From NCBI GenBank assembly GCA_011390785.1, contig JAABRR010000009.1, positions 1 through 64,000 on the forward strand: 64,000 bases of DNA, in the 5' to 3' direction. Below the pieces are notes generated by a model. The model did no database searches. It saw nothing but the letters and a program-made list of their open reading frames with translations, and was not told the DNA's origin. Shown one piece after another: positions 1 through 64,000 of this stretch. Made by a program: the position numbers and the translations under genes. Source of the stretch: Sphingobacteriia bacterium. GTDB lineage: Bacteria > Bacteroidota > Bacteroidia > Bacteroidales > UBA7960. The first letter of the stretch is position 1. Each line of letters starts with the position of its first letter.

Positions 1-1458
1 ACTGGCTTCAAGGCTTACAGGCGGATCGCAGGGCGGTGTGGCCACAAATTCAAATTCCTGCTTAAAGACCAGACTCCAGGCCCCCAGATTGTCGATAGCC
101 CTGACGCAAAACGGATGGTTTCCGGGTTGTAGTTCATTGAGTTCAGCAACAAATATTTTCTTAATATCCGGTTTGGCGTAAATCATGTTCACAGGGGTTC
201 CATTGCCGGGTCCCGGGTCATCATTTATGTAATACTCCATCCTTACCACCTTGAGTGAATCACCCGGATGCCGGATAATTACAAAGGGTCGGGAGTGTGT
301 TAAACTCCACGATCCGGTTTCGTCGCGACTTCTGCAGTAAAGAGAATGAAAACCCGGGGAAAGATTACCAAGAGGCAAGTCAACAGCAAATATTTCGCCG
401 GGAAGCAGTTCGCCGGGAATATGTGTCGCATTGCCTATACCGGGATCTTCATCAAAGAAATACTCCAAACCAGTGATGCCGGGTGTATCGATCGACTTAA
501 CGAGCCAGAAAATATGCTTGTACAGGCTGCTCCAAAACCCATTGGTGTCTCTGGCACGCACAAACAGATGGTGGAAGCCTGGCAGCAATTCGTTCAAAGG
601 CATGTTGATGGCAATTTCAATATGCGAACCACCCTGAAAAGACAATTCAATCCCCTTTCCCTGGCCGGGATCTTCATCAAAGAAATACTCTACGTAATCA
701 ATATCAGCATTTTCCTGAAATGACAGGTACATGTTTAAAATGGGTTGCGACCAGGTATTGCCCCAGCAGGTATTTTCATCCTGAGCCCGCACATACAGCC
801 GGTGGAATCCCGGCGTCAGCGCATCCAATGAAATTACCATGGGCAATATCACCAGGGGTTCTGCTGGCAGATCAACGGTTGTGGCATTTCCAAACCCGGG
901 GTCCTGATCAAAGAAATATTCAACCCGGCTAAGGGATGGTCCAATAGGCTTTTCCGTAAGTTTTACCCAGATTACCCGATGAAGGGTGTTGCTCCACAGT
1001 CCGTTCTCATCCCTGGCCCTTACAAAAAAATGGTGAAAACCGGCGTCTAAATCAGATATAGTGAGCAATGAATCGATTTCAACGGGAGAAAGAGATGTAA
1101 TGTTGAAGGGATTACCCAGCCCATAGCCGGGATCAGTGTCCCAGTAAAACTCCACACGGGAAATATCGGCATTGGTCGTATGCGGCAATCTTCCTACCAT
1201 GATTTGGTGGAGCAGCGTTTGGCTCCAGTGGCCGTTTTCGTCCTGAGCCCTTACAAAAAGGTTGTGCAGCCCGGGTTTAGCATCATGCAGCAATGCAGTA
1301 AAAGCTATCTCCTGGTTTTCATTGGCTTCCAGCGGTATAGTTATGCCATTGCCAAATCCGGGATCATCATCAAGAAAGTATTCCAACCGGATGATATGCT
1401 GGCCCATCAATGGTCCGTATAACATCCATAAACTGAGTAAGATGATCAGCTTTTTCAT
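1..1458 (-). CDS. Secreted tandem-repeat protein (about 76-77 aa repeats, FFDEDPG...PGFHxLFVRARDENGxWS); C-terminus beyond the window edge
   Basis: Not in the ORF track because there is no stop in the window. Minus-strand ATG at 1458 (MKKLIILLSLWMLYGPLMGQ signal peptide). The (E)YFFDEDPG-type motif starts at 1383, 1152, 921, 690, 465 and 237, all in one frame and 225-231 nt apart. Confidence 0.85.
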   Translation of the reverse strand, partial: MKKLIILLSLWMLYGPLMGQHIIRLEYFLDDDPGFGNGITIPLEANENQEIAFTALLHDAKPGLHNLFVRAQDENGHWSQTLLHQIMVGRLPHTTNADISRVEFYWDTDPGYGLGNPFNITSLSPVEIDSLLTISDLDAGFHHFFVRARDENGLWSNTLHRVIWVKLTEKPIGPSLSRVEYFFDQDPGFGNATTVDLPAEPLVILPMVISLDALTPGFHRLYVRAQDENTCWGNTWSQPILNMYLSFQENADIDYVEYFFDEDPGQGKGIELSFQGGSHIEIAINMPLNELLPGFHHLFVRARDTNGFWSSLYKHIFWLVKSIDTPGITGLEYFFDEDPGIGNATHIPGELLPGEIFAVDLPLGNLSPGFHSLYCRSRDETGSWSLTHSRPFVIIRHPGDSLKVVRMEYYINDDPGPGNGTPVNMIYAKPDIKKIFVAELNELQPGNHPFCVRAIDNLGAWSLVFKQEFEFVATPPCDPPVSLEAS

Positions 1459-1487
1459 GGCTTCAAGGATTGAGATGAATACTAAGG

Positions 1488-2516
1488 TCAGTTTTGTGAT
1501 CTCACCTTGATGATCACCGGTAGTCCTCCACTTTGCGATCCTGATGCCGGAATAATTGCCTCGTAAATTCTCGGTATGGCTGGCTGGCCTGATAAAACAT
1601 AGGGCATTGATCCGCCAAACATTCCACAGTCGATTCCGTTTTCGCCGGCACCTGCTGCAGGGCCATCGGGGTTAAGCATCCATTTGCCGTCGGTGCTAAA
1701 GCCTTCCGTCCCGTCAAAGTCAATGAATACAGTATTCATATCCACATTTCCCAGGTTTCCTGTTCCGGGAGGTGATGGGGGATTATCGCCCGCGTGAAGT
1801 GCCGCCGCAGTAAGATTATAATCGATAGAATTGTAATTTCCGAAATTCTGACCCAGCGGATAGGATGACCCAACGAAAATGATGTTATTGCAGATAATGG
1901 AGTTAAAGGCTGAAATGTAATTGCGAACCACATTGTTAATAATTACCGCATTGGAAGAGCTACCCAAAGAAATATAATCATTCATGTAGTTATTGGCAAT
2001 CAGTACGTTGCTTGCTGTTCCTGAATTGGTAAAAACGGCAGTTCCGTAATTCTGTGTGATGGTAATATTCTGAATGTTTCCATCCAGGATGATCCGGTCA
2101 GCTCCGGTTTCATAAAAATAGTTGCGGGAAATTACCACATCAGAGGCTTTAATATAAATATCATGACCGTATGTCCGCTGTATGTATAATCCATGAATCT
2201 CTGTTCCGGCAGCTGAGCCGTTGATTATAACCTGCTGAAAGCGTGCCGGTACATGGTTGGCGAAAACTGAATCATTTTCGGTAAGGAAATACCCCGGACC
2301 AATCATGATGAGCTTTTTATTGATCACTATATCTCCGTAGGAATTGCTGGTGCCATTCCCTTCTACATAAATAGTATCTCCGGCGGCAACAGAATCATGC
2401 GCGGCGGCAAAGGTTGAAAAATTGGCATCAATACCGGGGTTGTTGTTCAATCGCCAACTGGCGGCAAAACTTGCGCCAGCACCAAGGCAAAGCATAAGTA
2501 AAATGAACCGTTTCAT
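1488..2516 (-). CDS. Secreted parallel beta-helix-like (pectin-lyase-fold-like) hypothetical protein
   Basis: Signal peptide MKRFILLMLCLGAGASFA; N/I-rich repeats (VIINNVVRNYI, NVLIANNYMNDYI) typical of right-handed beta-helices. Confidence 0.65.
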   Translation of the reverse strand: MKRFILLMLCLGAGASFAASWRLNNNPGIDANFSTFAAAHDSVAAGDTIYVEGNGTSNSYGDIVINKKLIMIGPGYFLTENDSVFANHVPARFQQVIINGSAAGTEIHGLYIQRTYGHDIYIKASDVVISRNYFYETGADRIILDGNIQNITITQNYGTAVFTNSGTASNVLIANNYMNDYISLGSSSNAVIINNVVRNYISAFNSIICNNIIFVGSSYPLGQNFGNYNSIDYNLTAAALHAGDNPPSPPGTGNLGNVDMNTVFIDFDGTEGFSTDGKWMLNPDGPAAGAGENGIDCGMFGGSMPYVLSGQPAIPRIYEAIIPASGSQSGGLPVIIKVRSQN

Positions 2517-2612
2517 AATTTAAGATTTTTTGTGTTATTTTTTAAAAATTACCTTGTTTGCGTTTTGGGGTTAAACAATTGGTCTATCCTTGCAACGGGA
2601 AAGTGCTTTACA

Positions 2613-5600
2613 TTAATTTCTGATGAGTACTTTTCTGATCAGTATGCTGGCCCCGGTTTGTATTTTCACAACATACAAACCAGCGTGGCAGGATGAGATA
2701 TCAATTTCAAGGCTCACTTTTCCCTGGTTGTTGAATTCCTTTTGTTCTGCAACCTTTCCGAGAATATTGCTGATCTGAACGAGCACAGGGCCACCCGAAA
2801 TGTTGTCAAATTCAATCCATAGCCTTTCGTTTGCAGGATTGGGATAAACAGCCATTTCTGACAAATTCGTTTCTTCAATGCTTGTGTTTAATTCAAAATT
2901 GGCAGTAAGAACAATGTTTTCTGCCGGCATGGTAACATTACAAACTTCATGGTCGGAATGATCAACAAAATTGGTATGACCTGTCCATCCCATAAAAATA
3001 TATCCCGGGTTGCAGACAGCTGAAATGCTCACTACCTGATTATGAGTATAGCTTCCGGCACCGGTAACTGAGCCACCTATTGGCGGGTTGGCAACCAGCG
3101 AAAGGTAATAGAAAAGATGGATTTCAGAAGGTAAGTTATGGGCACCGGGCTCTATTTGCCACCAAAGGTATGGATAGGACTGCCCTTCCATTATTTTCCA
3201 GACTTCGGTAAAATCCCAATTCGTAAAAGTTTGCTGTAGCACCATTTCCTGTGTGTTTTTTGGGATACCCCCGGCAGAAATGTTCTGGCCTGTAGTATAG
3301 GAATCCCAGTAGGATTGCATTACATTTTCCCAACCTGTATTCACTGCTACCAGGCCACCTGTTATTTCAACTCCGGTTACCGGCCCTGTGGTGTAACAAC
3401 CCCAGATGTAACTATCGTCCGACAAATAACTGACAAATCCCCCCACCGGGCTAATTCCCAGGACACTTCCGGTTGAATAGCTCTCGGAAATAAATGAGCT
3501 GAAAGAATTACTACCGGCAAAACCTCCGGTACGCTCGCCTGTTGCAACTACCTGGCTTTTGGAATAGGAGTTGTAGATGGATGCAGACTGGTTGATCCCT
3601 GTGAGGCCGCCTGTTGATGATCCGCCAATTACGTTACCAGTGGAATAGGATGCGTCAATTATTCCATCGGCATTGGCCCCGGTTAACCCACCTGTAATCA
3701 TGCCGTTGTTGTTTATATTGGCCGATGACCATGAATTTATAATAAGTCCCGAATTCCAACCTGCTAACCCTCCTAAACGCCCAAAAGTACCGCTACTGTT
3801 AACCTCCCCGCTTGAATAGCAATTTATAATCTCCCCGAAATTGACTCCGGTCAGAATCCCACACATACCGGAGGGGGTGTTGATGTTAGCATCAACCACA
3901 CCCAGGTTGATTATTGTACCTTCCAAAGTAGAAAATAATCCCTGGTAAATGTTGATGTCCCTGTCTATAAACAGATTATACACTATATGGTCATTTCCAT
4001 CGTATGTACCCTGAAAAGCTTCAAAGTAAGTAGATATAGGAAGCCAGCCTTCACCCTGGCTCCAGGCAGATCCTGCAAAATCTATATCTGCAATCTGCAT
4101 AAAGTAACTGTCAGGAAAGTGCCTTACGGTAAATAATTGACCGGGTGTAGAAACCAGGTAAGGGTTTCCAAAACTGCCGTTGCCCCCTGCAAACCCGGTG
4201 TTTGCAAAAGAGATAACTTTTCCTGATGGCCGGCTTTCCTGCTCATTATACTGAGCAATAAGATAATAGGTGTGAATTATATAGTTCTCCAATCCGGAAT
4301 CGGTATAAGTTGTAGCGCCCGCTGTCGGATAAGCAATCACTTCCCCATTCCTGAATAAAGTATAGCTGGTGGGGGTACCCATAGATGGGGGCAGCCATGA
4401 TATAGTTATGGTTTGGTCTGTGCCTGCAGCCGTTAGATTCGATGGGGTAAGAAATGATGGTGGATAATTGAAATCACCGGGAGATACCTGAAATCTTAAA
4501 TAGGGAAAGGTATTGCCGGAATTGATGTTCCAAACATTTTCAAAGTCCCACATTTCAAAATTGCCGTTCTGCATCATTTGAACGGTAGTTAAAGCATCAC
4601 CCCCTGCTGAACTGCTTTGTCCGCTGGTTTCGCTATTCCAGTAGCTGAAAACTACATAGATATATCCACTTGTACGACCGATAAGGCCACCTGCGAAAAG
4701 ATTGGCTGATACGTAGCCGGTGGAATAAGAGAATTCAATCGTAGAGTATCCTGAAGTATAACCCAGCAGGCCACCTGCATTTCTCAACCCTGATACATTG
4801 CCGGTAGCATAACTGTTGCTGATAATGCCTCCATTTTCATTAGATCCTGCCAGTCCTCCAATGCTATATCCTTTCGCATCAATATTTACCGCTGCATAGC
4901 ACCCATTTATTATAGCATAGGAATAATTGATACCTACAAGACCTCCGGCCCAGTTTCCCCGGGCAGAAATGTTACCTTCAGCTGAGCAATTGGTTATTCC
5001 TGTTCCAAAGGATAAACCACAAAGTGCTCCTACCCTGTTTAAACCGGTAACCTGCACATTTCTAAGCCTGATGTTCATCAGAAAACTGCTGGCCGAAACC
5101 CCAAACAATCCTGCATAATCTTCCAGAGGCCTGTTAATGTATAAATTATCAATGAAATATCCGTTGCCATCGAATAATCCCCCAAATGGTAATTCGTTAT
5201 TACCAATGGGTTGCCATCCGTCACCTTCGTTCCAATCTCCATCTGCAAGGTCTATATCAGCTATCTGCCTGAAGGCCGCTTCGGGAAAGATCCTGACATT
5301 GTTGAGTTGTTGTGCGGTAGCCACCAGAAATGGATTCCATTCAACACCCGTACCGCCGGCAAAATAAGAGTTTAACGACCCCCATAGGTCTTTAAGTATC
5401 ACAGGACTGTCTATAAAAACAGAACGGTTGGGCTCACCAGCCCACTCCCCAATTGCCCAGGTAGGAGTATCCGCTACAAGAAAATATTTATACATGTGCT
5501 CCCCTTCTGTAATATCGAGAGTTATGGTATAAATAGCATCAACTTTATCCCTATTATCTGCAACCTTTTTATTTTTTGAAGATTTTTCAATCAAATTCAG

Positions 5601-5987
5601 TTTATAATCAGGATTGGTGCCGGGTTGTATCCAGTCTGAAAATGTTCCTGTTACATAAACAGTGTGTACGCTGGGATCAAAATCAACATCACCTTCGGCA
5701 ACGGCATTTGTCATGTTCACCTCGAAAGTTACAGAATAAGCAACTTTTTGCTTTGGATCCCCTTTCGTTTCATTATTATCATCATTTACGGAATTACTTT
5801 TTTCAACTCTAGCCTGTTGCACTTTCAACCGAAGATGATCATACAGGCCAACATCAGTCCCACCTTGATCGTGGGACTCATAGAATGGCCCTGGGGGTAG
5901 ATTTTCATAGCCTGTCTTCAGGCTTGTCTGCGAAAGCAGCACAAAACTGCTTGCCAGCCATACGAATAGTAAAACTGATTTTTTCAT
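2613..5987 (-). CDS. GLUG-motif surface protein with Fn3-like and InlB/Flg_new-like repeats and a T9SS type A sorting domain
   Basis: Repeated GGLTGxNxxGxIxxSYSTGNV / AGGLVGINYSYAIINGCYAA motifs; VVSISAVCNPGYIFMGWTG; C-terminal AVYPNPANERLWIEF...KVLIRN. ATG at 5987 (the track starts at a GTG one codon earlier). Confidence 0.85.
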   Translation of the reverse strand: MKKSVLLFVWLASSFVLLSQTSLKTGYENLPPGPFYESHDQGGTDVGLYDHLRLKVQQARVEKSNSVNDDNNETKGDPKQKVAYSVTFEVNMTNAVAEGDVDFDPSVHTVYVTGTFSDWIQPGTNPDYKLNLIEKSSKNKKVADNRDKVDAIYTITLDITEGEHMYKYFLVADTPTWAIGEWAGEPNRSVFIDSPVILKDLWGSLNSYFAGGTGVEWNPFLVATAQQLNNVRIFPEAAFRQIADIDLADGDWNEGDGWQPIGNNELPFGGLFDGNGYFIDNLYINRPLEDYAGLFGVSASSFLMNIRLRNVQVTGLNRVGALCGLSFGTGITNCSAEGNISARGNWAGGLVGINYSYAIINGCYAAVNIDAKGYSIGGLAGSNENGGIISNSYATGNVSGLRNAGGLLGYTSGYSTIEFSYSTGYVSANLFAGGLIGRTSGYIYVVFSYWNSETSGQSSSAGGDALTTVQMMQNGNFEMWDFENVWNINSGNTFPYLRFQVSPGDFNYPPSFLTPSNLTAAGTDQTITISWLPPSMGTPTSYTLFRNGEVIAYPTAGATTYTDSGLENYIIHTYYLIAQYNEQESRPSGKVISFANTGFAGGNGSFGNPYLVSTPGQLFTVRHFPDSYFMQIADIDFAGSAWSQGEGWLPISTYFEAFQGTYDGNDHIVYNLFIDRDINIYQGLFSTLEGTIINLGVVDANINTPSGMCGILTGVNFGEIINCYSSGEVNSSGTFGRLGGLAGWNSGLIINSWSSANINNNGMITGGLTGANADGIIDASYSTGNVIGGSSTGGLTGINQSASIYNSYSKSQVVATGERTGGFAGSNSFSSFISESYSTGSVLGISPVGGFVSYLSDDSYIWGCYTTGPVTGVEITGGLVAVNTGWENVMQSYWDSYTTGQNISAGGIPKNTQEMVLQQTFTNWDFTEVWKIMEGQSYPYLWWQIEPGAHNLPSEIHLFYYLSLVANPPIGGSVTGAGSYTHNQVVSISAVCNPGYIFMGWTGHTNFVDHSDHEVCNVTMPAENIVLTANFELNTSIEETNLSEMAVYPNPANERLWIEFDNISGGPVLVQISNILGKVAEQKEFNNQGKVSLEIDISSCHAGLYVVKIQTGASILIRKVLIRN

Positions 5988-6564
5988 CACCTTATTTTTT
6001 TATTGTTCTGGGTAAGATTCCTCCTAAATGGGAACCCTAATTCTTTAAGTACCCTGTTTTGCGGATGGAATTGAAACCACCCTTATCCGGTAGCAGGTTA
6101 ATTGTCTGAATGGGATTTTTTCAGACAGGATCAGCTTTTACATCGGGACTGGGAACCCCGGGTAACACTGTTGATTTTTAATACAATAACCCATTGAATG
6201 TATTTTATGGTTACTGCGACATTGGAAAAGTCTTTTGACTTCCCGTAATTATTAAATGCCTTATAAACAATCAACTAAAATGGTGTCGGGTAATTTTTAC
6301 CGGGAGGAGTTAACGGTGATTTTTCAAATAAGTGGTTACTTATTCCTGTTGGTTTAAAGAAACCTTTTTTCAATCGTAAAATTAATCATAAAGATCGAAT
6401 AATTAGTATTTTATTTTGGGTTTAAAGGTTCAATTTAATTCTTTGTTTATTACAATTAAAAAATCGGGTTAACCCCATTGCACAAAACAGGGACTTTTCT
6501 GCGTTTCTATTGATTTTCAATGTATCTTTGGGCACCGTGATTGTTTTACCAAAAATTGAAAATT

Positions 6565-8331
6565 ATGGTACCAACAAACGTTCTTCTTTTTGTGGTGCAG
6601 CCGGTAAATATCTTCTGGCTGATGTATTCGATCACCATGGTTTCCGGAATTTTGTTTATGTTGGTGTGGGGTCTCAGGCAAAAGTATCCGCCTGCGTCCT
6701 GGATAGCTATAGTATCGGCAGTGCTGGTATTTTTTGTGGTAGGGCTAAAGCTTTTTGCCTATTCGTGGGCTGAGTGGGGGCTGATTTTTACAGGCAGCCT
6801 TGCTGAAGCCAAACAGGTGAAATATGCGCCAGGGGGTTTGTTGCTTGTGGCAGTGGGGATTTTGCTGGTAAGGCGTTCTCTGAAGTTCAGCGCCCCAATA
6901 TTCGATGGTATGGTACTTTTTCTGCCACTGCTGGGTGTATTTCAGCGGGTGGGTTGCTTTCTCAATGGCTGCTGCCATGGTACGGTAACAGATGTACCCT
7001 GGGCAGTACAATATGCCTGGCCTTCGGCCCTGTTTTTCAGGCATTACGATCAGGGGCTTATTGAAGCCGGGCAGTCAGCTTCGCTGGGGGTTCATCCCAC
7101 ACAGCTATACACCATAGTGGGTAATCTTATTGTGCTGGGCATAATACTGTTTATGCGCAAGCGTTTTAGGTCGCCGGGCAGCCTCACCATTTTTGCCATG
7201 CTGTTGCTCGGTGGGTTCCGTTTTGTGCTGGAGTTCTTCAGAGAGCCTGGCAATATCCTGTGGGCACAAACCTACTGGCAGTCGCTAAACCTGCTTCAGT
7301 GGGTCATACTTTTGCTGATGGGGGTTTTTGGCTATGTGCTGTGGCGTAAGGAACGGGGCGCAAAGTCGGTAGCCATCACCCTGTCCGAAGAACAACTACT
7401 CCGAAGTACGGGGGTTGTGCTATTCCTGTTTCTTTTTTTGTGGCAGCTACGTGGCATAATGGACGGCATGGAGTTGCTGCTGATGTATCCGTTTTTAACC
7501 GGAGCCCTTGCTTTTATGGCATTCAGGCTGTTTCATGAGATCACTACACCCGTATCGCGTGGTATTGTTGCATCAATGTTGCTTGTCGCCTTTCTGTCTA
7601 TGAGTCAGACTGTGTACCAGGCAGCAGAGGATACAGGAGACCAGAAGAACAGGGGATGGTTCAGTTTTGGGCCTGCGGGGGGATTAGGTGCTTACGAAGA
7701 GGTGCACACCAACTGTGAAGGTGAAATTGTGGACCGCTACAAAAGAGACTTCACCATTTACGGTGGGACGGCTTCCTGGCACTACATGCCCCGTACCGAC
7801 CGCCATATTGAAATAGGCATCAGGTCTTACCATGTACAAGATCGTATCAACCATGAGTATCCCTCCAATTACAGGTTTACGAATTTCAATCCCTTTGTGA
7901 GATACGATATGAAATACTTTGGAACTTCATTGGGTTTCATATACAATAATGAAAGAAAACAGGAAGACATAGAAGATGGGTCTGTAGGTGAGCCATTTTT
8001 AATTCCCTCAATATCAGCGTGGGGCGGAAAACGGGATCTGGTTTTCGGAGAGCTGGATATTTTTAACCGTTATTCCTACGTTGGTCCTGTAGGTAACTTT
8101 CAGATCGGAATGGGTTTTGCTCTCGGCGGTTTTAACAGCAACCTTGTAAGGATTGGGTTGGCCCTTAACCAGGAAACCCGGGCCGGGTTCTACCTGGGCG
8201 GTGAATGGCTTATCAACAGGGATGTTACACTGGCACCCATGTTTACCATTGGAAGGTATCCGGCCTTTTCTATCAATATGAAATGGCACCTTGGCAAAAA
8301 CAGATGGACACCGGTAAAAGAGATGCATTAA
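6565..8331 (+). CDS. Prolipoprotein diacylglyceryl transferase (Lgt)-like membrane protein with an extra C-terminal beta-rich domain
   Basis: GCFLNGCCHG and HPTQLY motifs in a multi-TM N-terminal region; the last ~230 aa are rich in alternating aromatic beta-strand patterns. ATG at 6565 (track start is a TTG). Confidence 0.75.
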   Translation: MVPTNVLLFVVQPVNIFWLMYSITMVSGILFMLVWGLRQKYPPASWIAIVSAVLVFFVVGLKLFAYSWAEWGLIFTGSLAEAKQVKYAPGGLLLVAVGILLVRRSLKFSAPIFDGMVLFLPLLGVFQRVGCFLNGCCHGTVTDVPWAVQYAWPSALFFRHYDQGLIEAGQSASLGVHPTQLYTIVGNLIVLGIILFMRKRFRSPGSLTIFAMLLLGGFRFVLEFFREPGNILWAQTYWQSLNLLQWVILLLMGVFGYVLWRKERGAKSVAITLSEEQLLRSTGVVLFLFLFLWQLRGIMDGMELLLMYPFLTGALAFMAFRLFHEITTPVSRGIVASMLLVAFLSMSQTVYQAAEDTGDQKNRGWFSFGPAGGLGAYEEVHTNCEGEIVDRYKRDFTIYGGTASWHYMPRTDRHIEIGIRSYHVQDRINHEYPSNYRFTNFNPFVRYDMKYFGTSLGFIYNNERKQEDIEDGSVGEPFLIPSISAWGGKRDLVFGELDIFNRYSYVGPVGNFQIGMGFALGGFNSNLVRIGLALNQETRAGFYLGGEWLINRDVTLAPMFTIGRYPAFSINMKWHLGKNRWTPVKEMH

Positions 8332-8735
8332 ATGCGATAAGAGAGCATTCAGAAAAATCACAAAGTTTGTAGCATTCAATATCAGAGCCCGGAAGGCAAG
8401 TGAGTTGGCTTTAGGGACAGTCAATACAGGGACAGAACATGCCCTGTCTTTACTATAATACAGGCTGGCAAATGCCTTCTCGAGGATATCAAGATATCGC
8501 TGAACGATTTTTACAGTTGTTTTCAGGCTGTTGGCCTTTTCGTTATAAGAAATATCATTGCCAATCTGGAAGGCAACAAGGCGAAGAAGGTAAGGCTAAG
8601 GCTTAAGGTTACTTAGAAGATGTGGGGGTAATTATTCTGTTCACCATAAATCAAAATTTAAATATCAAGGTACACAATTTTAAGTAAATTTATGGACATC
8701 AGGGTTGTGATTTTGCTTTTTTGCATTAAATGCTT

Positions 8736-8814
8736 TGGAAGCTTCCAATTCCTCAGGAAGCTGGAAGTTCCTGCCGACCAAGGAACTGGAAACTTCGAAT
8801 AATTTCCAGCTTCC
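8736..8814. repeat. Nested inverted repeats / potential cruciform
   Basis: TGGAAGCTTCCA (8736-8747), GGAAGCTGGAA (8756-8766) with TTCCAGCTTCC (8804-8814), and AGTTCCT (8766-8772) with AGGAACT (8781-8787). Confidence 0.6.
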
Positions 8815-8820
8815 GGTTTC

Positions 8821-8842
8821 TAACCAACTGATCTAAGGAGGA
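8821..8842 (-). pseudogene. 5' fragment of tRNA-Asn (acceptor and D arm only)
   Basis: Reverse complement TCCTCCTTAGATCAGTTGGTTA matches the first 22 nt of the tRNA-Asn copies with one substitution, then the similarity ends. Confidence 0.75.
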
Positions 8843-8890
8843 ATAAAAAAAACCACCAAAACTATTCACAGAATTGGTGGTTTGTCGAGC

Positions 8891-8973
8891 TCCTCCTCAA
8901 GGACTCGAACCTTGGACCCTCTGATTAATCTCGTCAATATTGACGAGACTCTAACCAACTGAGCTAAGGAGGA
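8891..8973 (-). pseudogene. tRNA-Asn-like copy with palindromic replacement of the 5' anticodon arm
   Basis: Acceptor, D and T arms retained (TCCTCCT...AGGAGGA; GGTTCGAGTCC). CATCTGACTG is replaced by TCTCGTCAATATTGACGAGA (8929-8948). Confidence 0.8.
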
Positions 8974-9026
8974 ATAACCATAAAAAAACCACCAAAACAT
9001 TTTACAGAATTGGTGGTTTGCAGAGC
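8974..9026 (-). terminator. Rho-independent-type terminator in each spacer of the tRNA array
   Basis: Minus strand AAACCACCAATTCTGTAAAATGTTTTGGTGGTTTTTTT: inverted repeat plus T-run; repeated in spacers 8843-8890, 8974-9026, 9110-9162 and 9246-9298. Confidence 0.7.
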
Positions 9027-9109
9027 TCCTCCTCAAGGACTTGAACCTTGGACCCTCTGATTAATCTCGTCAATATTGACGAGACTCTAACCAACTGAGC
9101 TAAGGAGGA
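9027..9109 (-). pseudogene. tRNA-Asn-like copy with palindromic replacement of the 5' anticodon arm
   Basis: 83 nt; palindrome at 9065-9084; 136 bp from the neighbouring unit. Confidence 0.8.
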
Positions 9110-9162
9110 ATAACCATAAAAAAACCACCAAAACATTTTACAGAATTGGTGGTTTGCAGAGC

Positions 9163-9245
9163 TCCTCCTCAAGGACTTGAACCTTGGACCCTCTGATTAA
9201 TCTCGTCAATATTGACGAGACTCTAACCAACTGAGCTAAGGAGGA
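9163..9245 (-). pseudogene. tRNA-Asn-like copy with palindromic replacement of the 5' anticodon arm
   Basis: 83 nt, same sequence as 9027-9109; palindrome at 9201-9220. Confidence 0.8.
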
Positions 9246-9297
9246 ATAACCATAAAAAAACCACCAAAACATTTTACAGAATTGGTGGTTTGCAGAG

Positions 9298-9371
9298 CTC
9301 CTCCTCAAGGACTTGAACCTTGGACCCTCTGATTAACAGTCAGATGCTCTAACCAACTGAGCTAAGGAGGA
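9298..9371 (-). tRNA. tRNA-Asn (GTT)
   Basis: Reverse complement TCCTCCTTAGCTCAGTTGGTTAGAGCATCTGACTGTTAATCAGAGGGTCCAAGGTTCAAGTCCTTGAGGAGGA plus discriminator G; anticodon loop CTGTTAA; all four arms pair. Confidence 0.95.
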
Positions 9372-9390
9372 ATATTATTTTATTGAACCT

Positions 9391-9457
9391 GAACCTTGGA
9401 CCCTCTGATTAATCTCGTCAACATTGACGAGACTCTAACCAACTGAGCTAAGGAGGA
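9391..9457 (-). pseudogene. 3'-truncated tRNA-Asn-like copy with the palindrome variant
   Basis: 5' acceptor, D arm and palindrome TCTCGTCAATGTTGACGAGA (9413-9432); sequence diverges in the T arm (AAGGTTCAGGTTCAATAAAA) so the 3' acceptor strand is absent. Confidence 0.75.
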
Positions 9458-9604
9458 ATTTAAGAACATTACCTTCTATTTTGGAGATGCAAAATTAGTA
9501 TTTTTTTCTTTCCGCAAAAATTTTTTTCTCTTTTTTCCCCTTATTAACATAGAAAACCTGTTAAGTAACTACTTTTGCAAAGTATTTGTAAGAAAATTTA
9601 CTTT

Positions 9605-10888
9605 ATGCAACTGATTATCAAAGACAATTTACATGCTGTAAAAGCTTTCATCTTTAGCAAAATCTTGTTCAGTTTTGTTTCACGGTCGGTTTTTTTGTTT
9701 TTGTTGATCTATTTTATGGGTGTGCCAAGATTTGGAAAAAGCGACCGCTATTTCCAGGGCCAGCCTGCCAGTGCCGGTTTCTTTAATGTATTGTTTTTTT
9801 CTGAAGAAGAGCTTCGTTTTATCGATCATAAAATAACCAACCTGCTTCTTGAAAATAAATTTAACGGCAATGTGCTGATTGCCCGCTATGGGATGCTTAT
9901 CTATGAGCGTTCCTTCGGCTTCAGCTCTTTTCGTACTTCCGAACCTCTCGATCAGCAAACTACCTTTCAGCTGGCCAGTATCTCCAAAACCTTTACATCG
10001 GCAGCTGTGCTTATGCTACAACAGGATAGCCTGCTCACTATCGATGATCCGTTGAAGAATTATATTCCAGAGTTTCCCTACCCTGATATTACCATAAGGC
10101 AATTACTCAGTCATACATCTGGCCTGCAAAACTATATGTGGATGGTAGAACGCTACTGGAAAAAGGCAGTGCCTCCCACCAACGAAGACGTATTGCAGTT
10201 ATTTTTATCTTATCCGCGACCATTGAATTTTTCTCCGGGAACGCGATTTGATTATTCCAATACCGGGTTTGTTTTTTTAGGGTTACTCGTTGAAAGGGTT
10301 TCAGGACAAAGCTACGCTTCCTTCATTCAGGAGCGGATTTTTGACCCTTTGCAGATGGATCGGTCCTTTGTTCATGATCTGCAAAACCCTGTTGAAATGG
10401 AGAATCGTGCCTATGGCTATCGGCAGTGGCGAGGGCAGCATATCCTTATTCCTGACGATAAACTTGATGGCCCACTGGGAGATAAAGGGGTGTTTTCTTC
10501 TACCCACGACCTTTACAAATGGGACCAGGCTTTGCACCGAAGCGAATTGTTGTCATCAGATATATGGCAGATGGCTTTCGAAAACGCCCGGTTAAATAAT
10601 GATACAATGGTAGAGTATGGCATGGGATGGCGGTTGCAGGAATTTCTCGATAAAAAGATCGTACATCATCCGGGGCGTTGGCATGGTTTCCGCACCAGCT
10701 TTAAGCGTTTTATAGACGACCACACAACCATCATCGTTCTCAGCAACAATAATAGCAGTATCCTCGAAGTTATTGAAGGTATACAGGATATACTGTATTA
10801 TGACGAGAAAGAGATCTGGCTGGCCAATAATGAATGGGTAGAAAGCCCTCAGGACGATGAATTACCTGAATTAGAGCCCACTGAATAG
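9605..10888 (+). CDS. Serine hydrolase, beta-lactamase / class C PBP family
   Basis: SISKTFTSAA (SxxK), YSNTGFVFLG (YxN), HPGRWHGF near the C-terminus. ATG 9605 preferred over the track TTG. Confidence 0.85.
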   Translation: MQLIIKDNLHAVKAFIFSKILFSFVSRSVFLFLLIYFMGVPRFGKSDRYFQGQPASAGFFNVLFFSEEELRFIDHKITNLLLENKFNGNVLIARYGMLIYERSFGFSSFRTSEPLDQQTTFQLASISKTFTSAAVLMLQQDSLLTIDDPLKNYIPEFPYPDITIRQLLSHTSGLQNYMWMVERYWKKAVPPTNEDVLQLFLSYPRPLNFSPGTRFDYSNTGFVFLGLLVERVSGQSYASFIQERIFDPLQMDRSFVHDLQNPVEMENRAYGYRQWRGQHILIPDDKLDGPLGDKGVFSSTHDLYKWDQALHRSELLSSDIWQMAFENARLNNDTMVEYGMGWRLQEFLDKKIVHHPGRWHGFRTSFKRFIDDHTTIIVLSNNNSSILEVIEGIQDILYYDEKEIWLANNEWVESPQDDELPELEPTE

Positions 10889-11026
10889 AAATATCCTTGT
10901 TTGTCTGCCTAAAATTTCTTAGCCCGGGGCAAAATTTCCTTTTAACAGTTTTTTCGGCTGTGTAAAAAAGCTTTTCGTTAAATTTGCCGCGAATTCAATG
11001 TCTTACAATAATCTAACTATTTTTAT

Positions 11027-11461
11027 ATGGATGTAAAGATTGTTAACAAATCCAATAATCCACTCCCGTTTTACGAAACTTCTCTTTCGGCTGGTATGGA
11101 TCTCAGAGCCTTTTGTCCTGAACCTATCATCCTGAAGCCAATGCAAAGAGCTCTCATTCCCACAGGGTTATTTATCGAATTGCCTGCAGGATATGAAGCC
11201 CAGGTTAGACCGCGCAGCGGACTGGCTATAAAAAAGGGTGTTACCGTGCTCAATTCGCCCGGAACCGTAGATGCTGATTATCGAGGTGAGTTAAAAATCA
11301 TCCTTATCAATCTTTCAACTGAAGACTTTGAAATTCAATCGGGAGACCGCATTGCACAAATGATCATTTCCAAACATGAAAGAATTAATCCGGTCCGGGT
11401 AGATTTGCTGAGCGAAACACAACGGGGGCATGGCGGTTTTGGACATACGGGTGTGAAGTAG
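11027..11461 (+). CDS. dut: dUTP diphosphatase
   Basis: [40 protein letters not shown] trimeric dUTPase motifs. Confidence 0.95.
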
Positions 11462-11674
11462 GAGTAGGTCGGTAATGTGTAATATTTGGTCTGTGACGGG
11501 TGATTAGAGGCCAGGTTATTACCCGGAAATATTTTGGTGATTTAAATAATTGATAATCAGGCAATCATACAAAATAATCATTACCCACCAGGCTAATTAG
11601 CACCATTGAAAGGAATTACATTACAAAACCGGGCAAAATTCTTAAACCGGACTTATTTATTTAAAAACCACCGC

Positions 11675-13429
11675 ATGAAGCGTTTTCATTATTTAATTGT
11701 TTTAGGATTGCTACTGGGCATTGCATCTTGTAAAGGCCAGCAGAAAGTATCTGAAAAATCAACATTCAACGAAATACCTGAAGTCAGCCAGATAGATCAG
11801 TTGGAGAGCACAGCAAGACTTATTGAAGCATCAAAACAGGTTATGCTTGGTAATATTGCCAATGCTATTTTATTATATTCGCAGGCTGCCGAGGTAGATC
11901 CCCGCAACTCTGCTGCTTTATACGAGCTGGCAAAGCTTCATGCACAGCAGGGCTTTATGGAGGATGCAGAGAAATTTGGTATCAAAGCTGTAGAACTCGA
12001 TCCTGAGAATAAATTCTTCAATATGCTTTTGGCAGATATATATTTTGCCCAAAGTAAGAATGAGCAAGGGTTTAATGTGCAAAAGCGAATGGTAGGGAAA
12101 TATCCTAACGATATCAATTTGCAGGTAAGCTTTCTTAGCACCTTATTATACCTGGAGAAATACGAAGAGGCAGTAAAGCAAATCGATTACATTGAAGAGA
12201 TCAGTGGGTTTAACAACGAAATGTCGTTGCGCAAACAACAAATCCTTATAGAAATGGAGAAACCCGGACTGGCACTCGAGGAAGCAAAGCGGCTCGTATC
12301 TTTTTACCCCGACGAACCTGTTTATCTTGAACTACTCGGTGAGCTATACGAAGAAACCGGGCAAACCGATAAAGCTTTTGAAGTTTACCAGCGCATGCTC
12401 GAAATCCAACCTGACAATGCCATGGCGCTCCTGTTGCTGGCCGATTATTATCGAAATCAGGGAGATGAAGAAAAATCCTTTGAACAATTGAAAGATGCTT
12501 TTTCCAGTGACAGGCTGGGTGTTGATGGAAAATCAAGAATTCTTTCTTCCTATTTTTATTTAAGCGAAGAAGATACTATGTATGCACGTCAGGCTTACCG
12601 GTTATCTGAAATTATGCTTGAAACCCATCCAGATGCCGGACGTGCTCATGCCATTTATGGTGATTTCCTCATGCGCGACAATAAAATTGAAGAAGCCAGG
12701 AATAGCTATCTTAAAGCCACTGAGTTGGATCCTTCTGTGCTCGAATTCTGGCAGCAACTGCTTTCTATTGAAGCCCAGCGCGAAGATTATGAAAATATAG
12801 TGAAGTGGTCGGAAAAGGCCCTCGAATACTTCTTTGAGCAGCCGGTTCTTTATTTTTTCAACGGGTTGGGCAATATTCAGCTTAAAAATTATAACAAAGC
12901 CATTTCTGCGTTAAAAATGGGAAAGGATCTCACAGTGGATCAACCCGAATTTACAGGTCAGTTTCTTACTTTGCTGGGTGATAGTTATTATCAGTTAGAA
13001 CAATACGACAGGTCGTTTCAAAATTATGAAGAAGCACTGGTTGTCAATCCTGACGATGCCTATACCCTTAACAACTACAGCTATTATCTGTCTTTATTGG
13101 GTAAAAATCTTGACAAGGCAAAAAAAATGTCAGCAAAATCACTGGAATTACAGCCCGAAAATGCATCTTTTCAGGATACCTTTGGATGGATCATCTATAG
13201 GATGGGCGATTTTCAGGAAGCAGAAATTTGGCTCAGGAAAGCCCTTGAAAACTCAGATCCGCCCGGCACAGTAGTTCTCGAACACTATGGCGATGTGCTT
13301 TATCAGTTGGGTCAGAAAGATAAGGCAATAGATTTCTGGAAAAAAGCCCTTGATGCACAAGATCTTTTGTCGGAAGAAGGTTCTGAATTTCTCCAACAAA
13401 AGGTAGATCAGAGAACTTTGATTGAATAA
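11675..13429 (+). CDS. TPR-repeat lipoprotein
   Basis: Lipobox (LLGIASCKG) and many TPR units; ATG 11675. Confidence 0.85.
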   Translation: MKRFHYLIVLGLLLGIASCKGQQKVSEKSTFNEIPEVSQIDQLESTARLIEASKQVMLGNIANAILLYSQAAEVDPRNSAALYELAKLHAQQGFMEDAEKFGIKAVELDPENKFFNMLLADIYFAQSKNEQGFNVQKRMVGKYPNDINLQVSFLSTLLYLEKYEEAVKQIDYIEEISGFNNEMSLRKQQILIEMEKPGLALEEAKRLVSFYPDEPVYLELLGELYEETGQTDKAFEVYQRMLEIQPDNAMALLLLADYYRNQGDEEKSFEQLKDAFSSDRLGVDGKSRILSSYFYLSEEDTMYARQAYRLSEIMLETHPDAGRAHAIYGDFLMRDNKIEEARNSYLKATELDPSVLEFWQQLLSIEAQREDYENIVKWSEKALEYFFEQPVLYFFNGLGNIQLKNYNKAISALKMGKDLTVDQPEFTGQFLTLLGDSYYQLEQYDRSFQNYEEALVVNPDDAYTLNNYSYYLSLLGKNLDKAKKMSAKSLELQPENASFQDTFGWIIYRMGDFQEAEIWLRKALENSDPPGTVVLEHYGDVLYQLGQKDKAIDFWKKALDAQDLLSEEGSEFLQQKVDQRTLIE

Positions 13430-13590
13430 CAATACAGAGAAAAAAGCGTTCTTTTTTTGCGAAAACCTCAGAAGGTAACCAGGGGAGTCTAAGTTTAAAC
13501 AAATTGATTTTTACATCAACCCCTCAATGAAAAGAATCAATATTTTTCAGAGCCTGTATCCAAATCGTTCAAAATAATTTATCAGCAAAC

Positions 13591-14403
13591 ATGCATAAAA
13601 CTAATAATATAAGAATCCTGTTGATTGCCATAGTTCTGTCATCATTTGTATATGGCTGCCGTGGGTTGCGCGAGCTAAAACCATCAGCACCTGAGCTTTC
13701 CAGCGCGCAGATGGCATTGATGGAAATGCAAAACAATCAGCCAACTTTTGACTGGATGAGCACCCGTTTTTCGGGTAGTGTTTTGTGGGATGGCAAAACC
13801 CATTCTATCGCCGGAAGCATGCGCATCAGGTCCGATTCAGCAATCTATATTTCCATTGCCCCGATATTGGGTATTGAAATTGCCCGGGCAATCATTACTC
13901 CGGATAGTGTGAAACTTATCAACAGGCTCGAATCAACCTACTATTCCGGTAATATGAAGATTCTCAGTGCCCGCTATAAAGCCGATGTGGATTATTACAT
14001 GCTCCAGGCGCTGTTGACAGGGAACGATTTTCCCCACTATCAAAACAATGACTTTTTAATGGTTGATGATCCGGTATTTATCAAGTTGCATTCACCCGAA
14101 AGGCTTCCCAATGAAAGAACAGGTGCTTCCATAGATCAGACTCTGTCTATCGATCCGGCTATTTTGCGTATTCGCACCAATGTAATGAAACAGAATAACT
14201 CAGACAGGGCCCTAAGAGCCGATTACCGCAAGTTTGATGATTTAAATGGAAAGATGATGCCATCAGACCTTAAGCTAATGTTTATGGATGGTGGCGAAAT
14301 GTCGCACATAGAACTTACATTATCGCGTACTACGCTCGATGTGCCGCAAAATATGCAGTTTTCGGTGCCATCGCGTTATACACCTATCCGGCTTACAGAT
14401 TGA
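13591..14403 (+). CDS. DUF4292 family lipoprotein
   Basis: FSGSVLWDGKTHSIAGSMRIRSDSAIYISIAPILGIEIARAIITPDSVKLINR; located between the TPR lipoprotein and the M23 gene. Confidence 0.75.
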   Translation: MHKTNNIRILLIAIVLSSFVYGCRGLRELKPSAPELSSAQMALMEMQNNQPTFDWMSTRFSGSVLWDGKTHSIAGSMRIRSDSAIYISIAPILGIEIARAIITPDSVKLINRLESTYYSGNMKILSARYKADVDYYMLQALLTGNDFPHYQNNDFLMVDDPVFIKLHSPERLPNERTGASIDQTLSIDPAILRIRTNVMKQNNSDRALRADYRKFDDLNGKMMPSDLKLMFMDGGEMSHIELTLSRTTLDVPQNMQFSVPSRYTPIRLTD

Positions 14404-14525
14404 GAAAACTAAAAACTAAAAGCTAAAAGTGGTAAATGAGTGTCGCTTAGTCAAGTAATTCTGAAACCGCATAAATAACATATAATTTATATTTATGAAA
14501 TTACATATATTAATATGTAGGACCA

Positions 14526-14612
14526 ACTCCCCCTTTGAAGGGGGCAGGGGGGATGTTTTTAATAAACAGTACAATGGTTAAACATCCCCCTAACCCCCTT
14601 CAAAGGGGGAAT
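14526..14612. repeat. Long imperfect inverted repeat (dispersed-repeat-like hairpin)
   Basis: ACTCCCCCTTTGAAGGGGGCAGGGGGGATGTTT ... AAACATCCCCCTAACCCCCTTCAAAGGGGGAAT. Confidence 0.8.
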
Positions 14613-14679
14613 CAGATAGTGCTAAACTCTTAACTATAAACTCATAAACCTGTCAATTCTTGAACAAATTAATAACCCA

Positions 14680-15939
14680 ATGAATACCACAACTAAACAC
14701 ATTAACACTCTCTTTTCTCATCATCGATTTGTGGTGTTGATGTTTTTGTGTGTTTTTATTTTGGGAACCCGCATAGTATTGGCTCAGGATCGTCAGGAAC
14801 TGGAGAGAAACAAGCAGCAAATAGAGCGCGAAATTGTTCTCATCAACCAGCTCCTTCAGGAAACCCAGAGTACCGCCGAGTTGAACCTGAGTCAGCTGGT
14901 AATTACCAATAACAAAATCCAATCGCGAAAAAATCTTATCACCAGTATTTCCAATGAAATTGATTTCATCAACCGGCGTATCAATGAGATCAACAATGAA
15001 AAGGAGCAACTGGAAAACGAACTGAAAGCCTTGCGCGAGTCGTATGCCCGCATGATTTTTTATGCACAGAAAAACCGCAATTCATACCAGCGGATGATGT
15101 TTCTCTTCTCAAGCCGCGATTTCAATCAGGCTTACTTAAGGCTCAGGTATTTGCAACAGCTTACCCGTCACCGCCAGATACAGGCCGAAAAAATTGTTGA
15201 AACATCTGATAAATTGCAGCAAAGTGTTGATCAGCTTGAAGAGCAAAAACAGGAACAACAAGAATTGCTTGTTCGTCAAAACGAAGAAATATCTGTCCTT
15301 AATCAGGAACGAAACGAGCAGGCAAAAAATGTTGACCGGCTCAAATCGAAGGAGAAAGAATTGATGCAACAGCTTCGCGAACAGGAAAAAGCTGCGCAAG
15401 ACCTTCAAAGAGCCATCCAGGAAGTGATTGCTGAAGAGCGAAGAAGAGCCGCCGAAGCCGCCCGCGAGCAAGGCAGATCGGTGAGCGAAGCTTTTCGCCT
15501 TACACCCGAAGAGCGGTTACTGTCTGATAATTTTGCCGAAAACAAAGGGAAGCTACCCTGGCCCCTGGAAAGAGGAATTATTACCGGTTCTTTCGGAGAA
15601 CAACCTCATCCGGTATTGCCAGGTATTACCATCGTTAACAATGGAATCGACATCAGTACCACCCAGGGAAGTGCTGCCCGGGCAATCTTTGAAGGTACGG
15701 TTTCAAGGGTGTTAAATATCCCTGGTGGATATGCCGTAATTGTGAGGCATGGCGAATACCTGAGCGTATACTCCAATCTTTCTGAAGTGTTTGTTAACAA
15801 TGGACAGCGGGTATTGCCAGGGGATGAAATAGGAATTGCTGCCACCGATACACGCGAAGCCCAAACTTTTGTTCATTTGGAAATATGGTACGGAAATAAA
15901 AAACAAAATCCGGCCGATTGGATCACACGTCAAAGATAA
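14680..15939 (+). CDS. EnvC-like murein hydrolase activator / M23 peptidase with N-terminal coiled coil
   Basis: Long coiled coil followed by a LytM-type domain (GIDISTTQGSAARAIFEGTVSRV...YAVIVRHGEYLSVYSNL). Confidence 0.9.
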   Translation: MNTTTKHINTLFSHHRFVVLMFLCVFILGTRIVLAQDRQELERNKQQIEREIVLINQLLQETQSTAELNLSQLVITNNKIQSRKNLITSISNEIDFINRRINEINNEKEQLENELKALRESYARMIFYAQKNRNSYQRMMFLFSSRDFNQAYLRLRYLQQLTRHRQIQAEKIVETSDKLQQSVDQLEEQKQEQQELLVRQNEEISVLNQERNEQAKNVDRLKSKEKELMQQLREQEKAAQDLQRAIQEVIAEERRRAAEAAREQGRSVSEAFRLTPEERLLSDNFAENKGKLPWPLERGIITGSFGEQPHPVLPGITIVNNGIDISTTQGSAARAIFEGTVSRVLNIPGGYAVIVRHGEYLSVYSNLSEVFVNNGQRVLPGDEIGIAATDTREAQTFVHLEIWYGNKKQNPADWITRQR

Positions 15940-16010
15940 ATTTTGGCTTAAAAGGTTATTTCTGACAATAATTTCCTAATTTTGTTGCTAAATATATAAA
16001 ATAGAAAAAC

Positions 16011-16196
16011 ATGACCACCACTTTTTCAATATTGGCTATGATCGGCCCCACCGAAATTATCATTGTAGCAATTCTTGTTCTGCTTCTTTTTGGAGGAAGA
16101 AAAATTCCTGAGCTTATGAAAGGCCTGGGAAGGGGTATGAAAGAATTCAAAGATGCTCAAAAAGAAAACGAAACAGAGTCTGAGACCAATAAATAG
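16011..16196 (+). CDS. tatA: Sec-independent protein translocase TatA
   Basis: [38 protein letters not shown]. Confidence 0.95.
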
Positions 16197-16410
16197 GTCG
16201 TTCCCTACCTGATTTCCTGTGATATTTTGCGTGGTTTACGTTGATTTTAATTATGAAAAATCAGCGTAAACCCTGTTGTTTTATAGGTGGAAATTTCAAA
16301 AATTTGCACATCTGTATTAATTGATGGAAACAGGCAACCCATGACCTGCTTTTTGCGTAAACAATACCGGAATTAATGTTTCGTTCTATTCATCAAAACT
16401 ATCTTACAAA

Positions 16411-18102
16411 ATGATTATCAAAAGGTTTCTTTTCAGCATTATTCTTTCCCTATCTGTTTTTGTTGCAATCCAGGCATCCGATTTACAACCGGAAGATACT
16501 GTGCCGGCAAAGGATCAGGCCGCCCAGGTTTTTGAAATCGAACATGACGATCCTATTGTAGCAATGCTGGATAGTCTTGCTTTACTAACAGTATTTCGCA
16601 ATATTGAGAAAAACACTCCCCATCCGGAGTTTGAAACCGTTTTTCCTGCCGGATTTATTCCTGAGTATAACGATTCGGTTTACCACACCAGGTTTAAAGA
16701 TCTTAACGATAATTCAACCATTGAGTTTGTTTATAACCCCTATGTAAAAACCTATATCGGTTTGTATGCCAACCGGCGTCGCGATCTTACAGAAAGGGTT
16801 CTGGGATTGGCTCAGCTTTACTTTCCACTTTTTGAAGAGCAACTGGATAAATACAACCTTCCACTCGAACTAAAATACCTTGCTGTTATTGAATCGGCTC
16901 TTAATCCGCTGGCACGCTCGCGCGTTGGTGCTACCGGCTTGTGGCAGTTTATGTATGGTACTGGCAAGATGTACGGATTGCAGGTAAACACCATGGTAGA
17001 TGAACGCAGCGATATCTATAAATCAACCATTGCCGCCTGCGAGCATTTTGTTGATCTATACGCAATTTATAATGACTGGAACCTTGTATTGTCGGCCTAT
17101 AATGCCGGTCCGGGAAATGTTAACCGTGCTATAAGAAGAGCCGGTGGAGTAAAAGACTTCTGGCGGATCAGAAACTACCTACCCCGTGAAACAAGAAATT
17201 ATGTGCCCGCTTTTATGGCTGTTACCTATGTTATGGAGCATGCCAGAGACCATAATCTGTATCCAAATCCACCTGTATATTCTCATTTTGATGTGGATAC
17301 CATTCAGATCAAACAGCAGGTAAGCCTTCAAACAGTGAAAGAGTTTCTTGATATTCCCATAGACCATCTAAGGTATCTCAACCCTACTTTCAAGCAAAAT
17401 ATTATTCCCCATAACGAAAAAAAACCCTACGTTCTGAGATTACCCAGAGATTATACCGCATTGTTTGTATCCAATGAAGATACCATCTACAATCATCGTA
17501 CACCCGAACAACTCAGACAGGAAGAACTCGCTGCACGCATGCAGGAAACTACTGTTCATGTTGTGCGCTCAGGTGAAGTATTGGGCTCAATTGCACGTCG
17601 CTACGGAACCAGTGTAAGAGAAATTCAAAACCTGAACAACTTACGTGGCACCATGATCAGAACCGGCCAGCGACTTATTGTTAGTGCACCGGCCAGACCT
17701 GCCGTTCATCTGGCATCCAACACAAATACACATGTGGTGAAAAGGGGAGAAACCCTTGGTGTTATTGCCGCCCGGTATAGTATTTCCATAGATGAAATAA
17801 AACATTGGAACAGCATTAGTTCCACCCTAATTCATCCCGGACAAAACCTTGTGGTACGCAAACCTGAAGGTATGGAGGCTTCCCCCGAACAGGCAGAAGC
17901 TACAGAAGAAGACCCTGAATCGGGTGATGAAGAATATTTTTTCTACACCGTGCAGCAAGGCGATACACTAAATGATATTATTGAAAAATATGATCATGTT
18001 AGTCTCGAAGAACTTACCGAGCTCAACGGACTTACAATTGAATCTGCACTCACACCCGGGCAGCAGATTAAAATATTTGTTCAAAACAACCTGGAAGAAT
18101 AA
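16411..18102 (+). CDS. Lytic transglycosylase with LysM repeats (MltD-like)
   Basis: SLT motif (LAVIESALNPLARSRVGATGLWQFM, AYNAGPGNVNRA) and three LysM-like repeats. Confidence 0.92.
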   Translation: MIIKRFLFSIILSLSVFVAIQASDLQPEDTVPAKDQAAQVFEIEHDDPIVAMLDSLALLTVFRNIEKNTPHPEFETVFPAGFIPEYNDSVYHTRFKDLNDNSTIEFVYNPYVKTYIGLYANRRRDLTERVLGLAQLYFPLFEEQLDKYNLPLELKYLAVIESALNPLARSRVGATGLWQFMYGTGKMYGLQVNTMVDERSDIYKSTIAACEHFVDLYAIYNDWNLVLSAYNAGPGNVNRAIRRAGGVKDFWRIRNYLPRETRNYVPAFMAVTYVMEHARDHNLYPNPPVYSHFDVDTIQIKQQVSLQTVKEFLDIPIDHLRYLNPTFKQNIIPHNEKKPYVLRLPRDYTALFVSNEDTIYNHRTPEQLRQEELAARMQETTVHVVRSGEVLGSIARRYGTSVREIQNLNNLRGTMIRTGQRLIVSAPARPAVHLASNTNTHVVKRGETLGVIAARYSISIDEIKHWNSISSTLIHPGQNLVVRKPEGMEASPEQAEATEEDPESGDEEYFFYTVQQGDTLNDIIEKYDHVSLEELTELNGLTIESALTPGQQIKIFVQNNLEE

Positions 18103-18267
18103 TCTCCTGGTTTGATTTTCTTAAATGATTGTTTTGAAGGCAACTATAACAAAGCAATTGGCATTTTCCTGCAAGCATTAAATAGTTTTATCTACTTTTG
18201 ATAAACCATACAATAATCTATTGTGTTTTCGGGTTTGTTCATTAGTTGTATTCCAAAACGAAATATC

Positions 18268-19311
18268 ATGAAAAAATTATTTTTTCTTCTTATTGTTTTT
18301 CTTGCTGTTTCATGCAGTACTGAAGGACCCCGTAAACCAGCTGCAAGTGGCAAAGCCGGTGAAATGCTGGTAGTGATGAATACTACAAAATGGGAAGGTT
18401 TTGCCGGCGATGTTGTAAGAGATGTTTTCTCTTCATACGTACCTATGTTGCCCCAGGCAGAACCACAGTTTAATCTGTTTCAGATTGCCCCTGATGCTTT
18501 TGCCAAACTTTTTGAAACACATCGGAATATTCTTTTTGTGGAATTCGATCCTACACTGGAAAAAGGTAAGATTGAAGCCCGGAGGGATCAGTGGTCTTAT
18601 CCACAAATGGTAATTAAGGTAATTACTCCAAATGAGGATGTTCTGCAACGTATAATGGAGAACAACCGGGAGTCTTTTATCAATTATTATCTGGGGCAGG
18701 AACGGCAACGAATGATCAATGCCTACAAACGCATGATCAATCACCAGGCCCGCACCGCAATAAATGAAAAGCTTAAACTTGATCTTGCTGTGCCTGAAGG
18801 TTATTTTGTAGCTAAAGAAGCCGAAAACTTCATTTGGCTAAGGCAAACCGGAACCCGTGATGATCTTGATCTGGGACTTATGATCACAGTATTGCCATAC
18901 AAAGATCCGGCCGTAGATTTTGACCATGAGGTAATCTGGGCCCGCAGAGATTCAATTACCAAACTCCATATTCCGGGTACTTTCGATAATACATGGATGA
19001 CTACCTATCCTGATATTCCCCCCGTTTTTAAAGAGATCAACTTTAATGATCTGTATGCTGTTGAAGCCCGAGGCCTTTGGAAAGTTGCCAACGACCATAT
19101 GGGTGGCCCATTCATTAACATTACTTTTGTAGATGAAAAAAACAGCCGGTTGATCAATCTCGATGGGTTCGTTTATGCCCCAAAATATGATAAGCGCGAT
19201 TATCTCAGACAAGTAGAAGCCCTGATGTATAGCGTAAAAGTTTACAACGAAGAGGAAGAAACTGAAGATATTCCTATCGGGAATGAAGAAAATCCCGGGG
19301 TAGTATCCTGA
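18268..19311 (+). CDS. DUF4837 family lipoprotein
   Basis: Lipobox FLAVSCST; ASGKAGEMLVVMNTTKWEG...FNLFQIAPDAFAKLFETHRNILFVE. Confidence 0.75.
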   Translation: MKKLFFLLIVFLAVSCSTEGPRKPAASGKAGEMLVVMNTTKWEGFAGDVVRDVFSSYVPMLPQAEPQFNLFQIAPDAFAKLFETHRNILFVEFDPTLEKGKIEARRDQWSYPQMVIKVITPNEDVLQRIMENNRESFINYYLGQERQRMINAYKRMINHQARTAINEKLKLDLAVPEGYFVAKEAENFIWLRQTGTRDDLDLGLMITVLPYKDPAVDFDHEVIWARRDSITKLHIPGTFDNTWMTTYPDIPPVFKEINFNDLYAVEARGLWKVANDHMGGPFINITFVDEKNSRLINLDGFVYAPKYDKRDYLRQVEALMYSVKVYNEEEETEDIPIGNEENPGVVS

Positions 19312-19539
19312 CAATATCTTTTTTGATGATTTTATGATGCTTTTGGAGCGATTAAAAATTTAGGGATATGCCTCTTTACAAACATACTACCTGTTTTGGC
19401 CTGCTGAAACACACTCAACCCGCAGGTTGTCAACTCACTATGTTACTGTGCTAAACCCATTCAACAGGGCTAATTTAAAAAATATCTGGCAGATTTATAG
19501 ACATTTATGGTTTAATCATAAAAATATTTCCAATTTTAT

Positions 19540-19570
19540 TTTGTAATGTTAGTTATCCTAACTATATTCG
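19540..19570 (+). promoter_or_regulatory. Candidate promoter with embedded operator, upstream of the thioredoxin-like gene
   Basis: TTTG (19540-19543), 19-nt spacer ending in palindrome GTTAGTTATCCTAAC (19548-19562), then TATATTCG (19563-19570). Confidence 0.6.
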
Positions 19571-19609
19571 CTATAACATTAAATTATGTGCAACTTAAAA
19601 ACTTATGTT

Positions 19610-19843
19610 ATGAGTAAATCTGTTTTTTATCACGCCGGTTGCCCCGTTTGTGTGAGTGCGGAGCAAGATATCGTTGACCTTATAGGCATATCCAAAGTTG
19701 AAATAGTACATTTGGGTGAGAACAAATCAAGAATTCCGGAAGCAGAAAAGCTGGGAGTAAAATCTGTCCCTGCACTGCTAACCCCCAATGGCAATGTGTT
19801 GCATCTTAATTTTGGCGCTTCCATGGCCGATGTAAAAGGTTAA
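19610..19843 (+). CDS. Small thioredoxin/glutaredoxin-like protein
   Basis: SVFYHAGCPVCVSAEQDI (CPVC) and KSVPALLTPNG (cis-Pro); ATG 19610. Confidence 0.8.
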   Translation: MSKSVFYHAGCPVCVSAEQDIVDLIGISKVEIVHLGENKSRIPEAEKLGVKSVPALLTPNGNVLHLNFGASMADVKG

Positions 19844-19849
19844 AAAAAA

Positions 19850-19894
19850 TTTGCCCCACATTGTTAGGTATCCTATCTTTGTGGGGCTTTTTTT
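19850..19894 (+). promoter_or_regulatory. Overlapping terminator hairpin and candidate marR promoter with operator
   Basis: GCCCCACA (19853-19860) / TGTGGGGC (19880-19887) plus T7; loop holds GTTAGGTATCCTATC (19863-19877); TTTG (19850-19853) and TATCTTTG (19874-19881) match the Bacteroidetes -33/-7 pattern. Confidence 0.55.
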
Positions 19895-19919
19895 ATCTCA
19901 CATGTAATTCTCTCACTTC

Positions 19920-20534
19920 ATGGAAAACTCCCCTTTCAATCTTGACATCCAGAACAGTAATACCGACAGCAGAATTGTTGCAGCCCTTGAGCGAATTTCG
20001 CAGGCATTCAGGATACTACTCTGGAACGAAAGCAAGGATTTTTCATTAACCCCCATTCAGATACAGGTTTTGATCTTTTTATTGAACCATGGTGAAGAAA
20101 AAAGAACCGTAACCTATCTTGCGCGCGAATTCAGCATCACCAAGGCTACTGTAAGTGATACCATAAAAACCCTTAGCCAAAAAGATTTGATCACAAGGGA
20201 ATACCATCAGGAAGATACACGAAGCTATACGATTAACCTTACCTCAAAAGGTCAGGAAATAGCCCGGAAAACATCCTTCTTCACAAAGGAGCTTTTTACC
20301 CCCATCAACAAACTCAATCCTGCCGAAAAAGAAAACTTTTTGCTCAACCTGGTTGGCATCATCCATCATTTGCAAAAGGCTGGAATTATCAGCCTGCAGA
20401 GAATGTGCTTTACCTGTGTCCATTACAGGCCCAACCACCCGCAGGGAGAGCATTTTTGCAATCTCCTAAATATAAAACTGGAAAACACTGATATAAGGAT
20501 TGACTGCCCCGAACATGAAGAAAAACAGGGTTAA
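19920..20534 (+). CDS. MarR-family transcriptional regulator with Cys/His-rich C-terminal tail
   Basis: Winged-helix pattern TYLAREFSITKATVSDTIKTLSQKDLITREYHQEDTRSYTINLTSKGQ; tail MCFTCVHYRPNHPQGEHFCNLLNIKLENTDIRIDCPEHE. Confidence 0.85.
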   Translation: MENSPFNLDIQNSNTDSRIVAALERISQAFRILLWNESKDFSLTPIQIQVLIFLLNHGEEKRTVTYLAREFSITKATVSDTIKTLSQKDLITREYHQEDTRSYTINLTSKGQEIARKTSFFTKELFTPINKLNPAEKENFLLNLVGIIHHLQKAGIISLQRMCFTCVHYRPNHPQGEHFCNLLNIKLENTDIRIDCPEHEEKQG

Positions 20535-20653
20535 AATATTCTTTATGTTTTTCTAAAAGGGTTGATCTGTTAGTCAATTGTATTTCTAAGTATTGCGATT
20601 TTAAGTTTCAGGATTTCATAAACAATAATCTTTTCGGACCAGATTCACCTTTA

Positions 20654-21142
20654 TTACCTCGCCAATACCTTTATACCCACACCCCTTACTGTTTGCCAGC
20701 CTTCTTTGTCGGTTAGGGCAAGAAAAAAATGATAATCACCCGTATCTGCATCTGCCGGTATCTCAATAGTGGCTTCTGCATGATGGCTGGTTAACCCATC
20801 GGGAATGGAATAGGATTGGATGAAAAGGAAAACATTATCAGTAGGTGTTTTTTTGGGGTCCATTTCGCAATTCAGTAATTCTGTGCTGTGGCTGTGATGA
20901 TCAAAATTATGATGTATATCGATGTTGAAAGCGCCTAACTCCTGGTTGTCGGTAAAAGTAGCCTTAAAAGTGAACGATTCTCCGACATATACCGTATCGC
21001 AACCCAAGGGGAAATGATGACTTTTATTCATGATGATAACAGCGGGTTCATCGTCAATTTCTTTTTCAGAGCAACCCCACCACAAGCTTGCAGTAAGCAT
21101 AGCCATGAGAACTAAAATGTTGATTCTTAATATTTTTTCCAT
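20654..21142 (-). CDS. DUF4625-like lipoprotein
   Basis: Lipobox-like SLWWGCSE; beta-sandwich pattern as in the neighbouring DUF4625-like gene. The start is approximate (upstream TTG in the track). Confidence 0.6.
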   Translation of the reverse strand: MEKILRINILVLMAMLTASLWWGCSEKEIDDEPAVIIMNKSHHFPLGCDTVYVGESFTFKATFTDNQELGAFNIDIHHNFDHHSHSTELLNCEMDPKKTPTDNVFLFIQSYSIPDGLTSHHAEATIEIPADADTGDYHFFLALTDKEGWQTVRGVGIKVLAR

Positions 21143-21378
21143 TTTGTTTGATGATTTTGAAAAGGGAGTCAAAACAGATTATAAAGCATTTGGGAAATAT
21201 GGTTTATGCCGGAACTAATCCCGATGGCGAATAATCTGTTTCGACTCTTCTAGGTGTAATTTTGTGGTGTATGTGTATATTAACAGGGTATCTTTGATAA
21301 TACCCAAACGGGCCGCCAAATGCATCTTTCGCTTTTACCAGTATATAGTAATTTGCTTCTATACAGGCAATATTACCT

Positions 21379-21840
21379 TCAATAGGCATTGGCGTTTTCC
21401 AGGTTTTTCACTTCCAGTTCAGCCTCTACTTCCGTAACTTTTCCTTGCATGTCTATCACTTTGAAATGAAGATGGTAGTATCCTAATTCAGCATCCAATG
21501 GCACATCAGTATGCTCATGAAAGTTGGTGTTTTTCAATCCATTAAATTCAGTCCACTCCATTTCAACTTCCCAGCCATGGTCATCGTCTTTTGCAGCATT
21601 GCCTGATTTCTTGGCATGATCGCCTTTATGGTGAATTTCGAGCACAATGCGATCAATGCGCCCTTCAGCCACAATTTCTGCATCAATATGAAGTTCGGAG
21701 CCACGATAGGCCACTTTGCTGTTATCGTAACCAATTTCTATATCGCTGATTTCAGGTGCTGGAAAATCGTCTTCTGCGCATGCATTAAAGATCAGTACTA
21801 TCGATAAAAGACTTAGTAAATTTAAAATTCTCTTGTTCAT
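21379..21840 (-). CDS. DUF4625 family lipoprotein
   Basis: Lipobox IFNACAED; APEISDIEIGYDNSKVAYRGSELHIDAEIVAEGRIDRIVLEIHHKG. Confidence 0.7.
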   Translation of the reverse strand: MNKRILNLLSLLSIVLIFNACAEDDFPAPEISDIEIGYDNSKVAYRGSELHIDAEIVAEGRIDRIVLEIHHKGDHAKKSGNAAKDDDHGWEVEMEWTEFNGLKNTNFHEHTDVPLDAELGYYHLHFKVIDMQGKVTEVEAELEVKNLENANAY

Positions 21841-22148
21841 TTTTATAGGTATTAAATGGTTAATAAATGATGCCTTTATTTTCCTGTTTTAGTTCATTTG
21901 ATGGAAAGGAGAAGGCATTTTTTGAAATAATTAAAATTGTTTTATAATTCTTATTTGTCAGCAAGAAAACACATCATTTTTACATGTGCTTGATAAGAAA
22001 GCGTCAAGTGCAAGGGTTATTCCCTTTGGTCATGAGCTCAAAACTTTCAGTTTTTCGGTTGCGATGACTGAAAAACAGGATTTTACTTTTCGTAAATGAC
22101 TGTTTTGAAGGCGAGCATAACGCAGCAATTGGCGTTTTCTTACAAGAA

Positions 22149-24428
22149 CTATTTAGGCACGGCGGCCTTTTGCTTAATAATATCCAAAGGGATAGATAAC
22201 GAAAGAGTAAAATTTCTTCCGGGTTCGGGTACCCCAATGAGGCGATAGTAACTGGTATGTTCCAGGTAGAAGACGTTGAATACATTATTTACCATGAAGT
22301 TCCAGGTAATCCTGGTCCCGGCGATATTCCCACTACCATTCAACCCTATATTTGCCACCGAATACGAAGGAGTTTTCTTTTCGGGAGGTACAATAAGGTT
22401 TTGTGCAAGGGTATGACGAAAATCAGCTGATAGGCTCAGGTTTTTTAGCATGTCATTGATTGAATAGCCCCACGGGTTCCATGTTATACCTGCCAGCAGG
22501 GATGCCGGAGGTGAAAAAGGAATGGTAAATCCTTTCTTTTCACCCGAAAGTTGCTCACTGTAAACATATTCGCCTGATAACTCAACCGACAGGTTTTCAA
22601 TCGGCTCACCCATTACAGTCAGTTCGCCTCCCCAGCGTAAAACTTCAGAACTGGTATAATTAAAAATCTGGTTGCCGGCACCGTTCTCAAAGTCAAATTC
22701 AAAACTGGGGTTGAGGTAAATATAATTCGGAAAATAGCTGATAAATGGACTGATTCTGGCTTGCCAGTCAGTAGAAAGATATTCCGCACCCATATCCAGT
22801 TGCCAGGCTATTTCGGGTTGCAACGATGTATCGCCCACTTCATAGCTAAAATGATGGTAATTTACTCCATTGGCTGCCAATTCTTTGGCCAGAGGCACGC
22901 GAAAACTTCTGCCCAGGTTCATCCTTACAATAGTTTTACTGGTATGATAATTTACTCCCAGCATACCACTGAAACTGCTGAATTCTCTTTCCATCTTTTC
23001 AGCTCTTTCCAGATAGTTTCCCTGTGTAGGAAACCAGTCACGATAGCTTTGTGTATTTACAACAGACCCATCGTAACGCAAACCACCGCTGACATTTAGT
23101 TTACTGCTAACTTCCCAATCATGCAACAGATAACCTCCACCCGATAAGAGTTGAAATGCCGGGATCATAAAACTGATTCCACCGATATCATTATCCTGAT
23201 ATTCGGCTGATAATCCCGCAGTAATTGAATGATCATTGCCTATCTCATTTTCGATTCTGATATTGGATGAGAAGGTATGTTTCAGAAAACTTCTTTCCAA
23301 ATCAGACGGAATTTCCAATGTATCAGGCATGACCGGAGGCCTGTAACCATGATTTACATATTGCGAAAACTCTTCTCTGAAATTATTCTGGTACCCCAAC
23401 TCACTTATAAACAGTGTTTTGCCCCAATCAGCCACCGTGCGGTTTACGATTTTAAAATGACTTGCTTGTTGGCGGGGGTAGAGAACATCGCGAGAGGAGC
23501 GATCATACAAGCCGGTGTCAACCTTTCTCGGTTCAAGGCCATGAGCATTGGCAAAGAAGCCGGCCTGTTGGGTTACATAGCTGATATAGATGCGGCTGTT
23601 TAGCTTACTGTTCATGTATCCGGCTGAAAAATGGAGGTTGAGTTCATTACCTGCAGTATTTCGCAAAAGATTGTTATGCAGAGGTACCCGAAAGGAATAC
23701 ACATCTATACTGTCAGTGGGCACCTGGCTATCTGCATAATCAAGCCAGGTAAAACGCGATGAGAAATACCAATGATCAAGTCTTCCTTTTAATTCGGCTG
23801 AAGTGCCTGCTAACTGGTTGCTGCTTCGGCCCAAAAAGTTCAGATTGGCAGATAGAGACCCTGGTAATGGAATTATTCGGTTGCTCAGTTGAACCACTCC
23901 ACCAATGGCATCCGATCCGTAAAGAAGGGCAGCCGGTCCTTTTATCAACTCAATATAGTCATGGGCAAACTGATCTACTTCCAGGGCATGATCGGCGCCC
24001 CACTGCTGGCCTTCGTGCTTTATCCCATGCTCAGCCACCACAATACGGTTGAAGCCGAGACCTCTGATCAGGGGTTTGGATTGGCCCGATCCTACATTTA
24101 CAGCCTGTATTCCGGGAAGACGCCGCAGGGTTTGCATCAGGCTACCACTTTGATGCTTCTGCACAAAGTCGATCCCTACCACTTCTACCCGTAAGGTTTC
24201 TTCCCCATGTCGCTGACCATCAAATTGATCGGTTACCTCTACCTCAGGCAGTAAAACGGATGAACTATCTACCATAGAGGGCAGTTCTGTATTACGCAAT
24301 ACTGGCAATGTATCCATTAGGGTATGATAGTATAATCCTGTTGCCCGCACTTGCCCGGAAACAGAAAATATTAAAATAAACAGAATAAAAGCCCTTACAT
24401 CCAGGGAAATAGCTGAATAATACTTCAT
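22149..24428 (-). CDS. TonB-dependent outer-membrane receptor, probable metal transporter (ZnuD-like)
   Basis: Plug GSLMQTLRRLPGIQAVNVGSGQSKPLIRGLGFNRIVVAEHGIKHEGQQWGADHALEVDQ...GPAALLYGSDAIGGVV; C-terminal barrel ending. Substrate is inferred. Confidence 0.85.
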   Translation of the reverse strand: MKYYSAISLDVRAFILFILIFSVSGQVRATGLYYHTLMDTLPVLRNTELPSMVDSSSVLLPEVEVTDQFDGQRHGEETLRVEVVGIDFVQKHQSGSLMQTLRRLPGIQAVNVGSGQSKPLIRGLGFNRIVVAEHGIKHEGQQWGADHALEVDQFAHDYIELIKGPAALLYGSDAIGGVVQLSNRIIPLPGSLSANLNFLGRSSNQLAGTSAELKGRLDHWYFSSRFTWLDYADSQVPTDSIDVYSFRVPLHNNLLRNTAGNELNLHFSAGYMNSKLNSRIYISYVTQQAGFFANAHGLEPRKVDTGLYDRSSRDVLYPRQQASHFKIVNRTVADWGKTLFISELGYQNNFREEFSQYVNHGYRPPVMPDTLEIPSDLERSFLKHTFSSNIRIENEIGNDHSITAGLSAEYQDNDIGGISFMIPAFQLLSGGGYLLHDWEVSSKLNVSGGLRYDGSVVNTQSYRDWFPTQGNYLERAEKMEREFSSFSGMLGVNYHTSKTIVRMNLGRSFRVPLAKELAANGVNYHHFSYEVGDTSLQPEIAWQLDMGAEYLSTDWQARISPFISYFPNYIYLNPSFEFDFENGAGNQIFNYTSSEVLRWGGELTVMGEPIENLSVELSGEYVYSEQLSGEKKGFTIPFSPPASLLAGITWNPWGYSINDMLKNLSLSADFRHTLAQNLIVPPEKKTPSYSVANIGLNGSGNIAGTRITWNFMVNNVFNVFYLEHTSYYRLIGVPEPGRNFTLSLSIPLDIIKQKAAVPK

Positions 24429-24523
24429 GGGGAAGCCATAAATTGATATGCCAATAGCACTGATTGCTATTGGTGAGAAAGAAAGAATAATGCAACTAAT
24501 GGAGGTTTAAACCAAACAGATTA

Positions 24524-24898
24524 TCAGGTTGTTGGAGGGGCTCGAAGAGAAAAAATAAATCCCTGGAAGAGAATGTAGGGCATATTGCACAGTACGTCAT
24601 AACGAACTGCAAAGCTGTCTGGTACTTTATTAATACCTCTGATTGCGTCAATTTGCAACTTGGCGTAATTAAAATTACAAACGGCACATGGATCTTCTTT
24701 CTCTGATAAATAGCAAAGAGCACTGGCAGATGGATCGTCTGGCATTTCCTTGATGGGCTCATTTGCCTGCACAGTGCAATGGCTGCAACAAATATGCTCA
24801 TGCTTATGCTCAAATACGTGTATCGATTGAAATGCAATGGGATACACGAAGAGAATAACCAGTATGGTGGAAATTATATGCTTAGTTTTTTGCAACAT
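24524..24898 (-). CDS. Small Cys/His-rich secreted or membrane-anchored protein
   Basis: MLQKTKHIISTILVILFVYPIAFQS signal-like start, then HVFEHKHEHICCSHC and DPCAVCNF; ATG at 24898. Confidence 0.6.
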   Translation of the reverse strand: MLQKTKHIISTILVILFVYPIAFQSIHVFEHKHEHICCSHCTVQANEPIKEMPDDPSASALCYLSEKEDPCAVCNFNYAKLQIDAIRGINKVPDSFAVRYDVLCNMPYILFQGFIFSLRAPPTT

Positions 24899-24908
24899 TG
24901 TTGCAAAA
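24888..24908. promoter_or_regulatory. Palindromic operator-like site TTTTGCAAC-ATT-GTTGCAAAA overlapping the start codon
   Basis: 9-bp perfect arms with a 3-nt centre; the ATG at 24898 lies inside it; minus-strand TACTTTTG abuts it. Confidence 0.55.
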
Positions 24909-25400
24909 GTAATACTTTGGCGCAATATAAATCAAATATTATTAGAATTTATAAAATGTATTTGGAAAGAATATGAATCAATTTCAATTCTTATATTTAC
25001 CCATGAAAAGAATCATTAAATGCATTTTTGGTTTCGATCCATTGCATTATTGGGTTTTTTAGTATTTATGTGCAAGGATTAGTAGCCAATTATTCGAATA
25101 ACTATGCTTTAATATGTCGTTAGTTTCTAGTTGCTTTTGATGCTGGTATTTTAATCCGGGAGATAGCTAAGACTTGACACCGGACCCTTAACCAAGCCAG
25201 TTTTCAGCAATTAATAATAAAGAATCCAATTTCTAACCCCATATTATGCGTTGACCCTGCCTTCAGCCATTGCATCCAATCAAGAATTCAAATTATCCCT
25301 ATCTTTACGACCATAAATTGGATACCCTTAAGAAAATCCAGAATCTGATGCTTCTATTCATTGTTCTACCCGCTTTTCTGTTTACACAATTCACAAACTC

Positions 25401-28400
25401 ATGAGATTTGTATTGTTATTTCTTTTCTTCCTGGTTCCATTTGGATCTATTGCGCAGCAGATTAGATATTTAGACATTGAAGATGGCCTCAATGGACGCC
25501 ATGCATTCAATTTCCAACAAGATAAAAAAGGATTTATTTGGATTTCAACCCGATTTGGAATTGACCGATACGATGGGAAAAACATAAAAAATTATTCTCT
25601 TGATGTAATTGATGACCAGAATTACGCTGTTCGAATGTTTAAAGTACTGATCGACAGAGATTCCGTTCTTTGGGCTTATACCGACAGGGGCGCTATATAC
25701 CGCTACAACCAAAGCCGCGATGAATTTGAACTGCACAAAAACCTTAGTCAGTATTTGCGTACGCTGAATTTCGACCATCTCAACCGTATTTGGGTTGGAT
25801 CAAAATCCAATCTGGGAGTAATTGGCAACGACTCCCTGATCAATTTGGACATTCCCCGTCTGCGCGGTATGGAAATACAGGCCATCAGCAATTACAATGA
25901 TCACAATTTGTTAATCGCAACTGATAAAGATGTTTTTATTTTTCACCCGGAAACCAAAGAACTTGTTTCAATTTTTAATACGTACCCAAATTATTCAAAG
26001 AAAATAGGCACCATTGAATCGGTATATTTCGACGATGCTTTAAATCAAATTTGGATCGGAAGCGTTCATTCGGGGGTTTCTATGTACGATGCAGAGAAGA
26101 ATCAGTTTCTCACCATTGAAGACCCACTCCTGATGAAAAATCCCATTTTGACGCTGCTGCCGGTGGACAGCAAATATATGTTTGTGGGTACTGATGGCAC
26201 CGGCGCCTGGCTCCTTGACAAGCAAACCCTGCAAATTGTGCAATCATTCAGGGAACAAGAGGGTTTGGAACTTCCGCTGAGTGGCGATGGGGTATATGAT
26301 ATTTTTCGCGATCGTGAAGGACGCATCTGGATATCAACCTATGCTGATGGTGTAAACATCATAGATTTCGGGCGACGGGGATTCCAAATCATGCGGCACG
26401 AAAGAAACAACCAGAATTCGCTGTCAAGAGATCAGGTGGATGCCATTTTGGAAGATTCGCAGGGGCGCATGTGGTTTGGCACCAACAATGGAATCAATTT
26501 GCTGGATCGTAATACCGGAAAATGGGAGCAATTACTGGAATCAGAAAATGTACTTTTCATGTATGAAGATTCGCGCAAAAATATTTGGGTAGGCACGCAT
26601 GCATCCGGTGTTTTTGTGGTAAATCAGAATGGAGATATTTTGCATCATCATATTTCCAGACCAGATGTTGAAAATAGTCTTAGCACCAATTTCATATATG
26701 CCATACTGGAAGACTCCAATGGCGACATGTGGATTGGAGGAAAAAAGGGAGCTACCAGCAAATACAACCGCAGTACAAATACTTTTTCGCAGATAGGTGT
26801 CAGCCAGGCAAATTATTTCATGGAAAAAGACCAGAACCATCTGTTGTTGGCAGGTGAAACGGGCGTTTTCGTAATGAACCTGTTCACAGGGCATTATTAC
26901 CCGGCTACTTTTAGTAATTCGCTGAAAAGCAGATTTATCAGCGATATGTACGTTGAATCTGATTCCATTGTATGGCTTGCCAGCTTTGGTGATGGACTCA
27001 ATCGTTGTAACTTTTATACCGGTGAAGTACAAAGTTTTAACAGCGAAAACGGACTGTTGTCGGATTTTGTGTATGCCATACTGGACGATGATTCCGGTAA
27101 TATATGGTTCAGTACTGAGAAGGGTTTGGGGGTCATCAACAAAGAAAATTATTCCATGACCAATTTCTTTGCCGGCGATGGAATTTCTGATTCGCCTTAC
27201 AAGCAGCTTTCCCGGGTCAAAAACCGGGATGGGGAGCTTTTCTTTGGCTCACATACTGGTGTTACCCATTTTTATCCCGACCAAATAACACCACAGGATG
27301 TAAAAGCAAAAATTGTATTGCTGGATTTCAGTTTGTTCAACCGGGTTGTAAAACCGGGAGATGACCTGTCTCCTCTTGAAAAAGCACTGGATGAAACGCA
27401 TGAGATACAACTCAATAATAAACAACACTCCTTTTCTTTAAATTTTACCACTATCGATTTTTCTGCCGGTGGTGAAAGAAAATTCAGGTGGAAGCTGGAA
27501 GGACTTGATGATGAATGGATTGGGCCAATTTCGGACAATATTATCAATTACACCAATTTATCGCCCAACAAATATACCCTTCGCTTACAATCGCTGGGCA
27601 ACAACAATGAAATACACAACGAAAGAACCCTTAGCATTCTTATCAAACCACCCTTCTGGGAAACTGCCTGGGCCCGTTTAACCGCTGTGATCCTGGCAAT
27701 AATTATGATTTACTGGATTTATCTATATATCACCCACGCTATAGAAAAGCGACAGTCGGAAGCCAAAATCAGGTTTTTCATCAATTCTACCCACGATATA
27801 CGCACTCCCCTTATACTCATCAGTGCACCCATATTCGAGTTGAAGGAACGAATGCTACCCGATGCAAGAAACAATTATCTGCTCGATCTGGTCACCACCA
27901 ATCTCGACAAGCTAAATAAAATGTTTTCGCAACTGCTGGATTTCCAAAAAATTTATGAATCCAATGAACAGTTGGTGGTACGAAAAAGAAATACCAACAA
28001 TTTCCTCAGCGAAAAGGTGATGTATTGGAAACCTGTGGCAGAGAAAAAAGATATCGATCTTACACTGGAATTACCGGACACCATTGTACACGGATGGTTT
28101 GACAGTGAAAAGATGGATAAAATAATGGATAATCTCATTTACAATGCCTTGAAATATACTCCTGTTCATGGTCGCGTGGGTGTTTCCCTGAAGTCGGAAG
28201 CCGGGTTCTGGCAAATTTCAGTTACCGACACGGGTATCGGGATTCCCCAATCAGACAAAAGAAATCTGTTTCGTCGGTTTTTCAGGGCCCAAAACGCCAT
28301 TAACACACAAGAGACGGGTACTGGACTGGGATTGTTGCTGGTGAATAACTATGTAAAGCTGCATGGAGGCGAACTGGGAGTAAATAGCGAAGAAAATGTT

Positions 28401-29294
28401 GGCTCTGAATTTTTCATCCGTTTTCCTCATGGCACACGCCATTTCAAAAACAGCGTGATGCTCGACAACGCCAGACTGCCCATTGTTCAGGAAGATGCAT
28501 TGCCACAATCTGTTACCGACAACAACAAAATAAAAGTTAAGATTTTGCTGGTGGAAGACAACAAAGACCTTAGAGAATATCTCAAAATGTCGTTAAGCCA
28601 CCATTATAAAGTATATGATGCCGAAAACGGCTTACTTGCATGGAACAAAGTTGCTGAGGTAAACCCTGATATTATAGTATCGGATTTGCAAATGCCTGAG
28701 ATGAATGGCTTTGAACTATGCAGGAAAGTTAAAACCACATTTGAAACATCGCATATTCCGTTCATTTTGCTAACAGTGATGACAGATGAAAAAAATCTGG
28801 AAGAAGGGCTGAAAACCGGTGCTGATGATTATTTGCCAAAACCCCTGGATCCCAAATTCCTTCGCATAAAGATTGACAACATCATCAACAACCGCAAAAT
28901 TTTGCGCAAAAAGTTTCTGGATTTCGACAAATCATCCCCACAGGAAACAGATCTTGAAAACACGTTAAATCTGGAATTTATTCAAAAAGCAACGAAAATT
29001 GCCGAAGAGCGACACATGGATTACGATTTCTCCATTTCCGATTTCACAAAAGAAATGGGACTAAGCCGCTCCTTGCTCTACACGAAATTCCACACCATCA
29101 CCGGTTATACTCCCAACGACTTTATCAAGGTTTTCAGAATGAAAAAAGCCATTGAGCTATTCAGAGAAAAGAAATACATGATCAATGAAGTGGCCAGCAT
29201 GACCGGGTTCTCCGAACCTGCTTACTTTGCCACCTGCTTCAAAAAGATTTATGGCAAAACTCCACGGCAATTTATTGAAGATGATATTTCTTAA
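25401..29294 (+). CDS. Hybrid two-component system regulator (HTCS): sensor propeller, histidine kinase, receiver, AraC HTH
   Basis: Repeated WIGTNNGINLLDR-like propeller motifs; STHDIRTPL H-box; GTGLGLLLVNNYV; receiver ILLVEDNKDLREYL; AraC motif VASMTGFSEPAYFATCFKKIYGKTPRQF. Confidence 0.95.
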   Translation: MRFVLLFLFFLVPFGSIAQQIRYLDIEDGLNGRHAFNFQQDKKGFIWISTRFGIDRYDGKNIKNYSLDVIDDQNYAVRMFKVLIDRDSVLWAYTDRGAIYRYNQSRDEFELHKNLSQYLRTLNFDHLNRIWVGSKSNLGVIGNDSLINLDIPRLRGMEIQAISNYNDHNLLIATDKDVFIFHPETKELVSIFNTYPNYSKKIGTIESVYFDDALNQIWIGSVHSGVSMYDAEKNQFLTIEDPLLMKNPILTLLPVDSKYMFVGTDGTGAWLLDKQTLQIVQSFREQEGLELPLSGDGVYDIFRDREGRIWISTYADGVNIIDFGRRGFQIMRHERNNQNSLSRDQVDAILEDSQGRMWFGTNNGINLLDRNTGKWEQLLESENVLFMYEDSRKNIWVGTHASGVFVVNQNGDILHHHISRPDVENSLSTNFIYAILEDSNGDMWIGGKKGATSKYNRSTNTFSQIGVSQANYFMEKDQNHLLLAGETGVFVMNLFTGHYYPATFSNSLKSRFISDMYVESDSIVWLASFGDGLNRCNFYTGEVQSFNSENGLLSDFVYAILDDDSGNIWFSTEKGLGVINKENYSMTNFFAGDGISDSPYKQLSRVKNRDGELFFGSHTGVTHFYPDQITPQDVKAKIVLLDFSLFNRVVKPGDDLSPLEKALDETHEIQLNNKQHSFSLNFTTIDFSAGGERKFRWKLEGLDDEWIGPISDNIINYTNLSPNKYTLRLQSLGNNNEIHNERTLSILIKPPFWETAWARLTAVILAIIMIYWIYLYITHAIEKRQSEAKIRFFINSTHDIRTPLILISAPIFELKERMLPDARNNYLLDLVTTNLDKLNKMFSQLLDFQKIYESNEQLVVRKRNTNNFLSEKVMYWKPVAEKKDIDLTLELPDTIVHGWFDSEKMDKIMDNLIYNALKYTPVHGRVGVSLKSEAGFWQISVTDTGIGIPQSDKRNLFRRFFRAQNAINTQETGTGLGLLLVNNYVKLHGGELGVNSEENVGSEFFIRFPHGTRHFKNSVMLDNARLPIVQEDALPQSVTDNNKIKVKILLVEDNKDLREYLKMSLSHHYKVYDAENGLLAWNKVAEVNPDIIVSDLQMPEMNGFELCRKVKTTFETSHIPFILLTVMTDEKNLEEGLKTGADDYLPKPLDPKFLRIKIDNIINNRKILRKKFLDFDKSSPQETDLENTLNLEFIQKATKIAEERHMDYDFSISDFTKEMGLSRSLLYTKFHTITGYTPNDFIKVFRMKKAIELFREKKYMINEVASMTGFSEPAYFATCFKKIYGKTPRQFIEDDIS

Positions 29295-29603
29295 ATAGGC
29301 AAACCATTTTCCCCAGAGCATTGGATGTTTTTATAACAGTTCTGGATGAATTGATAAGTCACCAATGTACCTGCCGGATACCTTTGCATTATTGTTTGGG
29401 TTAATTGTGGCTTCAAAGCCGGATTAGGTTTTGCTGGCACCCACAATAAATTTAAAATGTTTGGTTGGTTGATAAGCCCCTCAGGATAGTTTTGAAGGTA
29501 TAACATATCTGTTGATGGCTGGTTTGGGCGCATGCCTGGGGGTCTTTTCTAAACCAATAAAGAAGAGTTAGATGTAAGAAGTTAAAATAAAAACAGGTCA
29601 TTT

Positions 29604-30914
29604 ATGAAAAAGAATGGTTCATCAATCATCGCGTTTGCATTGGTTATCATTGTATGTAGTGCAAATTCACAATCAATCAGCCCGCGGCTGGTGGGAACCA
29701 ATGTTTGGTATTTCGATCCGGGTGCACAGGTTTGGGATTTAACCAAACAAAGCGGGGTGCAGACCATCAGAATTGGTGGCCATGCTTACGACCGCAAATT
29801 GCCGGACAATGCGACCCTTCTGGATTGGGTAAAGAAAATCCAGGAGGTGGGGGCTGAAACCGTACTTCAGGTTTCACAATACGGTACTGCCGAAGACGCA
29901 GCCAATCTGGTAAGGTTTTTTAATATTGAAAAGAAGGGAGAAGTTGACCCCATAAAATACTGGAATATTGGCAACGAGCCCTGGTTGCAGGCCGGACGTC
30001 CCAATCACGACACAGTGGGCCAGATGGTAGAAAGATACTTTAAACCTTTTGCCGCCGCCATGAAAGCTGTTGATCCAACTATAAAAATTTACGGGCCCAA
30101 TTTCTGCGATTTTTTGGAAACACCCATCAATGATCTCTTCGGGGGCAAAAATGACATTACCATAAAGGTGCCCGGCAAAGATTATTACTATTGCGATGGA
30201 CTTGCTTTTCACCGTTATCCGCAGGGCGATGGCGACCCGGCCATAGAAGGTGCCAATGACTTTTATGAACGCATTGTGAAAGCCCGAAACAAAATCGATC
30301 AGGTAAATGCACAACACAATCGTACCGGCGATAATGCCCTGATATGGGGTATTGGCGAATACAACTCAAAGGGCGGACCCGAAGTTCACACCTGGGGCAA
30401 CGGACAAATGTTTGGGGCAGTGCTGGGCTGGTGCATGGAATATGAAGCCATGTTTGCAACCAGCTGGAGCATGTTTGAACATGGCGGAAGCCGCACAGGA
30501 ACCGATTTCAGCTTTATCGATGGTGCCAATATGACCCCTCGCGCTTCCTATCGACACATGGAATTTGTGGCAAAGTATTTTACCGGAAACTTCGTAAAGG
30601 GGACTACGCCCGATGACGACTTTATCGTGTATGGTGCGCAGGATGGCGACCAATTGAGTGTTATGATCATGAACCGTGGCTTTGGAGAGCCAAAGAATTA
30701 CAGCCTGTACCTCAGAGAAACAGATGCAGGAACGGGCTTAAACTTTGTCATCGATAGTAAACGTGAAGATGTTTACAGGGATGTGATACAGGAACGCAGT
30801 ACTCAGGTTCTGATCTTCAATGGCAAAGAAGTAACAAAAATAAACTACACCAATAAAGATTTTGAAAATGAACGGCCTCCGGTTTATTCCAGGGCAACCA
30901 GTAACCTGCGGTAA
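29604..30914 (+). CDS. Secreted glycoside hydrolase, clan GH-A-like (family not assigned)
   Basis: Signal peptide; WNIGNEPWL (putative acid/base) and WGIGEYNS (putative nucleophile). Confidence 0.65.
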   Translation: MKKNGSSIIAFALVIIVCSANSQSISPRLVGTNVWYFDPGAQVWDLTKQSGVQTIRIGGHAYDRKLPDNATLLDWVKKIQEVGAETVLQVSQYGTAEDAANLVRFFNIEKKGEVDPIKYWNIGNEPWLQAGRPNHDTVGQMVERYFKPFAAAMKAVDPTIKIYGPNFCDFLETPINDLFGGKNDITIKVPGKDYYYCDGLAFHRYPQGDGDPAIEGANDFYERIVKARNKIDQVNAQHNRTGDNALIWGIGEYNSKGGPEVHTWGNGQMFGAVLGWCMEYEAMFATSWSMFEHGGSRTGTDFSFIDGANMTPRASYRHMEFVAKYFTGNFVKGTTPDDDFIVYGAQDGDQLSVMIMNRGFGEPKNYSLYLRETDAGTGLNFVIDSKREDVYRDVIQERSTQVLIFNGKEVTKINYTNKDFENERPPVYSRATSNLR

Positions 30915-31005
30915 TTTCCTTTGAATTTGGGATCAGGTGAATCCTAATGTAAGAATCACCCATCTTTTGGTTACTTTCACCAATCCATTTATTAAATTTA
31001 ACGCA

Positions 31006-32016
31006 ATGAACCAAAAATTTACTCTTTTTATTCTGTTGGCAATCATATATATTGCCACTGCAGTCGGTCAAATGACCCAACAAGATACCATGTATGTTTA
31101 TCGCAGCGCTGAACCCATTGTCATCGACGGGAAAGCCGATGATCTGGCATGGGCAGATGCTGAATGGTTTGCTATCGATCAGGTATGGATTCCCTATAAT
31201 GCCACCATGGCTGATGGTGATTTTGAAGGCCGTTTCAAATTAAGCTGGGATGATGAGTATTTGTATATCCTGGCAGAAATTGTTGACGATATGCTTTCCG
31301 ACGATCACGAAAATCCACTTCAAAACTGGTGGGATGATGATTGCCTTGAAGTATTCATTGATGAGAATCGTTCAAAAGGTGGTCATGAACGCAATTACAA
31401 TGCTTTTGCCTATCATGTAAGTCTCTTTTACGACGCAATTGATTTGCATACCAACGGCAATCCTATCAACCTGAAAAACAATATCGAAGTTGTGATGGAT
31501 ACCCTGGGCAACAACACATACATGTGGGAATTGGCCATCAAAAACTACAGTGCGGCCTTTGATTCCGGCGATCCGGAAGCGAGCAGGGTTTTCCTGCACC
31601 ACGATAAACTAATGGGCTTTACCCTGGCTTATTGCGACAACGACCAGACAACCAGTCGCGAAAACTTTATTGGCAGTATGTATATGGCACAATCTGTTGC
31701 CAACGACAACTACAAAACGGCCGACTATTTCGGCACCGTTTTATTGGTTGATCCTAATCATGATAATGTTTCGGTGGATGAATTCCAACCAAAACCTTTT
31801 TCCATATTCCCCAACCCGGCGAGCAATTATTTAACCATCGAAAGTGCAGAAAATTCTTTGCTTGAAATTTCTTCCATCGATGGAAAACGAGTCCGGTCGG
31901 TTAAGATAGAAAGAGGCAACATCAGCATTGATATAACCGATCTGCCTAAGGGAATTTACCTGTTGAATCTTACCAGCGATAACCACAAACATTCGGAAGT
32001 GATTATAAAGAGATAA
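31006..32016 (+). CDS. CBM9-like carbohydrate-binding protein with T9SS sorting domain
   Basis: PIVIDGKADDLAWADAEWF...FKLSWDDEYLYILAEIVDD...DDDCLEVFID; C-terminal FSIFPNPASNYLTIE. Confidence 0.75.
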   Translation: MNQKFTLFILLAIIYIATAVGQMTQQDTMYVYRSAEPIVIDGKADDLAWADAEWFAIDQVWIPYNATMADGDFEGRFKLSWDDEYLYILAEIVDDMLSDDHENPLQNWWDDDCLEVFIDENRSKGGHERNYNAFAYHVSLFYDAIDLHTNGNPINLKNNIEVVMDTLGNNTYMWELAIKNYSAAFDSGDPEASRVFLHHDKLMGFTLAYCDNDQTTSRENFIGSMYMAQSVANDNYKTADYFGTVLLVDPNHDNVSVDEFQPKPFSIFPNPASNYLTIESAENSLLEISSIDGKRVRSVKIERGNISIDITDLPKGIYLLNLTSDNHKHSEVIIKR

Positions 32017-32243
32017 GGCACCATTGGAAACGGATTGAATTATTGACAACCGTAAGAAAAAAAAAGGAAGCCACATTCTTACCCTGAAAACGGTTTCGCA
32101 TGGCAATATGAATTACGATTATCTGGATTTCAAACTTATACCATAAAAGTACCCAGGCCTGATTTGGGTTTTTCTTTATCCTTACATGCTTAATGTCTTA
32201 GCGATAATTATTGAGAATGGTTATAAAATAAAAATTGAAGAAA

Positions 32244-34382
32244 ATGAAGAGAATTGCAACATTTCTGCTTTTAAGCTCCTTATTACTAACTGCTGCTGCA
32301 CAGCGAAGACCTGAAAACTGGCCCAAAATTGAAAAACTGGCCTTGGAAGAGATAAGGACGGCATCTGACAACATACTTGTCGCCTTTTTTCTTGGGCCCG
32401 ATATGAATAAGGTATCAACCAATATTTCAGAATGGAGTCTTAACGGAAAACCAGCCATTAGTATAGACAGATGGATTACTCCCACCTGGAGAGATTCCTT
32501 TGGATTCGAACACCATATCTATCTGAAACTGGATGAAAAACTTGTACAGGGAAAAGAATATTTGCTCAAAACACCCCATGGTGACACAACCTTCATATTC
32601 AATTCAAGGGAGATTTTTTCTGAATCCATAAAAACCAATCAAAGTGGTTATAGTGCATTGGCTCAGAAAAGATTTGCCAATTTTGCCATCTGGACAGGAA
32701 CAGGAGGGGGGCAAAAGATTGAAGGTGATTTGCCGGAATATGAAGTTTTTGAAATTGAAACAGGAAAAATCATCACCCAGGGAGTGTTGACCGAACTGGG
32801 TGCTAATGAAAACTCAGGTGATTTTGTTTACCAGACAGACCTTTCTGCAGTGCCAGAAGGTGGTCCATACATGATTGAAATAAAGGGTTATGGTCGGTCT
32901 TATCCATTTGGAGTAGGGGGTGTTTACTCTCAGCGACTAGCCTATATATCCTTTCGCGGCTTGCTACACCACAGGTGTGGAATGGAACAAAAGCAACCCT
33001 ACTTTGACCATGATATTCGCTGCAAATGCCATACACAAGTTTATGACGTTAAAGTTGCCACAAGACCAGAATTCATAAACATAGATATTTCTACCGATCC
33101 GGTTATTAAGACCTATGGAGGGTATCATGATGCCGGAGATGCAGACCGGCGGGATCATCATATGATTGCACCAATGGTGTTGCTAACGTATTTCGACATG
33201 TTTCCAAACTATTTTTCTGACAATCAGTTTAATATTCCCGATATTTTTGATGAAAATATGAACCCCACAGGACAGGGAAACGGGATACCTGACATTGTGG
33301 ACGAAGCCGAATGGGGTACCCTTATATGGGAAATTCTGCAGGAACCCAATGGTGGTGTAAAAGCAGGTACCGAAAAAGTTGGATACTTTGAAGACTCTGG
33401 ATGGGAAGCTACCCTTGATAAAGACCCGGATCCATACGGTACTTTTCGTATTGAAAATCATTCAACCACATTGGCTGCCGGCCTGTTTGCACATCTTGCA
33501 AGGGTGATTAAGCCCTACAAACCAGAGCGGGCAGCTGTGCTGCAAGACAGGGCAGAAAGGGCATGGACATATGCGGGTGATTCAGAAAATGTATATATTG
33601 GCCATAAACTAAATTTTCTGGTGCAGTATTATTTACTTACCGGCGATCAGGCTACTCATAATGAACTGATTAAGCTTGCTCCGGAGATACCGGGTTTTTA
33701 CAAAGAAAACCATCAGGGAAACCCACGAAGAGTCCATGACACCAACGTTTTGCTGGGGGCTCATTTTTTCAGTTACCTGGTTCAGGATGACAGGCCCAGA
33801 GATCCATCAGTAGTACAATATTTTGAAGAAGCCATAAGCAGTGTTGCCGATTGGCGCATCAAAGAATTGGAGAAAAATCCATGGCCAAACGGCACTTCTG
33901 AGCCTAACAGATGGTGGGGAAGTCAAACGGCACAGGGCCAATATGCCGACCCCATTTTAATGCAATGGCGATTAACGGGCGAACAAAAATACATCGATGC
34001 AGCCAGTCAGCTCATGGACTACAACCAGGGGCTCAATCCAATAGGCAAATGTTATCTTACGGGTTCAGGTTTCGACCGCGTAACCGATCCACTTAATCAT
34101 GATTCTTATGTTAGAAAACTGCGCGGTTGGGGTCCTAATCCCGGAATACAGATATTTGGACCTGGAAATATAGCTCAACTGTTAGAAGGTGCACCTGCCA
34201 TGATTCCTGCCCTGGAGACTTTACCTGCACAAAGACAATGGTTTGATAACCGCTTAAACGTTAGCGGTTCCGAATATACCATACCTGAATCAATCACATT
34301 CCCTTCGGTAATTTATACCATTCTGTCCGGGGGAAAAACCTGGGATAGAAAAACCATTCCATTCGATTCTTTAGAAGATTAG
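32244..34382 (+). CDS. Glycoside hydrolase family 9 with N-terminal Ig-like domain
   Basis: GGYHDAGDADRRDHHM, GNGIPDIVDEAEWG, LNPIGKCYLTGSG; ATG 32244. Confidence 0.85.
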   Translation: MKRIATFLLLSSLLLTAAAQRRPENWPKIEKLALEEIRTASDNILVAFFLGPDMNKVSTNISEWSLNGKPAISIDRWITPTWRDSFGFEHHIYLKLDEKLVQGKEYLLKTPHGDTTFIFNSREIFSESIKTNQSGYSALAQKRFANFAIWTGTGGGQKIEGDLPEYEVFEIETGKIITQGVLTELGANENSGDFVYQTDLSAVPEGGPYMIEIKGYGRSYPFGVGGVYSQRLAYISFRGLLHHRCGMEQKQPYFDHDIRCKCHTQVYDVKVATRPEFINIDISTDPVIKTYGGYHDAGDADRRDHHMIAPMVLLTYFDMFPNYFSDNQFNIPDIFDENMNPTGQGNGIPDIVDEAEWGTLIWEILQEPNGGVKAGTEKVGYFEDSGWEATLDKDPDPYGTFRIENHSTTLAAGLFAHLARVIKPYKPERAAVLQDRAERAWTYAGDSENVYIGHKLNFLVQYYLLTGDQATHNELIKLAPEIPGFYKENHQGNPRRVHDTNVLLGAHFFSYLVQDDRPRDPSVVQYFEEAISSVADWRIKELEKNPWPNGTSEPNRWWGSQTAQGQYADPILMQWRLTGEQKYIDAASQLMDYNQGLNPIGKCYLTGSGFDRVTDPLNHDSYVRKLRGWGPNPGIQIFGPGNIAQLLEGAPAMIPALETLPAQRQWFDNRLNVSGSEYTIPESITFPSVIYTILSGGKTWDRKTIPFDSLED

Positions 34383-34470
34383 TATTTGTAAAGTAATAGG
34401 GTTTCATTGGATATTCAAGCAATGTAGCTCGCTAAAACTATTGATTCATTCTACTATAAACCAACATATT

Positions 34471-36750
34471 ATGAAGAAATTAACTATTTCCATTTTTGTA
34501 ACAATTACATTTTTCTTTACCTTCCTATCTGCCAGATCGCAGGAAATCAGTCCCTACCTGATTGGCACCAATGCCTGGCTACCACCCTGGATGGGAGGAT
34601 CAATTAACAACCTTTGGGATGAATTGGGAGATGCAGGCTTTCAACTGATCAGAATTGGTGGAAACGGTGCACAGGATGCCAATGCCTACAACCATCAGAG
34701 GGTTGGCGATTTAACAGAGCAGATCAGAGCAACCGGAGCCGATGTTATTCTCCAGGTTCCACGCTCCCACACCGCAGCGCAAACTACAGCCCTGATTGAA
34801 TACATAAACGGTACGCGCGATTTGAATGTCAGGTTTTGGTCTATTGGTAATGAACCCAATCTCAACAATGATCATTCAACAGCCATTCCTGTTGCCGATG
34901 TGGCAGCCTACATCCGCCGAATTGCCACCGCATTGAAAACATACGATCCTACCATAAGAACCATTGGCCCCACTACCGCATGGTTTGACACCAACTACCT
35001 AAATCCGTTATTGGTGAATGCCGGCCCCAATAATGTAGCAGGCACCGATGAAAATGGAAACTATTATATTGATATCCTGAGCTGGAACCAGTATCAGATT
35101 ACATCGGGTGCAGGATATGAAAACACCATCAATTCAGGGATCAATATTGTAAATACTATCAACGCTACCCGACCCGAAGAGAATAAAATGTCGTGGATGA
35201 TGTCTGAGTTTAATGGCCATTACAACAATGATCTTGCAAATCCCGATCAAAAAACCTGGAGCTTCAATGCCGGACAAATGTTTGCCGAAATGTATGACAT
35301 TGGCATGAGAAAGGGTGGTTTTGCCTTGTGCAGCTGGAGTGTTTTTGAGTCAGGTGGAAGTCGTATTGCCGGTGATCTTGGATTGTTTGATCTTACAAAT
35401 AATGAATACAGGGGCCGCTCTACCTATTACCATAGCCTTATGCTGGGCAGGCACATGAAAACGCAATATCTTCCCAACCAGAAGAATATTTCCAGTGTTA
35501 CCATCAGCTCTATGGGCGATGAAGAAGGATTTTCGGTAATGATCATCAACAGAAACAAAACAACAGGATACAACTACTCCCTGAGTTTTAACGGAGAATA
35601 TGGCTCGGCAGAGACTTTAAAAATTGCCGTTGATGCGGGTCTTGAAAAAGAAATAACCGGGCATATCGAAAAAGTAACTACTCAAATGCTTGTGTTTGAT
35701 GCTGAAGGATTTTTGGTTAGAAAATATATCTACTCAGAACCCAATGCCAACAATTATATTGGCCCCATGGTTACTGATTATTCCAGCCCGGCAGCAACAA
35801 CCGGATCCTTGATTTTTATCAGTCCTGAGCATGGTTCGAAGTATAAGTCAAATGAAGATTTAATAGTAGAAGTCGAAGCTACTCACCCTGACGGTATTGA
35901 TTCCGTTAGCCTTAGCATCGATGGCGAATATGTTGGCACCATTTCAGAAGCGCCCTTTGTGTGGAATGAAGAAGACACCCTGCTTGCTGAGCTGGAACCG
36001 GGATATTATGATTTGAAATCGGTGGCTCATATTGCCAATGGCGATAGCATTATTACTCAAATTAGTTTTAACATCATTCTATCCTTTGCTCCCGATGAAC
36101 CCATGCCGGTGCCGGGAATTATACAGGCTGAATTTTACAGTGATATGTTTGGCATACAAACCGAGGCAACTTCTGACATAGATGGTGGACTAAACGTGGG
36201 TTATCTTGATGTAGGCGATTGGATGGATTATGAAGTAAATGTGACTGAAACTGACCAATACTGGGCTGTTTTTAGGGTAGCAGGCTGGCTGAACACGGGC
36301 AAAATTGCCTTAAGAAATGCTGCAGGTACGACCCTTGCCAGAACTGATATACCCAATACAGGGAGTTATCAGACCTGGACAAATGTGGACGGATCATCTC
36401 CATTTGTTCTTCAGAAGGGAGAACAAACTTTGCGAATTTACATTGAAGGAGCTCCTTTCAACCTTAACTATTTCAATATCATACCTTACGATCCCACCAA
36501 TACCGGAAACCTGGAAATTGATGATCTCAGGATATTTCCCTTGCCTGTAAAAGACCAACTGAATTTGCAAGGTATTAGGGGGATTGAAAATATCAGTATG
36601 TATAATAACCTTGGGCAAAAGATTCTTGATATAAATCCTGATAAACGAACAGAAACATCACTGAATATGGGTTTTATGATAAGTGGGCTTTATTTTTTAC
36701 ATCTATCAAATGGCCAGGCAACAAGCATTCATAAAATCGTAAAGCAGTGA
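34471..36750 (+). CDS. Clan GH-A-like glycoside hydrolase with Ig-like domain, CBM6 and T9SS sorting domain
   Basis: WSIGNEPNL and WMMSEFNG; CBM6 region PGIIQAEFYSDMFGIQTEATSDIDGGLNVGYLDVGDWMDYEVNV; C-terminal FPLPVKDQLNLQ...HKIVKQ. Confidence 0.75.
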   Translation: MKKLTISIFVTITFFFTFLSARSQEISPYLIGTNAWLPPWMGGSINNLWDELGDAGFQLIRIGGNGAQDANAYNHQRVGDLTEQIRATGADVILQVPRSHTAAQTTALIEYINGTRDLNVRFWSIGNEPNLNNDHSTAIPVADVAAYIRRIATALKTYDPTIRTIGPTTAWFDTNYLNPLLVNAGPNNVAGTDENGNYYIDILSWNQYQITSGAGYENTINSGINIVNTINATRPEENKMSWMMSEFNGHYNNDLANPDQKTWSFNAGQMFAEMYDIGMRKGGFALCSWSVFESGGSRIAGDLGLFDLTNNEYRGRSTYYHSLMLGRHMKTQYLPNQKNISSVTISSMGDEEGFSVMIINRNKTTGYNYSLSFNGEYGSAETLKIAVDAGLEKEITGHIEKVTTQMLVFDAEGFLVRKYIYSEPNANNYIGPMVTDYSSPAATTGSLIFISPEHGSKYKSNEDLIVEVEATHPDGIDSVSLSIDGEYVGTISEAPFVWNEEDTLLAELEPGYYDLKSVAHIANGDSIITQISFNIILSFAPDEPMPVPGIIQAEFYSDMFGIQTEATSDIDGGLNVGYLDVGDWMDYEVNVTETDQYWAVFRVAGWLNTGKIALRNAAGTTLARTDIPNTGSYQTWTNVDGSSPFVLQKGEQTLRIYIEGAPFNLNYFNIIPYDPTNTGNLEIDDLRIFPLPVKDQLNLQGIRGIENISMYNNLGQKILDINPDKRTETSLNMGFMISGLYFLHLSNGQATSIHKIVKQ

Positions 36751-37266
36751 TGAGTAATCACGGAAATATACAGAGCGGCAGAGGAATCAAACAAACCTGT
36801 TCCTTTTTGACTTCGACACATGGTTTTTAAATACAAACCAGATTGCTAATCTACCCCTTGGTTGTTACTGCCTGATTTTTCTGCAGTCTGTTAGTCTTTG
36901 CAAACCTTATTTCTTTTTTAACCTTAGTAGGTTAAGGGATTACCCGGAAAAACAAAACCTTATTACCGTATTACCTATATCTACATTGCGCTGCAATCAT
37001 CCGATTTCAATTTCCGGGTTTCTGCTGCAGCGCATCTGTTATTTTGTCCATTCTTTTTCTACTAAGGTTTCTTGAATGAAAATAAGTTTTTTTAATTTTT
37101 ATTTTCAATCTCAGCAGCTTATCGAATTAAGATAACTAACAGGTTTCGTTAGACTGAAGGCTCTTAGGGTTACATGCAATAGGGATTAATTCCCTGTATT
37201 CTGCACGTGAGATGTCTAGGACGCATAATAGGAAGGTAAGGTTACTGCTTGCAGGGAGACTTTAAA

Positions 37267-37310
37267 CCGTAAGTGCAAAAATCGTCTGTTCTTCATCTTT
37301 GCACTTACGG
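37267..37310. repeat. Inverted repeat CCGTAAGTGCAAA ... TTTGCACTTACGG
   Basis: Perfect 13-bp arms at 37267-37279 and 37298-37310, just downstream of the minus-strand gene 37328-39808. Confidence 0.75.
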
Positions 37311-37327
37311 ATGTTTTATAATTTTAT

Positions 37328-39808
37328 CTATCTCACTATCATTCGTCTGCTCTGCATGCTTTGGCCAATTTGAAGGGTATAAACGTAAATGCCGGCAGGA
37401 AGTTTGTCTAGCGGAAGTACGATGGTGTAATCTCCGGTTGACTGATTTTGTTGCACAGGGGTTAGTACCACACGGCCGTTTATGTCATGAATTCTAAGTT
37501 GTACAAAATCACTGCCTGGCACACTATAGGTAATATTGGTGAAACTACTGGCCGGATTAGGGTAGTTCTGCTGTAGCAGATCACTGTCTGCAGGTGTGCT
37601 TATATCGTCAGTATTCGTTGTAAAGGGAAGGATAATATCACCAATAGTGGTAACCAAATTGGCTGGGCTGTGGTTGCTTTTGTTAGAAAGTACAGCTATT
37701 ACCAGGCCATTATCACGATAGATCCGGATGTGAGATCTGGCACCAGTCCAACTACCGCCGTGTTCTGCAACTCTGCGGCTGTTGATCAATCTTCTTTCCC
37801 ACCCCAGTCCGTTTCGGCAGTTACCGGCGGTGTTGTCTCCACAGTTATCGCGGACAGCAGCCCAGAGTCGATCGTCTCTTACTTCTGCAGAAACGATTTG
37901 CCCATTTAGCGTTTGCCAACCGAAGCGTGCAAGATCAAGTGCATCCATTTCGATGCCACCGCCCAGAACTTTCCAGCTACTATTGCTGTACGAAGTAGGA
38001 GTATTGTTGTCATTGTAGGGAACGGCTCTTTCGTAGTTGGAAGGCAGGCTATTTTCGGTGAACTGAGCACGAAAAGAATTCAACCCATGGGGTATTGCTA
38101 TTTCATCGCGAACAAGCTGGGTAATATTTCTGCCGCTTACCTGCTCCAAAACAGCCCCTACCAGCGTAAAGGCATGTGTGGAGTAGCTTCGGGTAGTACC
38201 TGTGGTACAATTATTTAATAAAGTGCCCCAGATGGACGGGGCTGCTGCTGTAGCGCTGTTATAGTGTGTTGTTTGGTTGGCGATACCCGGGGATGTATCG
38301 TAATGAGGTATGCATCCAAGATGAGCCATTAGTTCATCTACCTGGTGGGAATGGCCGCTGGGTAGGTTATTGAGGTAAGTGCTTGTTGCATTGGTCAGGT
38401 CGAGTTGTATGGGCGTACGGTCTTCCAACCGGCCATTCGCTTCCAGTTTAGCGGCCAGTGTAGCGCCAACTACTTTCGATACAGATGCGGCATTATAGAC
38501 AGTCCGGCTGTGAGCCACCTTACCTTCTTCTAAATCAGCGAAGCCGAAGCCCCGACGGTAAACAGTCTGCCCATCCAGCACCACTGCTACTGAAATTCCC
38601 GGTATGTTATTGGTTTGAAGGTATTGAGTAATACTATTATCAATTTGTGCTTTCAAGGGATAGCGGTAGCGGTCGGAGTTCTCTATCCAAATACCGCTGT
38701 ATCTGGGCCCGTTGGGTGAATCGTTAAATTCAAAATCCAATAATCGGTAACCCTCGTCACTGTATTGTCGCCAAAGGTTGGCAAAATCTATTTCTGTACG
38801 GTTGGTTCGTACTTGTATTGCTTTTCCGGTGGGACGGGGTTCCCAGATAGCAGCATACCTTAATCCGTCTGGCGTATCGTATGCCTCATAGTCGATTACC
38901 CACAAGCCCAGGGCGCTTAGTTCATCTACTTTTTCCTGATAGCTGGTGCGCGTCATTTCCCGAAAAGCCGCCCAACCCATATTGCCTGGGTTCGCTTGCC
39001 AGATGGCCGCATATCTCATCCCTGCATCTGTTGAATAAATTTCCAGGTCTATGATTCTTCGACCCAGGTCTGTTTGCTCTACAAAATAATCTGCATAGGA
39101 GTCGCTGGTCATATTCCTTCGGGAAGACCATGCAATACCTTCGGTGTTTTTTATCCATATACCAGCAAAGCGCAAACCCTGGCTGGTCGTATAAGCTTCC
39201 TGGTCAATTACCCTGTAGCCATTATCACGGTATTGCGTCCACAAGTCATTATAGGCCTGGGAGCTGAGATCACGATGAGCAGCCCATGCCCGATTGTCTG
39301 TGTTACGTCGCCAGATCATGGCATAGCGCTGGTTGTTATCAAGGGTATAAGCATCTATATCAATGAGGATATAGTCATCATTACTGTATTGATTAAAAAG
39401 TTGAGTGAAGCTGTTGCTGCTGATGTTTCTAAATGAAGCCCATCCTAAATTCATAGCATAATCAATAGGGTCTCCCTTTAGTAAATAAACATCACCTGAG
39501 ATTCCTGTTTGTGATTTTGCTCCGGTGTTGCTTAATGGTTCTGTTAATTTTACATCGTTGACTTCTATACCCGACTCTTCAGTGGTTTCGCGGGCTCCGT
39601 CAAATACTGCTGATTCGGACTCTCTGTCTATTGGTGAATAAAACTCGAATGGCTCACTCAATAATTCACCGTCCTGATCACTTACCAATGACTGAGGGTT
39701 GAGCTTTTGTGTGGCTTGTCCGAAAAGAGGGATCGAAACAAAAAGTACGGTTAGAATTCGTAATAAAGAAAAAGGATGACGAAAAATAAATATGTAATGT
39801 AGTTTCAT
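37328..39808 (-). CDS. Secreted serine hydrolase (beta-lactamase family) with BTRD1-like tandem repeats and T9SS sorting domain
   Basis: Repeats GWAAFREMTRTSYQEKVDELSALGLWVIDYEAYDTPDGLRYAAIW; ASVSKVVGATLAAKL; C-terminal QQNYPNPASSFTNITYSV. Confidence 0.8.
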   Translation of the reverse strand: MKLHYIFIFRHPFSLLRILTVLFVSIPLFGQATQKLNPQSLVSDQDGELLSEPFEFYSPIDRESESAVFDGARETTEESGIEVNDVKLTEPLSNTGAKSQTGISGDVYLLKGDPIDYAMNLGWASFRNISSNSFTQLFNQYSNDDYILIDIDAYTLDNNQRYAMIWRRNTDNRAWAAHRDLSSQAYNDLWTQYRDNGYRVIDQEAYTTSQGLRFAGIWIKNTEGIAWSSRRNMTSDSYADYFVEQTDLGRRIIDLEIYSTDAGMRYAAIWQANPGNMGWAAFREMTRTSYQEKVDELSALGLWVIDYEAYDTPDGLRYAAIWEPRPTGKAIQVRTNRTEIDFANLWRQYSDEGYRLLDFEFNDSPNGPRYSGIWIENSDRYRYPLKAQIDNSITQYLQTNNIPGISVAVVLDGQTVYRRGFGFADLEEGKVAHSRTVYNAASVSKVVGATLAAKLEANGRLEDRTPIQLDLTNATSTYLNNLPSGHSHQVDELMAHLGCIPHYDTSPGIANQTTHYNSATAAAPSIWGTLLNNCTTGTTRSYSTHAFTLVGAVLEQVSGRNITQLVRDEIAIPHGLNSFRAQFTENSLPSNYERAVPYNDNNTPTSYSNSSWKVLGGGIEMDALDLARFGWQTLNGQIVSAEVRDDRLWAAVRDNCGDNTAGNCRNGLGWERRLINSRRVAEHGGSWTGARSHIRIYRDNGLVIAVLSNKSNHSPANLVTTIGDIILPFTTNTDDISTPADSDLLQQNYPNPASSFTNITYSVPGSDFVQLRIHDINGRVVLTPVQQNQSTGDYTIVLPLDKLPAGIYVYTLQIGQSMQSRRMIVR

Positions 39809-40069
39809 AAGATTTAAGATTTAGTTTTACTTTATCTTTAACTGTTTATATTAAAGTTACAAATAAATAACCTATATTTTCTATTGCACATGTAAAAAAT
39901 CGCACAAAAAGAGTAACATTTAGGGTAAATCGGTTTATGAAGTTCAATGAATTGCCCGAACTGAACGTTAGTGACCACAGGTTGATGTGAAAGGACCAGA
40001 TGTTGCAACTCCCAACGGCATTGAACTCTATCTTTTAGGTGGTATACAGATCGTCAGTTGCACAAGCTC

Positions 40070-41408
40070 TCAATTCTTAATTATATTTTTGGTTACAACT
40101 GTATCACCCATATATATCCTGACAATAAAATATCTTTTTTGCCAATCGGGAAGGTAAATGGTATCTGCATTCGGTGTTGACAGATAGAGTTTGCCTGAAG
40201 AGTCGTATATTTCAACCTTATCAATTGGTTTAGCAGATATTAACCTTATATAATCGGTTGCCGGATTTTGATAGACCAAAACATAGGATTCGGCTAATTT
40301 TAACAGAATAAACTCAAACATCTCTGAGTGGTAGGTTTTGTCTCCTGCTACAGCACTATAACCAGATATTTCAAATTAGGAATTAAGTTATATAGTGTAA
40401 ATGATACCAGATGTGTAGGTCGCATCCACAAGTATCGAGTCATTGGTTCCGAGCTGCATTGAATCAGGAAGTTCTATTACAGGCAGTTCAGCAACATGAA
40501 GAAAAACTGAATCGTTAGTGAAGCAGCTATGCTCATTTTCTACAGTGAGAATATAGTTCCCGGGCTGTGTTATAAGTATTGACCGGCTAGAATCTCCCGT
40601 ATTCCAGAGATAGGAGTTAAACCCTTCGGCAACCGACAATTTGTGGCCAAAACAGACTGTGGTTTCCAAACCCAGATCCAATACCGGAGAAGGTAAAACG
40701 GTTACCTGTTTCCTTATGGTATCTGTTCGGTATGGATAGAATGCCAGCAGGGTTACATCATATTCACCCGGTTCATCAAAAGTGTAATAAGGTTGAAGTG
40801 CCGTGGAAAAATTTTCTGGTCCGAAATCCCACCTGACAGAATCCAGGCCTGCTTCGTTAGTAACTTTAAAATGCACTGGTTCACCGCTACAAGGTTTTGG
40901 AAATGAAAAAGATGTTTTAAAGAAATAATTCTGGATGAATGTGGGTGTGGGGGCAATAAATGCATCAGTCCCTCCAAGATACAAACCCAGTTCGCTCGCA
41001 ATGATTGAATTCGCCGGATCATTGGGGTTTTCGATAATTCCCAGATATTTGGTTCCATCAGCTTGCCCAGATCCCTTGGTAATATAGATTTTCCCATCAG
41101 GAGCCAGTTGCATTTCATAAAAATCACTAGCCATGGGACTAAGTATCAAGCTTTTCAAATTTAATATTTCTTCGTAAGATTCTCCCCTGATATCAAATTG
41201 GTATAATCCATTTTCTCCACTTAGATTAGCATACAAATATTTCGAATCAGGCGAAAACTCAAGACCCCCGCCACCCCAACTTAAATCGTAATTTGGAAAA
41301 ATTAAAGGATTGCTCAGCTTTCCTGTGAAATTATAGATATTGCAAAAGAAAAAACAAGGGCAGTGATAAAAAGTGGTTTCGTCATCAGCCGGATTTATTT
41401 GCTTATTG
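40070..41408 (-). pseudogene. Decayed PKD-domain/T9SS secreted protein (N-terminus missing, C-terminus in a separate ORF)
   Basis: ORFs 40388-41236 (PKD VRWDFGPENFSTALQPYYTFDEPGEYDVTLLAFYP) and 40070-40321 (VYQNPATDYIRLI...NIIKN tail). The reading frame continues upstream of 41236 to about 41408 with no credible start. Confidence 0.65.
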
Positions 41409-41675
41409 TAAAGGCATCAAATGTAAATGTTTTTTTTATTTGTTAAGATTTGTTTGCAAAAAAATTAAAGACGGATATAATTATTTGAAAAATAAGTCAT
41501 TAATATATTATGGTTTTACGGTAACATACGTTAAGGAAACAAAAGTTCAAACTATATAAAAAAAGAAATATTTTTGCCCTTGTAATACTATTGCGGAAAA
41601 CATTTAGGTCCTTTACCCACAACAATCCGATTTAAAAACAACAAAATTGTTCCATTTAAAAAATCCGATCTATCT

Positions 41676-42305
41676 ATGAAAAAACCAGCCATTACAGGAA
41701 TTTTGATCCTGTTCATCTTTGCGGCAATTGCCGGGGAAAACACATCCATCGCAGAGATTTCTGAAAATACCAGTACTGATGCAACTATAATGGATGAAGT
41801 AGCAATGCCTGCTTCTTATATAGGACTATCCTCAGGGATCAATTTTGGAGGTATGGTTGCCATAACAGGCGATTTTGGGCTAAGTCAGAAAACTTCGATT
41901 GCTCCATCGCTTGGTTTGGGGGCTTGGGGCTACAAACTGGGGCTTGATTTTAGGTTTTACCGTACTCAGTCTGTTGGCCGATTTTTTTCACTTGGTATCG
42001 GTAGATCAACCGGATTGCCTGAACCTCTCGAAATTGAAGCAGCTACTACCAGAGTTTCCAGTGGCGAAGAAGTTAGCATTAAATATGATCCGGTAAACAA
42101 TCTTAATCTGGGAATGGGTTATGCCTGGAAAATTGGAACCCGTTCCCGATTTGTGCTCGATTTCGGATATGCCATAAAAATTACACCCGGTGATGGTTAC
42201 GAAGTACTAAGTGGAGAAACCCTCAACGATGCATCAAAGATGGCGATGTCATGGTTAAGGCCGGGGGGATTAAGATTGGGACTGGGAATACATCTTGGAC
42301 TTTAA
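41676..42305 (+). CDS. Hypothetical exported beta-barrel-like protein
   Basis: Signal peptide and alternating beta-strand pattern (YIGLSSGINFGGMVAITGDFGLS...LRLGLGIHLGL). Confidence 0.55.
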   Translation: MKKPAITGILILFIFAAIAGENTSIAEISENTSTDATIMDEVAMPASYIGLSSGINFGGMVAITGDFGLSQKTSIAPSLGLGAWGYKLGLDFRFYRTQSVGRFFSLGIGRSTGLPEPLEIEAATTRVSSGEEVSIKYDPVNNLNLGMGYAWKIGTRSRFVLDFGYAIKITPGDGYEVLSGETLNDASKMAMSWLRPGGLRLGLGIHLGL

Positions 42306-42362
42306 AAAAACTTCTCTTTTGTGAAATAGTTTTTTATACCTATATCCGTTTTTATAGCATTT

Positions 42363-42868
42363 TTGGTGGTATTATCATTGCCCTTGCAGGTGAAAAGCCA
42401 ACCCCCATTTAATCTAGAATGGTACAGTATAAAGACGCCTCACTATAGAATTGTTTTTCATGATGGTTTGCAGGACAAAGCGCTTGAAACTGCTGCCATT
42501 ATGGACCATGTATGGGAGATCGTACCCGATATTTATTCCGTTAAACCCGCACCAATAAGCCTGTATCTCAACAGCCTGACCACCACCCCCAATGCCTGTG
42601 TTACCCTTGCCCCACACCATATGCATTATTATTTGCACCCGCCACAAAATGCCAATATGCTGGGTAGTGCCGACTGGGAAATCTGTTTTTTGATTACAGA
42701 AATGGGCAAACGGCAGGCCATACCGAAGCTTTCCAATCCTATGGCGTGGATTTGTTGTTTGATCTTCACTTTTTCAGGTTCCCGGCCGAAATCGATCTGG
42801 GTATCCGCCTTGTAAGCACCACCGAAGAAAGCTATCAGCCGGAATTTATCTTCTTTCAGCGATTTTGA
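42363..42868 (+). pseudogene. Internally deleted remnant of a TolB-propeller/outer-membrane-type protein
   Basis: N-terminal FNLEWYSIKTPHYRIVFHDGL...NACVTLAPHHMHYYLHPPQN runs into another frame encoding SYGVDLLFDLHFFRFPAEIDLGIRLVSTTEESYQPEFIFFQRF*. Confidence 0.6.
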
Positions 42869-42928
42869 TAATGCAACGTTAGTGCATAAAAAAGCAATTC
42901 AAACTTCTGGCAAGCATGGTGAGTTTTC

Positions 42929-43627
42929 TCAGGAATTTGCCTTATGATCATAAATTATATAAGCAATGTAAATTACCAGGCTTATTCCTGTTGTCCATAT
43001 CAGACCGGTTTTCAGACGATCAGTATCTTCACCAAAATAAGCCACAAGTGCTGCAAGGGGAATGATACCGGCCAGTGTGGCTCCTATATATTTCAGGTAA
43101 CCCATCCGTAAAACACCGCCAACAAAACTAATAGCATCATTGGATAAAACCGGGGCCAGCCTTGTAATAACCACTGCCCATAGGCCGTATTTGTTTACAT
43201 AAAGCTCCAGTTTCTCTTTTTTGCTTTCTCCAATAAGTCTGTCAATGGCCACCTCTCCCAGAAATCTTCCAATGATGTAACCTACCGATGAAGCAACAAA
43301 TATAGCCAGTACAGAAATGACGGCGCCCCAGAATGGTCCATAGGCCAGCACTGCAACCACCATCAACAGAAAGGAAGGAATTACAATTAAAAACATTTGC
43401 AGGGTCATGGCTACAACAATTATGATTGGTCCCCAGATACCCCACTCATTAACCCAGTTTGATATGCGTCTTTCGTTATTGCTGGTGAGTACTTCATAGG
43501 CTTCCTTTACAAAATTTTTAAAATCAGGAATTAGGAAATAAATCGCAATGATTCCCAATATCAAAATGCCACTAACAATTAAGGGCCATCTGGATTGAGA
43601 GTTTTTTGTTTTATTTCTTTTTGTCAT
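42929..43627 (-). CDS. VTT-domain (TVP38/TMEM64/DedA-like) membrane protein
   Basis: WGPIIIVVAMTLQMFLIVIPSFLLMVVAVLAYGPFWGAVISVLAIFVASSVGYIIGRFLG. Confidence 0.85.
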   Translation of the reverse strand: MTKRNKTKNSQSRWPLIVSGILILGIIAIYFLIPDFKNFVKEAYEVLTSNNERRISNWVNEWGIWGPIIIVVAMTLQMFLIVIPSFLLMVVAVLAYGPFWGAVISVLAIFVASSVGYIIGRFLGEVAIDRLIGESKKEKLELYVNKYGLWAVVITRLAPVLSNDAISFVGGVLRMGYLKYIGATLAGIIPLAALVAYFGEDTDRLKTGLIWTTGISLVIYIAYIIYDHKANS

Positions 43628-44065
43628 ATTGTATCCGAAATATTTATGGAGTTTAGGGATTAAACAATATTAACAGGGTTAAGTTGATGTTATATACTGC
43701 AAAAGTACATATTGAAAAGGTTTTATAATTCATGAAAGGTATCTTTTGCTTCCTTGATTATACCTGTAAGGGCTTATGTAATTATCAGTTTCTTCATTAT
43801 AATAACGATCCCGGAAACCCGTCAAGCATTATCAATAATGAATTGAATAAAAATAATTCACTCCTTCTCTATTCACGAAACAGGTTATAGATAGAGAATT
43901 CAAACGGAATAAGTCGTTACAACCCCTATACCGATAATTTTAAGAATTTCATGCCAGATAGCACGAAAAAAACCAAATCGGATACAATGCAATCAAAGAT
44001 ATCTGTAAGAATGCTTCCGGGAAATTTTATTTCATAAATGATATTTGCACTATATTTAAAATATT

Positions 44066-44319
44066 ACACTGCCGTCCGAAAGTTTAATTGAAAAAGTGCC
44101 TGAGAATGCTTTAATTTGAAAAGTCTGCCAAAACATTTTCAAATATGGCACTCTACAGGCGAAGTAAAAATACTATCAAACCGTTATTAAAATAAAAAAT
44201 TTGAATTCATGCCCAATCGTATTTTATGGGGTTCGGTGCAAAAGTATCAATCAGCTAAGGGTACACATAAATACAAGATATGGGATCAGTTTGTAGCTTT
44301 AATTTTCGGACAGCAGTGT
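44066..44319 (+). mobile_element. IS4-like element remnant / MITE-like deletion derivative
   Basis: Terminal inverted repeats ACACTGCCGTCCGAAAG...CTTTCGGACAGCAGTGT type (left 44066-, right ending 44319). Internal 39-aa ORF 44209-44328 MPNRILWGSVQKYQSAKGTHKYKIWDQFVALIFGQQCFN resembles an IS4-family transposase N-terminus. Confidence 0.6.
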
Positions 44320-44470
44320 TTTAACTAATGCTATTATTTGTGATTTTCGGTATAGCATTTTGGCGTTTTGCTGATTTTGTTATAGTAATTTGAATATTTT
44401 CTTAGCATCTGGTTTTTAAATCGGGCCTATTTTTACAGGTTATCTAATTAAAAAAGAAGATCAAGAATAT

Positions 44471-46051
44471 ATGTTGGTAAAAACCACAGGTTTCATTTCA
44501 GCAATACTATTTTGCGTAAACATCACCATACTGGCAATAAGTGTGAAAATGAATGGATTTGATAGTCAAACCCGCGTTTTGGTTACCGAATTTGGTGCCG
44601 TACCCAATGGCCAGGTTTTAAATACTGTAGCTATACAGGCCGCCATTGATTATGCATCGGAAGAGTTGAAGGGCGGAACAGTGGTCTTCCCCCAGGGCAA
44701 ATGGCTTTCCGGCAGCCTGATCCTGAAAAGTAACGTAACGCTTTACCTGGAAGAAGGAGCCATATTGCTGGGGAGTGTAAATCCCGATGATTATCAGAAG
44801 CTGGAAATGGAGGGTGCACCCATTGCGCGAAAAGCAGAGGACAATTCAAGGCTGGCATTACTGCTTGCATTCAATCAGAGCAACATTGCTGTCAAAGGCA
44901 GAGGTACCATTGATGGCCGGGGTCGTGAACTGGCTCTGACCATCGACAGCCTGCATCATACAGGTGAGAAAATCGACCCCAACTACAATACCTGGAGTAA
45001 CCGACCCTCTGAAACAGCACGTCCCAAGATCATAAATTTTATGATGTGCGATAATGTAAATATTGCTGATGTTACCATAAGAAATTCTGCCTGTTGGGTA
45101 CAAACCTACGAACTCTGCACCCATCTGACCATTGAAGGTATTACGGTTGAAAGTCGTGCATTTTGGAATAACGATGGAATAAATATCGTAGATTGCAAAA
45201 ATGTGGTTGTATCTGACTGCGACATTAATTCGGCTGACGATGGTATTTGCCTAAAATCATATTATCCGGGATACTACAACGATAGTATTCTGATAGAAAA
45301 TTGCACTGTTCGCTCCAGCGCCAGTGCTGTTAAGTTTGGCACAGCATCTATTGGCGGTTTTCGTAATGTGGTGATAAACAACATCCGTGTTTTTGATACA
45401 TTTCGCTCTGCCATAGCAATCGAAAGTGTTGATGGTGGCTTTATCGAAAATGTTACCGTTTCAAACATATTTGCAAGCAATACCGGCAATGCTCTTTTCA
45501 TAAGGCTGGGCCATAGATATGGAGAAAAGCCCGGTTCGATAAAAAATGTTACAATACGAAACATGGAAGTTCAGGTGCCTTTTGGCCGCCCCGACGAAAA
45601 CTATGACATGCGGGGGCCTGCCTTACCCTTTTTTCACAACCAGTTTCCAGCCCCAATCACTGGTATCCCCGATGCTGCCCTTGAAAACATTACCCTTGAA
45701 AACATTACCATTCGATATCCCGGCAGGGCTTCTAAAGGGATGGCCTATATTCCTTTATGGCGCCTGGATGAGGTCCCCGAAAAAATACAGGATTATCCGG
45801 AGTATTCCATGTTTGGTGAGTTGCCCTCGTGGGGATTTTATGTGCGCCATGTAAAGGGATTAACCATGAAAAACATTACCCTGAGACTTGATGATGAAGA
45901 CTACCGGCCTGCTATGATTTTTGACAACGTTTCAAATCTTAAGTTGGAAAAAATTGAATTGCCAGACTACAATCATGGGGAGATCATACTTAAAAACACC
46001 AATAGTATCCATCTGGATGATTATTTACGAAATACAACCTTAGAATTCTGA
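44471..46051 (+). CDS. Glycoside hydrolase family 28 (polygalacturonase-like)
   Basis: FGAVPNGQVLNTVAIQAAIDYASE; NNDGINIVDCKNVVVSDCDINSADDGICLKS; GH28 repeat pattern. Confidence 0.88.
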   Translation: MLVKTTGFISAILFCVNITILAISVKMNGFDSQTRVLVTEFGAVPNGQVLNTVAIQAAIDYASEELKGGTVVFPQGKWLSGSLILKSNVTLYLEEGAILLGSVNPDDYQKLEMEGAPIARKAEDNSRLALLLAFNQSNIAVKGRGTIDGRGRELALTIDSLHHTGEKIDPNYNTWSNRPSETARPKIINFMMCDNVNIADVTIRNSACWVQTYELCTHLTIEGITVESRAFWNNDGINIVDCKNVVVSDCDINSADDGICLKSYYPGYYNDSILIENCTVRSSASAVKFGTASIGGFRNVVINNIRVFDTFRSAIAIESVDGGFIENVTVSNIFASNTGNALFIRLGHRYGEKPGSIKNVTIRNMEVQVPFGRPDENYDMRGPALPFFHNQFPAPITGIPDAALENITLENITIRYPGRASKGMAYIPLWRLDEVPEKIQDYPEYSMFGELPSWGFYVRHVKGLTMKNITLRLDDEDYRPAMIFDNVSNLKLEKIELPDYNHGEIILKNTNSIHLDDYLRNTTLEF

Positions 46052-46092
46052 TTCGGTTAAACCTTATTTTAAATTTCAAATTACGAGTAAGA

Positions 46093-47442
46093 ATGAGATA
46101 TTTTAAAAGCATTATTGTTTCGACTTTCTTAATTTTTTTGTTTCCTGATTTTGATGTTCATGCCCAAAAGCCGCTGATGGATCATATTTTTGCTGCTGAT
46201 CCTTCGGCCCACATATGGCCCAATGATCCCAATACATTATGGCTATATACCTCACATGATATTCCGGGCACCAATCATCACGCAACCATGTTCGGGTACC
46301 ATGTATTTTCAACCACCGATCTGGTAAACTGGATCGATCATGGCAGGGTGTTGTCGGTGAATGATGTGGATTGGGCCGTTAGCCACGCCTGGGCCATTGA
46401 TGCGGTTTATCGCAACGGGCAGTATTACCTGGTGTATTGCATGATCGAAACGGCAACGGGTATGTTCAGAACCGGCCTGGCTGTAAGCGATTTGCCCCAG
46501 GGTCCTTTTACCGATATCGGTTTTATACAAGGGGTTGATTGGGGGCAGGACCCGGCTTTGTTTGTTGATGATGATAATACCCCATATCTATTCTGGGGAT
46601 CAGGAGGAAGATGCCATGCCGTGCAACTTACCGATGATTTGATGGCTGCCATACCCGAAACACGCGTAGAGCTTACCAGCCAGCTCCCTGACGTATTCGA
46701 AGGCCCCTGGGTGCACACTTACCAAGGAAAATACTACTTATCTTATCCGGGATTACCCAATGGTAACTGGCCGCAACATTACTATTATGCTGTAGCGGAT
46801 AAGCCGCTGGGTCCATACACCTACAAAGGGGTTTTTATTTCTGGCTTTACTGGGCAATCAGGTACTAATCACGGCTCGATTATTAAGTTTAAAGATCAAT
46901 GGATTGCCTTTTACCATGCAGCAATTGTATCAGGTGGCATGAGTGAAGTGCGCAATCTGATGGCCGATTTTCTTTTTTACAATGCCGATGGTAGCATACA
47001 GGAAATCGTGCCAGGCAACTTGAGTATTACCAACGGACAGGATACCCGGGTTAGCATATTATTGGAAGCTGAAAATGGAAAGGCCGCCGGGGGCAAACTG
47101 ACCGGAACACACGTAAGTAGTTCAACTACCGGCTATTCCGGCAGGGGCTATGTAACCGGTTTTGATGTAAGCCATGATAATGTATCGGTTCTGGCACAAG
47201 TGGCCAACGATTGCACTGCAAGGCTGATCGTTAGGTTGTCAGCCGATGATAACTTTACTGCCGATGTGCTTGTTGGTGTCAAAATGATGGACGGATGGGA
47301 AGGTACACCCATGAGGAAAACCAATGGATGGGAAGAAGTTGATCTTGGAATGATTGACTTGAAAGGCGGAGACAATATCATTAGATTCACATGTAAAAAA
47401 AATGTAAATTTGAAAGTTGACTGGTTTAAACTGGAGATGTAA
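46093..47442 (+). CDS. Glycoside hydrolase family 43-like with C-terminal CBM6-like module
   Basis: IFAADPSAHIWPNDPNTLWLYTSHD...DWGQDPALFVDDDNTPYLFWG...DVFEGPWVHTYQGKYYLSY; LEAENGKAAGG...LKVDWFKLEM. Confidence 0.85.
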   Translation: MRYFKSIIVSTFLIFLFPDFDVHAQKPLMDHIFAADPSAHIWPNDPNTLWLYTSHDIPGTNHHATMFGYHVFSTTDLVNWIDHGRVLSVNDVDWAVSHAWAIDAVYRNGQYYLVYCMIETATGMFRTGLAVSDLPQGPFTDIGFIQGVDWGQDPALFVDDDNTPYLFWGSGGRCHAVQLTDDLMAAIPETRVELTSQLPDVFEGPWVHTYQGKYYLSYPGLPNGNWPQHYYYAVADKPLGPYTYKGVFISGFTGQSGTNHGSIIKFKDQWIAFYHAAIVSGGMSEVRNLMADFLFYNADGSIQEIVPGNLSITNGQDTRVSILLEAENGKAAGGKLTGTHVSSSTTGYSGRGYVTGFDVSHDNVSVLAQVANDCTARLIVRLSADDNFTADVLVGVKMMDGWEGTPMRKTNGWEEVDLGMIDLKGGDNIIRFTCKKNVNLKVDWFKLEM

Positions 47443-47469
47443 CTATTCTGTTTACCAACACCTCTTCCA

Positions 47470-50400
47470 ATGATTAAACAGATTACAATAATATTTTTTT
47501 TTCTTACTATCTGCACTTTCTCCGGGTTGGCTTCTCAACCCGAAAGGTTATTATTTCAGGAGATAACATATGAGACAGGTTTGCCATTTGTCAGATGTTA
47601 TGGAATTTATCAGGACCCAAAGGGGTTTATATGGATGAGTTCCGATGTTGGATTGCACAGATATGACGGCAATGAATTCAAAAGCTACATCCATAACAAG
47701 GATGATGAAAACTCCTTGCGGGAGGGGAGGGTAAACTCAACATTTATTGATAGCAGGAATAATTTCTGGGTTGCTACAGCTTCAGGTGTTAATCGTTTTC
47801 TGGAAGATGAGAACCGGTTTATACCTGTACCTATGATATATGAGCCAATTGGTATATCCAGTGAGTCAGCGCTGCGATTTTTTGAAAATGAACAAAATGA
47901 ACTCTATCTTCATTGCCATTTCTCCATTTACAAGTATGACCCAGATGCCGAAATTTTTAATCGGATAATTACCAATATTAGGGAGATTGACCAGGCTGAT
48001 TTTGTTTTTGAATCGTTGATTCAGTCGGGTGAAAATTTTGTTTTAGCTACCAGTGGCCGGGGTCTGGTTGTTTTTAACACTTCAAAGCATACGTTTAAAA
48101 GCTACGGCAGTCAGCAGATCGGATCTATGGTTGTTAGTCGGATATTCAGAAGTTCTTCCGGGCAGTTATGGATGGGGACAGATAATGGATTGGTGCTAAT
48201 CGATCAAATGGTAGATCTTTTTTCTGAAAAAGAAGTAGATTTTAGAAAGATAGAGGCTACACTTCATACAAGAATTACCGCCATTGCTGAAGATCAACAG
48301 GGTTATATCTGGGCTGCGAGTGATGGAAAAGGAATATTTCGGATCGATCCTGAATCAATGGATGTAATTAATTACCAGCACAATGGTGAGCCTGGAAACA
48401 TAATGAGTAATAAAGCACTGCTACTTTACATTGATAATCAGAACAATCTCTGGACCTTTTTCGGCAATTATGGCTTTAATGTTGCCAACCTCAATTATAA
48501 GGGTATTTTTAGAACCTATACCAGCAGTGCCAAAAGTGACTACCGTTTATCAGGTGATATAGTTACCTCATTTGTTGAAAATGACAAAAATGATTTTTGG
48601 ATTGGGACAGATGGGCATGGATTGAATTATTTTGATACCAGGCAGGATAAATTCATCCATTTTTTTGCTGATCCAAACAATCCCAATAGTCTTACATCCA
48701 ATGTTATTCTCTCTCTATATCTGGATAGTAATAAAATCTTGTGGATCGGTACCTTTCAGGGCGGGGTAAACCGTTATGATACTGAACGGGGACAATTTGA
48801 TTCTTTCATCCATGACGAGTCAGCCCGAAATTGTATTAGTGGAAATGATGTAATGTCTATTCTGGAAGATGATGATGGCAATCTGCTTTTTCTCACCAAC
48901 TCCAACGGCTTGAATATTTACAATCGAAGTACAGGGGTTTTCAGAATTATCAATTCAAATATTCAGGATAAAAAGAAGCTTAGTCATAACGGAGGCACTG
49001 TTTTATTTAAAGATCATGCCGGGAATATCTGGATCGGTACATATTACGGTCTCAACCGGATGGATGCAAAAACCAGAGACATCACCAAATACATTCATGA
49101 TCCCAATGATCCAGAGTCAATCAGCACATATTCAATTGATTGTATCTTTGAAGACTCTCAAAAGAGAATTTGGGTGGGCACTCCCAAAGGCTTAAATATG
49201 TTGGATAACCAAAGAGGTATATTTAAACGTTTCACAACCCTTGATGGCCTGCCTGATGATCAGATCAACAGTCTCATTGAAGATGATTTCGGATATTTAT
49301 GGATGGGTACCAACAAAGGGCTTTCGAAATTAGATCTGAATACTTTTGAGATAAAAAATTATGGTGATAATTATAACCTACCAGGGCATGTATTGGTACC
49401 ACGGGCGGCCATGAAATCAAGCAATGGCCTGCTGTATTTTGGTGGAAACCGTGGTTTTACAACCTTCAATCCCAACCAGGAAAATTTTATCATAGATCAG
49501 GCTCCTCTCTATTTTACCGATTTTAAAATATTTGATGAATCGGTGAAACCATTGCAGCAATTGAATGGTAGAGTTATTCTAACAAAGGATATTTCCAACA
49601 CCCAATCGATTACCATTCAGAATGTTCACCGTAGTTTTTCATTGACATTTTCTTCACTCGACTTTGCCAAAATCAGAAAAGCAGAGTTTTTTTATATGCT
49701 CGAGGGTTTTGATAATGAATGGCGAAAAACCACCACTCCGAACCGAACACTTTATTACACCAACCTTAATCCTGGTAAATACCGTTTAATCGTAAGATCG
49801 AACCCCTACGAAACCGGAATTCATGAAGAAAGAGTAGAAATGAATATCAGGATACTACCACCCTGGTATCAAACCTGGTGGGCCTATCTTTCTTACCTGA
49901 TTCTTTTTGCTTTGATAATATGGACCATAGCAGTAGTTAGTCTCAACCGGATCAAACTAACTCATAGCCTGTTTATCGAAAAAACACAGAAAGAACGGGA
50001 GATAGAGATAGGCAAAATAAAGGATAATTTTTATACCAGCATCACACATGAGTTCCGAACACCCCTAACCCTGGTATTGGGCCCGCTCGAAACTATTATT
50101 GAGCGATATAAGCATGATGATTTTTTATCGAACCATATCCAGCTGATCAAAAAAAATACTACCCGCCTGCTGGTATTGATCAATGAGTTACTCGATTTTA
50201 AAAAGCTGGAAGCCAAAGCAATGCATCTGAAGGTGGAGGAGTACAATTTTTCGGAGTTTTTGACTCAGATAGCGCAGAATTTCAAATCTTACTCCAACAG
50301 CCGAAACATCAACTTTACCATCGAAATACCTGATAACAAAATCATCCTTTGGTTTGACCGCAATAAACTTGAGAAAGTTTTTTACAACTTGTTGTCCAAT

Positions 50401-51609
50401 GCATTTAAATATACTCCTGATGGTGGATCAGTAAATTGTCGGTTGAAAACTCATTCTGATGATTTCGTTTCCGTTTCCATTTCTGATTCCGGCATAGGAA
50501 TCCCTGAAACTGAAATGGAAAACGTTTTTAATAAGTACTATTCGGCCCTCAATGCCATGGGATACCAAAGTACGGGTCTGGGTTTGTTCTTATCCAAGGA
50601 AATTATTGAATTACACAAGGGTGCGATCAATGCTAGCAATAACGAGGACGCTGGTGCTACTTTTGAAGTAATACTCAGGCCGGGCAACAGCCATTTTAAT
50701 AATGCTGATCTTGCTGGCAGTGGAACTTCAGGCTCCGGCTCCGATGATTTTGCTCTCGCTCCCAGCCTTTATCAAATGGATAATGATAATGAACAGATAG
50801 CGGAGTTTGATCCCGAAAATCCTGATTCAGATAAACCCATTGTACTTATTGTTGAAGACAATGAAGATGTGAGGTTTTTTATTAAAACGGAACTCAGTGC
50901 CGGTTACATTGTTCTTGAGGCTGTGGATGGGTTAAAGGGGCTGGAAATTGCCCGCGATAAAATTCCCGATCTCATCATATCTGATATTATGATGCCAAAA
51001 ATGGATGGCCGAACCCTTTGCCACGCCTTAAAGAGCGATGAACTTACCAGTCATATCCCCATCATTATGCTTACGGCTCTTTCTGATATCGAAAACCGAA
51101 TTGCAGGACTGGAGATGGGTGCCGACTCTTACATCTCAAAACCTTTTCACCCCCGACATCTGCATATTAGAATTAAAAAACTACTCCAGCTAAGAATGGT
51201 ATTGCAGGATAAATACAGCAACCAGCTCGAGCCCGGTAATTCGGCTTTTACCTATACCGCTGGCGAAGTTGAAAAGCTATCAGCTGATGAGCTGTTTTTT
51301 CAGCGGTTGGTGAAAACGATCGAAAACAATATTTCTGATTCCAACTACCAGGTGGATGATTTATGCCACGAAATTGGGATGAATTACCTGCAACTCTACC
51401 GAAAAGTAAAGGCAATTACAGATATGTCCATTAAGCAGTTTATCCAAAATATCAAAATGCAACGAGCTGCAAAAATGCTCGAATCGGGTAAATTTAACAT
51501 CTCTGAAGTGGCCTATGATGTGGGTTTTTCTTCTCCTGCCTATTTCTCCGAAACTTTTAAAAAGCATTTCTCCATCACACCCACTGAATATATCCGTAAG
51601 TCGGGTTAG
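47470..51609 (+). CDS. Hybrid two-component system regulator (HTCS)
   Basis: Propeller repeats; SITHEFRTPLTLVLGPLE H-box; STGLGLFLSKEII; receiver VLIVEDNEDVRFFI; AraC VAYDVGFSSPAYFSETFKKHFSITPTEYI. Confidence 0.95.
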   Translation: MIKQITIIFFFLTICTFSGLASQPERLLFQEITYETGLPFVRCYGIYQDPKGFIWMSSDVGLHRYDGNEFKSYIHNKDDENSLREGRVNSTFIDSRNNFWVATASGVNRFLEDENRFIPVPMIYEPIGISSESALRFFENEQNELYLHCHFSIYKYDPDAEIFNRIITNIREIDQADFVFESLIQSGENFVLATSGRGLVVFNTSKHTFKSYGSQQIGSMVVSRIFRSSSGQLWMGTDNGLVLIDQMVDLFSEKEVDFRKIEATLHTRITAIAEDQQGYIWAASDGKGIFRIDPESMDVINYQHNGEPGNIMSNKALLLYIDNQNNLWTFFGNYGFNVANLNYKGIFRTYTSSAKSDYRLSGDIVTSFVENDKNDFWIGTDGHGLNYFDTRQDKFIHFFADPNNPNSLTSNVILSLYLDSNKILWIGTFQGGVNRYDTERGQFDSFIHDESARNCISGNDVMSILEDDDGNLLFLTNSNGLNIYNRSTGVFRIINSNIQDKKKLSHNGGTVLFKDHAGNIWIGTYYGLNRMDAKTRDITKYIHDPNDPESISTYSIDCIFEDSQKRIWVGTPKGLNMLDNQRGIFKRFTTLDGLPDDQINSLIEDDFGYLWMGTNKGLSKLDLNTFEIKNYGDNYNLPGHVLVPRAAMKSSNGLLYFGGNRGFTTFNPNQENFIIDQAPLYFTDFKIFDESVKPLQQLNGRVILTKDISNTQSITIQNVHRSFSLTFSSLDFAKIRKAEFFYMLEGFDNEWRKTTTPNRTLYYTNLNPGKYRLIVRSNPYETGIHEERVEMNIRILPPWYQTWWAYLSYLILFALIIWTIAVVSLNRIKLTHSLFIEKTQKEREIEIGKIKDNFYTSITHEFRTPLTLVLGPLETIIERYKHDDFLSNHIQLIKKNTTRLLVLINELLDFKKLEAKAMHLKVEEYNFSEFLTQIAQNFKSYSNSRNINFTIEIPDNKIILWFDRNKLEKVFYNLLSNAFKYTPDGGSVNCRLKTHSDDFVSVSISDSGIGIPETEMENVFNKYYSALNAMGYQSTGLGLFLSKEIIELHKGAINASNNEDAGATFEVILRPGNSHFNNADLAGSGTSGSGSDDFALAPSLYQMDNDNEQIAEFDPENPDSDKPIVLIVEDNEDVRFFIKTELSAGYIVLEAVDGLKGLEIARDKIPDLIISDIMMPKMDGRTLCHALKSDELTSHIPIIMLTALSDIENRIAGLEMGADSYISKPFHPRHLHIRIKKLLQLRMVLQDKYSNQLEPGNSAFTYTAGEVEKLSADELFFQRLVKTIENNISDSNYQVDDLCHEIGMNYLQLYRKVKAITDMSIKQFIQNIKMQRAAKMLESGKFNISEVAYDVGFSSPAYFSETFKKHFSITPTEYIRKSG

Positions 51610-51858
51610 TCATTTCTGCATTCATTTGAGCGGTTTGATAAGTTTCTTATTGATTAATGAAAATTTATCAGAAGACAAACCATCCCCTTTAAGTTATTTT
51701 TGCATTTGATGATGCTGGATAATGACTTGTTAGGTCAGGTGTTAGGTCGTTGGTTTGGCGTAGTAATACATGTATCTGTTTTGTTGGAAATAAATCAGTT
51801 TATATAATAAATCAGTTTGAAAACCTTCCAAATCATACACACACTTCTTTAATCACCT

Positions 51859-53151
51859 ATGGAAAGACGAAATTTTATTAAAAAACTAACAGTGGCATCA
51901 GCCGCAGCAAGTGTATCCGGAACAGTTAACGCAGCCATTACTACTATGATAAAATCAGACATGAATTTTTCTGACCAAAAGACCGGATTTGTGGCTCCTC
52001 GGGCCATTACCATGTGGGATTTCTCCTGGCTCGAACGGCGTTGGCCCGGAGCCGGTTACGAGAATTGGGATGTGGCCTTAAGCCAGTTGAAGGAGCGAGG
52101 CTACAATGCAGTGCGTATCGACGCCTACCCACACCTTCTGGCCGAAGGGGCAGAGAAAGAATGGACCCTTAAAGAAGTATGGAGCATTCAGAACTGGGGA
52201 AGCCCCGATATTGTGAAGGTGAAAATACAGCCATACCTTAATGAATTTATTGCTACCTGCAAAAAGTATGATATTAAGGTGGGTCTTTCTTCCTGGTTTC
52301 GTGAAGATATAGATAATACCCGCATGAAAATAACCACACCCGAAAAACACGCCGAAATTTGGCTCAAAACCCTTGATTCAGTAAAAAAGGCCGGTGTACT
52401 CGATAATGTAATGTTTGTTGATTTCTGTAACGAGTGGCCAGGTAGTTTATGGGCGCCATTCTTTGAAAACGATCCGCCCAATCTCACCTGGGGTTACTGG
52501 CACACCCAAAAATCAATGCAATGGATGAAAACATCGGTAGAAATACTTCGGCGGGAATATCCTGATATGCCTATTAATTATTCATTTGACAACTTTGATG
52601 TAGAAAAATATTCAGAACGGGATCTTTCATTTTTCGACTTTGCCGAACATCATATCTGGATGGTTAAGGGCAACAACAATGAATTTTACAGAGAAATAAA
52701 AAACCGCAGCGAAGCAGCCGGAAGGCCTGTAGATATCGACGGCCTTTTTTCCAACCAGGTGTATAAAAACCTGGTGGCCGAAGGAGAAAAGCTATATTAC
52801 GAAAAACCTGACTACTGGAAAAACCTAATGGTTGATTTTGTGCAACGAACTGCCTTACATGCCGGCAAAGCCGGGCTTCCGCTTGTAACTACCGAGTGTT
52901 GGGGTATTGTGGATTATAAAGACTGGCCATTACTATCGTGGGACTGGGTAAAAGAATTATGTGCATTGGGTACCACTACAGCTGCTCAGACCGGAGGATG
53001 GATGGCTATTGCCACCAGTAACTTCTGCGGGCCTCAGTTTGTGGGTATGTGGCGTGATATAGACTGGCATCTTGAGTTGACACAAATAATCAAATCATCA
53101 ACCATTAAACCCGAATTGGTAAATGATAAAATCAGAAATGCCCTGGTATAG
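51859..53151 (+). CDS. Cellulase-like (GH5-like/TIM-barrel) hydrolase with Tat-type signal
   Basis: MERRNFIKKLTVASAAASVSG; MWDFSWLERRWPGAGYENWDVALSQLKERGYNAVRIDAYPHLL; FVDFCNEWPG; TTECWGIVDYKDWPLLSW. Confidence 0.7.
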   Translation: MERRNFIKKLTVASAAASVSGTVNAAITTMIKSDMNFSDQKTGFVAPRAITMWDFSWLERRWPGAGYENWDVALSQLKERGYNAVRIDAYPHLLAEGAEKEWTLKEVWSIQNWGSPDIVKVKIQPYLNEFIATCKKYDIKVGLSSWFREDIDNTRMKITTPEKHAEIWLKTLDSVKKAGVLDNVMFVDFCNEWPGSLWAPFFENDPPNLTWGYWHTQKSMQWMKTSVEILRREYPDMPINYSFDNFDVEKYSERDLSFFDFAEHHIWMVKGNNNEFYREIKNRSEAAGRPVDIDGLFSNQVYKNLVAEGEKLYYEKPDYWKNLMVDFVQRTALHAGKAGLPLVTTECWGIVDYKDWPLLSWDWVKELCALGTTTAAQTGGWMAIATSNFCGPQFVGMWRDIDWHLELTQIIKSSTIKPELVNDKIRNALV

Positions 53152-53272
53152 TTTTACTTTTCACCTTTGGAATACCCATTTATCAACGTTTTGATAGTGC
53201 CAGAAATTCTCTTTTTAATCCTAAACTTCATGCAAAACAATTTTTGTCAATAATACTTTAAAACCGCTTAAC

Positions 53273-56200
53273 ATGAAAAATTTGACCAGAATTTTGTTCT
53301 TTTTAAGTTTAATGCTTATCTCATCCAAAATCTTTGTGCAAACGATTGAACCATACATCCGGGTAGATCAGTTTGGATATCGCCCGGGTGATGGTAAAGT
53401 GGCTGTAATTGCCGATCCTATTATTGGGTTTAATGCCGACGATGAATTTATTCCGGGAGAACTCTATCAGGTTCGCTCTGCCGATGACCATTCAGTGGTT
53501 TTTGAAGGTACCCCGGAGGTATGGAACAACGGCGCCACACATGAGCAATCAGGCGACCGCGGTTGGTGGTTCGATTTCAGCGAAGTATCCGAAGTGGGTA
53601 CCTATTACGTCTATGATGTAAGCCAGGATAGACGATCATATGATTTTGAAATCAACCCCGATGTATATAAAAACATGCTGAAAGCATCTACAAAAATGTT
53701 TTACTACCAGCGGCTTGGCATCGAAAAAGATGCTTTATATGTGGGCGAACAATGGGCCGATGGCTACCAGCAACCCATGGATTCGGTATGCCGGGACATC
53801 TTCGACCAGGATAACTCTGATAAAATCCGCGACCACAGGGGTGGCTGGATGGATGCAGGTGATCAGAACAAGTACACCACTTTTACCGTACAACCGGTAC
53901 ACCAGTTGCTAAGTGCCTATACCCTGAATACGGAAGTATTTACCGATGATTTTGATATACCGGAATCGGGCAATGGTATTCCAGATATCCTTGACGAAGT
54001 TAAATGGCAGCTGGAATGGCTAATGAGAATGCAGGATACTGTAGATGGAGGAGCCTACATCAAAATGGGGGGACAGGTAAGCTTTCCACTTAGCCAGGAT
54101 ACACATCCAAAATATTACTTTTCTCCCAAAAGTACGGCTGCCACTATTGTTATATCCAGTATGATGGCACATGCCTATCTGGTTTATAAAGACATTCCGG
54201 AGCTGGCTGATTTTGCCCTTGAGTGTAAGTCAAGAGCCCTAAAGGCATGGGAGTATTTTAACAGCAACCCTCTAAACGTAAATATTGACGATGGATCGCT
54301 GGGTGGAGGCAATGCCAACCGAAGTGAGGCCGTACAAAGGGCTGAGGCGCTTGTGGCTGCAATCTATCTGTTTGCTGCTACCGGTGAAGAAAGCTTTAAT
54401 GAATATATAATAGAGAATTACACCCCTCCCGGAAACTGGGGTATTTATGATACCCACCAGGCTTTGGCCCGTATTTATTACGCATTTCTGCCAAATGCCG
54501 ATCTCAGTTTAGCCATTAAAATCATTTCGCAAAAGGCCGATAGCCATACCAACAATGCCGGCGGTTGGACCAAATGGGATCCTACCAAAGATCTGTACCG
54601 TGCTTTTATGCCCAACCCCCAATACCATTGGGGAAGCAACCAACCCAAGGCCAATGTGGGTAATACACTAACACATTTTCTCAATTATTATATTTTGCCC
54701 GAAAAACGAACTGAGATCAAAGATCATGCATTGAATTTCCTGCATTATTTTCACGGAGTTAATCCCATGGGAATAACCTACCTCACCAATATGGAAGAGT
54801 TTGGTGCCGACAGTTGTGCAAAATTTGCATGGCATAAGTGGTTTAATCCAAACCATTGCCCTCCCGGATATATTCCCGGCGGACCCAATAAATATCATAA
54901 CATCGATCCATCATACCCGGGCGATTTTTCACCTCCGCAAAATCAACCCCATCAAAAATCTTTTAAAGACTGGGTTGATGATTGGCGCACATACCCCTGG
55001 GAAGTAACAGAACCTGCCATTTATTATCAGGCTGCTTATGTGCACCTGGTATCAAACTTCGCCAATGAACCAGAACAAACAACCTTTGAAATCGACAGCC
55101 TGGCCATTTTTTACATAGAAACTGATTCTTTGTATGCAAATGTTAAACGAACCCTCTACCTGCGCAAATATCCACTGGCTGCCTGGGATGCAAAAATTAC
55201 TTGGCACTCTTCTGATACACTAATGGCCACCGTTGACAGTCTGGGGGTTATAAAACCTTTGCAACCAGGCTCGGTGCAAATAAAAGCAATTGCCGAAAAC
55301 GGAGTAAGTGATTCGGTGATGGTGCATATTAAGGAATGCACATCCGTGCCCTTCCCCGATCAACCTCACCAGATACCCGGTACCATTGAATCAGAAGATT
55401 TTGACTTTGGTTGCAACACCTATTTTGATACTGATGCAGCCAATAGCGGTAAAGCTTACCGACCCGACGAAGGGGTGGACATCGAAGTAACCCAGGACGA
55501 CCGTGGGGTTTATAATGTTGGCTGGATCCATGCCGGCGAATGGATGAAATACAAGGTTAATGTTACTACTACTGATACCTATATTATTGATTGCAGGGTG
55601 GCAGCCATAAGGCCCTCCGAAATGAAAGTAGAATTTGATGAGGGAAATCAGTTCGATGTTTCTTTTTCACTCCCTCAATCAGGAGGTTATCAAAACTGGT
55701 ACAGCCATTATACCCCTCCCATTGAACTGGCACAGGGAGAAAACACCATGACGGTGACATTTTTAACAGATGGCTTTAATATCAATCACCTGGTTTTCCA
55801 TAAATATGTACCCGTTGAAAGTGTAGAAATTCAAACCGACACACTTAGTCTTTTGGTAGCCCAAACTGAAACTCTTGTGGCTAACGTTTTAGGAGCCGAA
55901 GGGGTTATTACTGAAGTAAATTGGTCAACATCTGAGCCCTTAATTGCTACGGTGGATAAATCCGGTGTGGTTACCGGCGTGGCCGAAGGCATTACATATG
56001 TAACAGCTACCAGCGCTGTTGATGGTTTAACCGATTCGGTTGTTGTTGTAGTAACCAAAGATTACACATCTGTGCCGAATCAAAAGGGTGCTTCCCCTCG
56101 TGTTTTCCCTAATCCGGTAACCAATGGAAAGTTTCAACTTGCTATACCCGAAGATGCTGCCAATCAACTCCTCGTTCGTATTACCGATATTATGGGGAAA

Positions 56201-56338
56201 GTTGTTTATCAGAGAGAATTCCGCAATAATTCAGGTGATGATTTACTAATTGAAGCGGATCTGAACAATGGTATTTACATTGTTAGTGTAATGGGCGAGA
56301 ACTACTCTTTTGTGAAGAAAGTAATATATAACAGGTAA
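53273..56338 (+). CDS. Glycoside hydrolase family 9 with Big_2-like, CBM6 and T9SS sorting modules
   Basis: YIRVDQFGYRPGDGKVAVIADP; GGWMDAGDQNKYTTF; GNGIPDILDEVKWQLEW; BIG2-like IKAIAENGVSDSVMV; PGTIESEDFDFG CBM6; FPNPVTNGKFQL...KKVIYNR. Confidence 0.9.
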   Translation: MKNLTRILFFLSLMLISSKIFVQTIEPYIRVDQFGYRPGDGKVAVIADPIIGFNADDEFIPGELYQVRSADDHSVVFEGTPEVWNNGATHEQSGDRGWWFDFSEVSEVGTYYVYDVSQDRRSYDFEINPDVYKNMLKASTKMFYYQRLGIEKDALYVGEQWADGYQQPMDSVCRDIFDQDNSDKIRDHRGGWMDAGDQNKYTTFTVQPVHQLLSAYTLNTEVFTDDFDIPESGNGIPDILDEVKWQLEWLMRMQDTVDGGAYIKMGGQVSFPLSQDTHPKYYFSPKSTAATIVISSMMAHAYLVYKDIPELADFALECKSRALKAWEYFNSNPLNVNIDDGSLGGGNANRSEAVQRAEALVAAIYLFAATGEESFNEYIIENYTPPGNWGIYDTHQALARIYYAFLPNADLSLAIKIISQKADSHTNNAGGWTKWDPTKDLYRAFMPNPQYHWGSNQPKANVGNTLTHFLNYYILPEKRTEIKDHALNFLHYFHGVNPMGITYLTNMEEFGADSCAKFAWHKWFNPNHCPPGYIPGGPNKYHNIDPSYPGDFSPPQNQPHQKSFKDWVDDWRTYPWEVTEPAIYYQAAYVHLVSNFANEPEQTTFEIDSLAIFYIETDSLYANVKRTLYLRKYPLAAWDAKITWHSSDTLMATVDSLGVIKPLQPGSVQIKAIAENGVSDSVMVHIKECTSVPFPDQPHQIPGTIESEDFDFGCNTYFDTDAANSGKAYRPDEGVDIEVTQDDRGVYNVGWIHAGEWMKYKVNVTTTDTYIIDCRVAAIRPSEMKVEFDEGNQFDVSFSLPQSGGYQNWYSHYTPPIELAQGENTMTVTFLTDGFNINHLVFHKYVPVESVEIQTDTLSLLVAQTETLVANVLGAEGVITEVNWSTSEPLIATVDKSGVVTGVAEGITYVTATSAVDGLTDSVVVVVTKDYTSVPNQKGASPRVFPNPVTNGKFQLAIPEDAANQLLVRITDIMGKVVYQREFRNNSGDDLLIEADLNNGIYIVSVMGENYSFVKKVIYNR

Positions 56339-56371
56339 ACGGATTTTTGGTAAGTTTTACAATTGAAGTAA

Positions 56372-58087
56372 ATGAAGGTATCTTTTATCTATTTATGGAT
56401 TTTAAATTTGTTATTGATTGGCGGGTCGTCAGCTCAGTATGTTTGTAATCCCATGAACCTGAGTTACCGCTACAGGCCCGAAACCAATGAGTTGTCAAGA
56501 AGAGAAGCAGCCGACCCCACCGTGGTCCATTTCAAAGGCAGCTATTACTTATTTGCTTCAAAAACAGGCGGCTACTGGTGGTCTGATGATCTGAAGGAGT
56601 GGAATCTGGTTGAAACAAACCAGATACCCACCGAGGCCTACGCACCCACCGCAATAGCCATTGGAGATACAATGTATTTTCTTGCCTCCTCTTCCACAAC
56701 ATCTTATCCCTTTCTCAAATCAGTTGATCCCAAAAGTGGCGTGTGGGAAGTTGTTCGTGATTCGTTCCCTTTTGCCATGACCGACCCTGCCTTCTTTTTG
56801 GATGACGATAACAAGCTGTATATGTATTGGGGTTGTTCGGATAATGAACCTATTTATGGTGTTCAACTGGACATGAATTCGAATTTTGAACCCATGAGCC
56901 AACCCTTACCCCTTACCTGGGCCCGCACTATGCAGCATGGCTGGGAAAATCCGGGCGATTACAATGAATTAACACGACAGGCTCCCTGGATTGAAGGCGC
57001 ATGGGTAACCAAACACAACGATACCTATTATCTTCAATACTCAGGCCCTGGCACCGAGTATAAGAGTTATGCCGATGCGGTTTATATTTCCAATCATCCT
57101 CTGGGGCCATACACATTGCAGGAGCACAACCCTTTCTCCATAAAACCTGGAGGTTTTGCCTGTGGTGCCGGTCACGGAAGCACTTTTAAGGATATCTACG
57201 GTAATATCTGGTATGTAGGAACCATAACCATTTCAGTAAAACATGTTTTTGAAAGAAGACTTGGTATTTACCCTGCATTTCTTGATGACGATGGAGTGCT
57301 GTATGCACACACAGGCTTTGGCGACTATCCCTTTGCTATACCCAACAGGAAGATAATATCACCTGATGAGTTATCTCCTGGATGGATGTTATTGTCATAT
57401 AATAAGCCAACGTCCGTTTCTTCAACCCTTGATGGTTTTGAAAGCAGCAATGCGGTGGATGAAAACATCCGCTCCTACTGGAGTGCTGCGACACGCCAGC
57501 CCGGTGAGTGGATCATGATTGATCTGGTTGATACATGCCAGGTAAATGCAATTCAGGTAAATTTTGCCGATTCAGAGTCAAATCTGTATGAAAGAGATGA
57601 AAATACCTACTATCAGTTTTTGATCGAATATTCCCTGGATGGCAAATCCTGGCAAATATTTAAAGATAAGTTGGATGGGTTGAAGGATACCCCGCATGAT
57701 TTGATTGTGAATGTGAATCCGGTTAGGGCCCGTTACATAAGGTTTACAGGCAAGTATGTGCCTGATGGCTATCTGGCACTTTCCGGATTAAGGGTTTTTG
57801 GAATCGGATCTGGAGTTACCCCAAATCAACCTGCCGAAATCGAAGTTGATCGGCCATGGCAAGACAAACGAAAGGTAACCTTTCAGTGGGAGTTAGACGA
57901 TAATGCAACAGGTTATAACATACGCTACGGAACCCAAAAGGATAAACTATATCTTGATCATATGGTGATGGGCACCAATGAGGTAACCATTCGCAGCCTC
58001 AATGCAGCCTTACCCTATTACTTTACCATAACCGGTTTTAATGAAAATGGCCTTGGCAAACCTTCCGAAATAATCGAAGTGAAATAG
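56372..58087 (+). CDS. GH43/clan GH-F-like beta-propeller hydrolase with F5/8C (CBM32-like) and Fn3 domains
   Basis: REAADPTVVHFKGSYYLFASKTGGYWWSDDLKEWN; FAMTDPAFFLDDDNKLYMYWG; RSYWSAATRQPGEWIMIDLVDTCQVNAIQVNFAD. Confidence 0.78.
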   Translation: MKVSFIYLWILNLLLIGGSSAQYVCNPMNLSYRYRPETNELSRREAADPTVVHFKGSYYLFASKTGGYWWSDDLKEWNLVETNQIPTEAYAPTAIAIGDTMYFLASSSTTSYPFLKSVDPKSGVWEVVRDSFPFAMTDPAFFLDDDNKLYMYWGCSDNEPIYGVQLDMNSNFEPMSQPLPLTWARTMQHGWENPGDYNELTRQAPWIEGAWVTKHNDTYYLQYSGPGTEYKSYADAVYISNHPLGPYTLQEHNPFSIKPGGFACGAGHGSTFKDIYGNIWYVGTITISVKHVFERRLGIYPAFLDDDGVLYAHTGFGDYPFAIPNRKIISPDELSPGWMLLSYNKPTSVSSTLDGFESSNAVDENIRSYWSAATRQPGEWIMIDLVDTCQVNAIQVNFADSESNLYERDENTYYQFLIEYSLDGKSWQIFKDKLDGLKDTPHDLIVNVNPVRARYIRFTGKYVPDGYLALSGLRVFGIGSGVTPNQPAEIEVDRPWQDKRKVTFQWELDDNATGYNIRYGTQKDKLYLDHMVMGTNEVTIRSLNAALPYYFTITGFNENGLGKPSEIIEVK

Positions 58088-58217
58088 ACCCTGGGAACTG
58101 AATAAGTTAACTTACAAGCTTTATCGATTTTGTTATGGGTTTATGAAAGGACTATGGAACCTTATTAGTTATTATTAAGGTTACTTTGAAGATTATTTTT
58201 TGCAAAAATTTAAGAAA

Positions 58218-60404
58218 ATGATAACAAAACGAACAGTAAGGAAAGAATTGTTGTTCTTGTTCCTGTTTGGAATCGCTTCGATAAATGCGATTTCTCAAAA
58301 CCTGGACTGGAAAGAAATCGTAAACTCAGGCGACCTGGTATGGTCAAAAACGGACAGCAGCTTTTACAACGGAGCTTTTATCGGCGATGGTGTACAGGGG
58401 GCTATGATCATGAGAGACACCGAAAACCCCGATGGTATCCGCATGCTGATGGGGCATTACAAAGCCATTGCGCATTACACCGTTACGGGTTGGGAATACA
58501 TCAATTCCAGAGTGTATGCCGGAAATATCATTATTCATCCAGCCGGGAATACCTTGTTGCAGAATATGCACATGAATATTTTCGATGGCGAGGTAGCCGG
58601 AAAGATCGTAACCGAAAACGACGAAATTTCCTGGACAGCACTTTCCGACAGAGAGAACCTGGTTTTTGTGGTTAAAATGGAAACCGGGCCCAATGAATCT
58701 GACGCTATACTGGGTGTTCGCGAAGAATGGGGAATTTCTCCCCGATATTACCTCGAAAACCTAAATCCTCTCGATTATGCATCGCATTTACCCCCATTGC
58801 CTGAATTGGATTCAGAAGGAGATATCGATTTGGTGATCAATAAAATGAAGAATAAAGGGGCGCATGTGGTGGTTTCGCAATTGGTGGAGCAGTCCGATGG
58901 TAGCCAGGTACTATATGTGGCTATAGGAACCAGTGACAACAACACCACCGTAGCCGCCAATCTTGCCCGTGCTGATGCGGTTGCAAGAGTTACAGCCGCT
59001 GTAAACCAAGGGTATGAAACCATACGTACCCGAAATCAAAACTGGTGGAATGATTATATGTTATCGAGCAAGTTATTCCTTCATGAAGATTATAAATGGC
59101 AGAAATTCTGGTGGTTGCAGATGTATAAATTTGGGTGTGCATCATCTGAAACTTCTGATTTGCTAATAGATACACAGGGGCCCTGGATTACCGAAACTGC
59201 CTGGGCAGGTGTGTGGTGGAACCTCAATGTGCAACTGGCCTATTTCCCCCTTTTTAGTGGAAACAAATTGGATGCAGGCCGTTCACTGATAAATGGTATC
59301 GACAGGTTGTACGATTCAGGTGCATTGCACGACAATGCCGGTGGTGTTGGAATAAACGTGGGTCGTTCATCTACCTATGATGGCAGGGCCACCTGGGGCG
59401 AAGAATATGGCAATATGCCCTGGGCCTTGCACTGCTACTGGAAATATTGGAGATACTCCGGCGATGATGCTGTTGGACAAAAACTTTTCACACTTCTGGC
59501 CGATAATGCCGATTTTTTAATCACGAAGCTCGTTCTGAAAGATGATGGGAAATACCACATGGTAGAAAGCCGGTCACCAGAATATTCGGATAGCGAATTA
59601 TATGAAGATGCCAATTACGGCCTCATGTCAGCCCATTGGGTTTTTAAAACCTTAATCGAAATGGACGAATTCTTTGATATTAATCATGATAAAAAAACGG
59701 TGTGGCAGGATTACCTGGATAACCTTACGCCATTTCCAGTCAATTCAAATGGGTTCATGGTAGGCGCTAATCAGGGTTTCGACAAAGGTCATCGTCATTA
59801 CTCACATTTGCTGGCCATTTACCCTTACCATACTGTTGTACCGGGCACCGGCCAGGATGAATTAATAACTACTTCGGTTGATCGTTGGCTTTCACTAACC
59901 CAGGTTAGTGGTCATTCAGGCTACACCTATACCGGTGGTTGTGCAATGTTGGCTACATTGGGCAGGGGTAACGAGGCTCTTGATCTCCTCGATAAGCTGT
60001 TTGATGATAAGCTGCAACCCAATACCATGTATTCCGAAGGGGGAGGACAGGTTATAGAAACGCCATTGTCGGGGGTTGAAAGCATCAATTATATGCTGCT
60101 GCAAAGCTGGGATGGTGTTATAAAGGTATTCCCAGCTGTGCCTGATAAGTGGCAAAACGTAGCATTCGAAGATTTTCGCACCGAAGGGGCATTCCTGGTA
60201 TCAGCTTCTTTAAAGGATGGTAATTTCGACCGGTTTATGCTATTGAGTGAAAAGGGAAATATGTGTACTGTAGAAAATCCATGGCCTGAAAAAGAATTAG
60301 TTGTATTGGATGCAAAAGACAATATTGTACCTATTGTAGAAGAGGGAAAAAATGTTGTGTTTTCTACCCTGCCCGGTGCAAGATATCACATATCCTGTGA
60401 GTAA
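58218..60404 (+). CDS. GH95-like (alpha-L-fucosidase/galactosidase type) glycoside hydrolase
   Basis: FYNGAFIGDGVQGAMIMRD; late GH95-like pattern VIETPLSGVESINYMLLQSWDGVIKVFPAVPDKWQNVAFEDFRTEGAFLVSA; ATG 58218. Confidence 0.65.
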   Translation: MITKRTVRKELLFLFLFGIASINAISQNLDWKEIVNSGDLVWSKTDSSFYNGAFIGDGVQGAMIMRDTENPDGIRMLMGHYKAIAHYTVTGWEYINSRVYAGNIIIHPAGNTLLQNMHMNIFDGEVAGKIVTENDEISWTALSDRENLVFVVKMETGPNESDAILGVREEWGISPRYYLENLNPLDYASHLPPLPELDSEGDIDLVINKMKNKGAHVVVSQLVEQSDGSQVLYVAIGTSDNNTTVAANLARADAVARVTAAVNQGYETIRTRNQNWWNDYMLSSKLFLHEDYKWQKFWWLQMYKFGCASSETSDLLIDTQGPWITETAWAGVWWNLNVQLAYFPLFSGNKLDAGRSLINGIDRLYDSGALHDNAGGVGINVGRSSTYDGRATWGEEYGNMPWALHCYWKYWRYSGDDAVGQKLFTLLADNADFLITKLVLKDDGKYHMVESRSPEYSDSELYEDANYGLMSAHWVFKTLIEMDEFFDINHDKKTVWQDYLDNLTPFPVNSNGFMVGANQGFDKGHRHYSHLLAIYPYHTVVPGTGQDELITTSVDRWLSLTQVSGHSGYTYTGGCAMLATLGRGNEALDLLDKLFDDKLQPNTMYSEGGGQVIETPLSGVESINYMLLQSWDGVIKVFPAVPDKWQNVAFEDFRTEGAFLVSASLKDGNFDRFMLLSEKGNMCTVENPWPEKELVVLDAKDNIVPIVEEGKNVVFSTLPGARYHISCE

Positions 60405-60604
60405 TTAAAATGTCAATTCTTAAGCTTTAGAAAATTTAATAATCAGTGAAAAGTATTTTGCATGCCCCCCATCAGTTGTTTATAAATGTGATGAGGATCA
60501 TGGAATAAGATATACGCTTGCAGTACTTGTTGAAATACGTATGTTTGAAATGAAATGGGATTGCGGATAAAACACAAAAAATGTAGCAGTTAACTATAAT
60601 AGAA

Positions 60605-62725
60605 ATGAAAAAACAAATTATTGGCATTTTTCTTTTTGCAGTAACCATAGTTTTATTAACTGGGTGCAATTATAAGAAACCAGAATATTCAATATATGCT
60701 GAATCAACCCATCTTTCGGTAATCAATACTGCAAAGGATGAACTGACTCATTACCTTTCTCATCTCAGTGATAAACCAGTGAAGAAAACCCAAAAGAGTG
60801 ATAAGGCTGATATCCTGTTATATACTGTAACCCAATTGCCCAATTCCATAGAGCTAAGTGACAGGCCTGCCAATCCTGAGGAATTTGTTATTTCAACCAT
60901 CAATCAAAATGGGAAAAAACAAATCATCATTTGTGGGTTTGATGAAAGGGCTGTATTGTATGGGGTTTATGAATTAATTGAGCATTACATGTCACGAATC
61001 AATAATTCACCATGGGTTGACATTAGTTTTGATTTCGAACGGGGAGCCGGGCGTCATATTGACATTTTGAATGAAGAAATAAGCCTTCGTAAAGTGCCCT
61101 TCTACAAAAACAGGGGAATTCATCTCGATTTTATTGGCCTGGGAGCGGGCGCCATGCTTGATAGGGACAGCACCCAACCAATGGATAAAGAGATTTGGAA
61201 GCGGTGGAGCAGATGGGGAGCCCGTCACCGTTTAAATTTCATTACCAACTGGCCTTACGGTAAAACCAACTGGTGGGAACTGGTGCCTGATAGCGTGTTG
61301 GAGGGTGCCACCAATTTTAGTCCGGATGACTTAACCCAATCGATCGATATCAGGATGCAAATGCTGGATTACACCAGAAGCTTTGCGCTCGATCCTTACC
61401 TGATGAACTATGTGCCTGGAAAAGGATCAAACGAAATGGTTGAAAAATTCTCCAACCTTTTTACCTATAATCATGAAAAACATGTGGCACGATTTTGCTA
61501 CCAACAGCCCGGGCTTTGGGAAATATTTAATGATGTAATTGTTTCTGTTACAAATTTATACCCCGATATGGAAGGGTTTAATCTCAGAAGATGGGGAGAA
61601 TCCTATCCTTGTGAATGTGATTTTTGCATTGGCAGGGATACCGAGCTAAGCCGCCAATTGCTCATCAACATGATTGAAAATGCCAAACTCGAAAGAGAAG
61701 ATTTAAAAATATTGTTGTCAGGATATGCCGACCCTGAGTATGCCCAACATTTTCCCGATTATGTAACATGTATGATCAAATGGGGAAATGATTGGGATCC
61801 TTCACCCGATCCCGGAAGATCACCTGAATATTTGCGTAGCTATGGCAATAAGGATGTTATCATTGATATTGCATTACCAGCCGAAGAATCCTTTCCCCTG
61901 GGCCTGATTCAACACACCCATATAACCGAAGGAATATTAAAACATGCTTTGAATCGGGATGAATATCCCAATTTAACAGGGTTTGCTGCCGGTTTGGGTG
62001 ATAGTGATATTGAATTTATCACAGAGCTAAACTATATCATTTTCTCTAAACTTATCCGCGATCCCGAATTTTTTGATCTCCAGGAGTTTGTAAACGCATA
62101 TCTGACCAACAAATTTGGTAAGGAGTCAGCTGCCGATATTCAGGAATCGCTTGATATACAGGCTGCGGTTTGGTCCGACTTCTTCCTTACCAGAGAACGT
62201 GGTGGGTTTGAATTTGCAAATCTTGCACCCTATAGCAACTGGGCTCGGTTTGGCGATTTGTTTGTATCTTTCCCCAATGGGGGAAAATATGCGTTTGAAT
62301 GGCTACAGGAGCGATCCGATGATGAATTGAACGAATCACTTATGATGATTAATCAACTACTTCCGTTGCAAATGGAAGCATATACCCTGATTATCAATAC
62401 CAAAAACCAAATCTCAACAAAAAGCCAGATAATTTATAATGACTACTTATTACAAACCAGGGGTTATTTATCTTACCTTCAAAGTAGAAAAGCTTTTGTG
62501 GATGGTCTTTTGGCTTATCGAAAGGGCTTAAAGGAAGAAAGTCTCACCAAAATCAGAATGACCATTCATTTCAATTCCCAATTGGTAAAGATACTTAAAA
62601 ACAAACCCAATAATGTTGGATATGGTGACACCGGCGGAAATATTGCTGAGTGGGAACTCAACCGTGCCATTGAGGGTATTGAAATTGAAAACAATTATCT
62701 TGAAAGCTTAATGCATATCTATTAA
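60605..62725 (+). CDS. Lipoprotein, putative TIM-barrel glycosidase with GH67/GH20-type N-terminal domain (family not assigned)
   Basis: Lipobox VLLTGCNYK; DERAVLYGVYELIEHYMSRI N-terminal-domain pattern; MEGFNLRRWGESYPCECDFCIGR. Confidence 0.6.
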   Translation: MKKQIIGIFLFAVTIVLLTGCNYKKPEYSIYAESTHLSVINTAKDELTHYLSHLSDKPVKKTQKSDKADILLYTVTQLPNSIELSDRPANPEEFVISTINQNGKKQIIICGFDERAVLYGVYELIEHYMSRINNSPWVDISFDFERGAGRHIDILNEEISLRKVPFYKNRGIHLDFIGLGAGAMLDRDSTQPMDKEIWKRWSRWGARHRLNFITNWPYGKTNWWELVPDSVLEGATNFSPDDLTQSIDIRMQMLDYTRSFALDPYLMNYVPGKGSNEMVEKFSNLFTYNHEKHVARFCYQQPGLWEIFNDVIVSVTNLYPDMEGFNLRRWGESYPCECDFCIGRDTELSRQLLINMIENAKLEREDLKILLSGYADPEYAQHFPDYVTCMIKWGNDWDPSPDPGRSPEYLRSYGNKDVIIDIALPAEESFPLGLIQHTHITEGILKHALNRDEYPNLTGFAAGLGDSDIEFITELNYIIFSKLIRDPEFFDLQEFVNAYLTNKFGKESAADIQESLDIQAAVWSDFFLTRERGGFEFANLAPYSNWARFGDLFVSFPNGGKYAFEWLQERSDDELNESLMMINQLLPLQMEAYTLIINTKNQISTKSQIIYNDYLLQTRGYLSYLQSRKAFVDGLLAYRKGLKEESLTKIRMTIHFNSQLVKILKNKPNNVGYGDTGGNIAEWELNRAIEGIEIENNYLESLMHIY

Positions 62726-62786
62726 AAAACCCTTAATTTAGTTGAAAATTACTTTTTGGATGATAGTATTTACAAGATTAGAGTTT

Positions 62787-64000
62787 ATGTGTCATGGATG
62801 GTTTTCTTTTATCAACAATGTTTGCTGCATTGGCTTTCGCCCATCTTATTTCAGGCTGGTTTCTGTTTTGGCGATAGTACTTTTTGCTCCGGCTTTGGTG
62901 GGGCAGGAATTAGTACAATTCAGCATAAAACACGAGTTGGAAACTATAAATGCACCTGTTTCCATTCAGCTTGATGGGGTTAACTATAATACCGACAAGG
63001 GCAGCCTGGTACTCTACGAAATAACTCCACAGGGCGAAAAAGTAATCCCCTGTCAGTTGGAAACCGGGCATGGAGCAAGGCTTTGGTTTATCCTGGACGG
63101 TATTACAACCCCAAATACGAACCGGACATATGTTATCAGGCGGCAAGATGTTAACCTTGGGCAAGGGCAGGTGAGCATTAACAAAGATCATAAGGATTTG
63201 AAATTGGGAAAAGGTGACCGACCGGTTTTAAGCTACCGCTATGCAGTTACTTACCCCCCTGATGGTGCTGATCCGCTGTTCCGGCGTTCGGGTTTTGTGC
63301 ATCCCGTATGGTCACCGGGCGGGGAAGTATTATCGCGCATACAACCACCCGATCATTACCATCATTACGGGATCTGGGGGCCATGGACAAAAACCACCAT
63401 CGATGGCCGTGAAGTTGATTTCTGGAATCTTGCCTTTGGGCAGGGAACAGTAAAGTTCGCTGGTTTTCTATCTGAAACGGAAGGCAAGGTGTTTAGCGGA
63501 TTTACAGTTTTGCAACAACATATCGATTTTGGAGCGAAAGGGGAAGATCAGGTGGCTATGAATGAAATTCTCGACCTTAGGGTTTGGAATTCGGCTGATA
63601 GCCTATGGATGGTTGATTACACCACTACTCTCAACAGCCCGCTTCCCAATGGTATTATGCTAAATGCCTACAGATATGGTGGTGGCATTGGCTTTAGGGC
63701 AACCGAAAAATGGCATGCTGATAATTGCACGGTACTTACTTCCGAAGGAAAAACACGGATGGATGCCGATGGATCTTCCGCCCGGTGGTGTATTGTGGAA
63801 GGCGAATCAGATTCCCCTGAAGGACGGTCCGGCATTTTGTTTCTCAGTCATCCATCCAACCGTATGCACCCCGAACCGATGCGCATATGGCCTTTGGATG
63901 CCAATGGAGGCCGGGGAGATATGTTTTTTGAGTTTTGCCCCATAAGGCACAATGACTGGAAACTCGAATCCCGGCAGGATTATACCCTTAAATACAGGAT
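62787..64000 (+). CDS. DUF6807/PmoA-like family protein, partial at the window edge
   Basis: Not in the ORF track (no stop). ATG 62787 MCHGWFSFINNVCC...; VGQELVQFSIKHELETINAPVSIQLDG...RRSGFVHPVWSPGGEVLSRIQPPDHYHHYGIWGPWTKTTIDGREVDFWNL...GILFLSHPSNRMHPEPMRIWP. Confidence 0.75.
   Translation, partial: MCHGWFSFINNVCCIGFRPSYFRLVSVLAIVLFAPALVGQELVQFSIKHELETINAPVSIQLDGVNYNTDKGSLVLYEITPQGEKVIPCQLETGHGARLWFILDGITTPNTNRTYVIRRQDVNLGQGQVSINKDHKDLKLGKGDRPVLSYRYAVTYPPDGADPLFRRSGFVHPVWSPGGEVLSRIQPPDHYHHYGIWGPWTKTTIDGREVDFWNLAFGQGTVKFAGFLSETEGKVFSGFTVLQQHIDFGAKGEDQVAMNEILDLRVWNSADSLWMVDYTTTLNSPLPNGIMLNAYRYGGGIGFRATEKWHADNCTVLTSEGKTRMDADGSSARWCIVEGESDSPEGRSGILFLSHPSNRMHPEPMRIWPLDANGGRGDMFFEFCPIRHNDWKLESRQDYTLKYR

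What the first reader, a model, noticed from the sequence alone, without database searches (positions are those of the whole stretch)
8821..9457. tRNA-Asn array in which four copies carry a 20-bp palindrome replacing the 5' anticodon arm
Seen: one intact tRNA-Asn(GTT) at 9298-9371 sits among copies that keep acceptor, D and (mostly) T arms, but CATCTGACTG is replaced by TCTCGTCAATATTGACGAGA (8929-8948, 9065-9084, 9201-9220), or its one-base variant TCTCGTCAATGTTGACGAGA (9413-9432). The replacement deletes the 5' anticodon stem and the start of the loop, so the GTT anticodon cannot be presented; the RNA would instead form an 8-bp hairpin with an AUAU loop. The two 136-bp-spaced copies C and D are identical and the D and T arms are conserved, so this is not random decay. 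Known: tRNA genes are frequent integrase targets, and the anticodon region is a common crossover point. Inference: candidate roles are a recombinase/attachment site copied through the array, a tRNA-like RNA with a non-decoding function (for example a decoy for a tRNA-targeting enzyme), or an assembly or template-switching artefact.
Basis: partly seen in the sequence, partly recalled or inferred. Interest (0 to 1): 0.78.

Follow-up and report, generated by a model that had tools for sequence, protein, structure and literature searches.

The report
Decayed tRNA-gene parasite with hairpin-capped copies
The odd tRNA copies are the leftovers of a small selfish DNA-cutting gene that lives beside tRNA genes throughout the Bacteroidota; wherever it sits it leaves partial tRNA copies in which a stretch of the tRNA is replaced by a foreign hairpin, while one working tRNA is kept.

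Summary
Four copies of the genome's only tRNA-Asn gene carry a 20-bp palindrome instead of nucleotides 25-34; three are near-identical 136-bp units. It is no artefact: relatives carry the same structure at the same positions with different palindromes (mostly TCCCG-N6-CGGGA) whose stems covary.

What it is: at the same locus in congeners (tRNA-Asn divergent from a beta-lactamase-family gene) a GIY-YIG endonuclease ORF starts directly after the tRNA terminator and ends inside a hairpin-bearing partial tRNA copy, followed by a second terminator. Other congeners show decay stages. In the window only the ATG after the terminator is left. Across Bacteroidota such ORFs sit behind intact tRNA genes of many types, the protein tree follows the target tRNA, elements occur in tandem, and displaced tRNA copies nearly always carry a foreign hairpin, most often in the anticodon arm. 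Hairpin-bearing 5' copies also occur upstream of the intact gene.

So this is a decayed, ORF-less array of a tRNA-gene-targeting GIY-YIG (SegB-like) homing-endonuclease element. Cleavage and the hairpin's job (making copies uncuttable and non-functional) are inferred. I found no description of hairpin-capped copies. Not an integrase site; a decoy role is unsupported.

The parts
9489..9497 (-). Promoter-like TAATTTTGC upstream of the whole array (resembles the Bacteroidota TAnnTTTG element, from general knowledge); not shown to be active
   Evidence: for position; ACTAATTTTGC also precedes the tRNA-Asn in congeners L088, L092, L093
9387..9459 (-). Upstream disarmed tRNA-Asn copy: leader, nt 1-24, palindrome 9432-9413, nt 35-48; no complete T arm or 3' acceptor
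   Evidence: counterparts in relatives
9413..9432 (-). Palindrome variant TCTCGTCAATGTTGACGAGA
9298..9371 (-). Intact tRNA-Asn(GTT), the only complete tRNA-Asn found in this genome
   Evidence: (71.9 bits)
9250..9291 (-). Terminator-like hairpin plus T-run ending TTTTTTTATGG; the ATG (9253-9251) is where the GIY-YIG ORF starts in congeners
   Evidence: compare L087, L088, L092, L093
9161..9245 (-). Disarmed tRNA-Asn copy, palindrome 9201-9220; own terminator at 9114-9155
9025..9109 (-). Disarmed tRNA-Asn copy, palindrome 9065-9084; own terminator at 8978-9019
8889..8973 (-). Disarmed tRNA-Asn copy, palindrome 8929-8948; terminator copy at about 8846-8883
8819..8844 (-). Fifth, truncated 5' copy (about nt 1-24) followed by other imperfect inverted repeats (8740-8815)
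   Evidence: 8819-8842, 96% identity
9575..10888 (+). Beta-lactamase-family gene divergent from the array; anchors the orthologous locus in congeners

Best explanation
The array is the decayed, ORF-less remnant of a GIY-YIG homing-endonuclease element that parasitises the tRNA-Asn gene. Shown: in relatives the element is a short GIY-YIG ORF starting right after the tRNA terminator; its 3' end reads into a second, partial tRNA copy in which a foreign hairpin replaces part of the tRNA, followed by a second terminator. Hairpin-bearing 5' copies may also lie upstream. Elements occur in tandem. The window has lost the ORF down to its ATG and kept three 136-bp units. Inferred: the enzyme cuts the intact tRNA gene near the site that is replaced by the hairpin in the copies. 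The disarmed copies on either side share sequence with both ends of the break and are themselves not cut. Repair between these repeats copies the element into empty alleles, amplifies it in tandem or deletes it, while one intact tRNA is kept by selection. The hairpin also keeps the copies from acting as tRNAs.
For: Same locus in congeners: complete ORF with hairpin-tRNA tail (G004, G007), ORF deleted to MFYIYLFY (G003), decayed ORF (G005), no ORF (G002); the window keeps only the ATG. PF01541 hits lie next to the hairpin tRNA-Asn copies in several loci of seven genomes. Of 52 distinct elements with a recognisable displaced tRNA 3' end, 47 have the anticodon arm broken, 49 the anticodon or T arm, and 48 a hairpin; hairpin arms of at least 7 bp occur in 36/51 against 4.1% of shuffles. 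Terminator copies carry no large insertion in 48 cases. The protein tree follows the target tRNA: 22 label changes against 46-59 in shuffles. GIY-YIG motif residues are conserved. Tandem elements. Upstream copies: 33/90 loci, 29 with hairpins. The same genome holds a complete tRNA-Val element (L067). Analogue: SegB amplifies a tRNA-Tyr/segB unit using microhomology between tRNA and segB (PMC13096335).
Against: No cleavage data. The intact tRNA beside the ORF still has the presumed target, so a block on cutting it is unexplained; readthrough-limited expression is a guess. Stem covariation suggests that the hairpin itself matters, more than simple site disruption needs. Hairpins sit in D, T or variable regions for some tRNAs, so one fixed cut site does not fit all. 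The window has no GIY-YIG remnant beyond the ATG, and its copies have a full 5' half, unlike most relatives' downstream copies.
Confidence: 0.78

Rival explanations
1. The palindromes are independent mobile or recurrent palindromic repeats that insert into hairpin-forming DNA (tRNA arms, integron attC-like sites, other palindromes). Displaced tRNA copies merely tolerate them, so the hairpin has no role in the element.
For: TCCCG-N6-CGGGA is enriched over its reversed control in most genomes searched (28 vs 2, 30 vs 1, 29 vs 4), though tRNA copies and repeats add to these counts. Palindromes sit in attC-like sites (L058), and the window's exact 20-mer sits in a similar site in G010 (L030). Some are nested (L126).
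Against: Hairpins keep to the tRNA body and were not seen inserted in the adjacent terminator copies (0/48). Position is repeated per tRNA type, and stems stay paired with compensatory changes.
Confidence: 0.3
2. The hairpin is a functional nucleic-acid structure: a DNA cruciform or single-strand hairpin bound or cut by the GIY-YIG enzyme, or an RNA hairpin that controls the transcript. It acts as the element's end signal.
For: 94.5% of stem cells paired, 21 double-change cells, 0/500 shuffles as high. A hairpin is present in 48/52 displaced copies and 29/33 upstream copies.
Against: No structure-specific activity shown; arm position varies among tRNA families; replication-linked palindrome correction could also keep stems perfect.
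Confidence: 0.3
3. Tyrosine-recombinase attachment sites copied through the array.
For: tRNA genes are common integrase targets (general knowledge).
Against: Pfam scans of eight ORFs around the array found no integrase; the gene linked to these copies in relatives is GIY-YIG.
Confidence: 0.03
4. Non-decoding tRNA-like RNA, for example a decoy for a tRNA-targeting nuclease.
For: The three downstream copies in the window keep acceptor, D and T arms and a terminator and could be transcribed.
Against: Relatives' copies mostly lack parts a tRNA mimic would need; no Rfam tRNA match for the copies at E <= 0.1.
Confidence: 0.06
5. Assembly or template-switching artefact.
For: Tandem repeats in a draft assembly; reads were not available.
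Against: Same structure with different hairpins at homologous sites in many independent genomes.
Confidence: 0.02

Closest known systems
SegB, free-standing GIY-YIG homing endonuclease of T-even phages (PMC13096335; PMC2988022)
   Same: GIY-YIG enzyme next to tRNA genes; tandem amplification of a tRNA plus endonuclease unit; homology between the tRNA and the 3' end of the endonuclease gene
   Different: Here chromosomal, in Bacteroidota, about 100 aa, many tRNA types, and linked to partial tRNA copies with foreign hairpins; cleavage not shown
UPF0213-type GIY-YIG proteins with solved structures (1zg2, 1ywl)
   Same: Closest solved sequences to the G004 ORF
   Different: Weak similarity (E 7.5e-05 and 0.0013); nothing here links those proteins to tRNA genes
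tRNA-targeting integrative elements (tyrosine integrases)
   Same: tRNA gene as site, displaced 3' half, intact tRNA kept
   Different: No integrase; tiny element; displaced copy carries a hairpin and a second terminator
REP/BIME-type palindromic repeats
   Same: Short palindromes at several places in a genome
   Different: Found at fixed positions within partial tRNA copies beside GIY-YIG genes; REP tag sequences and RAYT linkage were not tested

Membership tests
Free-standing GIY-YIG homing-endonuclease element | GIY-YIG domain with conserved motif residues | tested here: met
   In relatives: PF01541 over cut-off; conserved Y5, Y16, G18, R26, E63. In the window itself the ORF is absent.
Free-standing GIY-YIG homing-endonuclease element | Occupied and empty or decayed alleles of one locus in related genomes | tested here: met
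   G004, G007 occupied; G003, G005 decayed; G002 without ORF; window with ATG only.
Free-standing GIY-YIG homing-endonuclease element | Site specificity that follows enzyme phylogeny | tested here: met
   22 label changes vs 46-59 in shuffles; many forks weakly supported.
Free-standing GIY-YIG homing-endonuclease element | Cleavage of the empty allele and biased inheritance | not testable with these tools
   Needs biochemistry and strain crosses.
SegB family | Sequence membership in the SegB clade | not tested
   Functional analogy only.
tRNA (RF00005) | Match to the tRNA covariance model | tested here: not met
   Only 9298-9371 matches; hairpin copies do not at E <= 0.1.
Tyrosine-recombinase att site | Integrase gene linked to the repeats | tested here: not met
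   None among eight ORFs around the array; GIY-YIG is the linked gene in relatives.
Group I intron in tRNA | Intron that leaves the exon sequence complete | tested here: not met
   nt 25-34 are lost, not interrupted; no intron family match in Rfam.

The most novel reading that the evidence does not exclude
A phylum-wide family of chromosomal tRNA-gene parasites in which a GIY-YIG endonuclease lives beside an intact tRNA and marks its own ends with structured hairpins placed inside disarmed tRNA copies. The hairpin is a selected self/non-self mark or recombination signal, and the element drives tandem amplification at essential tRNA loci.
Probability: 0.4. Interest if true: 0.8.

Novelty: new variant of a known kind. 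Interest (0 to 1): 0.7.

Why it matters
It links a very common but uncharacterised group of small GIY-YIG proteins to a concrete target and life cycle at tRNA genes. It also explains tRNA-like pseudogenes that gene finders can call as odd tRNAs (ARAGORN names such copies tRNA-Ile(tat) or tRNA-Leu(taa)). It offers a chromosomal counterpart of the phage SegB amplification and a simple question for the bench: does a hairpin in the tRNA copy protect it from the enzyme?

Tried and rejected
Integrase or attachment site: no such gene among the ORFs scanned nearby. Artefact: rejected by independent genomes. Known RNA family: only the intact tRNA reaches its cut-off; a plus-strand Plastid-ycf2 hit (32.4 bits, cut-off 65.7) is the antisense of the tRNA. 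GIY-YIG remnants in the window array: none convincing. The exact palindrome in viral contigs: no match. Literature searches for GIY-YIG elements at bacterial tRNA genes, or for hairpin-capped tRNA copies, found only SegB and fungal mitochondrial papers of relevance in the held open-access library; the primary SegB paper was not held. Pairwise pN/pS: tandem copies mostly 0.1-0.3; distant pairs are saturated, so selection on the ORF is only suggested.

Full report
OBSERVATION. The window array is as described, with small corrections. Palindromes are at 8929-8948, 9065-9084, 9201-9220 and 9413-9432 (none expected by chance), all read here on the minus (tRNA) strand. One intact tRNA-Asn(GTT) is at 9298-9371; it is the only complete tRNA-Asn found in the 4.8-Mb genome. 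Nucleotides 25-34 (CATCTGACTG) are replaced; nt 1-24 and everything from nt 35 on are kept in the three downstream copies. Units 8974-9109 and 9110-9245 are identical; 8838-8973 matches 122/136. The upstream copy (9387-9459) lacks the T arm and 3' acceptor. A fifth 5' fragment lies at 8819-8844. The RNA would fold as a rod with an 8-bp palindrome stem.

NOT AN ARTEFACT. A pattern with the tRNA flanks and a free middle matched 15 of 198 related genomes, the window's included, with different hairpins at the same place: TCCCGCACGTGCGGGA, TCCCGTACGTACGGGA, TCCCGATCCGTCGGGA and others. Among 31 distinct 16-mers, 94.5% of stem cells pair, 21 cells are double changes, and none of 500 shuffles reaches the covariation score. 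These rows are related, so the count overstates independence.

THE LINKED GENE. PF01541 (GIY-YIG) ORFs lie between the intact tRNA-Asn and the downstream hairpin copy, or directly beside a hairpin copy, in G176, G153, G140, G007, G087, G177 and G021. The ORF begins right after the terminator T-run, and its C-terminus is encoded by the partial tRNA copy...LAQLVRVPHVRD*, where the stop is the TAA of TTAATC. A second terminator follows.

THE SAME LOCUS IN THE GENUS. The tRNA-Asn is divergent from a beta-lactamase-family gene, which gives orthologues in the genus. G004 and G007 have a complete GIY-YIG ORF with a hairpin-tRNA tail; G003 keeps only MFYIYLFY before the hairpin copy; G005 has a decayed ORF; G002 has none downstream but an upstream hairpin copy. 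In the window the terminator is followed by ATGGTT and then the next copy. I read the window as an element whose ORF was deleted to its ATG and whose remainder was amplified. This is inference from the series, since no GIY-YIG sequence remains.

GENERALITY. A GIY-YIG query found relatives in 80 of 344 genomes of the order and 45 of 299 across the phylum. Intact tRNAs upstream include Asn, Val, Met, Thr, Asp, Ala, Pro, Arg, His, Phe and Gly. Of 52 distinct elements with a recognisable displaced 3' end, 47 have a broken anticodon arm, 26 a broken T arm, and 48 a hairpin with at least 6-bp arms. In 31 further cases no displaced end was recognised by my criterion, so the rate applies to the recognisable ones. 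With 7-bp arms the figure is 36/51, against 4.1% of shuffles and 11/51 intact tRNAs, whose own arms can score. Outside the order, 15 of 16 recognisable cases have a hairpin. When the anticodon loop is kept, the hairpin usually sits in the D, T or variable region. Adjacent terminator copies carry no large insertion (0/48). Of 90 tRNAs with enough upstream sequence, 33 have an upstream 5' copy, 29 with a hairpin. Target tRNA follows the protein tree: 22 changes against 46-59 for shuffled labels, although the tree has few columns. Tandem elements are common.

SAME GENOME. The window's genome also has a complete tRNA-Val GIY-YIG element with hairpin TCCCGATCTATAATCGGGA (L067), and ORF-less hairpin copies upstream of tRNA-Ser(GCT) and tRNA-Pro(TGG).

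MECHANISM (inferred). The closest studied analogue is SegB, a phage GIY-YIG enzyme that amplifies a tRNA-Tyr/segB unit through homology between the tRNA and the segB 3' end (PMC13096335). Here the 3' end of the ORF is itself partial tRNA sequence, so the same route to tandem arrays is open. I propose that the enzyme cuts the intact tRNA gene, that the hairpin copies are uncuttable and non-functional, and that repair between repeats spreads, amplifies or deletes the element. Weak points are that the intact tRNA remains cuttable in an occupied genome, and that stem covariation suggests a role of the hairpin beyond disruption. A structural role and passive insertion of a mobile palindrome remain open: the window's exact 20-mer also occurs in an attC-like repeat of a congener.

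NOVELTY. In the open-access library I found no account of GIY-YIG elements at bacterial chromosomal tRNA genes with hairpin-capped copies. Absence from that library is weak evidence. I file it as a new variant of a known kind.

Noticed in passing
L247 (G000:C19, about 21.3-21.9 kb): In the window's own genome tRNA-Ser(GCT) has two upstream partial copies with TCTCGCTAATATTAGCAAGA and TCTCGTTGGCACAACGAGA in the anticodon arm, and tRNA-Pro(TGG) has one with TCCCGATTTATGATCGGGA; no GIY-YIG ORF was seen beside them.
   Followed up: partly
L058 1450-2600; L030 1480-1560: Integron attC-like sites (GCCAAC...GTTGGC) between toxin-antitoxin-like cassettes carry the same palindrome type in their terminal structure; a similar site in L030 holds the window's exact 20-mer.
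   Followed up: partly
L078 1339-1416, L187, L179: ARAGORN calls some hairpin copies as tRNA-Ile(tat) or tRNA-Leu(taa); such calls in annotation are probably spurious.
   Followed up: partly
L126, L119: Palindromes nested inside the loops of other palindromes within displaced tRNA-Asn copies.
   Followed up: no
L008/L035 (G162:C11, 154-1060): Eleven tandem 79-bp hairpin-bearing 5' copies upstream of one intact tRNA-Asn, with several hairpin variants in one array.
   Followed up: partly
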